Shown here piece after piece: positions 1 through 64,000 of a DNA stretch of 64,000 nucleotides (position 1 is the stretch's first letter; each line of letters opens with the position of its first letter). Below the pieces are notes generated by a model, which saw only the letters and a program-made list of their open reading frames with translations, was not told the origin of the DNA and ran no database searches. This DNA comes from Sialis fuliginosa (lineage: Eukaryota > Arthropoda > Insecta > Megaloptera > Sialidae), in the NCBI GenBank assembly GCA_961205875.1, contig OY540816.1, forward strand, positions 6,086,701-6,150,700, read 5' to 3'. The position numbers and the translations under genes are program-made.

Positions 1-865
1 TCTACAAATTCAGCTTACGGAGTTTAGAACTTTAAATTTGGATAACGTATACGAAGTGTACATTTTTTTGTCGTCTAGCTACATTTGTTTTCTAGAGATT
101 TTGGAATACTAAAATAAATGATATACCTAACCGGTAATATAATGTTAATTAATCAGAAAATCATATATGATGTTTTTTGTATATTTTCTTAAAGTATATG
201 TATATGAATTCAAGACTAGCTCCAAAAAAATTCTCGAAACGATTTTTTCTAACCACCGATTTTTATTTTTTTTACGAAAATTTTAGTAGCATAACCAGTT
301 TTTTAAATTTTGAAAATGACTATTTTTAAAGTCCCTTGATTGCTCAAAAATTATCAAAGAATTTTTTTTTTCAAATACGGCAATTCTGTCAATAATAATC
401 AATTTAAAAAGAAAAGTTTCACTATACGATAGCTTTTTGTACATCCTCACACATTAGGAAGATAATAATTTTTTTTTTCATATGAACTATCACATTAATA
501 TAATTGAATTGTAATGTTTTTAAAATACTAAAGATAATATAATTTATATAATTTTCATTTTTTTCTTTTTAAAAAGGTAATTATTGAGACCACAGGGCAA
601 GAAAACATCAAATAATAAAATTTTGCATATTATTTATTACAATAATAATAACATTAAACACACCTTTGATTACAATTTAACAATAAAACTGTACTAAAAA
701 TAATCTACATCTACGTACTTCGGCGACTCAAAAATGCCTTGGCCGCAGCTTGTATTACAGGACTGTCGGTTATGGTAAGATTTTAATTTTTTTTGAAAGC
801 ACTAGAATAACTACTTCTCACTGACTTACTCCTAGACACTTTGGATTCGACTGACCTGGTAGTAA
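1..865. other. AT-rich stretch, no feature seen
   Basis: The stretch is rich in T and A runs. I see no open frame with gene-like composition and no inverted-repeat termini. Confidence 0.6.
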
Positions 866-1033
866 ATTATCATTTTAATGGAAATAATCATTTCATAACA
901 CAAATGAAGTTTTTTTTAACATTTTGTGTAGCAAAAGTATGATTGTAATGATTTAAAAAAAATAAATATTTTTTTATAATGATATATTAACAAAAATGTC
1001 ATTATATTACGAACATTGAACTGTTTAATTATA
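866..1033 (+). repeat. Repeat flank shared with 20622-20796
   Basis: This segment matches 20622-20796 with small indels. Both carry AATGGAAA-AATCATTTCAT, AACATTTTGTG-AGCAAAAGTATGA, AATGATATATTAACAAAAAT and GTCATTATATTACG-ACATT, and both run straight into a family A copy. The flank and family A have therefore been copied together, either as one larger element or by segmental duplication. Confidence 0.7.
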
Positions 1034-1927
1034 CAGGGTCATATCAGGTGGAACAAATTTGAACAGTTAATAGAGAAAAATATTTCATGAAAAAAAGTTT
1101 TTTCTTCGCAGAACAATATTTTGTCTAAAATTAGTTTTTATTTAATAGTTTGAGAACCCATTGTGAAACTGTTATGAAATTTTATAATCGGTTTAGTATT
1201 AAACACGTATTAATACTAAACTGATTATAAAAAGAAAGATCGAGTGAAAATTTTGAAATCGTAGAACAATTTTTCTTTAAATAATGATCACAAAGCTTTT
1301 CGTATTTTTGATAATAAAACAATCCATAACAAAGATACAACGCATTTTATTCTTTATTGAATAAAAGTCACAATTGCCATGGAAAAATAAAATATTTTTG
1401 TTAGTCGAGGCGTCAGTCAAAACTACAACAATCGCTCGAGTGCAATACTTAAATGTCAAGTAAGCTTTGGAAAAAAGAATACTTGATGTTTAAAATTTTT
1501 ATATTTATTAAAATGTGGTACTTATTTTGTTAATGTATAACAGCAATGCTGGCATTAGGGAGGGAGGCTGGGTGACTGCTCGAGGTGCCAGTTCAGAAGG
1601 GGCGGCGGACGGCCACATGGAGAAAAACTGATTTCTTTAGGAAAAAATTAAGAACAAAAAAAAACTAGAAATAACTCAATGGGCCCACTGGTCGAACTGG
1701 CCCCATATATCCTGGTCATTGGTTGATACTGGAAATCGATAACACGTATAATATTAAACCGGGTGTAAAATTTAAGTACTGTATCACAATGGGTTCTCAA
1801 AATATTAAATAAAAACTAATTTGAGACAAAATATTTGAGAGTCTGTAGCTCCCCCACGAAGGGTTTCTGGACACATGTTTATATGATTTTTTTTACTTGA
1901 AATTTGTTTCTTAATAAACTGTTTATA
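1034..1927 (+). mobile_element. Family A long-TIR repeat, copy A1
   Basis: The copy begins with CAGGGTCATATCAGGTGG. Its left and right ends are inverted copies of each other over about 150 bp: CTCAAATATTTTG and TTTTGAGAACCCATTGTG on the left reappear inverted as CACAATGGGTTCTCAAAATA and CAAAATATTTGAG on the right. The centre has a conserved GC-richer block near 1547-1620 containing AACAGCAATGCTGG and AGGGGCGGCGGACGGCCACA. There is no transposase. This pattern fits a non-autonomous DNA transposon, but I could not assign a superfamily because no clean target duplication is visible. Related copies or pieces lie at 20797, 22690, 29841, 35625 (inverted), 38605, 45068 and 45558. Open frames inside are shadows. 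Confidence 0.75.
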
Positions 1928-2153
1928 ATAAAAATTTATTAATTTGCAAAAAAAAAACGATTTATCACGGTCGTGTTCCCCCATAATGAGGTTGCAATAT
2001 TAATTTCGAGCACAATTTATTATTGAAGTTAGTTTTATATTAAAATTCAACAAATGAAAATATACTTTCGGTTTACAGATACCATCAGAACAGAAACGTT
2101 TTGTGTGTTTGACATACGTTTATACTTACTAATATCATGTTTTTATTCATATG

Positions 2154-2585
2154 TAGAGATTGGAAAAATAGTTTATTGCGAAAAATGCAACTATTGTAAT
2201 TTTTATTACATATCTCCATCAATTTCAGAAAATTGGTTTGATTGAACCGAATTTGAAATCAACTATTTGCAACTATTTTACCTATTCAACTATTTTTAAA
2301 CTATTTGCTTTTTTTATCCAACGTTAAAATTTTTATATAGAAAAAAATCATAATTCTAATTACTAATATTGATTTTTTGGTAACAATATATTTATTTTTA
2401 TAAATACATTTTGTCTATTATACAGATATTTTTAAAAGATAGGTATTTATGTGTTTTTACATATTCATTTGTTGTTTTTTTTAACTTCTAAAATCTATAT
2501 AGAATCGACCATTACGTGTTTTCCCCAAAAATCAACTATATAGAAACTATTTCATTTAAAATAACAACTATTTTTCCAATCTCTA
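2154..2585 (+). mobile_element. hAT-like MITE, family U copy U1
   Basis: The ends are inverted: TAGAGATTGGAAAAATAG on the left and CTATTTTTCCAATCTCTA on the right. The flanking 8-mers TTCATATG and CTCATAAG match at six of eight positions, which fits an aged 8-bp hAT duplication. A second copy, U2, lies at 45513-46222 in the opposite internal orientation. No coding capacity is seen. Confidence 0.65.
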
Positions 2586-2931
2586 CTCATAAGGTCTGAA
2601 ATTAAAAAGGGTTGGAGGAATTTGTCTAACTATTCATTTTCACTCTCTTTTAGCAAAAGTTTGTAAAGCTCTGTATAAGTAAATCCGTTACCAAATGATA
2701 TGTCATTTCCGCGTTCAGACTAATCGAGCTTTTTTATGCTCATAAAACATACAAACACGGCGCTATACTTGAATTAAAAGGTCGTTAAGGAAAATTAAAT
2801 TTGAAAAGTTTTTTCATACAGATGCGGCACAACATTCTCTATATTTCTGAGCCCCTTTCAACATAATATAGATCTGGAATAAAAAACACCCTTACTCACG
2901 ATAAATGGAAACCTGAAAAAAAAATATAACA

Positions 2932-3494
2932 CTAGCTGCTACCCGCGGCTTCGCTCGCGTGGATTTCGAAACCCCCATCCCCATGATATTTTTTCCGCCG
3001 GATCGAATGAAACTAATTACAACCATTCATATGTAAAAGAATGTGAAATATAATTTTTTTCTATATTTTGGTTTTCATTCATTATGCAAAATCGTAAATA
3101 TCTCAACTGCTAAGCGAGATATGGGGTTGTTTTTCCTTCTAAAACCCCACCCTATGGTATTTTTCCCACCGGATCGAACATAACTAATTATAACCCTTCA
3201 TATGTGCCAATAAATGAAATCTTTATTACTAAAAAAAAATTCCCCATATAAATTATTCAACCCTTTTGCAATTCCTTAGGGGTTGAATTTTCGAGATACG
3301 AAGTAGTCTAAGTCCGTCCTTGGGATGCAAGCTATCTCACTGCCAAATTTAATCAAGATCGGTAAACCGGTTTAGCCGTAAACAGGTAACAAATAGACAG
3401 ACTGAGAGATACACGTTCGCATTTATAAAGTCTCGACTCCTACAGATAGAGAGACAGACAATCACACTTTCGCATTTATAATATTAATTATGGA
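2932..3494 (-). mobile_element. Non-autonomous Helitron-type repeat
   Basis: Read on the minus strand it starts TCCATAATTAATATTATAA and continues with the insect-wide module ATAAATGCGAAAGTGTG, the CTGTCTGT run and CGGCTAAACCGG. It ends in a GC-rich hairpin (CGCG, AGCGAAGC, CGCG) about 10 nt before CTAG, with a T following in the host. TC at the 5' end, hairpin plus CTRR at the 3' end, and no target duplication are the Helitron hallmarks. Relatives lie at 27269, 43778 (shared 3' end), 48329 and 59235. Confidence 0.75.
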
Positions 3495-3832
3495 TTGATT
3501 ATACCAATATATCATCTATGTTTCCACTGGTTTAGAACCTCTCAACAAGATAATCCAATATAAATTTCAGATGAGTTTATATTATATATAGTAGAGATAT
3601 TATTAAACCATAACATTTGCAAAGCTTCGGAAACTGAAATACCGATTTTATTCAGGGATTTTTCTGTAAAATTATATCTACAGAATTCGATATTAAACAC
3701 ATTCCTTTTTTAATTATTTTCACTGGAGATTTTTCAATCATGAATATGGCAATAAAACGTAATCTTATATAACGTTTCTACTTACGTCGGTCGGGTTATC
3801 CCAGAAAGTTTTTATAATAAAACTAGCTAGAC
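3495..3832. other. Spacer between two Helitron repeats
   Basis: The spacer is AT-rich with no recognisable element or open frame. Confidence 0.5.
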
Positions 3833-4699
3833 TTGCGCGGCTTCGCTCACGTGGACTACGGAATTATTGTTTAGGATTTAAAAAAAATATACTTGAATTA
3901 AATACAAACACGATTAGTTATCATTGCAATAAAAACCAAACAACTACCTAACAAAAACGAATCAGAACAAAAAGTAAAAATAATTTTTGTTCTATTTAAA
4001 TTTAAAAGTTAATTATTGAAAACAAAATAAACAATTGACAATCAAAAGAATACCGGCCTGTGATCATTCCCTCTGCCCTGCGTCTACACGACACGCTTCC
4101 TCCTTACCGCACGCCGCGACACGGGTTCTCATCGCGCGAATAATATGTTCCCGTATTTATACTTCACGATATTTTCTAAACTATAAGACCAAGTTGGATG
4201 CTATAAAGGGCAAATTATATCTACATTACGTACTTATGACGATGAAATCATTTATTTCGCTAAGGATTAATGTTTTGCCGGGCACAAGTCCACGTAAACA
4301 AAACCCAAATATTTTAAATTTTCTTTGTAACATAAAAGCAGTCATTGTGGCTTAAATATAAAAGTTAGACATATGGTGTCGCTGACTTTATTGTAGATCT
4401 TTTGAATCTACACAGTTATTTAATATATTATTTTGTTCAATAATGAACGGTTTAGGCAGCGTATTGCAAAATAGCGCGCCGATGGCAAATTTTTTTCCGA
4501 TTTGATTTACTATTATCGTCACTGCTTAGTTGTTATGTTACCTAACGTAACAAAATATAGCCTATAACCTGGCTAGAGAACGTACCTATGAATTAAAAGA
4601 AAACACGTAAATCGGATAAGTAGTTATCGACTCTCGAGTGATAAGCGCATTAACGGACAGACGGACAGACAGAGACACGTTGAGCTTTATATATATAGA
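3833..4699 (-). mobile_element. Second Helitron-type family, full-length copy
   Basis: On the minus strand it begins TCTATATATATAAAGCTC, followed by a GTCTGTCCGTCTGTCCG run and the block AACATAACAACTAAGCAG. It ends with GCCGCGCAAGTCTAGCTAG before a host T. The CTAG is doubled, so the 3' end could be four bases shorter. The internal sequence is unrelated to the 2932 family, apart from the GC-rich 3' hairpin region. A truncated copy of the 5' part is at 58700-58885. The 106-codon frame at 4035-4355 resembles no protein I know and is probably chance. Confidence 0.65.
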
Positions 4700-5030
4700 T
4701 AAAAACGAAGACGAGAAAGAAATTGATCGTTTAAATTTTTAGTCAAACCATAAAACAAATATCCATACAGTCATGTTTGCTGTACAAATAGAAAGTTAAA
4801 TATATTTATAAACAAAAGTATTTTTACATACATAACACAAAATGAAAATAGCTTCCCCATCAGTAGGTACACACAAATTCAGTGCATGGATGTCACAGTT
4901 TGGTAGCAATTAGTACACGCGGAAAAACAACACACGTGATGATCACAGTGGCCATTGTCCACCGCCTGCCTTGATCATTAATCGAACCCGTTGCGGTCTC
5001 ATTGTGAGATACTCGCTATAGTTTGGTATA
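4700..5030. other. Spacer, nothing recognised
   Basis: No inverted termini, tandem structure or gene-like frame was found here. Confidence 0.5.
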
Positions 5031-5038
5031 CATATGTA

Positions 5039-5869
5039 CATGGGCGTAGCCAGGATTTTGTTCAGGGGGGGGCAAATTTTTTTATTTGAAATCGGCGTGT
5101 TTTGCCTAGTATTGAAAAAATTAACATTTTCATTATTTATTATATCTCTAGATAGGTGCGCAAAAAGTAACAATGAAAAGTCATTATTTTTTTCATTTCT
5201 CCTTTAATTTCCCCACATTTTTTTCAATCAATTAAATTTATATGTATGTGCATATCTTTTTGAATACAAAATCCTCTACAAAAATGTACTCTACGTTGCT
5301 ATTTTGGTGTTTTTTTTTTATTTAATGTAAAAAATCGATCTAATTTGAATTGATAATATACTTAAAAAAAAACTTTTTTTTTGTATAAAAAGGTTAAAAA
5401 TAGTTTACCCGCTTTAACAAGAGATTACAATAAAAAAACAATGATATTTAAATTTTCGAATCTAAAAATGTCAATATTTAGCCAATGAACTGATTACTTT
5501 GTTACTCTTACTTCACGAGCTAGGGGGAGGGGCAAGCGTCCCCCCTTGCCCATGCTTTTGTGGGTAGTTATTTTAACAGAAAACACAGTTTTCACTGTTG
5601 CCAATACTGCGACCTTTGCCTTTAGGTGTTTTTATTTTATTTTTAATTTTCCCTGATATTTTAGTTTACATGTAAAAATAAAAGATTGTGATTAAAAAAA
5701 ACTTTGATATTTTATTTTCTGGATCCAAAATATAAATTTACGTTCAAAAATTCAATGGACATCATAGAAGTCTAGAAATATCCCTGTTTGGACAATAATA
5801 CTGATTTACTTATTACTTTTTGTCCACAAGCTAGGGGGGGGCAAGCGCCCCACCCTGGCTACGCCCATG
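5039..5869. mobile_element. hAT-like element with perfect 8-bp TSD
   Basis: The ends are CATGGGCGTAGCCAGG and CCTGGCTACGCCCATG. They are flanked by identical 8-mers CATATGTA at 5031-5038 and 5870-5877. The interior is a diverged dimer: a block ending AGCTAGGGGGAGGGGCAAGCG near 5519 recurs as AGCTAGGGGGGGGCAAGCG near 5829, each after a similar AT-rich stretch. There is no transposase frame, so this is a non-autonomous copy. The 8-bp duplication points to hAT; assignment by sequence homology was not possible. Confidence 0.8.
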
Positions 5870-5963
5870 CATATGTATACTCAAACACGTTTACAAATTG
5901 TTAGTTATTTCTCATGGGCGCGTTACTAGAAATATTTTCAATTCAGAAAATGCGTTTACAATA

Positions 5964-6654
5964 TAGTGGAGAGCCGTAAGATTTATACATCGGAATCCAG
6001 GGCCAGTCAATGAATCTTTATGAAACCTTTTTTTTGTGGGTACTGAGTACTATAAATGAACATAACTTACACATAATTATAGCATTCTCAGTTTAACCTA
6101 AAAGCCACAATAAATTTCGAAAAATAGAAAAAATGACAATATTATTAATAAAATTAATAAGCCTCTATCTACAAAAAAACTAATTTAAACTTAAAATCGT
6201 GCTAGATCATTTGAAACTAGTCTTTTCATGCTTTCAAATGACATCAAGCCCGTTATAATTGCTTTATTAAAACGCGTGCTATAGCGAGTTGAAAAAACGT
6301 TGAAAATCGACGAAATCTTCATATCTTAACAGGGTAAAATAGTCACCACCCCCAAACTATGGCCATTAAAATTTTTCTAACTACAGTTTCTGCTATCTAA
6401 TAAGTATAGTAACAAATGATTAAACTTTCATAAAAATTAAAAATGGTGCAACTTCAGCACCTTGATGATTTTATATGGAATGACCCAATTATTAATTTTA
6501 ATAAATAAAAAATTGAGACCGTGCAAAATATTTTTTTTAACTTTTTTCTATTTAGTGTTAAAAACACATTCCAAAAGGTTTCATAAAGATTCATTGACTG
6601 GTCCTGGATTCCGAGGTTTTAAGATTTCTATGCCTTACGGCGGACGCTCCACTA
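5964..6654. mobile_element. Inverted-repeat MITE (family T)
   Basis: The left end (TAGTGGAG-AGCCGTAAG, then AATCCAGGGCCAGTCAATGA and ATCTTTATGAAACCTTTT) is repeated in inverted form at 6572-6654. The arms are about 75 bp with a few mismatches. The flanking trinucleotide ATA occurs on both sides, but a 3-bp match in AT-rich DNA is weak evidence for a target duplication. No coding capacity is seen. Confidence 0.7.
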
Positions 6655-6760
6655 ATACTAGAAAGCTTGAGACTTTATAAATATTAGTTTAGCCTTTATA
6701 TATTATCACGCTAACCCAACAAGGGGCTGAGCAGTAACGTTAAATACGTATGGAGAATTA

Positions 6761-7092
6761 TGTCCGGTATTATAAAGGAGCTAGCAAATTTGTTAGCTAG
6801 CAAGCACTTTCAAATTAGATATCAAACTTATATGACAGTTCTTTTGGAGTTTGTTGAAGACTTTGACAAGTTTCGCGCACGCGTTGTAGGTAAATACTAA
6901 CGGTATTAAAACAGTGGTGATATTATAAAAATTATTTTGTACGGTGAAAGATGCCAACTGTGTTACAATTAGTTGAAGTGTCACTGCTCTAAATTCCATA
7001 GCTAATCCATAGATACTAGTACAGAATTAATACCCCATTTGAAAGTGCTTGCTAGTTAGCAAATTTTGCTAGCTCCTTTATAATACCGGACA
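6761..7092. mobile_element. PIF/Harbinger-like MITE (family L), copy L1
   Basis: The inverted arms of about 55 bp begin TGTCCGGTATTATAAAGGAG and end CTCCTTTATAATACCGGACA. TTA flanks both ends, which matches the TWA target duplication of PIF/Harbinger elements. A degraded relative in the opposite direction lies at 35213-35522. Short frames inside are not genes. Confidence 0.75.
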
Positions 7093-7254
7093 TTAGTGAA
7101 CCAATTTTAGTGATATTTGTATGGCATAGAAGATAATGATGTCTGGACGCCCAAACGAATAAATAAATTAAATATTTATTTTCACTTTATCTTTAACTGT
7201 TCGGTCACGATTAATTTTACCAAAATAAAACTACACAATCATTAAAACAGTTTT

Positions 7255-7440
7255 TTTATTAACTTCCCAATTGTAAGTTATTGTAATCGGTCCGAAAATC
7301 AAAATCAAAAATTTCAACATAATTGTATGTTTTAAGGTCACTTTAGTATATTTACACTATTTTCAGAAAGATGTATGTGTGTGTGTATGTACGTACATAC
7401 GTACGTATGTGCGTGTCATTTTTTACGTTCACAAATTCTC
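7255..7440 (-). repeat. Repeat K fragment with GT-rich microsatellite
   Basis: This is the reverse complement of 52600-52803. Shared blocks are AACTTCCCAA, TTATTGTAATCGGTCC, a GT/TACG simple repeat near 7372-7420, and the segment before AAATTCTCGTAAATAA. Here the simple repeat is short and mixed (GTGTGTGTATGTACGTACAT); at 52649 it is a 57-bp pure CA run. Confidence 0.65.
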
Positions 7441-8243
7441 GTAAATAAAAAATGCTATCATGAACTTAATAAACCACTTTTATTACAATGAATATCAATT
7501 TTTACAGGAAATGAGAGTAAAGATAAGAAAATTACCATTTTTTAAAAACATTCTTCAAAAAACGATAGTTTCAAAAGTCTAAGGGTGTGCTTTTTTTGGC
7601 CAAGCCATGGTATTTTCAAATATGACTCAGAAATACATATTAAGTAGGATGAAGAAACCTCATACTGTAATGTATTTTGTTCTTCTGTAATTTTAAAGAT
7701 TAAAGATAATAATAAATCATCAATAATTTAATTTTATTAAAACTTTGAAATGATAATTTTATTTTAAAATTAGTAATACAGTTCAAATAATACTTATTTA
7801 TTTCTATTTATTTTTCATATTTTTTATTAAATGAAATAAATCTAAAAATGTTTTATGTTTGATAGGTATAATAAATATTTATTATTTTATTCAAACTCTT
7901 ACGTTATTTATTATTAAGTAATCTTTTTAAATGAAAATATTGCAGTAACATTGAACAATAATTTTATTTTCTAGGTAAGTATAGTCAAATTCCAAGGAAT
8001 AATTTGACATATGTAGTTATAAAGATAGCATTTATATTGTCAGTTATAATAGAATATATCTCTTAACATGAAAGAAATACGTGCCATTCGTCTATAAGTA
8101 CATGTGTTTCTAAATATATCCTGAAAAACGTAAATGCGTATAATAAAATATTCAAATACATACGATTATACATACATACATATTACAGAAATATATCTGT
8201 ATTGTGAAATTGTGTATATCAATCTTTTAAACAAAATATTATA
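7441..8243. other. AT-rich stretch, nothing recognised
   Basis: Very AT-rich sequence with no termini, tandem repeats or gene-like frame. Confidence 0.55.
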
Positions 8244-8811
8244 GGGTCGAGCGGGGTAAATATGAAACACCAAAAAAATGGGGTAAAAGTGAAACAAGCT
8301 TGCAACTAAAAAACTAGTTGGTTTATAGGAGAATTATAAAAACTGACATCATCATTAAAGGTTTGTTAAAGCGACCTGAAAATATGAATCGCCTAATAAG
8401 TGATTTGTCACTCCTACAGATTTCCCTGTTAGTCGATGCCAAAACGTATGAATTAAATTTTAATTCTTTGCACATAACTTTCTGTATAGCTCAGATATTA
8501 ATTAAAGTTACAATTTCACATTGATATGCCACAAAGAAGATAAATCAAAGTTGTCTTTGTAGCTTTTCTTTTAATTTTTCGAGAAATATTTTCCATTAGA
8601 GGCCTATTTCACTTTTTCCCTAATTAGAGGTTAAAAATGAAACACACTTTTTTCATTTTTAAAATCCGTGTTGTATCGTACAGTTCAAATGACGTAAGTA
8701 TTTAAAATGATTATTCATAAGCGCATCTAGTAGAAAAAAAGTAAAGTATGAATTGGTATCGTTAACTGTAAAAAAACATGAAAGACTTGTATTTTGTTTC
8801 ACTTTTACCCC
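8244..8811. mobile_element. MITE-like repeat with GGGGTAAAAGTGAAAC ends (Q)
   Basis: GGGGTAAAAGTGAAAC at 8280-8295 is exactly inverted at 8796-8811, and a further left copy GGGGTAAATATGAAAC sits at 8254. The spacing and motif fit a non-autonomous transposon of the kind related to pogo-like elements. Outer boundaries and target duplication are uncertain. The 68-codon frame at 8318 looks like chance. Confidence 0.5.
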
Positions 8812-8821
8812 GTATTTTTCA

Positions 8822-9964
8822 TTAACCTGAACCCGAACCGAACCGCTATATCTCATTGTCACCCGAATCTTTTCAATAATAACCGGTAACCATATATTTT
8901 TAAAAGGTTCGATAATTTATTTTAATATTTTAATATTTTCTTCCAATAATTTTTAAAAGAAATTATAAAATGTACTAATACTGGAAATCTGTTTAAATTT
9001 TATGGTATGATGTGACTTATCAAGTCAACTACTGAAATTTACATATTTTTTACTTTCTTTTTTAATTCTATAACTGAATTACATTTCAATTTACAAAAAA
9101 ATCTGAATAATAGAAATTTCAAATGTAATTTTATATTTTGTCCTTTTTTCTAGCAATATTTTAATGGCTATTAATGTTTTTTTTCTTCTTCAGAAAATGT
9201 TTTATTTGTTAATTATATTTTTTTTTTCAAACAAAATAATTTTCTTTCAATTACAAATTTGAACCGAACTCGAACCTGAACCCTAAAAAAATAATGGTTA
9301 TTGAACCCAAATAGTTTGCAACATGCTGAACCCAAACCCGAACCTGAACCGAAATTTATCTTTGAACCCGAACTAGGGATGGGTACGTGAAAAAAATATA
9401 TCGATAAATATCGAATCGATACTTTTAAACTGCATCGATTAATATCGAGTAAAAAATATCGATATATCGACATTTTTTGTAAAGGTGCATTTTCAAGGTA
9501 CCTTTTCATGTGACGGACGCTGCGTCAAATCAAGTCACGTGACCGATTTTAAATTTTTGAATTTTAGCTGTCAACTACTGTTTGACGTTTAAAAGTATAC
9601 GCAAACATACAATAGATAAACCTGACAAAGTGTTTTTAATCTTTTTAAGATCGGATTCATGCAACGCTTGCATTGACTATTGGTAAGTTGGCACTACGTG
9701 ATTTCGTGACTAAAAATATAACTAGCATTTTGAACTATTCCAAGGATAGCAAGAATAGTACGGAGTGACACTTACCAATTATACTAAACTGAATTAAAAA
9801 TATATCGAATTCGATACTCGTAAATAAATATCGATTTATCGATTTATGAAAATTAAAAATATTAATTATCGATTATTTTATAAAAAAATATCGATATTTT
9901 GATATATTGATTATTTTTGCCCAAACCTAACCCGAACCATAAATAAATTCCGGTTCAAGTCCCT
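8822..9964. repeat. GAACCC-rich repeat, interrupted by a hAT MITE
   Basis: Clusters of AACCCGAACC and related words occur at 8826-8870, 9250-9373 and 9930-9964. The right end ATTCCGGTTCAAGTCCCTGG resembles the terminus of the TTCGGTT-type element at 31793-32180. I could not find the matching left end. The element at 9374-9929 has inserted into it. Confidence 0.45.
9374..9929. mobile_element. hAT MITE with perfect 8-bp TSD (ACCCGAAC)
   Basis: It starts TAGGGATGGGTACGTG and ends TTTTTGCCCAAACCTA, the common hAT TAGGGATGGG type of end. It is flanked by ACCCGAAC at 9366-9373 and 9930-9937. Next to each terminus are repeated ATCGATA words that can form further inverted structure. No transposase is encoded. 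Confidence 0.8.
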
Positions 9965-10391
9965 GGTTGTGTGCACTAACTCTTCCACTAACAATCACTG
10001 CATGTATCGTATATACGTAATATCCGTATTCGATGATTCATTTATAATGCAGTATACACCAACTCATTATCATCCACCGACTACGCCAATGGCACTGTGT
10101 AGTGTATGTGTACATATGAATTTACCATTACAGTTAACCGTGCACATTTGCTACATCCAGTGTGCATACATGTGGTGTGTATAACAATTACGATCATAGT
10201 TGACAATGAAATGTATACTGCAATATTGTATAGTTTTTGTTTCTGTTAATTTAATCTATAATACTGACTGCATCCGGACCGGGTGTGTTACGCTCCGCTA
10301 AAGTGATAATAAAAAATCTTGCATAACCTAATCACCTAACAGATGTTTTATATTTCCGCTCTTGATATTGTTTCTTTTTTTTAGGTTAATA
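9965..10391. other. Spacer, nothing recognised
   Basis: The stretch is less AT-rich near 9970-10190 (GTGTACATATGAATTTACC and similar) but has no gene-like frame or repeat ends. Confidence 0.5.
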
Positions 10392-10971
10392 AGGTAAAGG
10401 CACCAGTTATGGCCGCTATAAGAGCAAGTTTTCAGTTTTTTTGGATTAATGGGCTTGTTTTTTGTAATTCTCATGAACTCATGTTATTAATAAAACAAGT
10501 AACTTTTTATTTAATCAATTTAATTACCAAACTCCGGAAATATAGTTTGCTTTTTAAATTATAGCCTTTTATTTTGTTCATGTTTTTTCTCCAGTAATGC
10601 CAAAGGTACAACCAGTAATGAGTACGCAGTGATGGACACTTGCTTATGATTACAAAATGATAAGTATTACGACACAAAAGATATAAAAGAAAGAATCGTC
10701 AAATTTGAAATAATGTAAAGCAGTTGCTATGCATGATAACATAATAATTCATTAATAAATTATACTAATAATTAGTTTAAATGTCCACCATTTTGACACC
10801 TATTGGCCGATTATCATCAAATTACGCTGTAAGACAGTTAAATGTATATAGATTAATATTCAGAAATTGTAGTAATCAAATATCAACAAATATTTCTAAT
10901 TCAGTAATTCAGTACATTTAATTAAAGAATAGCCATTACTGGAGTCATATCCAAGACTGGTGCCACTACCT
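10392..10971 (+). mobile_element. Family C MITE, copy C1 (TA target)
   Basis: The left end AGGTAAAGGCACCAGTTATG and right end CATATCCAAGACTGGTGCCA-CTACCT are imperfect inverted repeats, flanked by TA. The interior, with GGCCGCTATAAGAGCAAG, TACTAATAATTAGTTTAAAT and CACCTATTGGCCGATT, recurs in C2 (15389), C3 (26632), C4 (55537, inverted) and the rearranged C5 (14402). Copies are 495-591 bp. TA duplication and short TIRs suggest Tc1/mariner-type mobilisation, but no related transposase is present in the window. Confidence 0.8.
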
Positions 10972-10973
10972 TA

Positions 10974-12567
10974 TTTAGAAAATTTGTTCTGCCATTTGTG
11001 TAATTGATGAATTTTAACAGGTCTAAGGATATTACTTTTGTGTTGTCTAGCAAACTTATAGAGAAACGTAATGTTTTTAATGTTCTGTGCTAAACGGAAC
11101 ACTTATGGAAACACTACGGTATCCGTCCGTCCGTCTGTTACAGGTGATTTTCTCTGTAACTATTCGATGTAAAAATTTGAATTTTAACACGAAGATAGAG
11201 TGTGATGACCCAATTATAGACAGGAAGAATAAAAAATTGAATTTTATTCTGAGAATTAATTCAGAAGGTAATATGGGAAATGGAAAAAAAACCGGGATTC
11301 AACCCACCCTGGGTTGTTTTGAAGACTTTATATACACGACTGGACTGTTTATAAATAAAATACACAGAAAAAAGTACATTAAAAATTTATTTGTTTTAAA
11401 CAATATTTAAAAATAATATTTTTCTCTTGCTTTAAGTAAACCTGTTTTTTTTTTGTATAATACATAAACCGTGCGAATACTCTATAATACATATATATCA
11501 AAGCACAATGTAATCAGAAAAAAGAACAAGTGTCAGAACAATGTAAAATTATTTTTCTTCACCAGAATGACATATCCAGTCGCGACATCGCTACGTTACT
11601 CGTCGACAGTCACAAGAATTATTAAATAATATTATAATATTAGAGTAAACCATTTCTTTATTTTGTGCAATTTTCCAAAAAAATATAGACCTACTATTAT
11701 GTTTTATTTATAAATTGGACATTTCAGTTATTTTCAAAAATTTTATTTATTTTTTGTCAATAATTCAAGTAAATTAAAATTAATTGATACTAATAAAACT
11801 TAATTATTTAAATATGAGTAATTGAAAATTATGTACTTATCTATTAAATATTAGTCTCAAGATTATTTTCTTTACTTTTTTGCCCTAGTGTGTGAAATTT
11901 TTTATTGCTAATCGTATTTTTTCTTCTGACAATTTCAAATGATGAATTAAATGATGATTTTAATTTTAATTTATCTTTAATAAAAATCTACGTTTGTATG
12001 CGAATGTACTATGGACTTCAGAAGTCGTTTGCCACCGTAAAGATCAGAATCGCTTACAACAGATTCAAAAATATTAAGACAAACATCATCGGTTATATTT
12101 TTCTAGGACGGAGCTTATATAGTTACATCATTTTAAATAAAAGCACAAATATGCGTCCATTTAATTAATTAATTTTACATCAAGTTTAGCAAATTTAAAT
12201 ACTAAAATTCGGAATATCAAATATTTATTGACACAAAACTAACACTATTGTTAAAAAAAATTCATCGCTTCAAAAAAAACGAGGTTGCTACGATTTTTTA
12301 TGGTTAAGCCTGAATATGGATTATTTTTCGGAAAAAAAATTATAATTTGGCAACACTGTCACTAAATCAAAAAATGAATAGACGTTAATGTAGAGGTTAA
12401 AAAATGACATCGGAAGACATAAAACGTTAAAGGGTATTCCATTTAAAAAAACTTTGTTTTTGTTATAGCGCAGAAATGGGACACCCTGTATTGTTGAAAA
12501 TAATTTTACGACGTTCATCTTTTCAGACCAATAATATTATGAACCAAACTTTTTTTTCTATCTCCTA
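10974..12567. other. AT-rich stretch, only a small repeat hint
   Basis: The word TATCCGTCCGTCCGTCTG at 11120 resembles the widespread insect repeats with CCGT runs; similar pieces occur at 24785-24870 and 38458-38560. The frames at 11087 and 11905 do not resemble known proteins. Confidence 0.5.
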
Positions 12568-13361
12568 GAGGTAAAGGTGGTATTATGGGAACCTGAGGGT
12601 AATATGGGCACCCTTAATATCTGAAGAAGAAGCAAATGTATTCTAGAGGAAACGGCCTGAACTTGTAGTAGTAGTTCATATAAAAGTATGTATGAGCGCT
12701 GGCGTCGACATCTCATTCAGTTAAAGAGTTGCTACAAGTTTTGTGTTTGTGCTCTAACGAAAACTTTGAAAGTAAATATTTATACTGATTTTAAAACCAT
12801 TATACATAATTAATTACATGATATTAGTCATACTGTATATTGTGGACATACTAAGATTGTATTACAGTAATTTTTTAGCGATTTGAGGTTAAAGTTAATT
12901 GTTGGTGGTCTTTTGTTTTCCAATATGGGGAGGGTGGTAATTTGGGCATTTTTTGTGCTAGTATTATGGACCCTTACTGTAAGGTGCCCATATTACAACC
13001 ACTAAAATTCAATATTTTGTTTTATTGCAGATGCCACGTAAACAACTAACCCCACCCAGGAAAAAATCCATTTTTTGTAATTTTTCACAATAAAACTTTG
13101 TTTTGTACCATAAAATTAGAATTATTTCAGTATTTACCATGGTGCCCATATTACCAGCACAACTCGGAATTTTCTCGGAGAGTACTTAGTTTAATTATTT
13201 TTTTAGCTCATTAAGTAGTAGACCTATGGCATAAATAACAACATAATGTGTTAACCAAATGTCACAGTATGCTTTCTTTCAATTTTCAGATTGATTGAAG
13301 AGTTATTGTACTTTTTATTGTAAAAAAACAAAATGGGTGCCCATAATACCACTTTTACCTC
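12568..13361 (+). mobile_element. TA-flanked element with relic of a pogo-like start exon (P)
   Basis: The inverted ends are GAGGTAAAGGTGGTATTATG and CATAATACCACTTTTACCTC, flanked by TA on both sides. Inside, near 13021, lies TTTTATTGCAG followed at once by ATGCCACGTAAACAACTAAC, opening a 20-codon frame MPRKQLTPPRKKSIFCNFSQ that stops at 13093. A splice acceptor abutting a basic MPRK start resembles the first coding exon of pogo-like transposases, so this is probably an internally deleted non-autonomous copy. The words GGTGCCCATATTAC also recur in both directions inside. The transposase link is an inference from a very short peptide. Confidence 0.6.
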
Positions 13362-13428
13362 TACGAGAAGTGCGCTAGGAAAGTCGGACGCACTATTGAA
13401 CTATCCTGTATACATTCTAACAGACTAA

Positions 13429-13905
13429 GGCGGCTATTACACTATCAAATAAATATGTCAAAGATCTTTGACAAAGATTTGATCATATTTCTTTGATAAA
13501 ATACGAGATTTTGTTTTATTACACTGCATAAAATATTTGATAATATTTTCTCAATATTATCTAAGGATATTTTCTTCTTTTTGGTGCCTTTTGAATATCA
13601 GTGCGTGGATGTTCGTCAATTGACGCGATCGAGGTTTGAATTTACAACCGTGTATTGTGGTTTTTATAATCAATAAGAAGATTATCATATAATACCGGAT
13701 TTTGTTGATATTCATATATTAATAATTATATAACTGTAACTGTCAGTGATAACTTGGTAGTAGCCATTTTGATTTATCTGTCAAAAAACTTTGATCAAAT
13801 ATAAGAGACTGTCATTAACTATGATGAAAAGTTGACTTATTACACTGTCATATTTCTTTGATCAAAGAAATTTTATCATATTTCTTTGATAGTGTAATAG
13901 CCGCC
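13429..13905 (+). mobile_element. PIF/Harbinger-type MITE, family D copy D1
   Basis: The ends are GGCGGCTATTACACTATCAA and TTGATAGTGTAATAGCCGCC, exact inverts. The flanks are TAA and TTA, compatible with a TWA target. The interior is shared with D2 (38762, inverted) and D3 (47801), including GATTATCATATAATACCGGA and AACTGTAACTGTCAGTGATA. D2 and D3 show clean 3-bp duplications, supporting the Harbinger assignment. Confidence 0.8.
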
Positions 13906-14399
13906 TTACAGACAGATCTATGGAAAGATTACCATAGTAACATCAAATAGAAATAAACCAAATATGTATGTAGCATAAATAATCCTGCATTGTATTCAAT
14001 CCAGTTTTCACGCGTTTTGAAATTCATGGGAATAGTATGAATGAGAAAAATGTGATTTTCTCAAGCAATTCGAAATTTAATATACATACGTCGAGACGTT
14101 TACAATACACACGCATACAAGTAAGGGTGAAGTGTTGAAAGAGGAACGTTTTAAACGGATTATTAAATTCTCAAGTAATGTAATAGTGAGTGTGGGAGCA
14201 GGTCACTGTTGATCGTTGACATCACTTTAAATTCACTCGTGTATATAAAGGTCCTCTTATTCCAAACTCTATATTTTCTGTTAGAATGCGTTATTATCTA
14301 ACATAAGTATTTATTTATTTTTCTACTCTTGTTTGCTTCGTGGAATTCTAAGAAAATAAAAAAAATAGTTTATGTATTAATATCATAATTTACATCAAA
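13906..14399. other. Spacer with a segment copied into C5
   Basis: The segment at 14250-14335 (GGTCCTCTTATTCCAAA-CT, then TTTTCTGTTAGAATGCGTTAT) recurs at 14571-14645 inside the rearranged element C5. Otherwise nothing is recognised. Confidence 0.55.
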
Positions 14400-14401
14400 T
14401 A

Positions 14402-15055
14402 AGGTACCTGCTGGTACCAGTTATGGCCGCTATAAGTGCAAGGTTTATTGTTTTTGTGATTGACGGGTTTCTTTTTTGTAATTCTCATGAATGCATGTTA
14501 CTAATAAAACAAGTAACTCTTTATTTAATCAATTTAATTACCAAAGTCTGAAAAAGTTTTTTTTAGAGGTCCTCTTATTCCAAAGTGTATATTTTCAGTT
14601 AGAATGTGTTATATCTAAGTATTTGTTTATTTTTCTACTCTTATAACCTTTATTATTAGTGTAATCTATATATTGATTATTATATATATATATATCATAG
14701 TATCTGTTTTACATTGTTTCAAATTTTATGATTCTTTATTTAAAACATAAATAAATTAGATTGGATAATATCACGAAGGAGCTGTCAGAAGAGGAAGAAA
14801 TCCAGCTGACAAGAAATTTATTTATAAAAAAAAATTCTTTATTTTATAACTTTTGTATCGTAGTACTTATTATTTTGTAATCATTAGCAAGTGCCCATAA
14901 CTGGGTGCACATTACTGATTTTACTTAATTTAAAAAATATACAATATTTGCGGACTTTGGTAATTAAATTGATTTAATAAAGACGTAATTGTTTTATTAG
15001 TAATATGAGAATTACAAGAAAGAAAATCTCTTAAATCGGCCAAGTTGCAGTACCT
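14402..15055. mobile_element. Rearranged family C element (C5), head-to-head arms
   Basis: The left third is a normal family C left arm (CTGGTACCAGTTATGGCCGC, then CAAGTAACTCTTTATTTAAT). The right third, from about 14850, is the same left arm in reverse (AATTGATTTAATAAAGACG, TAATATGAGAATTACAAG). The right arm of family C is absent. Between them are a copy of the flanking DNA from 14250-14335 and unrelated AT-rich sequence. This looks like an aberrant transposition or a gap-repair product rather than simple decay. Confidence 0.65.
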
Positions 15056-15388
15056 GTATCCACGATCTATTGTGCGGGGGGTGGGGGGGATTGAATAGTA
15101 GACAATTTAACATTAAAACGTTCTCAGAAGAAAAATGTAAATTATTAAACACACGTCCGTGTATTTAAAGGATAACAGTCCAGTGCTTTAAGACGAAAAA
15201 TAAATGTGTCGGGGGAAAATTCGCAAGCAGCTGAATTTTTATACACACCACGTCGATCCCTTGCGAGCATACTTTTTTACAGCCCACAATAGGTGCTAAC
15301 AATTAGTTTTATGTAGAGGTGTAAGAAAATAAAAAAAATCACTTTGTATATTCATATATCATACAACAATCATAATTTATATCAAATA
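15056..15388. other. Spacer between two family C elements
   Basis: No termini or gene-like frame were found. A short G tract lies at 15076-15090. Confidence 0.5.
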
Positions 15389-15883
15389 AGGGACTGGCAC
15401 CAGTTATCGCCGCTATAAGAGCGAGGTTAATGTTTTTGTGATTGACGGGCTTCTTTTTTGTAATTCTCCGGAACTCATGTTATTAATAAAATAAGTAACT
15501 CTATATTTAATCAATTTAATTACCAAAGTCCGCAAATATAGTTTTTTTAAATTATAGCCTTTTATTCTGTTTATGTTTTTTCTCCAGTAATGGATAAAGT
15601 AAAACCAGTAATGAGCACGCAGTGATGGACATTTGCTAATGATAAGTACTACAACACAAAAGATATAAAAGAAAGAATCATCTTTGAAATAATGGAAAGC
15701 AGTTGCTATGATAATATAATAATTAATAAATTGTCACCAAATCATGCTGTAAGACAGTTAAATGTATATAGATTAATATTTAGAAATGGTAGTAATCAAA
15801 TATCAACAAATATTTATAATTCAGTACATTTAATTAAAAAATAGCCATTACTGGAGTCATATCCAAGACTGGTGCCAGTACCT
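15389..15883 (+). mobile_element. Family C MITE, copy C2
   Basis: The ends AGGGACTGGCACCAGTTATC and ATCCAAGACTGGTGCCAGTA-CCT are flanked by TA. It matches C1 and C3 but lacks about 80 bp before the GTCACCAAATCATGCTGTAA block, which explains its 495-bp length. Confidence 0.8.
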
Positions 15884-17388
15884 TATTAGGTATAAATCAT
15901 ACATTGTAGTCTACTAACAGCTATCGCATGATCCATGATTTTATAAATTATTTGCATATAATAATTATAATATAATAGAATTGATCAACCATTTTAAGGA
16001 ATTATTTTTAGAAATGGATACAGCACATTTCGAGATGTCAACGTTTTTGATGCACTTATAAAAAAATTGATTTGTGATTTTTGTTTTAGTAATTTTACGT
16101 TTGGTTAACTTCAATAAAAAAAAATAATACAAAAAAATATTGTGTTTTTATAATCATTGAAGTGCAAAAGATTTGTTTAGTGTTTTTGTTAAATTATAAT
16201 TTAAATAAAATATGAATAGCCTATTCAGCTATTTCAATAATGTTGTAAGCTTTATTTTTAAATGAAACCATTTCTTTAATTTTAAACTAACATTTTTAAA
16301 TTATATTTGCGTGGGTTGACACATTATTGCATAACATAATCTAAGTACGAAGAATCTATTAGTCCAATTTCTAGAGAATTTCATAGAGGGGTGGAGCTGG
16401 AAAAATTCCGGAAACAATTTTTTTTTCTCGAGAAATTTGTAGATATTGATGTAAATCACATGACAGTAACCTCGAAAGGGTGATGCATACATTTTTAGGG
16501 GCTTACAAAGCTGCCTATAATAAGTTATTAGAAATATAAATCAAATATAATTATAAATATGTTACAATTTATTTCGTTATGTTTAAAAAATATTGGTTTC
16601 TTATCTCCATTAGTTATATTTTGAGAAACTTCATATGTATTTTTACTAATTCAAAATAAAGATTTTTCCTGTAATATTAATGTTATTGCAGGCATAAAAT
16701 AGTGCATATATAAATAATATAGCATTCATTTCCCAGTAAATGATGTTTATTTTCTTGAAAACTTTAACTGACTTGACTTCGTTATTTTTCTTTATAACTT
16801 CGTTTTAACAAAGATTTTAACTTTTATAATTATGCGATATTTTATTGTTGTTTCAAAATAAAAGAATGTTTTCAAAAGGTTTATTTTATAAAACATTACA
16901 GTTGGGAGTTTTAATTTGTTTGGATTTCTTGTAATTCTATTTTAGTAGGTGCAGGTAGGTACATGTTTTATATAATTTTTAGGATTATATTTATAAGTAA
17001 AGTGTTTCTATATATAAAACATTTATTTATAATTAAATAACTAAAAGTTAAAATTACTCTCTACCTTTGGCGTACAGTTATTAGACCTTTTAATTTATAA
17101 TTAATATAATTAATTGGTATTTAAGAATTTTGTTTATATTTTAATTTTGTTTTATTTATTTAATTGTATAATTTTAAATTATTCGTATTACACAGTAGTA
17201 AATAAATGTGTAAAAATGGATAGAATAAAAAATATAATATTATGGTGTTCCTTTTTTATATTTCGAAAATCGTAAGTCCTTAAATGGTTTTCATTCGTTA
17301 ATAGTTGATAGAAATTGTTTGATACAAACATAAATTATACAAATAAAAGAGAGGCGCAAATACCTCTTTGCACACTTTTAATTTAAAC
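15884..17388. other. Long AT-rich stretch, nothing recognised
   Basis: About 1.5 kb without inverted ends, tandem units or convincing frames. The 63-codon frame on the minus strand at 16301-16492 has no recognisable motif. Confidence 0.55.
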
Positions 17389-18122
17389 TTATCAGTATCT
17401 AAGACTACTAACTCCATTTTTTTACTTCCTCGCATTATCAAAGATTCGAGAAGCTTTGTGATCGTTTAATTATTAAGAATGAGACAAAAAAATTGTTCTC
17501 AGATTTCAAAATTTTAAATTGATCTTTCCGTTTCAGGTCAAGGCAAACACTTTTCGTTCCGTGTATGTCTGTCTGTTCGTCCGTCTGACTGTCTGTCTGT
17601 GTGTGTGTCTGTCCCCTGAATCCTTATTACACTCATGAACCACTGAACCTATATTAATGAAACTTGGTTGGATGATTGGGTCTGGCTTGAGGACGGTTCC
17701 ATTTCAAAATCATCTAAATCGTTTGTAAGAGGGAGTGGTGACATCCCAAAATATTTATTATTCAAGATGTCTCAAGAATGTTACGTAATAATTTTATAAG
17801 ATCTTTTTTGTAGAGCAATTTCCTATAATATAGATCTACAAAGTTTGTTGTCAAATATTCTCTTACAAAGATTTATCTTAATTTGCTTTAAAAAATCGTA
17901 TTTGTTTTTTTAAGTTATTATTTTGTCAAGCGTCTTAAGAAATATTACTAATTAATATTTTTTAGTAAAATTGTATATAAATTAAATGATTATCCAGGAC
18001 TAGGAAATTTATCTGAACACTTTTTTTCGGTTTTTATTTAAATTGTTCAATAATTAATTAACTATCTTTGTTGAATTTAGCACGAGAAAACACTGTGAAT
18101 TTACTTGACAGATGTTTTAAAA
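17389..18122 (+). repeat. Dispersed repeat J, copy J1
   Basis: It matches the reverse complement of 61283-62045 (J2) along its length: TTACTTCCTCGCA, CAAGCTTTGTGATCG-like words, AACACTTTTCGTTCCGTGT, a CTGTCTGT run, GGGTCTGGCTTGAGGACGGT, and the end near TTTACTTGACAGATG. Both boundaries carry a short inverted word (ACTTCCTCG and CGAGGAAGT in J2), suggesting a DNA-type element. Shorter pieces lie at 37135-37570 and 39556-39672. No protein is encoded. Confidence 0.7.
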
Positions 18123-18254
18123 TAATTTATTATTATTTAATATGTATAATACATATTTATATAGACCAAAGTAATTTTGAACATTTTGTATACTTGTCAC
18201 ATAAAAAGTTATTTGATCTCTTTTTCATATACATTAAATATTGTATCAAATACA

Positions 18255-18797
18255 ATAGGCATGATGCCTAATTTTTAAAAACTATTTTATGGTGATCTTA
18301 CGTGTCTCTTATTTCAAAAAAAAAATGCTTATTTCTGCAGAAAATAAAGGTTTAATCACAAAAAGTTACCCGTTTGAAACTAATTTTGAATTTGACGCCA
18401 AAACGCTCGCAGGTATCATGGCGCATTTTTGACGTCACGCCTATGTAAACACTCCTTGCCAACTATAATAAATCCTTGTTCCATCGCTAATGTGTCTTGG
18501 TTTTACTTTTGGTAATACAAAACTGAGCAAATTGATAATTTAAAACCACAAAATAATTTATAAACAGTGCAGATATTAATGAAACAAAAATAACATTTAC
18601 GTAGCCGTGACGTCATCTACTACTGGTGTTTTATCAAAGATGGCGGATTGCTGTATTTTGCGTTTTTATTTTAACAAAAATCATATTAATCTCGCTTTTA
18701 ATATAAAAATAAATACATTTATTAGCATCTTTTTAACTTATTTCATTATTTAAAATCATAATTTCAGTGATACTTTCTTACTGGCATCATGCCTATT
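18255..18797 (+). mobile_element. Inverted-repeat MITE, family E copy E1
   Basis: The ends are AATAGGCATGATGCC and GGCATCATGCCTATT. The interior includes TTTGACGTCACGCCTATGT and GTGACGTCATCTAC, and the whole matches E2 at 32637-33151 in the opposite direction. The target duplication is not resolved. No coding capacity is seen. Confidence 0.75.
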
Positions 18798-19368
18798 AAA
18801 AAAGTACTATTTATGCATCGAAAACGAGTTAGAAACATTCGTGCTTTTATTTACTAGAAAATTAAATTTTCACATTGGCAAGTTTACCTTTGACACGACA
18901 ATACAATAACTATAAATTTTCTCATATTCCAACAAAGAGAAGCTGGCCATTGTTCTATAAAACTAGCCAGAACGCGATCCAATAACTGACCATCGCATCG
19001 CCATATATGAACGAGAGATGTGGGTAACTGCTTACGCCACACGTGTGTGTTCATAACGGTGTAACCACCGAGAGCAACTTATCTTTTGTTTGTGAGTAAT
19101 GCGCTTACATTATGCTTCTTGCACTGCACTAATTTAGCGAACAATGCCTGAACATTCCTGTTGTCGTAGCTGATTCGTCGGGTAAACGCAAACCAGGCTA
19201 GAACAAAGACTTCGGCTAATTCGTGAGTTACATTATGTGTTCTTGTTTGTGTATCTTGCGCAGGTATTGTTTATTGTTGGGGTAATGCATTTTTATTTCT
19301 TGGGGGTTGTAGAATGTGTTGGAAGTAGATTATGTTGATTAAAATCGTTTATGTAATATTTCATTTAT
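18798..19368. other. Apparently single-copy stretch
   Basis: The part at 18940-19240 is less AT-rich than its surroundings and shares nothing with the rest of the window. It could be non-repetitive host sequence. I see no open frame of useful length and no clear promoter motif. Confidence 0.4.
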
Positions 19369-20412
19369 CTCTTTATATGTAAAATTAATGTTCGTTTGTA
19401 TGAGGTTATAGACTCGGGAATTACTGAACCGATTTCAATGCGGTTTTCACCAATTTTTGTGTGCATTATCAATATTTAATTTATCTCTTTATATGAAAAT
19501 TAATGTTCGTTTGTATGAGGCTTATAGACTTGGGAATTACTGAACCGATTTCAATGCGGTTTTCACCAATTTTTGTGTGCATTATCAATATTTCATTTAT
19601 CTCTTTATATGAAAATTAATGTTCGTTTGTATGAGGCTTATAGACTCGGGAATAACTGAACCGATTTCAATGCGGTTTTCACTCATTTTTGTGTGCATTA
19701 TCAATATTTCATTTATCTCTTTATATGAAAATTAATGTTCGTTTGTATGAGGCTTATAGACTCGGGAATTACTGAACCGATTTCAATGCGGTTTTCACTA
19801 ATTTTTGTGTGCATTATCAATATTTCATTTATCTCTTTATATGAAAATTAATGTTCGTTTGTATGAGGCTTATAGACTCGGGAATTACTGAACCGATTTC
19901 AATGCGGTTTTCACTAATTTTTGTGTGCATTATCAATATTTCATTTATCTCTTTATATGAAAATTAATGTTTGTTTGTATGAGGCTTCTAGACTCGGGAA
20001 TAACTGTACCGATTTCAATGCGGTTTTCACTAATTTTTGTGTGCATTATCAATATTTCATTTATCTCTTTATATGAAAATTAATGTTCGTTTGTATGAGG
20101 CTTATAGACTCGGGAATAACTGAACCGATTTCAATGCGGTTTTCACTAATTTTTGTGTGCATTATCAATATTTCATTTATCTCTTTATATGAAAATTAAT
20201 GTTCGTTTGTATGAGGCTTATAGACTCGGGAATTACTGAACCGATTTCAATGCGGTTTTCACTAATTTTTGTGTGCATTATCAATATTTCATTTATCTCT
20301 TTATATGAAAATTAATGTTCGTTTGTATGAGGCTTATAGACTCGGGAATTACTGAACCGATTTCAATGCGGTTTTCACCAATTTTTGTGTGCATTATCGT
20401 GGCTATTAATAT
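19369..20412 (+). repeat. Tandem array, nine 116-bp units
   Basis: CTCTTTATATG starts units at 19369, 19485, 19601, 19717, 19833, 19949, 20065, 20181 and 20297, an exact 116-bp period. Each unit carries AATGTTCGTTTGTATGAGG, CTTATAGACTCGGGAATTAC and GATTTCAATGCGGTTTTCAC. The units differ by only a few bases (for example AATAACTG for AATTACTG). The last unit runs into TATCGTGGCTATTAATATT instead of a tenth unit. The monomer is part of a dispersed repeat: 49663-49728 plus 50684-50890 is a single-copy relative. Confidence 0.9.
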
Positions 20413-20621
20413 TTTATGAAAATCTAAGATTTAACGTCAATAAACTCAAACAAAAAATGTTCATCAACTCGTGTTTTGTTTCCGTGATGTCACAGCATAC
20501 AACTGTCATTGAGATTTATAAAAACATAGTATCTAGCTATGGAATACAGAATTTTATAAGTTACGGTTTCAATATTGCACACCCCAAGCAAGCTATGGCT
20601 TGGAATGTGGTCTATTATTTA
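20413..20621 (+). repeat. Dispersed repeat Z downstream of the array
   Basis: TTTTATGAAAA-CTAAGATTTAA, TCGTGTTTTGTT and GATGTCACAGCATACAACTG are shared with 50740-50850, so the tandem array sits inside a copy of this repeat. The 90-codon frame starting at 20385 runs through the repeat and is not a gene. Confidence 0.7.
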
Positions 20622-20796
20622 TTATTAATGGAAACAATCATTTCATTACCAATTTAACATTTTGTGCAGCAAAAGTATGATTTATAAAATTATGATTTAT
20701 AAAATTAATTAACCTTAAAAAATAAGTAATTTTTTTTTATAATGATATATTAACAAAAATGTCATTATATTACGGACATTTAACTGTTTAATTATA
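20622..20796 (+). repeat. Repeat flank shared with 866-1033
   Basis: It corresponds to 866-1033 with a short extra segment (TTTATAAAATTATGATTTAT). It leads directly into family A copy A2. Confidence 0.7.
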
Positions 20797-21671
20797 CAGA
20801 GTCATATCAGGTGGAACAAATTTGAACAGTTGATCGAGAAAAATATTTCAAGAAAAAAAGTTCATAAACATGTGTCCGGAAATTCTTCGCGAGAGAACTA
20901 CATACTCTCAAATATTTTGTCTAAAATTAGTTTTTATTTAATATTTTGAGAACCCATTGTGAAACAGTTATTAAACACGTATTAATACTAAACCGATTAT
21001 AAAAAGAAAGATCGAGTGAAAATTTTGAAATCGTAGAACAATTTTTCTTTAAAAAATGATCACAAAGCTTTTTGTATTTCTGATAATAAAACAACTCATA
21101 ACAAAGATATAACGCATTTTATTCATTATTGAATAAAAATCACAATTGCCATGGAAAACTAAAATATTTTTGTTAGTTGAGGCTTCAGCAAAACTACAAC
21201 AATCACTCGAGTGCAATATATAAAAAGTCAAGTAAGCTTTGGATAAAAGAATACTTGATGTTTACAAATTTTATATTTATTAAAATTCGTTGCTTATTTT
21301 GTTAATGTGTAACAGCAATGCTGGCTTTAGGGAGGGAGGCTGGGCGACTGCTCTGGGTTCCAGTTCAGAAGGGGCGGCGGTCGGCCACATGGAGAAAAAC
21401 TGATTTTTTTATGAAAAAAATTAAGAATAAAAAAAACTAGATATAACTCAATGGGCCAACTGGTCAGACTGGCTCCATATATCCTGATCGTTAGTTGATA
21501 CTGGAAATCAATAACACGTATAATATTAAAATTATTAAATAAAAACTATTTTGAGACAATACCTTGGAGAGTTGTAGCTCCTTCACGAAGAGTTTCCGGA
21601 CACATGTTTACATGAATTTTTTTCTTAATAAACTGTTCAATTGTTCAAGTTTGTTCCACCTGATATGACTT
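20797..21671 (+). mobile_element. Family A long-TIR repeat, copy A2 (most complete)
   Basis: This copy keeps both outer ends: CAGAGTCATATCAGGTGGAA on the left and TTCCACCTGATATGACTT on the right. The inverted arms are about 150-170 bp. The central block AACAGCAATGCTGGCTTTAG and GGGGCGGCGGTCGGCCACAT is present. The frame at 21049-21231 on the minus strand is a shadow inside the repeat. Confidence 0.8.
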
Positions 21672-22138
21672 TCAAAGATTTTTTTTAAATTTCCAATTGA
21701 TATGCTGTAAAAATAAGACTTGTTCTGATTTTTTAATAATAGGTACTGTAGCCCTAAATATGTTTTCTTCAAAAACTATCTGAACTTAGCTGATAGTATT
21801 AAGATAATGCAGTATTGTTTATGATACATGCACCATAATAGTAATGTATTGGTGCTTTTATTTCGAGTAGTTGGCATTCTTTTATCTGTAAAAATTTATA
21901 CAATCTTCTCTGTTTTGAATATGTCTAGATGCTGTTTGTGATTTATCACATTTATAATTTGACACTAGAAGTGTATGTAGTAATCTAAGACAAAACCATA
22001 CATACCTATATTGTTTTAATTATTATTATTAATTAAAATAAAATGTTTTAAGAAATATTCAGGCCGGAATTTTTTGTGAATTACGGCGATTCTAGTTCCA
22101 GCCAGAATCGAAAATTCCAGTTCCGGTACACCCCTAGT
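21672..22138 (-). mobile_element. Repeat B fragment with hAT-like end
   Basis: The segment is shared with 30707-31311: GCTGATAGTATTAAGATAAT, TTATGATACATGCACCATAA, TAGATGCTGTTTGTGATTTA. Read on the minus strand it starts TAGGGGTGTACCGGAACTGG, typical of a hAT-like terminus. The opposite terminus is missing. Because both copies begin right after the family A end, A probably inserted into B before the composite spread. Confidence 0.65.
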
Positions 22139-22689
22139 AATTATCTCTGAATTTGCTAGGGGTAATCTCGCCAAATCTTACAATTACAGACAATGTGGGT
22201 TCGATTAAATCAATTAATTCTCGAAGTCCTATAAAATCATACGTATATATGTATGTATATTATTGTATATATTTCAGGTATAATTGTCAGCATATCGCAT
22301 TAAATATAACGATCTTAACGAATTTATTTGGATTTAATTAATTAGTACTTCAGTAATAGAAAACTAGTACATGCGACGCTGCCAAGGTGAGATTAGAAAT
22401 CAATACATACTGTCGCGAATATTAAACGTCGCCATTTATGAGTCACCTTACAAAAAACAATTACCGTAAACAGTTTTTGAAAAGTTGTCTGTTGTTTACG
22501 AGAAATCTGGGCAGTCTTATTTCATGGTCAAAAAATTAATCCGACTGTTTCAGCAAGAGAGTCACATTAGAACTAATTGAACCATACATAAGTTCCATAA
22601 ATAATTGGTATTTTCGTTTTTCTTATTTACATAAATGAACATAGTATATTTTTGTATATTTTGTGTCATATGAGTACCCACCCAACTCA
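22139..22689. other. Spacer, nothing recognised
   Basis: No repeat ends or gene-like frames are apparent. Confidence 0.5.
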
Positions 22690-22915
22690 AGAAAATATTA
22701 AAGAACAAAAAAATACTTGATAAAAATCGGTGGGCCTACTGGCCCTATACACCCCTGGTTTAAATTATGATTGTTTGATATCAGAAATCGATAACACTTA
22801 TTAATACTAAACCCTGTACCGAATCTTATAACTGTATCACAATAGGTTCTCTAGATATTAAATAAACATTAATTTTTGGGCTGTAGATCCCTCACAGGTT
22901 CACATAAAGTTTTTT
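22690..22915 (+). mobile_element. Family A right-end fragment
   Basis: The segment carries GTGGGCCTACTGGCCC, AATCGATAACACTTATTAAT, CACAATAGGTTCTCTAGATA and CTGTAGATCCCTCAC in family A order, but is strongly diverged and lacks the left two thirds. Confidence 0.65.
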
Positions 22916-22930
22916 GTTTAGAATTACATC

Positions 22931-23855
22931 CTCTATACTGTAAATTGTTTTTACACTATACCTTTTCAACTTCAAATTGAGACTAATCAATTTCAAATTG
23001 GGAATAATCAATTTCAAATTGGGAATAATCAATTTCAAATTGAGACTAAACAATTTCAAATTAGGAATAATCAATTTCAATTTGAGACTAATCAATTTCA
23101 AATTGGGAATTGTAAATTTCACATTTGAGATGAAAATAAATAAATTATTTATTTCAATATAATATAATGTATTATAATACAAAAAATATTTGTAATGGCT
23201 ACAATTAAACCCCCCACATCCTATCAAGGGACCCAGACTGGAATTGTTGGAGGGTTCCTAAGAAATATTTTCTCGACTTCAATAAGAAATGAAATCTCAT
23301 AGGTATATTTGAATGGCCTTTTTTATTTTTTAAATTTTATTTAAAATCGAACCCCCTATAATTTACAATCATCCAAATTAATAAGGCATATTTAATGCAT
23401 CAGATATGCATCTTTGAAGATGAGCGACATATTGGGTATAATTAGCAATAATAATTTTCGTGATATTTTCTCGTTCAATATTTTTTAGCCGTTGTAATCG
23501 AAATACAGTTTGAGTCATATTTACTGTCTTCAAACACTAAATAAATATGTGGTATTTCAATTCCAAACTCAATGTTAACACTAGCTTTTAAACTTAACCA
23601 ATTTAAAATTGATAATTCCCAATTTGATATTGATTGGTCCCAATTTGAAATTGATTAGTCTCAATTTGAAGTTGATTGTTCTCAATTTGAAATTGATAAG
23701 TCTCAATTTGAAAATGATAATTCCCAATTTGATATTGATTGGTCCCAATTTGAAATTGATTAGTCTCAATTTGAAGTTGATTGTTCCCAATTTGAAATTG
23801 ATTGGTCTCAATTTGAACTTGAAATGGTATAGTTGTAAATCACTCTGTATACCTA
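22931..23855. mobile_element. Foldback-like element with 21-bp subrepeat arms
   Basis: The left arm at 22966-23128 is a run of degenerate 21-bp units (CAATTTCAAATTG followed by GGAATAAT or AGACTAAT). The right arm at 23596-23822 is the same array in reverse. The symmetry extends outward: CTATACCTTTTCAACTTCAA on the left answers GAACTTGAAATGGTATAG on the right, then less exactly to about 22931 and 23855. Long inverted arms made of subrepeats are typical of Foldback-type elements. The 21-bp period keeps reading frames open on both strands (repeats of INFKLGI and IPNLKLI); these are artefacts, not proteins. The 460-bp centre has no recognisable gene. Confidence 0.7.
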
Positions 23856-24164
23856 AGTTTCACCAAGCTTACGATTTTATAAATCCGGAGACTTATACGT
23901 ATCATTTTTATTAACAGCTCACACGCCTTCAAATATTATAAGGAAGTAAGTAGTAACTAAAAATAATTCTGTTAAAATTAGTTCAGTGGTTTTTGAAACC
24001 ATTAATAATCAAATTGAAAGTCTTAACCACTATATAATTATTAGTATAAATTAAAATTAAAACATCCAAGTGCGTGTACGTGCCCAACACGCACTTGGCC
24101 GTAGTCATTACGATTTATAAACAAGAGTTATTTCAATTCTTTTATAAACTATTCTAGCTACAGT

Positions 24165-24740
24165 GTTCGTTATAATTTTCAGTGGAAATACTTATTAAAA
24201 GTTAGATTCTGCATTTTTTTATAGATTTTTTGCATCGATAGTTTAGAAAGTAGAAGGGGGAGGGGACGCTATGATAACGACATTTAAATGCAAATATATC
24301 GTGACTGAAGGGTTAAAATCAAAAGGTCATAAAACATTTTTTGTTGCATTTTAGGAGACCTATCTAAAGATACCCTACTCAATAGGGTAAGTGAAAAAAA
24401 AAGTGAGTTCACTGTTAAATCTATGGGAGGAGGCTCCAAAATAATTTTGAGTATTCGTTATAATTTTCAGTGAAAATACTAATTAAAAGCTATATTCTCG
24501 AATTTATTCAAATTTTTTATTTCGATAGTTTAGAAAATAGAGGGGTGGGGAACACTCTGATAACGATATTTAAATGCAAATATATCGTGACTGAAGGGTT
24601 AAAATCAAAAGATCAATTAATATTTTTTGTTTCATTTTAAGAGACTTATCTAATGAAAGCCCACTTAATGGGTTAAGTGAAAAAAAAAAAATGAGTTCAT
24701 TTTTCAGTCTATAGAAAGGGGGTCCAAAAAATTATTTTTT
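24165..24740 (+). repeat. Direct tandem duplication, 288-bp period
   Basis: TTCGTTATAATTTTCAGTG, GATAACGA-ATTTAAATGCAAA and TATCGTGACTGAAGGGTTAA occur twice, 288 bp apart (24165 and 24453). The units have diverged by substitutions and small indels. The flank after the second unit has the TTCGTCTTCGTCCGTATACC and GGACGGACGGACATCGG words of a common insect repeat. Confidence 0.8.
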
Positions 24741-24919
24741 TCAAAAATTTTATTATTTCTGTTTTTGTGTTATTCGTCTTCGTCCGTATACCAAATTTAA
24801 TCTTAATTGCCTTAAATTTTTCAGGACGGACGGACATCGGTGAAACTATAAGATTTCCTAGTTTTCTACGGAAACCTAATACTACTGGAAAAACGGAGAA
24901 ACTGTGGTTTCTAGTTACT

Positions 24920-25062
24920 TAAACTAAAAATATACACCTTAACCACAATAAAACAATGTCACTCGACACGTGTTTCGACTTCACAAGATGTCCTCATCAG
25001 GAGCCTAACAGTTCCAGTCTGGACATTGTTTTATTGTGGTTAAGGTGTATATTTTTAGTTTA
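24920..25062 (-). repeat. Perfect 41-bp-arm hairpin, Penelope-like remnant
   Basis: The left arm is 24920-24960 and the right arm 25022-25062; they are exact inverts (ACACCTTAACCACAATAAAA against TTTTATTGTGGTTAAGGTGT). The 61-nt loop carries a hammerhead core on the minus strand. Penelope-like retroelements are known to carry hammerhead ribozymes in their terminal repeats and to generate inverted terminal copies, so I infer a Penelope-like fragment. No reverse transcriptase is present nearby. Confidence 0.75.
24955..25028 (-). ncRNA. Hammerhead ribozyme core (type I, Penelope-like)
   Basis: On the minus strand the order is CTGATGA (24994-25000), a stem-loop II region GGACATCTTGTGAAGTC, GAAAC (24972-24976), a minimal stem III with ACGT loop, then GTC (24965-24967) as the expected cleavage triplet, followed by GAGTGACATTG. 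Stem I is formed first by GCTC with GAGT and then by the long hairpin arms. All invariant core bases (CUGAUGA, GAAA, GUC) are present. In stem II one G must bulge for GAC to pair with GTC, so activity is uncertain. The short stem III is the form known from Penelope-like elements. Confidence 0.65.
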
Positions 25063-25508
25063 AGGAAACCTAATACTTAAAGTATTGGGCAAAATCAAAA
25101 AATTATATTTTATTAATTTAAAAAATATTTTTTAATCAAAATCATTATCTATTATTATCATGAATAAATTAAAAATTAAATATCCGTAAAAAGGGAACAT
25201 TTTTTTAATTATGCAAAAGTTACACAAGCAAAACGAACCGTCACGAGTAAAACGGTATTATTTTTTCAATAAGATTCATAATTAAAGTTTTTAGATTAAT
25301 GAAATTTCGTTACGCTAGTCAAGCTAAGACCTTCATTAAAAGAGCTCACAAAATCAATGAATCATTATTGAATAAGCTGCGATTTTTAAAACAAACTTTG
25401 CACCAATGACATTAATGATTTATGAAGACTCGACTCTCGTTAAAAACATTTTTCAATCCGTTATACGTTTTGTGAATCATAAAGCAACCATCATTATCTA
25501 TGTATGCA
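25063..25508. other. Spacer, nothing recognised
   Basis: AT-rich sequence; no termini or gene-like frame. Confidence 0.5.
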
Positions 25509-25516
25509 TGTGTATG

Positions 25517-25844
25517 CAGTGGCGTAGATAGCTTTTTACGATGGGGGGCGATATGACAAGTGGTGGCTGAGGGGTCTCTAAAATATGCGAAAAAAAATGT
25601 AATTTAAAATTGAATGACCTTTTTTTTTTTTTTTTGATCATGCATTTTTTTATTTTTTATTTACTTTTTATTACTAAAAAAAAGGTGATTTAAAATTTTA
25701 AAATAACTGCAGACCTTTTTTTTTTTTACTCTTAATTTGCCAAATTTTTCCCATTTACTTCTACAATTTTGTTCATATTTGGGAAAAACTAAACTCATGG
25801 GGGGGTGATTGATCATCTCAATCACCCCCCTATCTACGCCACTG
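25517..25844. mobile_element. hAT-like MITE with perfect 8-bp TSD (TGTGTATG)
   Basis: The ends are CAGTGGCGTAGATAG and CTATCTACGCCACTG. The flanks are TGTGTATG at 25509-25516 and 25845-25852. Next to the ends are G and C tracts (GGGGGGCGA and TCACCCCCC). The CAGTGGCGTA end is shared with the element at 46915-47773. There is no transposase. Confidence 0.85.
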
Positions 25845-26032
25845 TGTGTATGTGTAATATCTGCAATGTCATCACTAATATCAACGTCTGTGTCAAGTGT
25901 TGCAGAAAATTGATGTTACCGAATTTAATGCAAAAATTATTACCAAATAAGCAAAAGTTTCTTTCTACATATATGGAGAAACTATTATTTGAAAATTGCT
26001 ATAAAAATATAAGTAGAATTTAAGAAAATGAC

Positions 26033-26400
26033 CATTTTTGATTTTATTTTGTTTTGCTTCAAGGTTTTAGGTCATTTTATGTCAATAAAATCGTTATATG
26101 TGATATAACATTATTTATTAATGTAAACGTTTCGTCATATTTCAGACTTCTTCGGTATCTTTAAAACATTTAAAACTTATAACAATAATTAAAAACTAAA
26201 TAAGCTAACAAGACCATATTTTTAAACTTATAAATTATAAAATAGCTATTATAAAATTAAAGTTATATAATACTAATTTTTTGTATATAAAAACAAAGAA
26301 AAAAGGAAACAGTCAAAATATAATTAAATTATAATTTAATTATATTTTGACTGTTTCCATATAATGACCTAAAACCTCGAAGCAAAACAAAATAAAAATA
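26033..26400 (-). repeat. Foldback with 54-bp perfect palindrome and degenerate hammerhead
   Basis: The outer arms 26039-26076 and 26363-26400 are near-perfect inverts (ATTTTGTTTTGCTTC and GGTTTTAGGTCATT). Inside, 26305-26358 is an exact 54-bp palindrome centred on AAATTATAATTT. On the minus strand between them, CCGAAGA (26149-26155), AGTCTGAAATATGAC and GAAACG (26128-26133) resemble a hammerhead core with one departure from CUGANGA. Together with the hairpin at 24920 this suggests another Penelope-like terminus, more decayed. Confidence 0.55.
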
Positions 26401-26631
26401 TAAGTATATAGCTGAAGGATAACTCAATAATATGAGGGATATTATACAATTGCACAATTGAGATTTTTTTAACAAATTTAGTAAATTTAAAAAAATATTA
26501 TAAACAAAAAACTGACAATGAGTATTTCTTACGCATAATTAAAATATATAAAATACTGCATTATAAATTTTACTATACACTGATTAAAAACTTTTTTAAT
26601 CGAAAAAAAAAATTCTAAATTATTGGTAATA

Positions 26632-27189
26632 AGGTAATGGTACCAGTTTTGGCCGCTATAAGAGTAAGGTTTACTGTTTTTGTGATTGACGGGTTTCTTT
26701 TTTGTAATTATCATTAACTCATGTTACTAATAAAACAAGTAACTCTTTATTTAATTAATTTTTATTACCAAAATCCGAAAATATAATTTTTTTTTTTAAT
26801 TATAGCCTTTAATTTTGTTTATGTTTTTTTTCTCCAGTAATGGATAAAGTAAAATCAGTAATGAGCGCGTAGTGATGGACACTTGCTAATGATAATGTAC
26901 TACGACACAAAATATATAAAAGAAAGAATCGTCAAATTTGAAACAATGTAAAGCAGTTGCTGTGATAATATAATAATTAAAAAATAAATTATACTAATAA
27001 TTAGTTTAAATGTCCACCATTTTGACACCTATTGGCCGATTGTCATCAAATCTGTAAAACAGTTAAATGTATATAGATTAATATTCAGAAATGGTAGTAA
27101 TCAAATATCAACACATATTTCAAATTCAATACATTTAATTAAAAAATAGCAAATGACTGGGGTTATATCCAAGACTGGTGCCAGTAACT
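26632..27189 (+). mobile_element. Family C MITE, copy C3
   Basis: The ends AGGTAATGGTACCAGTTTTG and ATCCAAGACTGGTGCCAGTA-ACT are flanked by TA. The interior matches C1 closely. The 61-codon minus-strand frame at 26529-26714 is partly inside this copy and has no meaning as a protein. Confidence 0.8.
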
Positions 27190-27268
27190 TATTACACATC
27201 ATAATTATACACAATGTCTTCAGGTTATAATAAAATGTGTCAATTTTTCTACAATTTTTTGTCGTGAC

Positions 27269-27661
27269 TAATATATAAATTAATTAAATTATAAATGCGA
27301 AAGTGTGTTTGTCTCTCTGTCTGTTTGTTACCTTTTCACGGCTAAACTGCTGAACGGATCTTGATGAAATTTGGCAGTGAGATAGCTTACATTCCGAGGA
27401 CGGACATAGGCGTTTTTGTATCTCGAAAATTCAACCCCTAAGGAATTGCAAGGGGTTGGAATAATTTTAATATTTTTAGTAATTAATATTATACCCCCCG
27501 CTACATATGAAGGGTTGTAATTGGTTTTATTCGATCCAGCGGGAAAAATACTACTCGCATAGGAGCAGAGATATTTACGATTTTGTATAATGAAAGAAAA
27601 CTAAAAATAAGAATTTTTTTATATTTTACCCCCTGTCACATATGAAAGGTGGCAAATGGTT
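27269..27661 (+). mobile_element. Helitron-type repeat, 3'-truncated
   Basis: The segment carries TTATAAATGCGAAAGTGTG, CACGGCTAAACTGCTGAACG, GGCAGTGAGATAGCTTACAT, and both CATATGAAGGGTTGT-type boxes of the 2932 family. It stops abruptly at about 27661 without the hairpin or CTAG end, at the junction with the pogo-like fragment. Confidence 0.7.
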
Positions 27662-28035
27662 TAAGAATGGCAAATGAGCTTTGTGATTTCTTTATGTAAA
27701 TTGATCCGTCTATGGAACGAAGTCTTATTTTTAAGAGGCAAATTGCTAATGCCACTACTGAATATCAGTCTGAATTGAAGGAGCTATTAAAAACTGCCAA
27801 GCAAGAAAAAATTACAAAATTCTTTAAACCATTGCCTAAGCCTGAAGATAATAACTAATCAATATGGTCAAAAACTTCAATTAAATGGATTTTTTTATAT
27901 TGTATTTGTTTATTTATTTTGTCACCTAGGAACGTATCCCCTATAATCCCATATAAATTACCATTCCATATTCACGGTTTCTGTATTCGAGCATATTTAT
28001 GGAACATATACCCCGCGAATAAAGAGCTTTTACTG
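27662..28035 (+). pseudogene. 3' end of a pogo/Tigger-like transposase gene and its TIR
   Basis: The frame ending at 27858 reads NELCDFFM, a stop, then IDPSMERSLIFKRQIANATT, EYQSELKELLKTAKQ and EKITKFFKPLPKPEDNN before its natural stop. The segment QEKITKFF fits a PCNA-interacting PIP box (Q-x-x-I-x-x-FF), a feature known near the C-terminus of pogo-type transposases. The DNA ends with CGCGAATAAAGAGCTTTTACTG followed by TA; inverted, CAGTAAAAGCTC is a pogo/Tigger-type terminus. The N-terminal DNA-binding and catalytic DDE parts are absent, and one in-frame stop lies upstream, so this is a dead 3' fragment. It abuts the truncated Helitron repeat on its left. Confidence 0.7.
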
Positions 28036-28164
28036 TATATAATTAATTGTGTGTAGTCTATTTTAACTTACGTCATCTACATCATCAGTTCAATTTTCGC
28101 ATTCATTTCTGTTGCTTTGAACAACTGCAATGACGTTAACGTGACGTCACTAGTGCCAGGTGTC

Positions 28165-28245
28165 ATGGAAAACTTCCAGTCTCCACGTAACTTTGCTGAA
28201 ACACAACTTTTGTCGCGGTATGGTGACGTATGCAGAAATCCAGAG
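28165..28245 (+). CDS. Possible host first coding exon (low confidence)
   Basis: An ATG at 28165 opens 27 codons (MENFQSPRNFAETQLLSRYG then DVCRNPE) that end in phase 0 exactly at a strong donor, GAG|GTGAGT. The surroundings at 28120-28250 are markedly less AT-rich than the rest, match no repeat in the window, and contain CRE-like words (AATGACGTTAACG, GTGACGTCAC) just upstream. I do not recognise the peptide. If real, the next exon is outside the recognisable part of the window or among the weak candidates near 56.4, 59.1 and 62.5 kb. Chance remains a fair alternative. Confidence 0.3.
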
Positions 28246-28493
28246 GTGAGTTGGTCGTTATGCTGGTACCTTTTTACGTGAAAATATATCTACATAATTA
28301 CTGTTCATAAAGTTCGCGACTTTCCTGCATACGGGAGCAAATGAGTCTTTTTATAATACTTCACTGTTTATCTTCACGAATTATGAACACATCGGTTTTA
28401 CCTGTTTTACTGTTGTTAATAATGTGCATATACATGTAGGGTTCTTTATAAATCAAATATTGATTCCTTCGATTTTAGCGGACCAGTCTAATA

Positions 28494-28832
28494 TCTAATA
28501 TATAAAATTCTCGTGTCGCGGTGTTTGTGGTTAAACTCCTCCGAAACGGCTTTCCCGATTCTCATGAAATTTTGTGTGCATATTGGGTAGGTCTGAGAAT
28601 CGGACAACATCTATTTTTCATCCCCCTAAATGTTAAGGGTAATCCACCCCTAAATTTTTTTTTTCAATTTTAGATAAATTTTTTTTTTTAATTTTTTATG
28701 ATACAGCATTAGTAAATACATATAACCCTGAATTTTCAACCCTTTACAATCAACCCCTATTTTACCATCGCGATTTTTAATGTTTCCTACAAATAATATA
28801 CATTGCAAAACAACGTTTGCCGGGTCAGCTAG
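28494..28832 (+). mobile_element. Complete short Helitron (TC ... CTAG)
   Basis: It starts TCTAATATATAAAATTCTCG, continues with TGTCGCGGTGTTTGTGG, CTCATGAAATTTTGTGTGCA, and ends AACGTTTGCCGGGTCAGCTAG before a host T, preceded by a host A. This A-to-T insertion with TC and CTAG ends and no target duplication is diagnostic of Helitrons, and the sequence type is common in insects. It is 339 bp and non-coding. Confidence 0.85.
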
Positions 28833-29069
28833 TAGACAATAAAAATACTCTTCAAATTGTATTTACACTTTTATTACAACATGAATAAGAAAAATATAAA
28901 CAAGAACACTTGTTAATATGAATCTTCACAATAATGCAAAGATGAATTTTACACTTTATCGAAATTATTATGTACACTTGGAAAAATTCTATATACTCTT
29001 GGAAAATTCAATTGTTTTCCTTACATTTTACTCTTTTTATTGTTTCCGACGCCATATAATATTACTATG

Positions 29070-29163
29070 TAATAATAACAAATTAATTGTCTAAACGTCA
29101 AAAAAAATTTATTTTCTGCAATAAATTTTTTTGACGTTTAGACAATTAATTTGTTATTATTTA
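29070..29163. repeat. Near-perfect snap-back, 43-bp arms
   Basis: AATAATAACAAATTAATTGT and CTAAACGTCAAAAAAA on the left are inverted exactly on the right (TTTTTTTGACGTTTAG, ACAATTAATTTGTTATTATT), apart from one A in the run. The loop is only about six bases (TTCTGC). It could be an aberrant duplication of a terminus or a tiny foldback element. Confidence 0.75.
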
Positions 29164-29245
29164 ATATTTTAACGTCACTATAATATATATTAATATTACT
29201 ATGTATATGTGTGTATTAATTGAAATTGGAAATCAATCTAAAGAA

Positions 29246-29780
29246 ATTTAAAACAAGCTTTGGGTGGAGTGAGGCCCTTTAGGTCCACACAATCAACTTC
29301 CCAACACAGTATGATTATAAATACTTGAATACTGATTATTTATTGTTTCCGTATAGTTTATGTGAATATTCTTTTAATATGTATATGAAAAATTTAAATG
29401 GAATTGGTCAGAAATAAAACTCACCTTTGTATTATGAATACTAGTTTTCTAATATCCTAATGTCAAAAATATAACACACATTTTTAGAATAACTAATTTG
29501 ACAATTAGAATTAAATTGCATTTGTTTTATAAAACGTAACTAGTCTAACAATTTAAATTTAATTGCGTTTGTTTCCAAGGCAATATGAATTGTAGACTTA
29601 TTTATTAGTATTTAAAATTCAAATTTTGAGGGTGGTTTTCACCTTTCACCTCTTCTATGGCTGTTTAGGCACGTATAACAAAAAAAATACTGAAATACAT
29701 TTTTCATTATTTGTATTGTAGAATATTTATGCTAAGTTTCAAGTAAATCCGACAAAAAAAAAAACTTTACACCCACTTTT
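29246..29780 (+). repeat. Dispersed repeat M, copy M1
   Basis: It matches 52063-52560: GGTCCACACAATCAACTTCC, AAATACTTGAATACTGATTA, TTTCTAATATCCTAATGTCA, ATGGCTGTTTAGG-ACGT and GAATATTTATGCTAAGTTTC. The part around 29480-29650 is also present in the H copies at 54-58 kb, so M and H share a module. A 50-bp piece (ACTGAAATACATTTTTCATT) is repeated at 29690 and 29810. Confidence 0.7.
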
Positions 29781-29840
29781 ACCCTTTTAGGAGTTGAATT
29801 AACAAAAAAAATACTGAAATACATTTTTCATTATTTGTAT

Positions 29841-30706
29841 AAACAGTAAATCGAGAAAAATATTTCAAGAAAAAAAGTTCATAAACATGTGTCCGGAAAT
29901 TCTTCGTGAGAGAGCTACAGACTCTCAAATATTTTTTCTAAAATTAGTTTTTACTTAATATTTTGAGAACCCATTGTATTGATACAGTTATGAAATTTTA
30001 TAATCGGTTTAATATTCAACACGTATTAATACTAAACCGATCATAAATAGAAACATCCAGTGAAAATATTGAAATCGTAGAACAATTTTTCTTTAAAAAA
30101 TGATCACAAAGCTTTTTGTATTTTTGATAATAAAAGAACTCATAACAAAAATACAACGCATTTTATTCATTATTTAATAAAAATCACAATTGCCATGGAA
30201 AACTAAAATATTTTTGTTAGTCGAGGCGTCAGCCAAAACTACAACAATCACTTGAGTGCAATATTAAAACGTCAAGTAAGCTTTGGAAAAAATAATACTT
30301 CTTGATGTTTAAAATTATTATATCTATTTAAATTCGTTGCTTACTTTGTTAATGTATAACAACAATGTTGGCTTTAGAGAAGGAGGTTGGCCGACTGCTC
30401 TGGGTTCCAGTTCAGAAGGGGCGGCGGACGGCCACATGGAAAAAAACCGATTTTTTTAGGAAAAAAATTAAGAACAAAAAAAAACTAAATATAACTCAAT
30501 GGTCCCACTGATAGGAATAGCCCCATATATCCCTGGTCTAAATAATCATTGGTTTATACTGGAAATCGATAACACGTATAATATTAAACCGGGTGTCAAA
30601 TTTAAGTACTGTATCACAATGGGTTCTCAAAAATATATACGTAGAGTGTTTATATGAATTTTTTTACTTGAAATTTTTTTCTTAATAAACTATTTCTAGT
30701 TTGTTC
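29841..30706 (+). mobile_element. Family A copy A3
   Basis: It begins inside the left arm at AAACAGTAAATCGAGAAAAA and runs through AACAACAATGTTGGCTTTAG and GGGGCGGCGGACGGCCACAT to TAAACTATTTCTAGTTTGTT. The outermost left bases are missing and the right arm is shortened. It passes directly into repeat B. Confidence 0.75.
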
Positions 30707-31311
30707 TAATTGTTATAGTGTAAAAATAAGACTTTTTTAATAATACTGTAGCCCTAAATATGTTTTCTTCGAAAACTATCTGAACTTAGCTGATAGTATT
30801 AAGATAATGCAGTATTGTTTATGATACATGCACTATAATAGTAATGTATTGGTGCTTTTATTTCGAGTAGAAGGCATTCTTTTATCTGTAAAAATTTATA
30901 CAATCTTCTCTATTGTGAATATGTCTAGATGCTGTTTGTGATTTATCGCATTTATAATATGATACTAGAAATGAAATTAGATTCGATCAAGAAGAACGTA
31001 TGATATGCAAACAATTTAAAACAATCGATCTTACGAAACTGTAAAAATTACAAGATTTGTAAAAAATTATATTTTTTATAATATACCTACCTAATGGAGG
31101 ACTCTACGCCTCTACTATTTAAGAAATACCATATAACATATTGTTTTAAGATAATAATCTATGTAAAAAACCATACAAATATTGTTTTCATTATTCTTAT
31201 TAATTAAAATAGAATATTTAAAAAAAAATCCGGGTCCGGCCGGATTTTTTTGTTAATTCCGGCGGTTCCGGTTCCGACCAGAATTGAAAATTCCAGTTCC
31301 GGTACACCCCT
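30707..31311 (-). mobile_element. Repeat B, second copy
   Basis: It matches 21672-22138 and carries an extra 100-150 bp (30975-31130). On the minus strand it starts TAGGGGTGTACCGGAACTGG. The A-to-B junction is shared with the copy at 21.6 kb, apart from small deletions. Confidence 0.65.
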
Positions 31312-31792
31312 ACTTATGACATACACCCGTATATGTCTTGACCGAATTATTTTTGTTTACTTTATTACCATTTTATCTTTTTGATGTCCATAAAAAATAT
31401 TGATCTTTAGATATTTCGTCCGTAATATAATATGTAGATATAATATTTAAGAAGACGACAGGCAAATGATCATATACATATGTATATAAATGCACATGAT
31501 GATTCCTTTCAAGATACTAAAATCGTATATTCAAGATTGTTACTCAATGATATTTGCCATATATTTTTATTATACTATTAAATAATGTTTTACGTTATAT
31601 ATTTACATATACATATATATATTACACACACTTATGGTATATTCAACAACAAGAAAATATTGAAAGCTTTAGAATGACTTACAAAAGACTGTAAAGGTGG
31701 TTACACACGTAACTGTAAACTTAACAAGTATGCATGATCCATCTTTTTGTAAAATCACGCACAATTTCCCTGACACCACCACACGGTACAAG

Positions 31793-32180
31793 CAGGGCTT
31801 CGAACCGTTATTTTATTCGTTTCGGTTTTCGTTCCGGTTCGAATAAAAAAAAATATTTCGGTTCGGTTCCGGTTTTTGTTCTGCAAAAATAACGGTTTTT
31901 CTGGTTTTTTCGGTTTTCGGTTCAGCTCCGAGTGATTCATTAAAAAAAAATTATTTGTATTAAAAAAATTTTTTCTACCATAATTTAGAATATATTATGG
32001 TACTTGTATGATAGTCCGAACGACAATTGAAGTGGGAAATAAGTTCATGTTAACGCGCGTATTTTAACATGTACTGAACCGTAAAAACCGATATGTTTAT
32101 TTCGGTTCTGTTCCGGTTTTCGTTCCGGCAAAAAATAACGGTTTTTCCGGTTTTCGGTTCAGTTCCGGTTCGAAGCCCTG
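31793..32180. mobile_element. hAT-like MITE in the Harbinger element, 8-bp TSD
   Basis: The ends CAGGGCTTCGAACCG and CGGTTCGAAGCCCTG are flanked by GGTACAAG at 31785-31792 and 32181-32188. The interior is full of CGGTTTTCGGTTC-like words on both sides. The 61-codon minus-strand frame (FFIRTGTKTETNK) is a translation of these words and not a gene. Confidence 0.85.
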
Positions 32181-32227
32181 GGTACAAGTATGCTTAAACA
32201 TGCGCCAGTTTGCGCTTGGACTATGTT

Positions 32228-32515
32228 AAGCTCGGACGACGATGCGCTCGTTTTGGCTGCTTTTTGCCTTACCTACAAGAGGAAATGCGAAAGAAGAATC
32301 GTGGTGTAAAAAGTGGTTAATGAAAAGAAAAACATATTACCACATTAATTTACTGAGTAAATTGAAGATATATCCGCGTGATTGGCATACTTATCTCAGA
32401 ATGAATGAAGAAACTTATTTGAATCTTTTGTCACCTTTAATTAAAAAGAAGAGAAGCTATAACCCCCCACGAAAGATTTACAGCAACCTGTAGAGCTCAC
32501 TTACGACTGACGTTT
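32228..32515 (+). pseudogene. PIF/Harbinger transposase, N-terminal fragment
   Basis: The open part at 32242-32493 reads WCKKWLMKRKTYYHINLLSK, LKIYPRDWHTYLRMNEETYL and NLLSPLIKKK. The W-x-K-x-W-L-x-x-R segment, DW-x-x-YLRM and the poly-lysine run are the typical N-terminal region of insect Harbinger transposases. The upstream frame gives MLSSDDDALVLAAFCLTYKR, a common start of these proteins, in another frame, and after the KKK the match continues in a different frame as EAITPHERFTAT. So at least two frameshifts are present. The DDE catalytic domain is missing. It is a dead plain DNA transposon gene. Confidence 0.8.
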
Positions 32516-32636
32516 GCTTGTACAAACTTGCACGTTCTTAGTACACACGTTCAGTTTCGTTTGAGTAAGCGCGGCTTGCTAAGCTTGTCAAGCTTGCATG
32601 ATTTAAATTCAATCCATCTTCAGGCGGCTTGTACAA

Positions 32637-33151
32637 TAGGCATGATGCCAGTAACAAAGTATCACTGAAATTATGATTTTAAATAATGAAATAAGTTAAA
32701 AAGATTCTAATAAATGTATTTATTTTTATATTAAAAGCGAGATTAATATGATTTTTGTTAAAATAAAAACGCAAAATACAGCAATCCGCCATGTTTGATA
32801 AAACACCAGTCAGAGTGGATGACGTCACGGCTACGTAAACGTCATTTTTGTTTCATTCACACTGTTTATAAATTATTTTGTGGTTTTAAATTATCAATTT
32901 TCTCAGTTTTGTGTTACCAAAAGTAAAACTGAGAAACATTAGCGATGGAACATGGATTTGATATAGTTGACAAGGAGTGTTTACATAGGCGTGACGTCAA
33001 AAGTGTTTTGGCGTCAAATTCATAATTAGTTTTAAAAGGGTCAATTTTTGTGCTTAAACCTTTATTTTCTGCAGAAATAAGCAATTTTTTGGAAATAAGA
33101 GACACGTAAGATCATCATAAAATAATTTTTAAAAATTAGGCATCATGCCTA
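32637..33151 (-). mobile_element. MITE family E, copy E2
   Basis: The ends AATAGGCATGATGCC and GGCATCATGCCTATT enclose an interior that matches E1 (18255-18797) in reverse, including GATGACGTCACGGCTACGTA and GGCGTGACGTCAAAAG. It sits inside the Harbinger relic and is therefore younger than it. Confidence 0.75.
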
Positions 33152-33257
33152 TTAAAATGATTGCGCAAAATTACCCTACAGATGCTACAGACTGCTTGTA
33201 CAAAAAGATGGATCATGCATGCTTGTCAAGTTTGCAGTTTGGTGTGTCGCCACCTTT

Positions 33258-34212
33258 ATAGGTAAGATTATATCAATATTTTAAAGAGAAAGTAGAAGTG
33301 AAGGATAGCGCATTCAGTCAAATATAGCATAGGTAGATACGAATGAAAGAAGTTTATGTAAATTATACATTAGTTTTGTCCGGATGTTGAAGATACAGAA
33401 AATGGACAAGATTGAAATGAATAAATTGGGTTTCCTTCGCTGAAAAATTTTTAATGAACGTGTATAATGAAAAAATATAATGAACTTTATGTTTGTTTAA
33501 TCCTGCCCCCGTGTTTTTATTTTAGTGTGTGCTAATATATCTACACATTTATACTCATGATGATTTTTTGAACTTTAGAATAATAAGCAACTGTTTTAAT
33601 ACTTACAATTACGATTTTCTTTATCTGTTTAAACACTTTTTTAAATGTGTTATTGATTTTAGTTAAATAATTTATGTAGTTTGTATATCATATACAGGAT
33701 CACAGTTTGAAAAAAAAAACAGATTTACAATTACGTAGTTTGTAGTGTATTCAGGGGAAATTATCTTCCAGAAGTTTGAAAAAATCATTGTTTTTTTGGT
33801 GGGGCTAATTTTTTTTAAAGGAATGTTTTCAAAACTTTGTCTCCAAAACCCTTTGCTTGAATTTTAAAAATTGACAAAGTTATAATGATTGAAGTACGTG
33901 CTCCATAACTTGCGAATAAAAAGAAAAATCCTAAAACGCTTATTGAGCGGATAAATCGACCAAAACGTATTTTGAATTCTTTGATGCAGCCACAATGCGA
34001 ATTCCGCTTTGTGGAACTTTCAAAAATGCTCATAACGCATTTTGGTATATTAAAAAAGACTACAAAAAGAAATTCGTGTTGTGATTCTTTTAAAAAACGA
34101 CCAAAATGCGTTTTGGTATTTTGGGTATTCCAAAATAAAAAGTATTCCATATAAATGAAGTTATGATGTAATGTAAGAGATGTTTTACCTTTTGTTAATG
34201 ACATAAGCGTTC
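33258..34212. other. Stretch with a 149-codon minus-strand frame, function unknown
   Basis: The minus-strand frame 34264-33815 is the longest in the first half of the window, but its start lies inside the hAT MITE at 34221, and codons match no family I know (KTHFGRFLKESQHEFLFVVF). The DNA at 33970-34130 has repeated CCAAAATGCGTTTTGG-type words and inverted copies, suggesting a repeat. I do not consider it a gene. Confidence 0.45.
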
Positions 34213-34220
34213 GATTAGCG

Positions 34221-34631
34221 CAGGGGTGGCCAACCTTTTGCATATTTATATATATTTGCGCCAATTTTTCTACCTTCTTACGTTCATGGTTATAACTTTT
34301 TGCATATTTTCTCTCATTTCAAATTTAACAATTCTCAATATTCTCTGAATTCTCGTCTGTTTGATGTTCTTGTTCTGCCAAATTGTAAACATGGCTTAGA
34401 AATAATAGTTAGCTAGGAAACTGTCAAAAAATAGGACGAACTGATTAGTAAGAAGGCTGTAAAAAAGGCTAAATTGAATTGAGAACACTTTGGTGTTGAA
34501 AATATGTACCATATTATATAAAGATGAATTCAGTTATGGCGTTATGGCGTCTACTTCAAAAGAATAAGTAGGCGCAAGGATGCAATGCGCCACTTGTAAT
34601 CATCCAATGCGCCACGGTTTGGCTACCCCTG
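34221..34631. mobile_element. hAT MITE with perfect 8-bp TSD (GATTAGCG)
   Basis: The ends CAGGGGTGGCCAACC and GGTTTGGCTACCCCTG are flanked by GATTAGCG at 34213-34220 and 34632-34639. CAGGGGTGGCCAAC is a classic hAT terminus. Near the ends are GCGCCAATTTTTC and TGCGCCACGG. Non-coding, 411 bp. Confidence 0.9.
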
Positions 34632-34639
34632 GATTAGCG

Positions 34640-35212
34640 CATTGCAATGCTAGGTTTTTGGTTTCTGTGCTAATTTTGTCTGTTATAAAGTGAGATGAAG
34701 AATTCAAGCACGGATCGGAATATTTATAATTTATTATTATTTTTTATTAATATTAATATTTAATTCTAGTACGCGCTATAGTGAATATCTTTCTGATTAT
34801 AAAAATATTTTTTCATTTTTAAGATGTATGGGCCCCGAAACCTCGAAAACCTTACACCTAGTCTGAGAAGTTACTAAAATACTATTTTTTTCCTCGTCAT
34901 ATCAAAAAGATAGGACTAATTGTAAGTGACCTATTTTGAAGCCAGAAAAAAATAATTTCCACCTTATATTTCTGTTTAAGGTCTTGAATTTATAAACGAA
35001 TTTTAATAAAACTTGGTTTGTTAGTTGAGTCTGGCTAGTAGATGTATCGATATAAATTAATCAAAATTAGATTGTCCATTATTTAAAGCTATATATTAAA
35101 AATAAAAATATCAGTTAAAGTTTTAGGTTTTTATTTTTTATTTTCCTATTTTATACCGTATAAAACACTATATCTCCATAGTTAGATATTTAGAGTTTTT
35201 TTATTATCTATG
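34640..35212. other. AT-rich spacer
   Basis: Nothing is recognised. Confidence 0.5.
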
Positions 35213-35522
35213 TACGGTATTATAAAGAAGCTAACAAAATGTTTTAGCTATCAAGGACTTTCAACGGAGTACGAGTATTAATTCAATGATATTATCTATT
35301 ACACAAATTACACATACTATAACACAGTTAGTGACTGACATATGTACGTACATGATTGTTTTCATAGTATCATAACTGTTTTAATACTGTTGGTGTTAAC
35401 GTAATATGCGTACGAGAAACTTGCCAATTACTTCATAAAACTTCTAGGGAACTGTCATATAGGTTTGATACTTAAGATACCCCATTTTAAAATGTTTGTT
35501 ACATAGCTAACAAACGGACATT
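35213..35522 (-). mobile_element. Degraded family L MITE (L2)
   Basis: TACGGTATTATAAAGAAGCT on the left and GTTACATAGCTAACAAACGG-ACA on the right resemble the L1 ends (6761-7092). The interior matches L1 in reverse (GAACTGTCATATAGGTTTGA). It is eroded at both ends. Confidence 0.55.
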
Positions 35523-35582
35523 AGTATTTTATTTTGGATTGGTCTAACATAATACGCAAATCACTTAAATATATAATATATT

Positions 35583-36405
35583 AGAGGTGTACCGGCCGGA
35601 ATTCACGATTTTATTCTGGTTCAGACTCTCAAAGATTTTGTCTCAAATTAGTTTTTGTTTAATTTTTTGAGACCTTGTGGTGATCGCATATCATAGCGAA
35701 CTATTATTTGAATAAATAATAGTTAGCTGTGTGAGAGAAAATTTTGATATAAAACAAGAGTGTGAAATTTTAATTTGACAGATCATATTATTGAATATTT
35801 GTTGATATATTTGTATTGTAATATTTATCATATCTATTGTAATAAATAAAATAAAATAGTGCTAATCACTAAAAACTCATTGTGATACAGTACTTTTTGA
35901 CACACGGTTTAATATTATACGTGTTATCGATTTCCAGTATCAACCAATGACCAAGATACATATATGGAGCCAGTTCTACCAGTGGGCCCATTGAGTTATA
36001 TCTAGTTTTTTTGTTCTTAATTTTTTTCCTAAAAATATCAGTTTTTCTCCATATGGCCATCCGCCGCCCCTTCTGAATTGGAACCCAAAGCAGTCGCCCA
36101 GTACCCCTCCCTAAAGCCAGCATTGCTGTTATACATTAGCAAAATGAGCAACGAATTTTAATAAATATAAAAATTTTAAACATCAAGTATTCTTTTTTCC
36201 AAAGCTTACTTGACTTTTTAATATTGCACTCGAGTGATTGTTGTAGTTTTGGCTATTTTAGTTTTCCATGGCAATTGTGATTTTTATTCAATAATGAATA
36301 AAATGCGTTGTATCTTTGTTATGAGTTGTTTTATTATCTAAAATACGAAAAGCTTTGTGATCATTTGTTAAAGAAAAATTGTCCTACGATTTCAAAATGG
36401 AATCT
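35583..36405 (-). mobile_element. Family A copy A6, interrupted
   Basis: On the minus strand it has ATGATCACAAAGCTTTTCGT, AACAGCAATGCTGGCTTTAG and GGGGCGGCGGATGGCCATAT in order. The right arm is split by about 190 bp of unrelated AT-rich DNA at 35685-35873. At its outer edge (35583) it continues into GAGGTGTACCGGCCGGAATT, the repeat B terminus, with almost nothing of B left. The 84-codon frame on the minus strand is a shadow of the repeat. Confidence 0.7.
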
Positions 36406-37134
36406 AAAAATGCATCTTAATCTGAAATAAAATATATTATACTAACACAACTCTGTACCCTACGTATAAATATTAAATAATTATAAAAACACATTTACAT
36501 TTCAACAAAGCGATGAAACTATATAAGTAATACCGACATATTTATTAATCACTTCGTAGAAACACTAAATGATTAGTTTAGTCATCAACTGTAGCGTGTA
36601 ATATAATTTAACCTATAGCCCACTACCATAACTACATTTAGATCCAAGTAAGTAATCTTTGTACACATAACTAGGTTTTAGATTCCCTGATGAATAATCC
36701 TCGTGAAATGGAGATATGATTCTAAAGGTCCTCCGGATTAAATCTTCAATCAACAATCTCTGTTGACCTTCCCATTATATTCGCTTGTAGCAATATGTAT
36801 GTATATGCAGAATGGATTTTACGTGATTCAAATGAACCATGTCGACGAACTCTTTTCATTTGGTTTGTTACAATTTAATAAGTGTATTGTTATGCAGTAC
36901 AATGTAAAAGATATGTAAAGGTATACCTTATTTGATAGGGTTATTGCATGTCATGCCGTTTCTTTAAGATAAATTACTACTATATTGAATTTGTCATTTA
37001 TTTTTTTATATTAAAAAAAAATTCGGTCAAGACATACACGGGTGTATGCCATAAGGATTCGAAGTACGTACTACGTAGACAGTTTGGAGGCACTCTCAGA
37101 TGCATTTTTAAGTTAGAAAAAACAAAAATAGAGT
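36406..37134. other. Spacer, nothing recognised
   Basis: No termini, tandem repeats or gene-like frames. The 78-codon frame at 36948 runs into repeat J3 and is not a gene. Confidence 0.5.
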
Positions 37135-37571
37135 CAAGTAAATGCACAGTGCTTCCTCGTGCCAAATTCACCAAAGGTAGTTAATTATTGAACAATTTAA
37201 ATAAAAACCGATAGTGTTTAGATAAATTGCCTGGAATTGGTTAACCATTTAATTTTTATACAATTTTATTAAAAATATTAGTTCGAAATTTTTTTTAAAA
37301 CGCACCTGATTATTTTTTCGTATATTTTTAATTTTTTGACAATTTCAATCTAAATCTAAATTTATGCAAACGTCAAAATGACATTTAAAACGTCAAAATG
37401 ATATTAAAAACGCCAAAATTACATTTAAAACGTCAAAATGACATTTAATATGTCCAAGCAAATATAAATTTAGAAAAACTAAACACGAATTTTTAAAATA
37501 AATTGAGATAAATCTTTGTAAGGGAATATTTTACAACAAACGTTGTAGACCCATATTATAGGAAATTTAAT
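37135..37571 (-). repeat. Repeat J3 (partial) with a four-unit 20-bp tandem
   Basis: It matches the 61290-61675 part of J2: CCAAATTCACCAAAGGTAGT, AAAAACCGATAGTGTTTAGA, AAATCTTTGTAAGGGAATAT. Within it, 37371-37452 has expanded to about four copies of CGTCAAAATGACATTTAAAA, where J2 has only one. It breaks off into H4. Confidence 0.7.
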
Positions 37572-38045
37572 TATTTTTGGGGAAAATATTTGTCTCAGTG
37601 CTATTGATGTTGGTGCTAATCGGATTAGGAGTTTTGGAAATATTCGTAATTTTGTAACTTTTTTCGTCTAAAAAGTGAACTTTGCGAGTATTATCTCACT
37701 AATTTTGATAAGACTTGGTACATTTGTAGTTCAATTGAACCTAAGGGACATTAATTATTTGTACGTGCCTAAAAAGCCAGTTAAGTGGTGAAACACACCC
37801 TCAAAATTTGAATTTTAAATACTAATTAATACGTCATTAATTCATGTTACCGTAATTGACATTCTACGAATGTGTATTATGTTTTTGACATTAGGACTGC
37901 TGTAACCGTCGTAAGTATATATGTTTTTTATGTATTACGAAATTTATATTCATAGTAGTAGGTCATATAAATAAAACATTTAAAAAAAATTATATTTAAA
38001 AAGATAGAAAGAACATGGAAGACATGTATGGTTCTCCATACCAAT
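37572..38045 (-). repeat. Dispersed repeat H, copy H4 (inverted)
   Basis: On the minus strand it runs from ATTGGTATGGAGAACCATAC and CTTCCATGTTCTTTCTATC to CCTAATCCGATTAGCACC, as in the H copies at 54-58 kb. It lacks the last third. Confidence 0.7.
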
Positions 38046-38604
38046 ATTTAAATCTTTAATACATATCAAGCAATAATCTAATAAATCATATAATTCGAAA
38101 CTCTTATAAAATGACTGTAACAAAAAACGCAGACATTTTCTTTCATATTGAATATTTTTCCTTTTACATTTTCATTATTGAAACTTCTTGTAAAGTAAAA
38201 AGTATACATGAAATGCTTTTACAAGAACTGTAAAAGCAGTCATACATGAAATAACTTATTTCACGCAGGGAAACATCGCAGGATGTGTCCCTGTTCCTGT
38301 TTCTTGCTTCAAGACATGTTTGAGAATTTTTTGTTTTATAAAAAGTTAGCAAGAAAACAACTTCATATTTTTGTCGAACGAAAAACAGACATAAATTCAT
38401 TACTTGAAATTGTGGTAGAATGTAGATGTAATCATTATTAATAATAATACTTTTAAGGTTCCGTGGGTATACGACCAGAATTCTATTAATCTCACTCTGT
38501 CGTTTGTCCGTCTGTACGTTTATTACAGCAAATACCTCGTAATCTATAAATTTTAAATTTTAAATAAATACTTTTTTATAAAAAGAGCGCTATATAGAGC
38601 AAAA
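38046..38604. other. Spacer with a CCGT-type repeat hint
   Basis: At 38455-38530 the words AAGGTTCCGTGGGTATACGA and CGTTTGTCCGTCTGTACG resemble the end of a common insect repeat, also hinted at 11110 and 24790. No gene is seen. Confidence 0.45.
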
Positions 38605-39555
38605 AAAATTTTGAAATCATAGAACATTTTTTCCTTAAAAAATGATCACAAAGCTTTTCGTATTTTTGATAATAAAACAACTCATAACAAATATACAACG
38701 TATTTTATTCATTATTGAATAAAAATCACAGTTGCCATGAAAAACTAAATAATTTTTGTTAGGCGGCTATTACACTATCAAATAAATGTGATAAAATTTC
38801 TTTGATCAAAGAAATATGACAGTGTAATAAGTCAACTTTTATAATATTTATCTTCATAATATTTCTATGATCATAGTTAATGACAGTCTCTTATATTTGA
38901 TCAAATGTTTTTTGACAGATAAATCAAAATGGCGACTGCCAAGTTATCACTGACAGTTACAATTAATATATTAATATCAACATAATCCAGTATTATATGA
39001 TAATCTTCTTATTGATTATAAAAACTGCAATACACAGTTGTAAATTCAAACCTCGATCGCGTCAACTGACGAACATCCACACATTGATTCTAAAAATGCA
39101 CCAAAAAAGAAGAAAATATCCCTAGATAATACTAAGAAAATATTATCAAATATTTGATGTAGTGTAATAGAACAAAATCTCATATTTTATCAAAGAAATA
39201 TGATCAAATCTTTGATCAAAGATCTTTGACATATTTATTTGATAGTGTAATAGCCGCCTTAGTCGAGGCGTCAGCCAAAACTACAGCAAAATCACTCGAG
39301 TGCAATATTAAAAAGTCAAGTAAGCTTTGGAAAAAAGAATACTTGATGTTTAAAATTTTTATATTTATTAAAATTCGTTGCTTATTTTGTTAATGTATAA
39401 CAGCAATGCTAGCTTTAGGGAGGGAGGCTGGGCGACTGCTCTGGGTTCCAGTTCAGAAGGGGCGGCGGACAGCCATATGGAAAAAACTGTTTTTTTTTAG
39501 GAAAAAAATTAAGAACAAAAAAACTAGATATAACTCAATGGGCCCACTGATCGGA
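38605..39555 (+). mobile_element. Family A copy A4, interrupted by D2
   Basis: The left part has AATGATCACAAAGCTTTTCG and the right part has GTCGAGGCGTCAGCC, AACAGCAATGCTAGCTTTAG and GGGGCGGCGGACAGCCATAT. The left arm is missing and the right arm stops at about 39555, where repeat J4 begins. D2 sits between TTTTTGTTA and TTAGTCGAGG. Confidence 0.75.
38762..39258 (-). mobile_element. PIF/Harbinger-type MITE, family D copy D2
   Basis: GGCGGCTATTACACTATCAA and TTGATAGTGTAATAGCCGCC are the ends; TTA flanks both sides (38759-38761 and 39259-39261). Uninterrupted A copies read TTTTTGTTAGTCGAGGCG at this place, so removal of D2 and one TTA restores the expected sequence exactly. Confidence 0.9.
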
Positions 39556-39672
39556 TAGGTCTCAAACATTCCGACATTCAGATCAATTTTAAATTTTGAA
39601 ATCGGAGAACAATTTTTTTGTTTCATTCTAAAACGATCACAAAGCTTTTCGTATCTTCGATATTGCGAGGAA
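39556..39672 (-). repeat. Repeat J terminal fragment (J4)
   Basis: The segment AAATTTTGAAATCGGAGAAC, AAAACGATCACAAAGCTTTT and ATATTGCGAGGAAGCAAT matches the 61955-62045 end of J2. Confidence 0.6.
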
Positions 39673-41204
39673 GCAATTAAACAGAGTGAACATTAATTTC
39701 TAGTAAATATAATAGCTGTTTTGATTACATCTTAAAATATATTGTTATATTAAATATATTATACCTACATTTATTTGAAAATGAGGTGATAATATCTATA
39801 ACGAGCTTCCACTATGGTTGTTTTTTCCAGTATTACAATAACCAGAATTGAAACATTCCATCAGGCGGCTGGGGGATGTTTTACGCTATAGTTTGTGGGG
39901 TTAAAATGTTAATAAGCACTGGTGAAATTTAATGAAGGTTAACTAGATACATTAATTAACGTATTAATTAATGTAAAAGGTTTGACATTTAAAAAATATT
40001 AATATGAAAATACAATAGTGGTGTTGATTACCTTTGATTAAAAGTACGGAGTACGTAGACATAATTAATTATATTATTAATTTATTTATAAAAATTGAGT
40101 ATATATAACAATATGTTGTTCTGTTTTGAATAAAAAGTTTATAATTTTTTTATAAATGTTATATGTATAAATATGTTTTATTTGTTATGTTTGAAGTAGT
40201 ATTTGTTGTTAATATAATTAACATATAAAAATAATAACTACAAGAGCCAGAATAATTTATTATACAACTCTAAACATGTTTGTGTACACTTTTTCATTCG
40301 ACATTTATAATGTATTTTTCAGTTAAAGTTAAATGTATATAAAATTTGTGTTACGAGGCAAATAAATAAAATTATGTATTAATATCACACAAAACATTTT
40401 ATGAAGCATCAATTTTAAATCTCAAAATCAAATTGTTTCATACTTTATAATTTAATTTCATGTAGGTATCAGGTATATGTAACGGTCAGTGTAATAAATG
40501 CAGTTAGTACTTGCACGGTATGTATTAATATTAACCACAACCTAACCTAAGCTAACCTTATTAAAAAGCCGATGTTCGCATCGAGGCCGTGATGGCAGAG
40601 TACGGCAAGAGCGCCGGGAAGGAGAGACAGGAGGGAGATGAACTGCAATATATATGTATTTCTTCCTCATTCACAAGCTTAAGATATTTTATATTTACTT
40701 GTATTAAAAATATAATGGCTAATAATAGCCATTATATTTGGATATAAATCCAGTGGCGTGTTATGATAGTCGGGGGCCTCAGGCATGAAAATTTTTCGAG
40801 GCCCCCATTCTTGTTTTGGGGGAAAAATTCAGAAGAAAATTTTAATATTGAAAAAAAATTAATCAACACACTAACTGAAGATCAAAAAACGGTATTCACC
40901 TAAATTATATTTAAATTATATCTTCAAAGCATAAAAAAAGGTTCTTACTTATGTTTTTTAAATGAAATTTCTTTAGCGAGACTAGTAAATTGGAATGACC
41001 TCAACAGATTTTACAATCGATAAATTTTAAAGATGAAACGCTAAGGATAATGTTCAATAGTATGCATATGCATGAGTAGATGTATAAGAGAAACATGAAT
41101 ATCGTATGTGTACAAAGTCACTTTACATCGATTATGCGTGAGATAGAAATGAGTAAATGTATAAAAGATGAATGTGTATAGTTTACGTTATACATCTATT
41201 TTAC
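39673..41204. other. Mostly unassigned, with an orphan CAGTGGCGT end
   Basis: At 40752 CAGTGGCGTGTTATGATAG with GGGGGCCTCAGG resembles the left end of the CAGTGGCGTA elements, and GAGGCCCCCATTC follows at 40799, but I find no matching right end. A GC-rich island at 40567-40650 has its own entry. The rest is AT-rich. Confidence 0.45.
40567..40660 (+). other. GC-rich coding-like island, unknown
   Basis: In one frame this reads DVRIEAVMAEYGKSAGKERQ then EGDELQ, with third-position G and C unlike the surroundings. It follows CACAACCTAACCTAAGCTAA. It may be a small fragment of a transposon or host coding sequence. No splice sites frame it convincingly and I recognise no family. Confidence 0.25.
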
Positions 41205-41572
41205 ACTCTTTCGAAAAACCTACCATAATAACTACATGAATTGGCTATTTTTGTTAAAAAAACATTTTAACATTTTTCCAGTTGGTCGATCGTAGTATGC
41301 TATTCTAAATAAGTCATTAAGAACTTGATGCAATACTTTTCAAACATTTTTTTATACACATTAGACAGGGTAACATCTACTCCTGTGCAAAGGATAATCC
41401 TGTTCATTGAGTATAAAAAAATATTTGAAAATGATCACATTTTTAATAACTTATGTATTTAGAATAATACTACGAAAACTATAAAAATCTTACTTATTCT
41501 GAGATAAATGTAAGTTTTTTTAACAAAAATAATCAATTCATGTAGGCATTATGGTAGGTTTTTCGAAAGGGT
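41205..41572. mobile_element. Inverted-repeat MITE (family V)
   Basis: The arms of about 57 bp begin ACTCTTTCGAAAAACCTACC and end GGTAGGTTTTTCGAAAGGGT, then continue inward with ATGAATTGGCTATTTTTGTT against AACAAAAATAATCAATTCAT. No coding capacity; the target duplication is not clear. Confidence 0.75.
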
Positions 41573-42742
41573 ATAAAATAGAGCAGTTTTTAAAACCATC
41601 TGAACATCTGTAAGTGTAGTAGATTTTATAAAATAATGTTTTAAAGAAATAATTTTATTAAAGTTTTATAAGTTTTCAAATGTTAAACTGCAGCCATTTT
41701 TTATTTTTGCTATTCATTAATTTTATTTTGATCTGATAGTGTGGCATAAATATTTAAGTAATATAAAAATCATATTTGAAAAATATAGGCTCTTCAACTT
41801 TTGAACTTTTGTGATTAACATGTATAAATCTGGGTTTTTTCGAAAATTTACTAAAATGGCGATTTAAAAAAAAACTGTTGCACTTTGTATATAGGTATAT
41901 TCGCTTAAATCACTTCCAAATGACTCATTCTACCTTTCTTTAAAATATTCGTATCGCCGAACAATATAGTTTAGTGTCGAGCTATCTGTTTTGTACACTA
42001 TTTTTTTGTGTTAAAATATGTTTAATTATTATTCATTTAATAATTGTTTACCTTATTTATTTAATTCGCATAGTTAATGAAAACAAAAGAAGTTTCACTT
42101 CAACCGTGCGCTTATGTGGGTTAAGGTACACACCACTTTTTTTCCCTCAACTCCTCTCCCCTTCATCTCGAGGCCATAAGCAGTTGCCTAGTAAATACTT
42201 TAATTCTTGCTTCGTAATTTTTTTACGTGTAATTTTTAGTATTAACTTCAAAGAGGTATCTTTTTAATAATACTTAATTTCGCCTTATTGCTAATGCATC
42301 GTATTGAAAAGGTATTCAATAACTTTAACTTAATCAATTTTGTTTTCAATTGAAACTGTTTGTAAAGCTTTTAAAATTGAGCTGAATCACGAAGTTATAA
42401 ATAAGTTTAAAATAGTTTTATAAATCGCGTAAGTTTCTATAAAGAATGAGTTAACTGTATGTACTCTAATACAAAATCTAAAATAGATCTTTTCATTATT
42501 GATACATTCTAGCTGAATAAACCACGGGTTTTCAAAGTTTGAAATAAATTTAATATTATTTTGTATAAAAAATTTCAACGATAAAAAACAGAATACTACG
42601 AAGAAAAAAATGTTTTTAAATCATATAAACTTGTTGAATATTCGTATACCTATTTGTACATTCGTGTTGATATCTGTTTATTAATTTATCTACTTTTAAA
42701 TATCAAATAGCTTCAAAACTTGTAATAATAAATTCGGCACTA
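41573..42742. other. AT-rich stretch, nothing recognised
   Basis: The 97-codon frame at 41974-42267 begins with hydrophobic residues (YLFCTLFFCVKICLIIIHLI) but this reflects T-rich DNA; no conserved motif is seen. Confidence 0.5.
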
Positions 42743-42783
42743 TACGAGGGCTGCTATTTATATTTCTGGCCTAATAATGAAAA

Positions 42784-43092
42784 AACTATATGATTTTATA
42801 AAAACATGTAAGATTAATCTGTAACAGCCAGTATGAATAAGACAGCAAAAATTGTAATATTAAAGGGTAACTGAAAGATGTCACCTTTTGATAATGAGTA
42901 AATAACTAAACTTTATTTATTTCAGAGCCTAAAATGAAATCATAGTGAATTCCCCGTTATCCCCGGGCCTCGTGAATGTCTCCAGCCTTGATCGCCCCAA
43001 GGCAACTCCCTTTCCTTCAAGTAATCCTAGTCAGGTGTGGGGTAGAATCTAATAAATAAATAGAAATTACTGGCTGTATTGACAAAAATGCC

Positions 43093-43130
<38 letters not shown>

Positions 43131-43132
43131 CG
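42784..43132 (+). mobile_element. 5'-truncated LINE 3' end with poly(A)
   Basis: The GC-richer tail has GGGCCTCGTGAATGTCTCCA, GCCTTGATCGCCCCAAGGCA, AGGTGTGGGGTAGAATCTAA, then AATAAATAAATT and an A run of about 26. It interrupts mariner sequence that should read AATAATGAAAAA-CGAATATTG. The break in an A run hides the target duplication. The tail style fits R1/Jockey-type LINEs, but I cannot name the family. Confidence 0.7.
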
Positions 43133-43154
43133 AATATTGATGGTTGAAATTGGT

Positions 43155-43624
43155 TTTATCGTTTTTCAAAATATTCTCCATGAAGATCAATATACTTTTG
43201 CATGCGTTTAAACCAATTTTCGAAGCACTTTTTCCACTCCGATTGAGGTAAGCCTTCTTATGAGCGTTTGTCAGATTATGCAGGAACCAACGCGAAAAAA
43301 ATCTTTTTTACGGTCAAATGATCATGCAATATCTTATTCATGCTTGTCATACTAATGCCCAAAGATGACTCAATCTCACGGTATGTCACATGACGATCTT
43401 GATTTATCAATTGATGTTTTCTGGCACAACAACCGATTTTGAACGACCTTCACGGAATTCGTCCTGGAGCGATTGAATTCGTTATACCAGTTTTTTACAG
43501 TGCTGTAGGATGGTGCTTTATCACCGTATAAAGAATTATGTTCATCGATACACTGTTGTCTTGATAATCCACGTCGAAAGTTATGAAAAATAATCGCACG
43601 AAAATGTTCACGAGTTAATTCCAT
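43155..43624 (-). pseudogene. Mariner transposase, internally deleted
   Basis: From 43624 downward: MELTREHFRAIIFHNFRRGL, SRQQCIDEHNSLYGDKAPSY, STVKNWYNEFNR, the N-terminal paired helix-turn-helix region of mariner/SETMAR type. The match then continues with frame changes (DEFREGRSK, DRHVTYREIESSLGIS, ILHDHLTVKK). It jumps to the C-terminus NWFKRMQKYIDLHGEYFEKR and its stop. The whole D,D34D catalytic core between these parts is deleted. At least one frameshift and an internal stop are present, so no transposase can be made. Confidence 0.9.
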
Positions 43625-43777
43625 TCTTTGCCCGAGATGACTTTTTCAAGTAACTGTAAACAACACAAATCGCGCTCAATTAGAAAATGTTCTGAAGAAG
43701 GTTATATTCAATAATGTCTAGTTTCCAATCAAAACGACAGATGGCACTCAATGTTGCCAAGGCAACCCTTGTAATAA

Positions 43778-44377
43778 TCTATATACATATAAAAACATGT
43801 CCTGACTGATTCATCATCGCCCAATCGAAACCCCTGGTGATAGAAACGTGAAATTTTAAGAGTATCTTCCTTTTATGACGTAACCACCCACTAAGAAAGG
43901 ATTTTTTGATAATCAACCCCTAAAGGGGTAAAAGAGGGTGTAAAAGTTTGTATGGAAAAAATATTTTTTGGTCCTAAAAACGTGAAATTTTAAGGGTGTC
44001 TTCCTTTTATGACGTAACCACCCATTAAGAAAGGATTTTTTGATAATCAACCTATTTTTTGGTCGGATTTATTTGAAACTTAAAATAAATACTCTTCAAT
44101 ACAAACAATGAAACACGTATTTCACGCTTTTCGAAAATTAAATCCTTAAGGGGGTAGATAAGTTTGTATAGGAAAAATATTTTTTGGTCAGATTTACTTG
44201 AAACTTAAAATAAATACTCTTATTTATCTTGCATAGGAGTTGATATATTTACGATTTTGTATAATGAATAAAAAACAAATAAAGGAAAAATTGAATATGT
44301 ATTTCAGCCCATGTCACGTATGGAGGGTTGTAATTAGTTTCGAAATCCACGCGAGCGAAGCCGCGGGTAGCAGCTAG
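43778..44377 (+). mobile_element. Helitron-type repeat, 600 bp
   Basis: It begins TCTATATACATATAAAAACA with CTGACTGATTCATCATCGCC and GAAACCCCTGGTGATAGAAA, then has two copies of a GTGAAATTTTAAG-GT-TCTTCC module. It ends GCGAGCGAAGCCGCGGGTAG-CAGCTAG before a host T and starts after a host A. The 5' part is a different type from the 2932 family, while the 3' end is the same, so it is chimeric. It starts only four bases after the TA that closes the mariner. Confidence 0.8.
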
Positions 44378-45067
44378 TATGATATATTATTACAACATAT
44401 GAGTCTTAATATAAATTAAATGACTGTTCTATGTAAGCTATTAGACAAGTAGTTTAGTCACAAATATCCAGGCAATGTAAAAACAATTAACCCCACATGC
44501 ATATTTTCATCTAAACGTTGTACACAACATCCTAACCGTATATTTATGAAGTCCGCTAGGTCGACACCTTGTATCCTTTATGGAATATAAATGTGTGTTT
44601 ATTTCGAGTTTCGTTACAGCACCGGAAATTAGATTAGCTCTGTTAGCTCTCTCTGCCGGCCGCCGCGCCCTATTTAAATATCAGCCGCATAGCTGTGACT
44701 TCACTTTACGAACCTTTTCTTATCTATATGGATGAGTTACTCCCGTACATACACAGGAATACAATAAACCACTTGCTGATGTGTATGTATTCTATGCCGC
44801 GCCGTTATTGCTTGGTAAACGCCATTATATGTTGTGTTGCCTCTATCTATAAACAATGATCAAATTATTTCTACTGTAATGAAAACTTTCAGAGTGTTAC
44901 GTTTCATTTGTTCACTGGTCTACTGGTTTGTACAACCAAGTGAATTGTTTTGTTTGTTATAAACATTATTACACTTTATTATATTTGCAAGTATCTATTA
45001 ATTTGAAAGTTAACTATATTCAGATTTCCAATAAATAACTGCCTATTCTATTGTTTCATATATACAG
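44378..45067. other. Apparently non-repetitive stretch
   Basis: The part at 44590-44720 is less AT-rich (GCTCTCTCTGCCGGCCGCCG, CTATTTAAATATCAGCCGC) and matches nothing else in the window. A TATTTAAATA box follows a GC-rich block, which could be a core promoter, but there is no gene downstream that I can support. Confidence 0.3.
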
Positions 45068-45212
45068 AATGAGTCATATTAAGCGGAACAAACTTGAACA
45101 GTTGATCGAGAAAAATATCTTAAGCAAAAAAGTTCATATGAACATGTGACCGGAAACTCTTCGGTAGGGAGTTACAGACCCCCAAAGATTTTGCTTGAAA
45201 TTAGTTTTTGTA
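45068..45212 (+). mobile_element. Family A left-arm fragment (diverged)
   Basis: GAATGAGTCATATTAAGCGG, GAACAGTTGATCGAGAAAAA and CATGTGACCGGAAACTCTTC follow the family A left arm at lower identity. It ends near TAGTTTTTGTATAG. Confidence 0.65.
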
Positions 45213-45512
45213 TAGTTGTAAAATTTTCTTAAAATAACCCCTGAAATAGATTATATGTATAATGTATATAATGTAGTATAAAAAATATACCTACTACAAA
45301 AAATATACATCCAGTTGAAAAATTAGAAGTAGAAAACAAAAAAAAGGAAAATGTGCAGTTGTAAATTTTTTTTAAAATAACCTCTGCGAGGAAGCACTTA
45401 CTTGGCAGATGTTTTTTAATATCTTTGAAGTTTTGGGAACTAATATATTTATGAAAAGTCAATCAGACCATTTAACTATAAGACTCTTTTGTTTTGACAG
45501 TTATATTATGAT

Positions 45513-46222
45513 TAGAGATTGGAAAAATAGTTGTTATTTTCAATGAAATAGTTACTGAAGTTCATGTGTAAGGAAATTCTTCGCGAGAGAGCTACAGACT
45601 CAAATATTTTGTCTAAAATTAGTTTTTTTTTAATATTTTGAGAACCCATTGTGAAACAGTTATGGAATTTTATAATCGGTTCAGTATTAAACATGTATTA
45701 ATACTAAACCGATTATAAAAAGAAAGATCGAGTGAAAATTTTGAAATCGTAGAACAATTTTTCTTTAAAAAATGATCACAAAGCTTTTCGTATTTTCGAA
45801 AATAAAACTACTGATAACAAACGCATTTTATTCATTATTGAATAAAAATCACAATTGCCATGGAAAATTAAAATATTTTTGTTAGTCGAGGCGTCAGCCA
45901 AAACTACAACAATCGCTCGAGTGCAATATTAAAAAGTCAAGTAAGCTTTGGAAAAAGAAAAACTAGATGTTTAAAATTTTTATATTTATTAAAATTCGTT
46001 GCTTATTTTGTTAATGTATAACAGCAATGCTGGCTTTAGGGAGGGAGGCTGGGCGACTGCTCTGGGTTCCAGTTCAGAAGGGGCGGCGGACGGCCACATG
46101 GATTTTTTTAGGGAAAAAAATTAAGAACAAAAAAACTAAACTAAAACGGTGGAGATATGTAATAAAAATTACAATAAATGCATTTTTACGCAATAGTCGA
46201 AAAACTATTTTTCCAATCTCTA
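45513..46222 (-). mobile_element. hAT-like MITE U2, interrupted by family A
   Basis: The ends TAGAGATTGGAAAAATAGTT and AAACTATTTTTCCAATCTCTA match U1. The flanks ATTATGAT and ATTATAAT match at seven of eight positions. Family A sequence fills 45558-46137. The right part (GGAGATATGTAATAAAAATT) is the invert of the U1 left part. Confidence 0.75.
45558..46137 (+). mobile_element. Family A copy A5 inside U2
   Basis: It starts within the left arm at AAATTCTTCGCGAGAGAGCT and includes AACAGCAATGCTGGCTTTAG and GGGGCGGCGGACGGCCACAT. Both outer arms are shortened, so the insertion boundaries in U2 are only approximate. The frames at 45512-45694 and 46027-46323 are shadows. Confidence 0.7.
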
Positions 46223-46906
46223 ATTATAATACATACAACGGGCAATGTAATTATTTTTGTTCATCAGTGATTAATAACAAATTAAATACAATAAAGTCAA
46301 TTGGGGATGTCATAATTAATTAAATTCTATAACCCGATTGTTATTTTATTACAATCATAATATAGCATTCAACAATACAATAATACATTTTCCACTAGAT
46401 CTCACATAAATAAATTCCCAAGAACTAAAACCTAATGGGATTTATTTATACTCGTAATTAAGTATTTTATCTTCAACCCACTTCCGAAACAATTCATCGG
46501 CGTTCTAAGAGTTTCGCTTTTCTATAACGAGCAATAAATAGCGTGGTCGATTGCCGAGGCATCAGCGGCATACTTCACAGTTATTGTTCGTTTATGTGCT
46601 TTAGTCTGCATCCCCCCCCCCCCCTTCCTTGAAATATTGTACCCACCCACACCCATGACAGTGCAGTGGTGCGCAGATCATTGCCAAATTCACATGAGAT
46701 AAATCACTCTTCTCTTGCGGCGGAGGATAGGAGGGGGTAAGATGTTCCCGTAACATAATTTTATAACGATTTGTTTGAGTTATGACTCTTTAACGGAATA
46801 GTTTTGGTCTTGAGTTTTGAGTATCCTATAAGTGTTTGAAATTGTTTTGTGTTTTAATCATGTCTTATAGATTTTGATTTTATTGTTAGAATAAACTTAT
46901 AGGTCA
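46223..46906. other. Spacer with C homopolymer
   Basis: A run of about 14 C lies at 46611-46624. The stretch 46520-46740 is less AT-rich and shares nothing with the rest of the window. No gene-like frame. Confidence 0.45.
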
Positions 46907-46914
46907 CTTGCTTT

Positions 46915-47773
46915 CAGTGGCGTAACAATAGGGTGGCAGAGCGGGCAAAATGCCACGGGCCCCCGACCTGAGGGGGCCCCTGGCCCGAGAGGCCATGAGA
47001 AAAGGAGGAACCTAACATTTATTACGAAATTTTGTAAAATTTATTAATTATGAATTTAATAAATTTAACTTAGGTACACTGTCAGAAAAGTATTCTTGAA
47101 TTTAGTATATTTTCGGGATTTTTGCGATATGCTATAAATTAACTCTAATTTTATTCTTGAAACAAGGAAAAAATTATCTTGAAATAAGCATATACTTGAT
47201 TCAAGCATGAAAAGTTTGTACCTATACCTTAGGTAAATTTAATTAAAAAAAACTGAATTATTTATTAATTAAGATTTTTCTGAATATAAAATAATTACGG
47301 TTGGTAGAATGGAAAAAATTTGTAGTAAAACAATTTTTTTTTAACTTTAAAGACCTGCATGGGACAGTAAAAAATTTTCGAAGAAATTCAGCGCCTACTT
47401 TTCTTACACATTTAATTCTTTTTTTTTTCATTAACAAATAAAATTCGCTTCCCGCGGTGGTTGTGCGGACAGGGGTATTCAAATATTTTTTCGTCGATTA
47501 TCTTATAACTTTTATAACTTAAAATTTAAGAAGTAGAAAGATTAAGCTTTGATTTGTATAGGTACGTCAATTATTGACGTATACAACTACAAGTAATTGT
47601 TATACATAAATAAAATCTACTATATTTTAAAATTTATACAATTTTTGGCAACAATCAATTATAAAATTTTCAATTGTTGCAAATAAATTTTAATGTTCAA
47701 TAATTAGTTGTTTGTGACGGGGCCCCATCCGATGGATTTGCCACGGGCCTCAGATGGTATAATTACGCCGCTG
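46915..47773. mobile_element. hAT-like element with perfect 8-bp TSD (CTTGCTTT)
   Basis: The ends CAGTGGCGTAACAATAG and ATAATTACGCCGCTG are flanked by CTTGCTTT at 46907-46914 and 47774-47781. Inside the ends are GC-rich arms (CCACGGGCCCCCGACCTGAG on the left, GATTTGCCACGGGCCTCAGA on the right). It is 859 bp with no transposase; the 74-codon frame at 47258-47482 has no known motif. Confidence 0.85.
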
Positions 47774-47800
47774 CTTGCTTTGTAATTATTTATTGTATAA

Positions 47801-48300
47801 TGCGACTATTACAGTATCAAATAAATATGTCAAAGATCTTTGACAAAGATTTGATCATATTTCTTTGATAAAATACGAGATTTTGTTTTATTACACTACA
47901 TAAAATATTTGATAATATTTTCTCAATATTATCTAGGGATATTTTCTTCTTTTTTGGTGCCTTTTGAATATCAGTGCGTGGATGTTCGTCAATTGACGTG
48001 ATCGAGGTTTGAATTTACAACCGTGTATTGTGGTTTTTATAACCAATAAGAAGATTATCATATAATACTGGATTTTGTTGATATTCATATATTAATAATT
48101 ATGTAACTGTAACTGTCAGTGATAACTTGGTAGTCGCCATTTTGTTTTTGACGTCAAATGATCAAATATAAGAGACTGTCATTAACTATGATCATAGAAA
48201 TATTATGAAGGTAAATATTATAAAAGTTGACTTATTACACTGTCATATTTCTTTGATCAAAGAAATTTTATCATATTTCTTTGATAGTGTAATAGCCGCC
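47801..48300 (+). mobile_element. PIF/Harbinger-type MITE, family D copy D3
   Basis: The left end is slightly decayed (TGCGACTATTACAGTATCAA) and the right end is TTGATAGTGTAATAGCCGCC. TAA flanks both sides (47798-47800 and 48301-48303). It lies 20 bp after the hAT-like element and 29 bp before the next Helitron. Confidence 0.85.
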
Positions 48301-48328
48301 TAAATCGTAACTAGTAGGTGCACGATAA

Positions 48329-49153
48329 TCCATACTAATATTATAAATGCGAAAGTGTGTCTGTCTGTTTGTTACCTTTTCACAGCAAAACCGCTGAACC
48401 GATCTTGATGAAATTTGGCAGTGAGATAGCTTGCATCCCGAGAACGGACATAGGCTACTTCATATCTCGAAAATTCAATCCCCAATGAATTGCAAGGGGG
48501 TGGAATTTTTTTTTTTTAGTAATTTATATTTTACCCTCCGTTACATATGAAGGGTTGTAAGTGGTTTTATTCGATCCGGTGGAAAAAATACTACGGTGGC
48601 GGGGGTTTTCGGGGGAAAAACAACCCTTTATCTTGCATAGGAGCCGAGATTTTTACGATTTTGTACAATGAAAGAAAACTAACAATAAGAAAAATTTAAT
48701 ATTTCACCCCCTGTCACATATGAAGGGTTGTAATAAGTTACATTCGATCTGGCGGGAAAAATACTACTGAAGAGGGGTTATTAGGGGGACAAAACAACCC
48801 CTTATTTTACATAGGAGTCGAGACTTATATTATAAATGCGAAAGTATATCTCTCAGTCTGTCTATTTGTTACCTGTTTACGGCTAAACCGCTTTACGGAT
48901 CTTAATGAAATTTGGTAGTGAGATAGCTTGCATCCCGAAGAAGGACATATGCTACTTCGTATCCCGAAAATTGAACCCTTACGGGATTACAAAGAGTTGA
49001 AAAATTTATATGGGGAATTTTTTTTAGTAATAAATATTTCACCCCCTGTCACATATGAAGGGTTGTAATTAGTTTTATTCGATCTGGCGGTAAAAATATC
49101 ATGGGGATGGGGCTTTCGAAATCCACGCGAGCGAAGCCGCGGGTAGTAGCTAG
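48329..49153 (+). mobile_element. Helitron-type repeat with two internal modules
   Basis: It starts TCCATACTAATATTATAAAT and ends GAAGCCGCGGGTAGTAGCTAG before T. The module ATTATAAATGCGAAAGT ... GGCAGTGAGATAGCTTGCAT ... CATATGAAGGGTTGTAA occurs twice (from 48340 and from 48828), so it is a head-to-tail dimer with one set of ends. Confidence 0.8.
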
Positions 49154-49662
49154 TAATTTATATGTGTATAATAACTGTAATACAAAATTAATTAAAAATA
49201 TAACAAAGAGAAAGTTTTTCCAACTCACTTATGAACTACATGTAATTAATAATAATGAGTGAGCTTTAATGTCGTTGGTTAAGAGAAAATAAATTAAATA
49301 CAAATCTTCTGAAAAGATGTAGCGGGTGGGCGATAAATAACTGAAGATTTTAAATATATTCTTTAAAATTGTTTTTTATTTTTGTATTTTTTCATTTTAA
49401 AAACACATTTAGAAGATCCATAATGAATTTTAGTATTAACCCCAATGAGGAAAAACTGTGGAAATGCATTATTCAAGTCATAAGTCAATAATTCAATCGC
49501 ATTATTTCATTATTAGGAGACGTTTTAACAGTCTCAAATTTTTTTTCTTCGAGACTTAAAAGATTGAGTGCAGAAAATTCAGTATTTGCTCCACAGAAGT
49601 TTTGGTTCCTGTTAGTAATATATCGACATTTAAAATATCTTATTTTTAACACTTTTTATATC
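49154..49662. other. AT-rich spacer
   Basis: Nothing is recognised. Confidence 0.5.
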
Positions 49663-50890
49663 TTTATATATATAATACTGAATGTTCGTTTGTATAAGGC
49701 TTATAGAATCGGGAATTCCTGAACAGATTGATACGGCTATGAACAAAATAAATATTATTTTGTAAAGAATGCATTTTTGTACACAAACAAACCACATAGT
49801 AAACAGTCAATAGAGATGCGGTCAAGAAGCAATAAGCGACCCTTTGCTAGAAGTATTTAGCAAAGGTTTTATGACATGCACATGTTATCTACGGTCAGGG
49901 CACGAACACTTATACAGCGTCTGCAGTAACACACACCTACCCCCGCTGCACACCGCACCCTTAAAAATATTCGAGTATTGCAGACCAATTCCTAGAACGA
50001 GACGTTACGTCACAGGCACGAGCGTGCCATTCTAACTCCACACTCCGCGCGCCCCTGAGTTACCCAGCGAAATTAGTATAAAACTGGACGTATTTTGAAA
50101 ACAAATCAGAACTCCTTCGGGAGGACTCACTGATGATATAGGAGAACTTCTTCGGGAGGACTCAAACGATTGTTACACGGCTACAGGACCGCTTATTAGA
50201 TGCGCCCTGCTAGTCAACAATCATAATTGATATCCATAAAACTTCCTAGTGGGTTTCCGACACTAGGCTACGCCGCCGACGGAAGTCACCACTAGGTCAG
50301 CTCTTGCCGTCTCCTACGACGCCGACGTCCGCACCGACGCTATCTCCAGGTCCGCCCTTGGACATCGCCTCCAGGCGCGCTCACGGACCCTCAACACGTC
50401 GACGCCCCCGCCGTCGCTCACGACGCCCAGGCTTTCGTGGTCACCACCCGCGTGACCCTCTCTACACGACGCCCAGCCGTCGCCATCTCAACCGCATCTT
50501 GGACGCCGACAGCCCTCCAAACTCAAGATGCAGCCAACCCCTTAACGACGATATACTAATACATGAAATCCAGTATATAAATTGTATTGTATATACTATT
50601 CTTATTGTTGCAAATAAAATAAACAATAAAACACATCTCTCTGTCTCTCTCTAACAACAACACACATACCCCGAATCGTATCAAGATTTCAATGCGGTTT
50701 TCACCAATAGTTAGATATTTTTTCTGTGCATGTTCGTGGCTATTAATATTTTATGAAAACCTAAGATTTAAGATTTAACAGACTAGTGAAATCTTTATCA
50801 AGTCGTGTTTTGTTCCATGATGTCACAGCATACAACTGTCATTTATATAAAAACATAAAAGCCATAATTTACGGTTTCAATACTTTATTT
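49663..50890 (+). repeat. Repeat Z, single-monomer copy split by a solo LTR
   Basis: The left part 49663-49728 (AATGTTCGTTTGTATAAGGC, TTATAGAATCGGGAATTCCT) and the right part 50684-50890 (TTTCAATGCGGTTTTCACCA, GTGGCTATTAATATTTTATG, GATGTCACAGCATACAACTG) are the same repeat that carries the 116-bp array at 19369, but with only one unit. Confidence 0.75.
49729..50683 (+). mobile_element. Solo LTR, probably Ty3/Gypsy-type (fossil)
   Basis: A 955-bp insert starts TGATACGG and ends CGTATCA, giving the TG...CA inverted tips of an LTR. AGAT lies on both sides (49725-49728, 50684-50687) as a 4-bp target duplication. The host repeat reads continuously across the site once the insert is set aside. Typical LTR parts are visible: a TATA-like box near 50078 (GTATAAAACTGG), a GC-rich block at 50260-50530, and poly(A) signals near 50615. 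No internal coding region is present, so this is a solo LTR left by recombination. The family call rests on the 4-bp duplication. Matching duplications suggest a moderately young insertion. Confidence 0.8.
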
Positions 50891-52062
50891 AATTTAGGTC
50901 ACTATGAGCACGTCTCTTTCAAATATTTTGTCGAACAATTGGATGATTTTTGACGCATGTTAACAATTAAATATTTTGAAATACCTATATTGATTGAAAA
51001 TTTAAATATGTATAAAGAAACATTCCACTTCCAAGAAAGGTAAAATATTGAAATTGATGATGATTGTTGCTAACTGATTTTTTTTATTCTCTTTTGATTT
51101 TCATACGAATTCTAAGATGGGACCTGGTGTTTCCTGGGAGTTTGAAAAAATAATTCTACACGATTATCTCAGTAAATATAGAACAGATTTTATTCCGTTT
51201 TTCTATAATGGATAGGTTATGTTTAAGTATATAATTTGTGGATATTTTGTGTAAAAGCCAGAAAAAAACAATTCACGGTGAATCGTGTGTTGTGAGCATG
51301 TTGGGTGGGAAATGTGCATGTTGAATATTTTAGGTTAGTACGATTTTGTGGATATTAACCCGGGTAGCACCGGTTTCAATGCGCTAGTACTTTATAAACA
51401 AAACAAAACCTTTAGTGACTAAGGCCCAATATATAGTTAAATAGTTTAATAATTGTATGAAGTTTTAGTTAACTCGCTATTGCGTGAGTACACTGTATAA
51501 AAATTCCATATAGAATTAGAAATAAGTTTTAGTAGACGTGCATTTCTTTTTCATTCCACGTACAAGCACATATAATACACATCGTGAATGCACAGGTAAA
51601 CATTGCGAATGTTAAATATGCAAAGACTTAATCCTGGCTGATCCTTTGGAAACCCCAAGCACTTATCACTCGTTGCGATGCTTTGTTTTTGTTAAGGACC
51701 CAGTCGAGCCTGAAGTATGACAAAGGTTTTTACGATACGCCTGGGCTTTACCGAAAAGACCCGGTTCTCCACCTCATTAATTCCGTCCATGGTGCGTAAT
51801 GCTCACTGTCAATCTTTCAAATAGACAGTTCCAATGTAATAACAGCTCCTGCCCTACTTTGTTTTTGTCATATTGTACGTAAATCATTACAATCGTATAA
51901 AAAATCGTCTATTATTTGTGAATAATTAATCTTTTTACAGTTTTCACAACTGTTTTAGTTTTAGTGAACACCTTCATTGTGTTTAAAATATGTTCACTTT
52001 AATGTAAAATAAAATGATTGTCGAAAATATTACCGTAAAGAAACGACGTAGAAAATAAAACA
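50891..52062. other. Spacer with an unassigned GC-richer island
   Basis: The part 51640-51835 is GC-richer. On the minus strand it holds a 32-codon frame (MDGINEVENRVFSVKPRRIV then KTFVILQARLGP) that I cannot assign; it could be a retroelement remnant. The rest is AT-rich without repeat ends. Confidence 0.35.
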
Positions 52063-52560
52063 AGCCTTGGGTTGAGGTGAGACCGTTTAGGTCCACACAA
52101 TCAACTTCCCAACTAAATACTTGAATACTGATTATTTATTGTTTATTATGTCAATATTTTTATATGTTTTAAATTTTCATGGAATTGGTCAGAAATAAAA
52201 CTCACCTTTGTATTATGAATATTAGTTTTCTAATATCCTAATGTCAATTATATAACACACATTTTTAGAATAACTAATCTGGTAATTTAAATTTAATTGC
52301 ATTTGTTTCCAAGGCAACATGAATTGTAGACTTATATATTAGTTTTTAAAAATCAAATTTTGAGGGTGGTTTTCGCCTTTCACCCCTTCAATGGCTGTTT
52401 AGGTACGTTTAACAAAAAAAATACCGAAATACATGTTTCATTATTTGTATTGTAGAATATTTATGCTAAGTTTCATGTAAATCCGACCAAAAAAAAACTT
52501 TACACCCCTTTTTACCCCCGTAGGGATTGAATTGCGAAAAAAAAATTCTTTCAGATCATA
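52063..52560 (+). repeat. Dispersed repeat M, copy M2
   Basis: It matches M1 at 29246-29780 (GGTCCACACAATCAACTTCC, AATGGCTGTTTAGGTACGTT, GAATATTTATGCTAAGTTTC). It leads after 40 bp into repeat K2. Confidence 0.7.
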
Positions 52561-52599
52561 TTTACGTCAAGACGCTTCGATTGGCAAATAGTCAATAGA

Positions 52600-52645
52600 T
52601 TTTTTCATTTGCGAAATTTCGTGCACGTAAAAAATGACATACGTA

Positions 52646-52706
<61 letters not shown>

Positions 52707-52803
52707 CTTTCTGAAAATAGTGACCTTGAAACATACAAATGTTGAAATTTTTGATTTTTATTTTTGGACCGATTACAATAACTTCCAGTTGGGAAGTTAA
52801 TAA
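52600..52803 (+). repeat. Repeat K2 with CA microsatellite
   Basis: A pure AC run of 57 bp lies at 52649-52705. The flanks ACGTAAAAAATGACATACGT and TGGACCGATTACAATAACTT are shared in reverse with 7255-7440. The frame that translates the run as THTHTH is an artefact. Confidence 0.85.
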
Positions 52804-53305
52804 CGATAAATGATATTTTTTGATAAAATGGAGGTTATCACTTATTCTTTTATTTGTTTGGAGGTACGGCGCTGCGACTATAAGTATATTTATTTTGCTT
52901 TGTTGGCATCTTACAAACTATTTAATGTTATTAGTGTGTGAACGTGGTTAGTGTTTATCTTTATACTACCATGTTATGCATAAATGTGGTATCTGACAAT
53001 TTTGTCAAAATTGAGTAAAGCACAACATAACATTATCTATATATCTTCCTGCGTCTTACTAGTGTTAAATATGGTATATATATACTTGTTTTTTCTAATA
53101 AAAATATATTTTAATAATCTATTGACAATGTGACAAAACTTGATTCATGTCTTTTAATTTTAAAAATTAATATAAACCAGATTTAACGCAGTTTTACGTA
53201 ATTTTTTGAATACTTAATGTCAAAGAAGCAAAGCTAAACAACTGAACTTTACTAAGCCGTTTATACATAACTATACTTTACTAGGCATGTATTGCGTGCA
53301 GATAC
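52804..53305. other. AT-rich spacer
   Basis: Nothing is recognised. Confidence 0.5.
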
Positions 53306-53485
53306 CATCACTGCAAATAGCAAGTGTGACTCTTTTAACACGGATAAGCGTGTCAATTGCAAAGATCAAACGTGTAAACTAACACACTTAATCTTGACTA
53401 CACACTTATGTGTGTCAAATAACACTCATGTGTGTTTTGTAACACATTTTGGTGTGTTTTTAACAAACTAGCATTTGCAGTGATG
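53306..53485. mobile_element. Small inverted-repeat MITE (Y)
   Basis: The ends CATCACTGCAAATAGC and GCATTTGCAGTGATG are near-exact inverts. The 180-bp interior is full of GTGTGT/ACACAC words (ACACACTTATGTGTGTC, TGTGTTTTGTAACACA) that can pair with each other. No target duplication is resolved. Confidence 0.65.
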
Positions 53486-54059
53486 TCTAATTAAAATAAA
53501 TAAATATATACGAGGGTCGCAGCCGAAGGTTGAGACCCAAGTGTATTTAAAATAATAGTAGATTTTTTAACAATTCAATTATGTTATTTTGTTCATACGT
53601 TTCAGTTAAAAATAACAAATTTTCGAATAAACAACAACAATTGTTAAAATAAGTTAACTTTAAAAAAACTTTAACCTCTCCATTTTTATTCAGATTTTTT
53701 TGTATCTAATAAATATCATAAACTTCTCGAAAAATATCAAACATTAGGAACTGTATTCGAGTAAATATGTTTTCACAAAATGGTAACTTCCTTTGGTGAT
53801 GTCTAACATGTTAAACCAAGATATGCGATTAAGAATTTGTAGTAGAGAAATTGTCGCAAAAGTTCGTGGGAGTTTATCGTCTGTAACTTACAAACATGTG
53901 CTAGTTAAGACGGAGTGCCGAGTTATGTATATATGTAGTAGGTCTCTCACACAAACAACCTTTCTTCCCTTCGCCCACACCACACAGACACATGCACACA
54001 CAAACAAGTACACACACAGAAATACAAAGCGTCTGCATACAAGAGGATGAAAATTAAAT
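53486..54059. other. Spacer, nothing recognised
   Basis: The 85-codon frame at 53793-54050 ends in ACACA-rich DNA and has no recognisable motif. Confidence 0.45.
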
Positions 54060-55155
54060 ATCGGTATGGAGAACCATACATGACTTCCATGTTCTTTCTA
54101 TCTTTTTAAATAATTTTTAAATATAATGTTTTTTTTAAAATATTTTATTTATACAGTGTATTCCAAATTGATGAAGACATAGGAAATTTAACATGGGGAC
54201 AATTAGAAGTGTTGTAGTAACCTTTGGTCTAATTTAACGATTTGTGATTGGTGCATTTTGAAATGCCGCTTCGAAACTAACTGAAATTTTTTAAATAAAT
54301 CAATAGTATTTTGTTTTCAACTGTAATAAAATTAAAATAAACATCCTAGATAAAATTATAATAATATTTTTTGACAGATATAAATTTGAAAACAAAATAC
54401 TAATGACTATTTTATAAAATTTTGTGGCGGTATTTCAAAATGCACCAATGACATATCGTTAAATTTGACCAAAGGCTACTACAATATTTCTAATTGCTCC
54501 CATGTTAAATTTCCTATGTCTTAATCAACTTGGAATACACTGTATAACCTACCACTATGAATATAAATTTCTTAATACATAAAAAACATATATACTTAAG
54601 ACGGTTACAGCAGTTATTGCCATTTGTATATAAATATAATCTAATGTCCTAATGTCAAAAACATAATACAAATTTGTAGAATGTCAACTAATTTGACAAT
54701 TTGAATTTAGTTGCATTTGTTTCCAAGGCAACATGATTTAATGACGTATTTATTAGTATTTAAAATTCTAATTTTGAGGGTGTTTTGAAATGTACCAAAT
54801 CTTATCAAAATTAGTGAGATAATACTTGCAATGTTCACTTTTTAGACGAAAAAGTTACAAAATTTCGAATATTTCAGAAACCCCTAATCCGATTAGCACC
54901 AAAATCAATAAGTCTGGAGTACTAACTGGGACAAACATTTTCCCCAAAAATAATTCAAATCAGTACATTTTTACAGTAGCTATCGTAAACAAAGAAAAAT
55001 TCTACATCCAGACACAGACGCACGCACAGCCGCCATGCGGAAATTAACTTTTCTTTAAGTTTTGAAGTTAGTACATTCAGAATCTGTCATTATCTCGGAC
55101 ACGATTTTTCGATGGTATTAAAATACTTCCATTTCTTTCAGAACATGGAAGTAAA
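54060..55155 (+). repeat. Dispersed repeat H, copy H1, interrupted by a MITE
   Basis: It starts TCGGTATGGAGAACCATACA and ends TTCAGAACATGGAAGTAA. Shared blocks are GGTTACAGCAG, TTGTTTCCAAGGCAACATGA, TCTTATCAAAATTAGTGAGA, CCTAATCCGATTAGCACCAA and CAGCCGCCATGCGGAAATTA. The MITE at 54154-54542 splits it. The 73-codon frame at 54826 is inside the repeat and has no known function. Confidence 0.75.
54154..54542. mobile_element. TA-flanked long-TIR MITE, family I copy I1
   Basis: The ends CAGTGTATTCCAAATTGATG and CAACTTGGAATACACTG lead into inverted arms of about 180 bp (AACATGGGGACAATTAGAA, TTTGAAATGCCGC). TA is duplicated. H2 and H3 read TTTATTTATATAACCTAC at this site, exactly the sequence expected without the insertion. 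Confidence 0.85.
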
Positions 55156-55536
55156 AATGTTTCAGATCGTCTATTTATCCGAACGATTAACATCCCTATC
55201 AATTATATCAATTGTAAATGAAATTTCTATTCAGATATACATTCTAATGAAATTACCTACTGACGATTTTGCAGCAAAACGAGCGATAAAAAATATTTGA
55301 TGTTTGTATTCGTTTTACCCGATCATAAAGACAAATTAATAATTTTTGTTCAAGTTTATTAATATTTTTTTAACGATATATAAAAAAATATAAAGACAAA
55401 CAATTTTCTTTATTAGAACAATTTGATTTAATAATTAAGTAGATATTATTATGTGTTATATTTTAAAATCGAATTATCTTTTTAATTATTGAAAAAAGTA
55501 CATAATTTACCTACTGATTTGTGTTCTCTTTATATA
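55156..55536. other. AT-rich spacer
   Basis: Nothing is recognised. The 62-codon frame from 55112 starts in H1 and reads out into this DNA. Confidence 0.45.
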
Positions 55537-56127
55537 AGGTACTGGCACCAGTCTTGGATATTATTATTATTAAAAATTCCTATTAAAAAATAGCCATTAC
55601 TGGTATTTTAAATTAAATGTACTGAATTATAAATGTTTGTTGATATTTGATTACTACCATTTCTGAATATTAATCTATATATACTTTTAACTCCCTTACA
55701 GCGTGATTTGATGACAATCGGCCAATAAGTGTCAAAATGATTGACATTTAAACGAATTATTAGTTAATTTATTTATTAAATATTATATTATCATAGCAAC
55801 TGCTTTACATTGTTTCAAATATGACTCTTTCTTTTATATTTTTTGTGTTGTAGTACTTATCATTTTGTAACCATTGGCAAATGTCCATCACTGCATGTTC
55901 ATTACCGATTTTACTTTATCCATTACCGGAGAAAAAACATAAACAAAATAAAAGGCTATAATTTAAAAAAACAAAATATTTGCGGACTTTAATAATTAAA
56001 TTGATTAAATAAAGAGTTACTTGTTTTATTAGTAACATGATTTCATGAGAATTATAAAAAATAAGCCCATCAATCACAAAAACAGTAAACGTTACTCTTA
56101 TAGCGGCCATGACTGGTGCCAATACTT
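55537..56127 (-). mobile_element. Family C MITE, copy C4
   Basis: AGGTACTGGCACCAGTCTTG and CATGACTGGTGCCAATACTT are the ends, flanked by TA. The interior matches C1-C3 in reverse (AATCGGCCAATAAGTGTCAA, CATTACCGGAGAAAAAACAT). Confidence 0.8.
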
Positions 56128-56935
56128 TATGTTTAAATAATCATAATCATTTACAAATATTATTAAATATAAACTTCTTTGTAATTATTTTATACATTAT
56201 ACATACGTAAAAAATTATATTTATTTCTACTTAATATCTCAACCCACTTTCAATATAGGCCCCACTTTTAATATTTGTATTCAGCCCCGCAAATTATCGG
56301 ATCCTGATTAAAAATCATAAATACTCCAACATCCAAATTACAAAAATTATAAAACACATGTTATTCAAAAGTTATGTAGGTATATATTATGTACAAAAAC
56401 TCGTACCTACAGGCAATCAAATTAAATTCTTTCTAAATGTAACAACTTTATGCGATTTGCCAGAATCAAGGGATTATCGGTGTCGCTAGCCGGATACTCC
56501 CCGAGAATAACGGGCCAAAAGAGGGAGAAGGAGGTAAGCAACACAGACTTGTTTCATTTCGTGGGGTCGATAATAGCTGTATTTAGGGATGGTCTAATGA
56601 AAACGATTTTTTGTTAGATGTCTCATTAAACCAAAATGGGATACCGGATTAGATTAAAATGATGTTTACTCTACAAACTTAGTTTCCACGTAACGAGAGG
56701 GTCTGAAGTATTGTTAAATAAACTTTACTTTTTATTATCAAGACAAATTGAAGTTAGACAGGTTTTTAGGTTTATACTACACGAACAAATGTTTACGAAT
56801 GTTATAAAAACTGGGAAAATGTGTACTTTAAACAACGTTATTTAATATCCTTTATATAATTTAACTTTTTATTTAATGCAAAATGTACAGCATAAATTAT
56901 TTAAATATATGTAAGTAGTATATGTTTTTAATTAT
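56128..56935. other. Mostly unassigned, with one GC-richer island
   Basis: Apart from the candidate frame at 56450 nothing is recognised. Confidence 0.4.
56450..56533 (+). CDS. Possible exon in a GC-richer island (low confidence)
   Basis: From ATG at 56450 the frame reads MRFARIKGLSVSLAGYSPRI then TGQKREKE and reaches a donor-like GAG|GTAAGC in phase 0 at 56533. The same frame would stay open to a stop at 56617. An acceptor-like TTTGCCAG at 56456-56463 could make it an internal exon instead. The island matches no repeat in the window. The reverse strand is also open here, and no family is recognised, so this may be chance or a transposon remnant. Confidence 0.2.
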
Positions 56936-57155
56936 ACAGTGTATTCCAAGTTGATTAAGACATAGGAAATTTAACATGGGGACAATTAGAAGTGTTGCAG
57001 TAACCTTTGGTCAAATTTAACGATGTGTCATTGGTGCAATTTGAAATGCCGCCTCGAAACTAACTAATAAATTTTAAATTAATCAACAGTATTTTGTTTT
57101 CAACTTCAATAAAGAATAAAATACAATAATGAAATTAAAGTAAGCATCCTAGATA
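56936..57155 (+). mobile_element. Family I MITE, left-half copy I2
   Basis: TACAGTGTATTCCAAGTTGA, AACATGGGGACAATTAGAAG and GCCGCCTCGAAACTAACTAA match the left arm of I1. The right arm is absent; the copy ends where repeat H2 begins. Confidence 0.7.
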
Positions 57156-57160
57156 AAAAT

Positions 57161-57923
57161 ATCGGTATGGAGAACCATACATGACTTCCATGTTCTTTCT
57201 ATCTTTTTAAATATAATTTTTTTAAATATTTTATTTATATAACCTACTACTATGAATATACATATCGTAATACATTAAAAAAACATATATACTTACAACG
57301 GTTACAGCTCTTTTTGCCATTTGTACATAAATATTAGTTTTCTAATGTCAAAAACATAATTCACATTCGTAGAAAAACTAATTTGACAATTTGAATTTAG
57401 TTGCATTTGTTTCCAAGGCAACATGAATTAATGACATATTAGTATTTAAAATTCAAATTTTAAGTGTGTTTTTCACCCCTTTAATGGCTGTTTAGGCACG
57501 TACAAATAATAAATGTCCCTTAGATTCAATTGAACTGCAAATGTACCAAATCTTATCAAAATTAGTGAGATAATACTCGCAATATTCACTGTTTAGACGA
57601 AAAAAGTTACAAAATTTCGAATATTTCCAAAATCCCTAATCCGATTAGCACCAAAATCAATAGGTCTGGAGTACTCACTGAGACAAACATTTTCCTCAAA
57701 AATAATTCAGATTGGTGCATTTTTACAGTAGTAATCGTGAACGAAAAAAAAATCTACATCCTGACACACAGACACACAGACACACGCACAGCCGCCATGC
57801 GGAAATTAACTTTTCTTTAAGTTTTGACGTTAGTACAATCAGAATTTGTCATTTTCTCGGACACGATTTTTCGATGGTATTACAATACTTCCATTTCTTT
57901 TAGAACATGGAAGTAATCTAAAT
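57161..57923 (+). repeat. Repeat H, copy H2 (first unit of a tandem pair)
   Basis: It starts ATCGGTATGGAGAACCATAC and ends AGAACATGGAAGTAATCTAA. The order of blocks is as in H1 but without the MITE. H3 follows directly with a 763-bp period. Confidence 0.8.
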
Positions 57924-58690
57924 ATCGGTATGGAGAGCCATACATGACTTCCATGTTCTATCTATCTTTTAAATAATTTTTAAATATACATTTTTTAATT
58001 TTAAATATTTTATTTATATAACCTACTACTATGAATATACATATCGTAATACATTAAAAAAACATATATACTTACAACGGTTACAGCTCTTTTTGCCATT
58101 TGTATATAAATATTAGTTTTCTAATGTCAAAAACATAATTCACATTCGTAGAAAAACTAATTTGACAATTTGAATTTAGTTGCATTTGTTTCCAAGGCAA
58201 CATGAATTAATGACATATTAGTATTTAAAATTCAAATTTTAAGTGTGTTTTTCATCCCTTTAATGGCTGTTTAGGCACGTACAAATAATAAATGTCCCTT
58301 AGATTCAATTGAACTGCAAATGTACCAAATCTTATCAAAATTAGTGAGATAATACTCGCAATATTCATTTTTTTGACGAAAAAAGTTACAAAATTTCGAA
58401 TATTTCCAAAACCCCTTATCCGATTAGCACCAAAATCAATAGGTCTGGAGTACTCACTGAGACAAATATTTTCCCCAAAAATAATTCAGATCGGTGCATT
58501 TTTACAGTAGTTATCGTGAACGAAAAAAAAATCTACATCCTGACAGACAGACACACGCACAGCCGCCATGCGGAAATTAACTTTTCTTTACGTTTTGAAG
58601 TTAGTACAATCAGAATTTGTCATTTTCTCGGACACGATTTTTCGATGGTATTACAATACTTTCATTTCCTTCGGAACATGGAAGTAATAA
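57924..58690 (+). repeat. Repeat H, copy H3 (second unit)
   Basis: It is nearly identical to H2; the differences are few (GAGAGCCATAC for GAGAACCATAC, CATCCCTT for CACCCCTT). The high identity indicates a recent tandem duplication or strong conversion. The frames at 57712 and 58516 are the same repeat read twice. Confidence 0.85.
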
Positions 58691-58699
58691 TATTTTTTG

Positions 58700-58885
58700 C
58701 ACGCCGACGGCAAAATTTTTCCCGACTTGATTTACTATTATCGTCACTGCTTAGTTGTTATGTTACCTAACGTAACAAAATATAGCCTATAACCTGTCCA
58801 GAGAATGTACCCATGAGTTAAAAAATAAACCACGTAAATCGGACAGACAGACAGACAGACAGAGAGACGTTGAGCTTTATATATA
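58700..58885 (-). mobile_element. Fragment of the 3833 Helitron family
   Basis: GATTTACTATTATCGTCACT, GCTTAGTTGTTATGTTACCT and GACGTTGAGCTTTATATATA match 4490-4695. Only the Helitron 5' third is present; it abuts H3. Confidence 0.7.
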
Positions 58886-59234
58886 TTATACATTTACCTT
58901 ATATTATAAAGTATTACAAAACAATACTGCTTCTGAAATTCTAATGTAAATTTAAGACGTGTACACCAAAGTAAAAACTATTTAATTCTGTAACACACAC
59001 TTCCTACATTCAACAACATCAGTTATAATAATAATAGTACAGTGTAACTTCAATCTTTGCACAAATATACTCTCCTTTATCCTTCGCAGTTCCCTCTTCC
59101 CGTCCTAGGACGTGGCGGGAATTCAGTAAAGTCCCCAGGGAACGTTCGGTGTTGCAAGATTGTGTCTATATGCAAGAACGCGGTGTACAATGCAACGTCA
59201 TACCCTCTACCAGTGATTTCAAAACATTAAGAAA
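58886..59234. other. Short spacer with exon-like edge
   Basis: From 59060 the sequence is GC-richer; see the next entry. Otherwise nothing is recognised. Confidence 0.4.
59092..59232 (+). CDS. Possible terminal exon (very low confidence)
   Basis: A pyrimidine-rich CTCTCCTTTATCCTTCGCAG precedes a frame reading FPLPVLGRGGNSVKSPGNVR, CCKIVSICKNAVYNATSYPL and PVISKH to a stop at 59230-59232. Third-position use is less AT-rich than the surroundings. I recognise no family; it could be a retroelement remnant or chance. Confidence 0.15.
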
Positions 59235-60209
59235 TCCATACTAGTATTATAACTGCGAAAGTGTGTTTGTCTGTCTCTCTGTCTGTTTGTTACTTTTTCA
59301 CGGCTAAACCGCTGAACCGATCTTTTGAAATTTGGTAGTGAGATAGCTTACATCCCGAAGACGGACATAGGCTATTTCCTATCTCGAAAATTCAACCCTT
59401 AAGGAATTGCAAGGGGGTGAAATATTTTTTTTAGAAATTAATATTTTACCCCCCGTTACATATGAAAGGTTGTAAGTAGTTTTATTCGATCCGGCCCCAG
59501 GCGGTGGACTTAGGGGGAAAAATAACCCTTTATCTCGCATAGGAGTCGAGATATTTACGATTTTGTATAATGAAAGAAAACTAAAAATAAGAAAATTTTT
59601 ATATTTTACCCCCTGTCACATATGAAGGGTTGTAATTGGTTACATTCGATCTGGCGGAAAAAAAACACTACGAAATAGGGGTTATTAGGGGGACAAAACA
59701 ACCCCTTATCTTACATAGGAGTCGCGACTTATATTATAAATGCGAAAGTCTATTTCTCAGTCTGTCTATTTGTTACCTGTTCACGACTAAAACGCTTTAC
59801 CGATTTTGATGAAATAGATAGAGATAGCTTACATCCCGAGGACGGACATAGGCTATTTCATATCTCAAAAATTCAACCCCTAAGGAATTGCAAAAAAATA
59901 ATTTTTTAGTAATTAATATTTTACCCCCCGTTACATATGAAGGGTTGTAAGTGGTTTTAATCGACCCGGCAGGAAAAATACTACGGGGGCGGGGGCTTAG
60001 GGGGAAAAACAACCCTTTATCTCGCAAAGGAGCCGAGATATTTAAGATTTTGCATAATGAATGAAAACCAAAATATAGAAAAAATTTATACATATTTCAC
60101 ACTCTTTTACATGTGAATGGTAGTAATTAGTTTCATTCGATCCGGCTTGAAATATTATTGGGATGGGGGTTTCAAAATCCACGCGAGCGAAGACGCGGGT
60201 AGCAGCTAG
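59235..60209 (+). mobile_element. Helitron-type repeat with two internal modules
   Basis: It starts TCCATACTAGTATTATAACT and ends GAAGACGCGGGTAGCAGCTAG before T. The AAATGCGAAAGT ... GAGATAGCTTACATCCCGA ... TTACATATGAA-GGTTGTAAG module occurs twice (from 59250 and from 59735). The architecture parallels 48329-49153. The 98-codon minus-strand frame is a shadow. Confidence 0.8.
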
Positions 60210-61282
60210 TGTGAAATAAAGGGGGAAGTCAGCACGGAGAAAAGATGGTTTTGAGTATATATGCGTTTAAAATATAAAAAAAATTAAAATTATCACATTC
60301 ATCCAATTAATCTGAATTTTTAAAATTATTTTATCTCTTAAATTACGAATCTGTAACAAAAAATATAGGTTTAGATTTGTAAAAGAAAAGTTGACCCTGA
60401 AAACCCATTAAGGTGACTTTTCTTAGGTCACCCCATAAAGTCAATATTTAACCCATTCGAAACCATAAACCTTTTGTCTAAAAAGTATTTTTTTGGAAAT
60501 AATCCGTTGGAAAGTCTTTAAAAAACGACCAAACATAATTAATTTAAATATTTATTTTTACATCACATATCAGAAATCAACGTTGAGGAATATTGTCTCT
60601 AGGAATTTTTATTTATTTATTATTAGACATATGCTATTATAGTTTATATATAAGCAAATCCACGTACTGGATTGTACCTATACTATGTATATTACAAAAT
60701 CCAAATTTCATTGTTGGTAGTTTTTTTTATGTACCATTTCTTAGGAACATATTAGGATACATATTATCTATCGAACAAACATATGGGTATTATACGATCA
60801 TCCCCCCCACTTTACAAAATACTTCCACGTACAATCTGTAGTACATGTACCATACTTTAGAGAACACTGCCTTAGGCAGCTTCTTTGAGCCTGGAGATAA
60901 TGAAACTAACGTAAGTTTATCTAGCTCCGCAAGAATGTAAGTGTTATGGAGTTTATTGCTGTAAAAGTAAAACACAAGAAAGGACGTATAGTTAGAACTT
61001 TAAAATTATTCCATCGTCTTGAGCTTTGTAAAATTTAGAGAAATTTAATTATAAGAGTATACTACATTTTATAACTGTTTGTATTTTGCAAATTATACAA
61101 TTAAGGGTCGTCCTTAATGTTTTAAGTCTGTGTTAATTTAATTAGTAAAAAAATTTATACTTCTACTCACTATAAATATTCATTTAGAAAAATAATCAAA
61201 GCAATCATAAAATTGGGCTAAATACTCCAACATTAATGCAGATATAATTTATTATTCAAAATTATTCTAATGTAAAAAAAAC
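60210..61282. other. AT-rich stretch, nothing recognised
   Basis: No termini or tandem structure were found. The overlapping frames at 60593 (+) and 60975 (-) have no known motif. Confidence 0.5.
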
Positions 61283-62045
61283 ATCTGCCAAGTAAATGCA
61301 CAGTACTTCCTCGTGTTAAATTCACCAAAGGTAGTTAATTATTCAACAATTTAAATAAAAACCGATAGTGTTTATATAAATTGCTTAGAATTGGTTAACC
61401 AATTAATTTTTATACAATTTTACTAAAAAATATTAGTTCGAAATTTTTCTTAAAATGCACCTGAATATTTTTTCATATATTTTTAATTTTTTGACAATTT
61501 CAATCTAAATCTAAATTTATGCAAATATCAAAATGACATTTAATTAATATATTCAAGCAAATATCAATTTAGAAAAACAAAACATGAATTTTTAAAATAA
61601 ATTGAGATAAATCTTTGTAAGGGAATATTTTACAATAAATGTTGTAGATCCATATTATAGGAAATTTAATTCTCTACAAAAAGTATTCCATAAAATTTTC
61701 ACGTAACATGTGTCGTTCTTGAGACATCTTGAAAAAATTAATATTTTGGGGTGTCACCCCTCCCCTTTACACACGATTTTGATGATTTTGAAATAGGACC
61801 GTCCTCAAGCCAGACCCAACAATCTGACTAAGTTTCAATAATATTGGTTCAGTGGTTCATGACTTATGCGTGTGATAAGAATTTAAGGGACAAACGGACA
61901 GACAGACAGACACGGAACGAAAAGTGTTTGTCTTGACGTGAAACGGTAAGATAAATTTAAAATTTTGAAATCGGAGAACATTTTTGTTGTCTCATTCTAA
62001 AACGATCACAAAGCTTGTCGTATCTTCGATATTGCGAGGAAGTAA
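61283..62045 (-). repeat. Dispersed repeat J, copy J2
   Basis: It is the reverse complement of J1 (17389-18122) with longer central sequence. CTCAAGCCAGACCCAACAAT, ACGGAACGAAAAGTGTTTGT and ATTGCGAGGAAGTAAT are its landmarks. It is the most complete copy and defines the family boundaries. Confidence 0.75.
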
Positions 62046-62665
62046 TATAAAGAGTAAAACAAAAACATACTTAGTTGTATTATTTAATAGGAGTAGAATT
62101 CTGCTTTCATAAAAGAACTTTTAGTACAAGTGTAGTAATTATTTATGGTAATCAGCCACAACTTACATATTTAAAACTGAAATTAGTTTTCATTGTAAGT
62201 AATGTAATGTAATGACCTCACGTTCAACTGTCAACTATTTAAAATTTTAAAGACTTTTAAGTTAATTTTTTTTAAGTATTTTAATAAGTTTACTTTATTT
62301 TAATAAACTGATATTTAATTACTAACAAATTAATAAATATTTAAATTCTAAAATGTAATTAGATACATTAAAAATTATTTTTACCTACTAAAAAATATTT
62401 ATAATACTTTGAGAATTTTGTATTTAATATTTAAATGTTATTTTCACAGCTCTGGTTACCAAGATTATTCATAGAATACTTTAAACATATTCAGTTTTGT
62501 ATAAAATCTAATTGTTTTGTGTGCAAAAAAATATATGAAATATTACGCTATGCTTCACAACTGGCATTTATAATGAGACGGTTCGAGCCCTTTGCAGTAA
62601 GAAGGCTGTTGTCTTGTTATAAATAAAAAGCATTTACCATTTTCTATTTTACAGTGATCAATACT
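62046..62665. other. AT-rich stretch with one exon-like candidate
   Basis: Nothing besides the 62455-62626 candidate is recognised. Confidence 0.45.
62455..62626 (+). CDS. Possible terminal exon (very low confidence)
   Basis: An acceptor-like TTATTTTCACAG is followed by an open frame (LWLPRLFIEYFKHIQFCIKS, NCFVCKKIYEILRYASQLAF, IMRRFEPFAVRRLLSCYK) ending in TAA, and an AATAAA overlaps the stop. Composition is mixed and no family is recognised. Chance is quite possible. Confidence 0.15.
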
Positions 62666-62669
62666 TTAA

Positions 62670-63403
62670 GGGGCTAAACTAGTTTATGCATTTCAAAAAA
62701 TCGATTTTTTTTTAATTTTTCAAAAGTAAATACCTTCGAAAATATTGTGTTAAAATTTTAGAGTGATCTGAGCCTTCTAAGTATACTTTATCCTACTTTA
62801 CTGATTAGTTGTAAGTATCAACTTTATAACAATTTAAAAAAAAAAAAACTTTAAACGCGTTTTTCTCGAAATGATGTTTTTCGATACTGTCCCAATGATT
62901 TCTCGAAAACTACTCGGTCGATCGGTCTGAAATTTTAACCACATGTTTGTTACATACATATATAGGCATGGCTGGAACTAGGATTATGTCAAAATTCAAT
63001 TTTTTTTCTATTTTTTTACAAGGAAAAACCAAGAAAAAAAGGGTCTTTTTCGATTCCGTTTGTTCAAACAGCCGCCATTTTGTTATTTTTGCCCCAAAAA
63101 TTAAAATTCTAGTTCAGGCTATAGCCAACCACCTACTGAATAAAAGACATATCTTGTTTTGTGTTTCAGGTGTTTCGTTCCTGCTAAAACACTGGGACAC
63201 TGCGCACCTGTTTTTTTCATACCTGCATACATGGCTGCATTATACACATATATGTATAGTAAAATTAATTAAAAACATTTTTTTGTGTACTTCAATAGTG
63301 CATTTATTAAACCCAAAAAGATTTAGAACGATATCTGTCATAGATTGCTGGAAAAAAATTCGTAAAAAACACCTTTTTTTGGCCGATAAACTAGCATAGC
63401 CCC
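62670..63403. mobile_element. Non-autonomous element W flanked by TTAA
   Basis: GGGGCTAAACTAGTTTATGC on the left and GATAAACTAGCATAGCCCC on the right are imperfect inverted ends. TTAA lies at 62666-62669 and 63404-63407, the target of piggyBac, but a TA target is equally possible because TTAA is symmetrical. The 150-codon frame at 62947-63399 spans most of the interior and has no recognisable motif. Confidence 0.65.
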
Positions 63404-63525
63404 TTAATATCAAAAAATACTAATAATTTTCTAGTTGATAGTATTCATCAAGGATAATATTTTTAAATTATGTTATATTATCTAAATGTTGATATTTAAA
63501 TGAATGTATAATATGTGTATGTGTA

Positions 63526-63719
63526 TTAGGGTGTTTTTTTTTATTACACGCATAAGTAAAAAAAGTAATTTTTCCCATGTTAATCAAATGGGAAAAAGAC
63601 TCGGTTTGCACCGTCCACAAGTTTGATCTATGAGCCTGAAATTTTGGGACAGTTAACTTTTGATCCAAAGCTAAACATAGACCTACGGGACCGAAAAAAA
63701 ATAAAAAAAAACAACCTAA
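63526..63719. mobile_element. Small TA-flanked MITE (X)
   Basis: TTAGGGTGTTTTTTTTTATT and AATAAAAAAAAACAACCTAA are inverted ends with TA on both sides. The interior, with TTAATCAAATGGGAAAAAGA and CTATGAGCCTGAAATTTTGG, is non-coding. Confidence 0.7.
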
Positions 63720-64000
63720 TATACATATGTACAATTGTACATGTAGGTACATACATATTAACATATTTTTGCATTTAAAAAATACGTTGCTTGTTGTGTT
63801 TAGACATTTGGATCGACTTTATATTGGATGTTGGGCGCAACGTGTATCCTATTATATAAGATATATAATAATTTATTTTCAAATTTATAGCCGCATGTAC
63901 CTACATATGTCAGCAGATCTCACTTTACATATGTACCTAATAAAATCCATATTTTTTTAATCGGTAGGTTTAATTGGTGAGGCGTAGAATTAAATGTATG
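63720..64000. other. Window end, nothing recognised
   Basis: AT-rich sequence with CATATGT words. The 77-codon frame is not gene-like. Confidence 0.5.

Follow-up and report, generated by a model that had tools for sequence, protein, structure and literature searches.

A hammerhead-bearing hairpin of Sialis fuliginosa: most likely a short Penelope-type insertion copied onto both sides of a chromosome break

Introduction

What brings a hammerhead ribozyme core into the loop of a long, perfect hairpin in an insect genome, and what made the hairpin? The locus that raises this question lies in the window, by which we mean the entire stretch of 64,000 nucleotides of Sialis fuliginosa that was analysed (contig OY540816.1, positions 6,086,701 to 6,150,700, forward strand). 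Minimal hammerheads in Penelope-like elements (PLEs) were reportedly described by Cervera and De la Pena in 2014. Their occurrence in PLEs is known also from the available text of a further source (PMC6155905). The hairpin is most likely a short mobile-element insertion in which a Penelope-type enzyme copied one 5' stretch of its RNA onto both sides of a chromosome break. Such minimal insertions bear on the insertion route of PLEs, on their inverted ends with one optional tail and on the role of the hammerhead. Inverted PLE ends with an optional tail have already been published; the value of the present data is quantitative in-genome evidence for the mechanism.

The hairpin and its hammerhead core

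The window copy (24870-25077) consists of a 14-bp target duplication, a 35-nt tail, a 43-bp arm, a hammerhead-bearing loop, another 43-bp arm and the target duplication again. The features, with window coordinates, strand, positions in the leader described below and the basis of each assignment, are as follows.

24870-24883, no strand: left copy of the target-site duplication, GGAAACCTAATACT, repeated exactly at 25064-25077; its final 2 bases are common to the element end
24882-24916, minus: PLE tail, leader +105 to +139 (alignment with 19 other copies; BLAST to leader)
24917-25020, minus: part of the tail half, leader +1 to +104, with +1 (initiator A) at 25020 (leader comparison)
24918-24960, minus: inverted arm 1, within the tail half (sequence)
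24965-25000, minus: hammerhead core CTGATGA..GAAAC-ACGT-GTC, leader +21 to +56 (sequence; compensatory changes against a second PLE family; Rfam score below the cut-off)
24989, minus: A.A mismatch in hammerhead stem II (alignment of copies)
25021-25022, no strand: head-to-head junction of two cDNAs (leader comparison)
25022-25064, plus: inverted arm 2, which is the entire tail-less half, leader +61 to +103 (100% identity to leader)
25064-25077, no strand: right copy of the target-site duplication, its first base common to the element end (exact repeat)

The inverted arms, 24918-24960 and 25022-25064, match exactly over 43 bp each, and the hairpin region folds at -76.1 kcal/mol compared with -30.3 (sd 3.7) for shuffled sequences, none of the 200 shuffles being as low. 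The minus strand from 25003 to 24962 reads CTC-CTGATGA-GGACATCTTGTGAAGTC-GAAAC-ACGT-GTC-GAG, in type I order (in full, CTC-CTGATGA-G-GACATC-TTGT-GAAGTC-GAAAC-ACGT-GTC-GAG), with a 2-bp stem III and predicted cleavage between 24965 and 24964. An earlier sequence-only reading of this DNA had pointed to a hammerhead-type core with a minimal stem III in canonical order on this strand and to a bulged G, and both can be read in the sequence, the G being the one unpaired nucleotide between CTGATGA and stem II; the exactness of the arms was likewise correctly noted, their length (given as 41 bp) was not. The A.A mismatch in stem II results from a T to A change at leader +32 (window position 24989) that is absent from the 19 other aligned copies.

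A covariance check of the core with Rfam, the outcome of which the same reading had named as a possible refutation, yielded no match that reaches the threshold. The entire window contains nothing at the gathering score, and all 18 matches in a permissive search of 221 bases fall below their respective gathering scores. Hammerhead_1 scores 18.9 bits (gathering 34, E 0.037) for the window copy and 17.7 bits against the cut-off of 34 for the sister copy L017, and no hammerhead match was obtained for the second PLE family at E<=1. In the permissive search, miRNA precursors and an sRNA outscored Hammerhead_1 because of the long hairpin.

Comparison of the PLE families provides evidence of another kind. 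The second family keeps the core with different stems, 6 of the 12 base pairs being changed on both sides, and 98.5% of the 68 cells in the stem comparison are paired, compared with 22-39% in slid controls; this comparison involves six sequences, in effect two families and thus a single contrast, and the count of pairs changed on both sides, taken alone, is attained in 74 of 500 shuffles. That both families conserve the core argues for some role of the hammerhead, as far as sequence comparison can indicate one. Spontaneous cleavage is doubtful, because the predicted hammerhead-constrained fold is weaker than the best one for both the leader (-8.1 vs -17.5 kcal/mol) and the window hairpin (-58.4 vs -72.6 kcal/mol).

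A repeat family derived from the leader of a Penelope-like element

The hairpin is one of many. The genome (392 Mb in 20 contigs) contains 778 exact matches to a 30-nt word from the core, 795 to an arm word and 275 to a word spanning the junction of arm and tail, and none to the reversed control of any of the three, so the recurrence of the core is not due to chance. A similarity search gave 1237 first-look candidates, the best 40 of which each have a match on both strands. In 20 aligned copies, the flanks differ, the hammerhead loop occurs in either orientation relative to the tail, and in all 20 the tail is present on one half and missing from the other; two of the tails match to +126 only, and that of L015 is split. 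About 276 bp separate the tail of L015 from its half, as if another insertion had landed inside.

Longer copies extend upstream of the loop, and these identify the repeat family as the 5' leader of a PLE. In one of them, L085, TATAAATA (TATA) stands at -31 and TCAGTC, the initiator, at +1, and the copy also includes the C-terminal end of an open reading frame (ORF); another, L086, contains an 854-codon open frame with a reverse transcriptase (RT) domain (RVT_1, E 6.2e-15), followed contiguously by TATA, initiator, hammerhead and arm, so that leader and RT frame are physically linked. The C-terminus of the ORF was sought across the genome, and among the 150 scored places listed of 249 candidates, several are in the same open frame as matches to the GIY-YIG endonuclease. 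The GIY-YIG domain scores 23.2 bits at C1:1074424, above the cut-off of 22.6, and 20.2 bits in L086, where it is under the cut-off and absent from a Pfam scan at E<=1; the endonuclease is thus found in the frame of the family, and only weakly in L086. No convincing domain was detected by Pfam in the 49-aa C-terminal piece (best E 0.36). A copy that lies beside a GIY-YIG fragment (L024) was dropped as a candidate linked PLE since it carries its own target duplication.

When C-termini beyond that of L086 were fetched, 9 of 10 run into the leader, and seven of these nine, inspected by eye, keep CTGATGA and the following GAAAC. Among the C-terminus copies, CTGATGA is changed in L150, GAAAC is lost in L152, and in L149 the homology breaks off after 28 nt. 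The expected conservation of the core across genome copies therefore holds overall and fails in single copies. The expected link of further copies to a Penelope RT was found as well: core copies adjoin the PLE RT frame, and the core itself recurs in a second PLE family.

The position of the tail in the parent element follows from two copies. In L086, a match to tail positions +116 to +133 lies shortly upstream of an in-frame ATG, and in L047, a member of the second family, the tail is followed by an ATG within about 10 nt. Since the tail sits just before the ATG in both (the start codons being our own reading), its end is internal to the mRNA and is not the mRNA 3' end.

In one locus (L081, G000:C1:39235850-39237050), half of an insertion consists of four tandem units spaced 176 bp apart, three of which combine leader +1 to +82, including the hammerhead, with 94 bp of other sequence, the last one reaching +104. 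This might represent the birth of a hammerhead satellite.

Two halves and one tail

Compared with the leader, numbered from +1, the copies resolve into two halves with their 5' ends facing and their 3' ends directed outwards. In the window, the hairpin is two leader cDNAs placed head to head between target duplications of ~12 bp. One of these cDNAs starts at leader 139 and includes the PLE tail, whereas the other starts at about 104, without the tail; the outer end of the tail would then be one start site of reverse transcription. The tail half is 97.9% identical to the leader over its length (BLAST). The second cDNA of the window copy ends at +61, near stem I; in 51 other insertions with two halves, the tail-less half ends anywhere between -375 and +80.

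With this architecture in hand, the remaining claims of the sequence-only reading can be reassessed. It had taken the arms for an extension of stem I, but they represent the stretch over which two head-to-head cDNAs overlap and, with respect to the hammerhead, are a by-product. Their identity, ascribed to recent formation, was correctly judged in kind, the arms being alike because both copy the same leader. Of the suggested 'processed or inverted terminus' of a Penelope-like element, the inverted end stands; 'processed' is not supported, the cDNA ends showing no accumulation at the cleavage site.

Two samples were used for counting. The tail-anchored sample comprises 60 insertions taken from the 275 arm-tail junction words (the whole list for C1, 46 in number, plus the 14 that follow on C2). 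Because the word spans the junction, this sample requires a tail, and so a tail-blind sample was added, namely the first 30 listed of the 778 exact core words, which correspond to 28 distinct insertions and require an intact core in one half. The samples overlap (for example, L055=L087, L069=L002 and L120=L003), and tests were run without pooling them. Before counting, L058 and L066 were dropped as duplicates of L057 and L065, and L064, a tail half with a 19-nt stub, was treated as having one half.

In the tail-anchored sample, two halves are present in 51 of the 60 insertions and two tails in none; the remaining nine have a single half, and one of these, L115, runs to the edge of the retrieved DNA. 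The tail half ends at 137-139 in all 60, as measured in a sample anchored on the tail word, and the tail-less half ends at 101-108 in 47 of 51, with the other four at 33, 85, 111 and 113. The tail-blind sample includes 21 insertions with two halves and seven with one, and every one of the 21 has exactly one tail, for which the probability is 4.8e-7 if halves were tailed independently at 0.5. Here, 20 tail halves end at 138-139 and one at 126, and 20 tail-less halves end at 96-113 and one at 81. Given the single halves (9/60 and 7/28, respectively), two-sided copying is usual and not obligatory, or else one half has been lost.

Of the 150 ORF ends listed, 17 pairs lie no more than 6 kb apart, and every one of them is head to head; five same-strand copies on C10 are spaced 7.4 kb apart, outside this 6-kb limit. 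An apparent clustering of second halves near the cleavage site (47-61 in 20/20 of L001-L020) was rejected as an artefact that arose because these copies were fetched by similarity to the window copy, and it is gone in the tail-anchored sample.

Target sites

In 48 of the 60 tail-anchored insertions, the ends are directly flanked by target duplications measuring 7 bp or more, with modes of 12 bp (25 insertions) and 13 bp (9), which together account for 34 of the 48; these are short duplications in AT-rich DNA. The target pattern was derived from insertions whose duplications reach at least 11 bp (40 of 60), turned so that the tail side is on the right. The 40 sites show a roughly symmetric target, AAY-N12-RTT: ahead of the duplication stand A, A and C or T (C in 18 and T in 14 of 40), and after it G or A, T and T (G in 18 and A in 17 of 40), where the outermost target base is partly set by the delimitation of the longest repeat, so that its precise composition calls for caution. 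In our reading, this pattern suggests that both strands are cut symmetrically, leaving 3' overhangs.

The 5' ends of the cDNAs and the template

Among 111 cDNA 5' ends, 43 fall at -5 to +4, at the predicted RNA start, which matches the TATA at -31 and the TCAGTC of L085, and 44 are spread over 10-100. The 5-nt bin at the cleavage site (55-59) holds three of the 111, about as many as the spread predicts. Because the ends gather at the RNA start and not at the cleavage site, uncut RNA appears to be the usual template, and hammerhead cleavage probably does not shape it. Among the 51 insertions with two halves, 31 have a tail half that is the shorter of the two (by >5 nt in 23), 17 have one that is the longer, and in 3 the halves are equal.

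Proposed mechanism and alternatives

The hairpin is, with high probability, a minimal PLE insertion made by two-sided target-primed reverse transcription initiated at two sites within the RNA. The PLE RT/endonuclease would cut the two strands of an AT-rich site ~12 bp apart and so create two 3' ends, each of which would prime reverse transcription inside the 5' leader of PLE mRNA. The starting points would be +139, immediately upstream of the ORF, and about +104. From there the two cDNAs would extend toward the 5' end of the RNA, one presumably reaching +1 and the other stopping at +61 in the window copy, and their joining head to head would produce a hairpin whose loop holds the hammerhead and which has a tail on one side only. 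We infer that priming takes place on both target strands and that the two ends are supplied by one RNA or by RNAs of a single locus; perhaps both cDNAs come from a single RNA.

Each insertion is a frozen product of the reaction, in which both cDNAs can be read whole and the target duplication is usually clean, so that two other ideas, self-priming and hammerhead-processed templates, can be judged from sequence. Self-primed fold-back, in which one strand folds and is copied back into a hairpin, has been proposed on the basis of palindromes at inverted junctions (available text of PMC3846280), and the sharing of markers between halves, described below, agrees with it as well as with a single RNA. 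However, a copied-back half can neither outreach its template half upstream nor hold a tail that the template lacks, and the tail half is the shorter one in 31 of the 51 insertions; because of this, neither half copies the other in those insertions, and the 23 with a difference of >5 nt contradict self-priming, whereas two-sided priming explains the observation. The preferred stop of the tail-less half near +104 also speaks against fold-back, which we consider very unlikely. Slightly less probable still is a metazoan non-LTR retrozyme that spreads as a small circular RNA processed by the hammerhead: a type I hammerhead, short repeats and target duplications >4 bp are recorded for such elements (available text of PMC7229834), and L081 has four tandem cores at 176-bp spacing, but the insertions end at +104 and +139 and the cDNA 5' ends lie at +1, no hammerhead-delimited monomer having been found, and the 111 ends carry no signal of hammerhead-processed templates. 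Furthermore, the L081 unit adds 94 bp foreign to the leader; a word taken from this segment is present at 15 places in all, 11 of them outside L081, and judging from this non-leader segment, the array looks like a local tandem duplication. The reading with the least credit of all, to the point of being barely tenable, is a MITE-like or foldback DNA transposon with the arms as terminal inverted repeats; inverted arms, target duplications and many copies are what it would predict, but the two ends differ by the ~35-nt tail, present on one side only, so that matching terminal inverted repeats were not observed, the arms have variable inner boundaries, the loop may face either way with respect to the tail, and what is repeated here is the leader of an element that encodes an RT.

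Within two-sided priming from two start sites, the question is whether one RNA or two are copied. Two RNAs, one for each target strand, with an asymmetric enzyme dimer that gives each protomer one start site, would fit both the single tail per insertion and priming on both strands, and PAc, the Penelope/Poseidon protein of Anolis carolinensis, has been modelled as a dimer (available text of PMC11167929). The halves of an insertion, however, share alleles: in the tail-anchored sample, they agree in 33 of 33 cases at +68 (26 TT, 6 GG, 1 CC) and in 24 of 25 at +91, compared with 20/20 and 17/17, respectively, in L001-L020, and 9/9 and 13/13 in the core-anchored set. Over 2695 sites in 49 insertions (the 51 with two halves minus L125 and L126, in which the second half falls short of +95), 14 variants are common to both halves, four of them in single insertions, 55 are found in one half, and one site has differing variants. 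With two RNAs, this sharing requires RNAs from one locus or a temporal effect, and turnover of subfamilies, with one active at a time, could be such a source.

The 5' ends of the two halves are correlated as well. They lie within 4 nt of each other in 16 insertions compared with 8.5 in permutations (p 0.0009), or 6 compared with 1.7 (p 0.004) after removal of the start-site pairs, and where one half extends past the start, the other stops at the start in 0 of 12 cases, against 10 of 28 (Fisher p 0.019), these tests being post hoc and based on 51 insertions. Both patterns fit one RNA better, and together with the allele sharing, they favour one RNA; the two-RNA reading, although a serious one, appears to have a clearly less than even chance. 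A fuller scheme, which we put forward tentatively as having close to an even chance, is that of a 12-bp staggered, symmetric cut at AAY-N12-RTT and a dimeric RT/endonuclease that would use two adjacent start sites on one mRNA leader, one for each 3' end, so that the insertion would normally be bipartite and hammerhead cleavage would be uninvolved in the template end. This one-RNA, two-site mechanism is a sharp, testable prediction that the insertions yield; if it is true, the tail is the signature of a two-site, one-RNA, two-strand reaction.

Relation to known systems

In L1 twin priming, both target ends prime cDNA synthesis opportunistically, and the inverted segments that result derive from separate portions of one RNA. 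The Sialis insertions resemble it in their inverted segments and, as it seems, in priming by both target ends, and differ in that both halves cover one leader and have two preferred starts.

The closest parallel is PAc (Frangieh et al., PMC11167929, to the extent of its available text). In vitro, this protein cleaves and extends both strands and uses two adjacent internal start sites, which speaks for the mechanism proposed here, with no apparent difference in start site between the top and bottom strands, which speaks against it; its hammerhead cleavage needed the protein, and hammerhead mutants left insertion unchanged, in agreement with the uncut template suggested here by the accumulation of ends at +1. 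The two systems are alike in having an RT and GIY-YIG with a hammerhead near the ORF start, reverse transcription starting at two adjacent RNA-internal sites the interval between which is the tail, and, probably in Sialis too, cleavage and extension of both target strands. They differ in that the Sialis start sites are apparently located directly upstream of the ORF (L086 and, in the second family, L047) and those of PAc inside it, in that genomic insertions use each start site once, and in the two-cDNA structure, which the available text does not describe for PAc.

Pen2a_Av of Adineta vaga (available text of PMC3846280) likewise has an inverted pLTR adjoining a direct one, most frequently head to head, an optional tail (31 bp) on one inverted pLTR, a short target duplication, and TATA and an initiator-like motif in the pLTR; the leader-only family likewise displays a pair of inverted pLTRs of which one carries a tail. 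For A. vaga, few copies were available and self-priming on an antisense template was put forward as a hypothesis in 2013, whereas the many leader-only copies analysed here argue against it. With metazoan type I hammerhead retrozymes (available text of PMC7229834), the family has in common the type I hammerhead, short genomic repeats and target duplications >4 bp, but nothing here points to a dimeric or circular layout, the ends being the apparent RT starts and the RNA start. The two-cDNA, one-tail rule was not found among the matches listed in a search of titles and abstract openings of the open-licence literature, a scope outside which most subscription journals lie.

Other PLE families and further repeats in the window

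In the second PLE family, all four pairs (L040, L042, L046/L048 and L049/L050) combine a tailed end with an untailed one. In the third family, some copies have a tail, and the head-to-head pair L031/L032, at (AT)n targets, lacks it at either end; because of this pair, the one-tail rule may not extend to all PLEs, unless L031/L032 is not a single insertion. Families 3 and 4 appear, by eye, to lack a clear stem I adjoining the core.

Two further PLE families with hammerhead-like cores (L027-L033) end in (AT)n microsatellites, and a ~30-nt tail is present in L028 and L033 and absent from the other five. In four PLE families (L024, L027, L028, L037 and similar copies), one unpaired nucleotide, as judged by eye, separates CTGANGA from stem II.

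In the window itself, a tblastn search with the L086 frame gave nothing at E<=1e-3. A weak minus-strand match to the coding part of the PLE reference (85%, E 6e-4) at 26749-26784 overlaps a four-copy repeat of the window. At 22946-23871, 21-bp repeats form two blocks that are inverted copies of each other (83-85%), and at 19290-20517, nine copies follow one another head to tail at a spacing of 116 bp, the inner copies being 96-97% alike.
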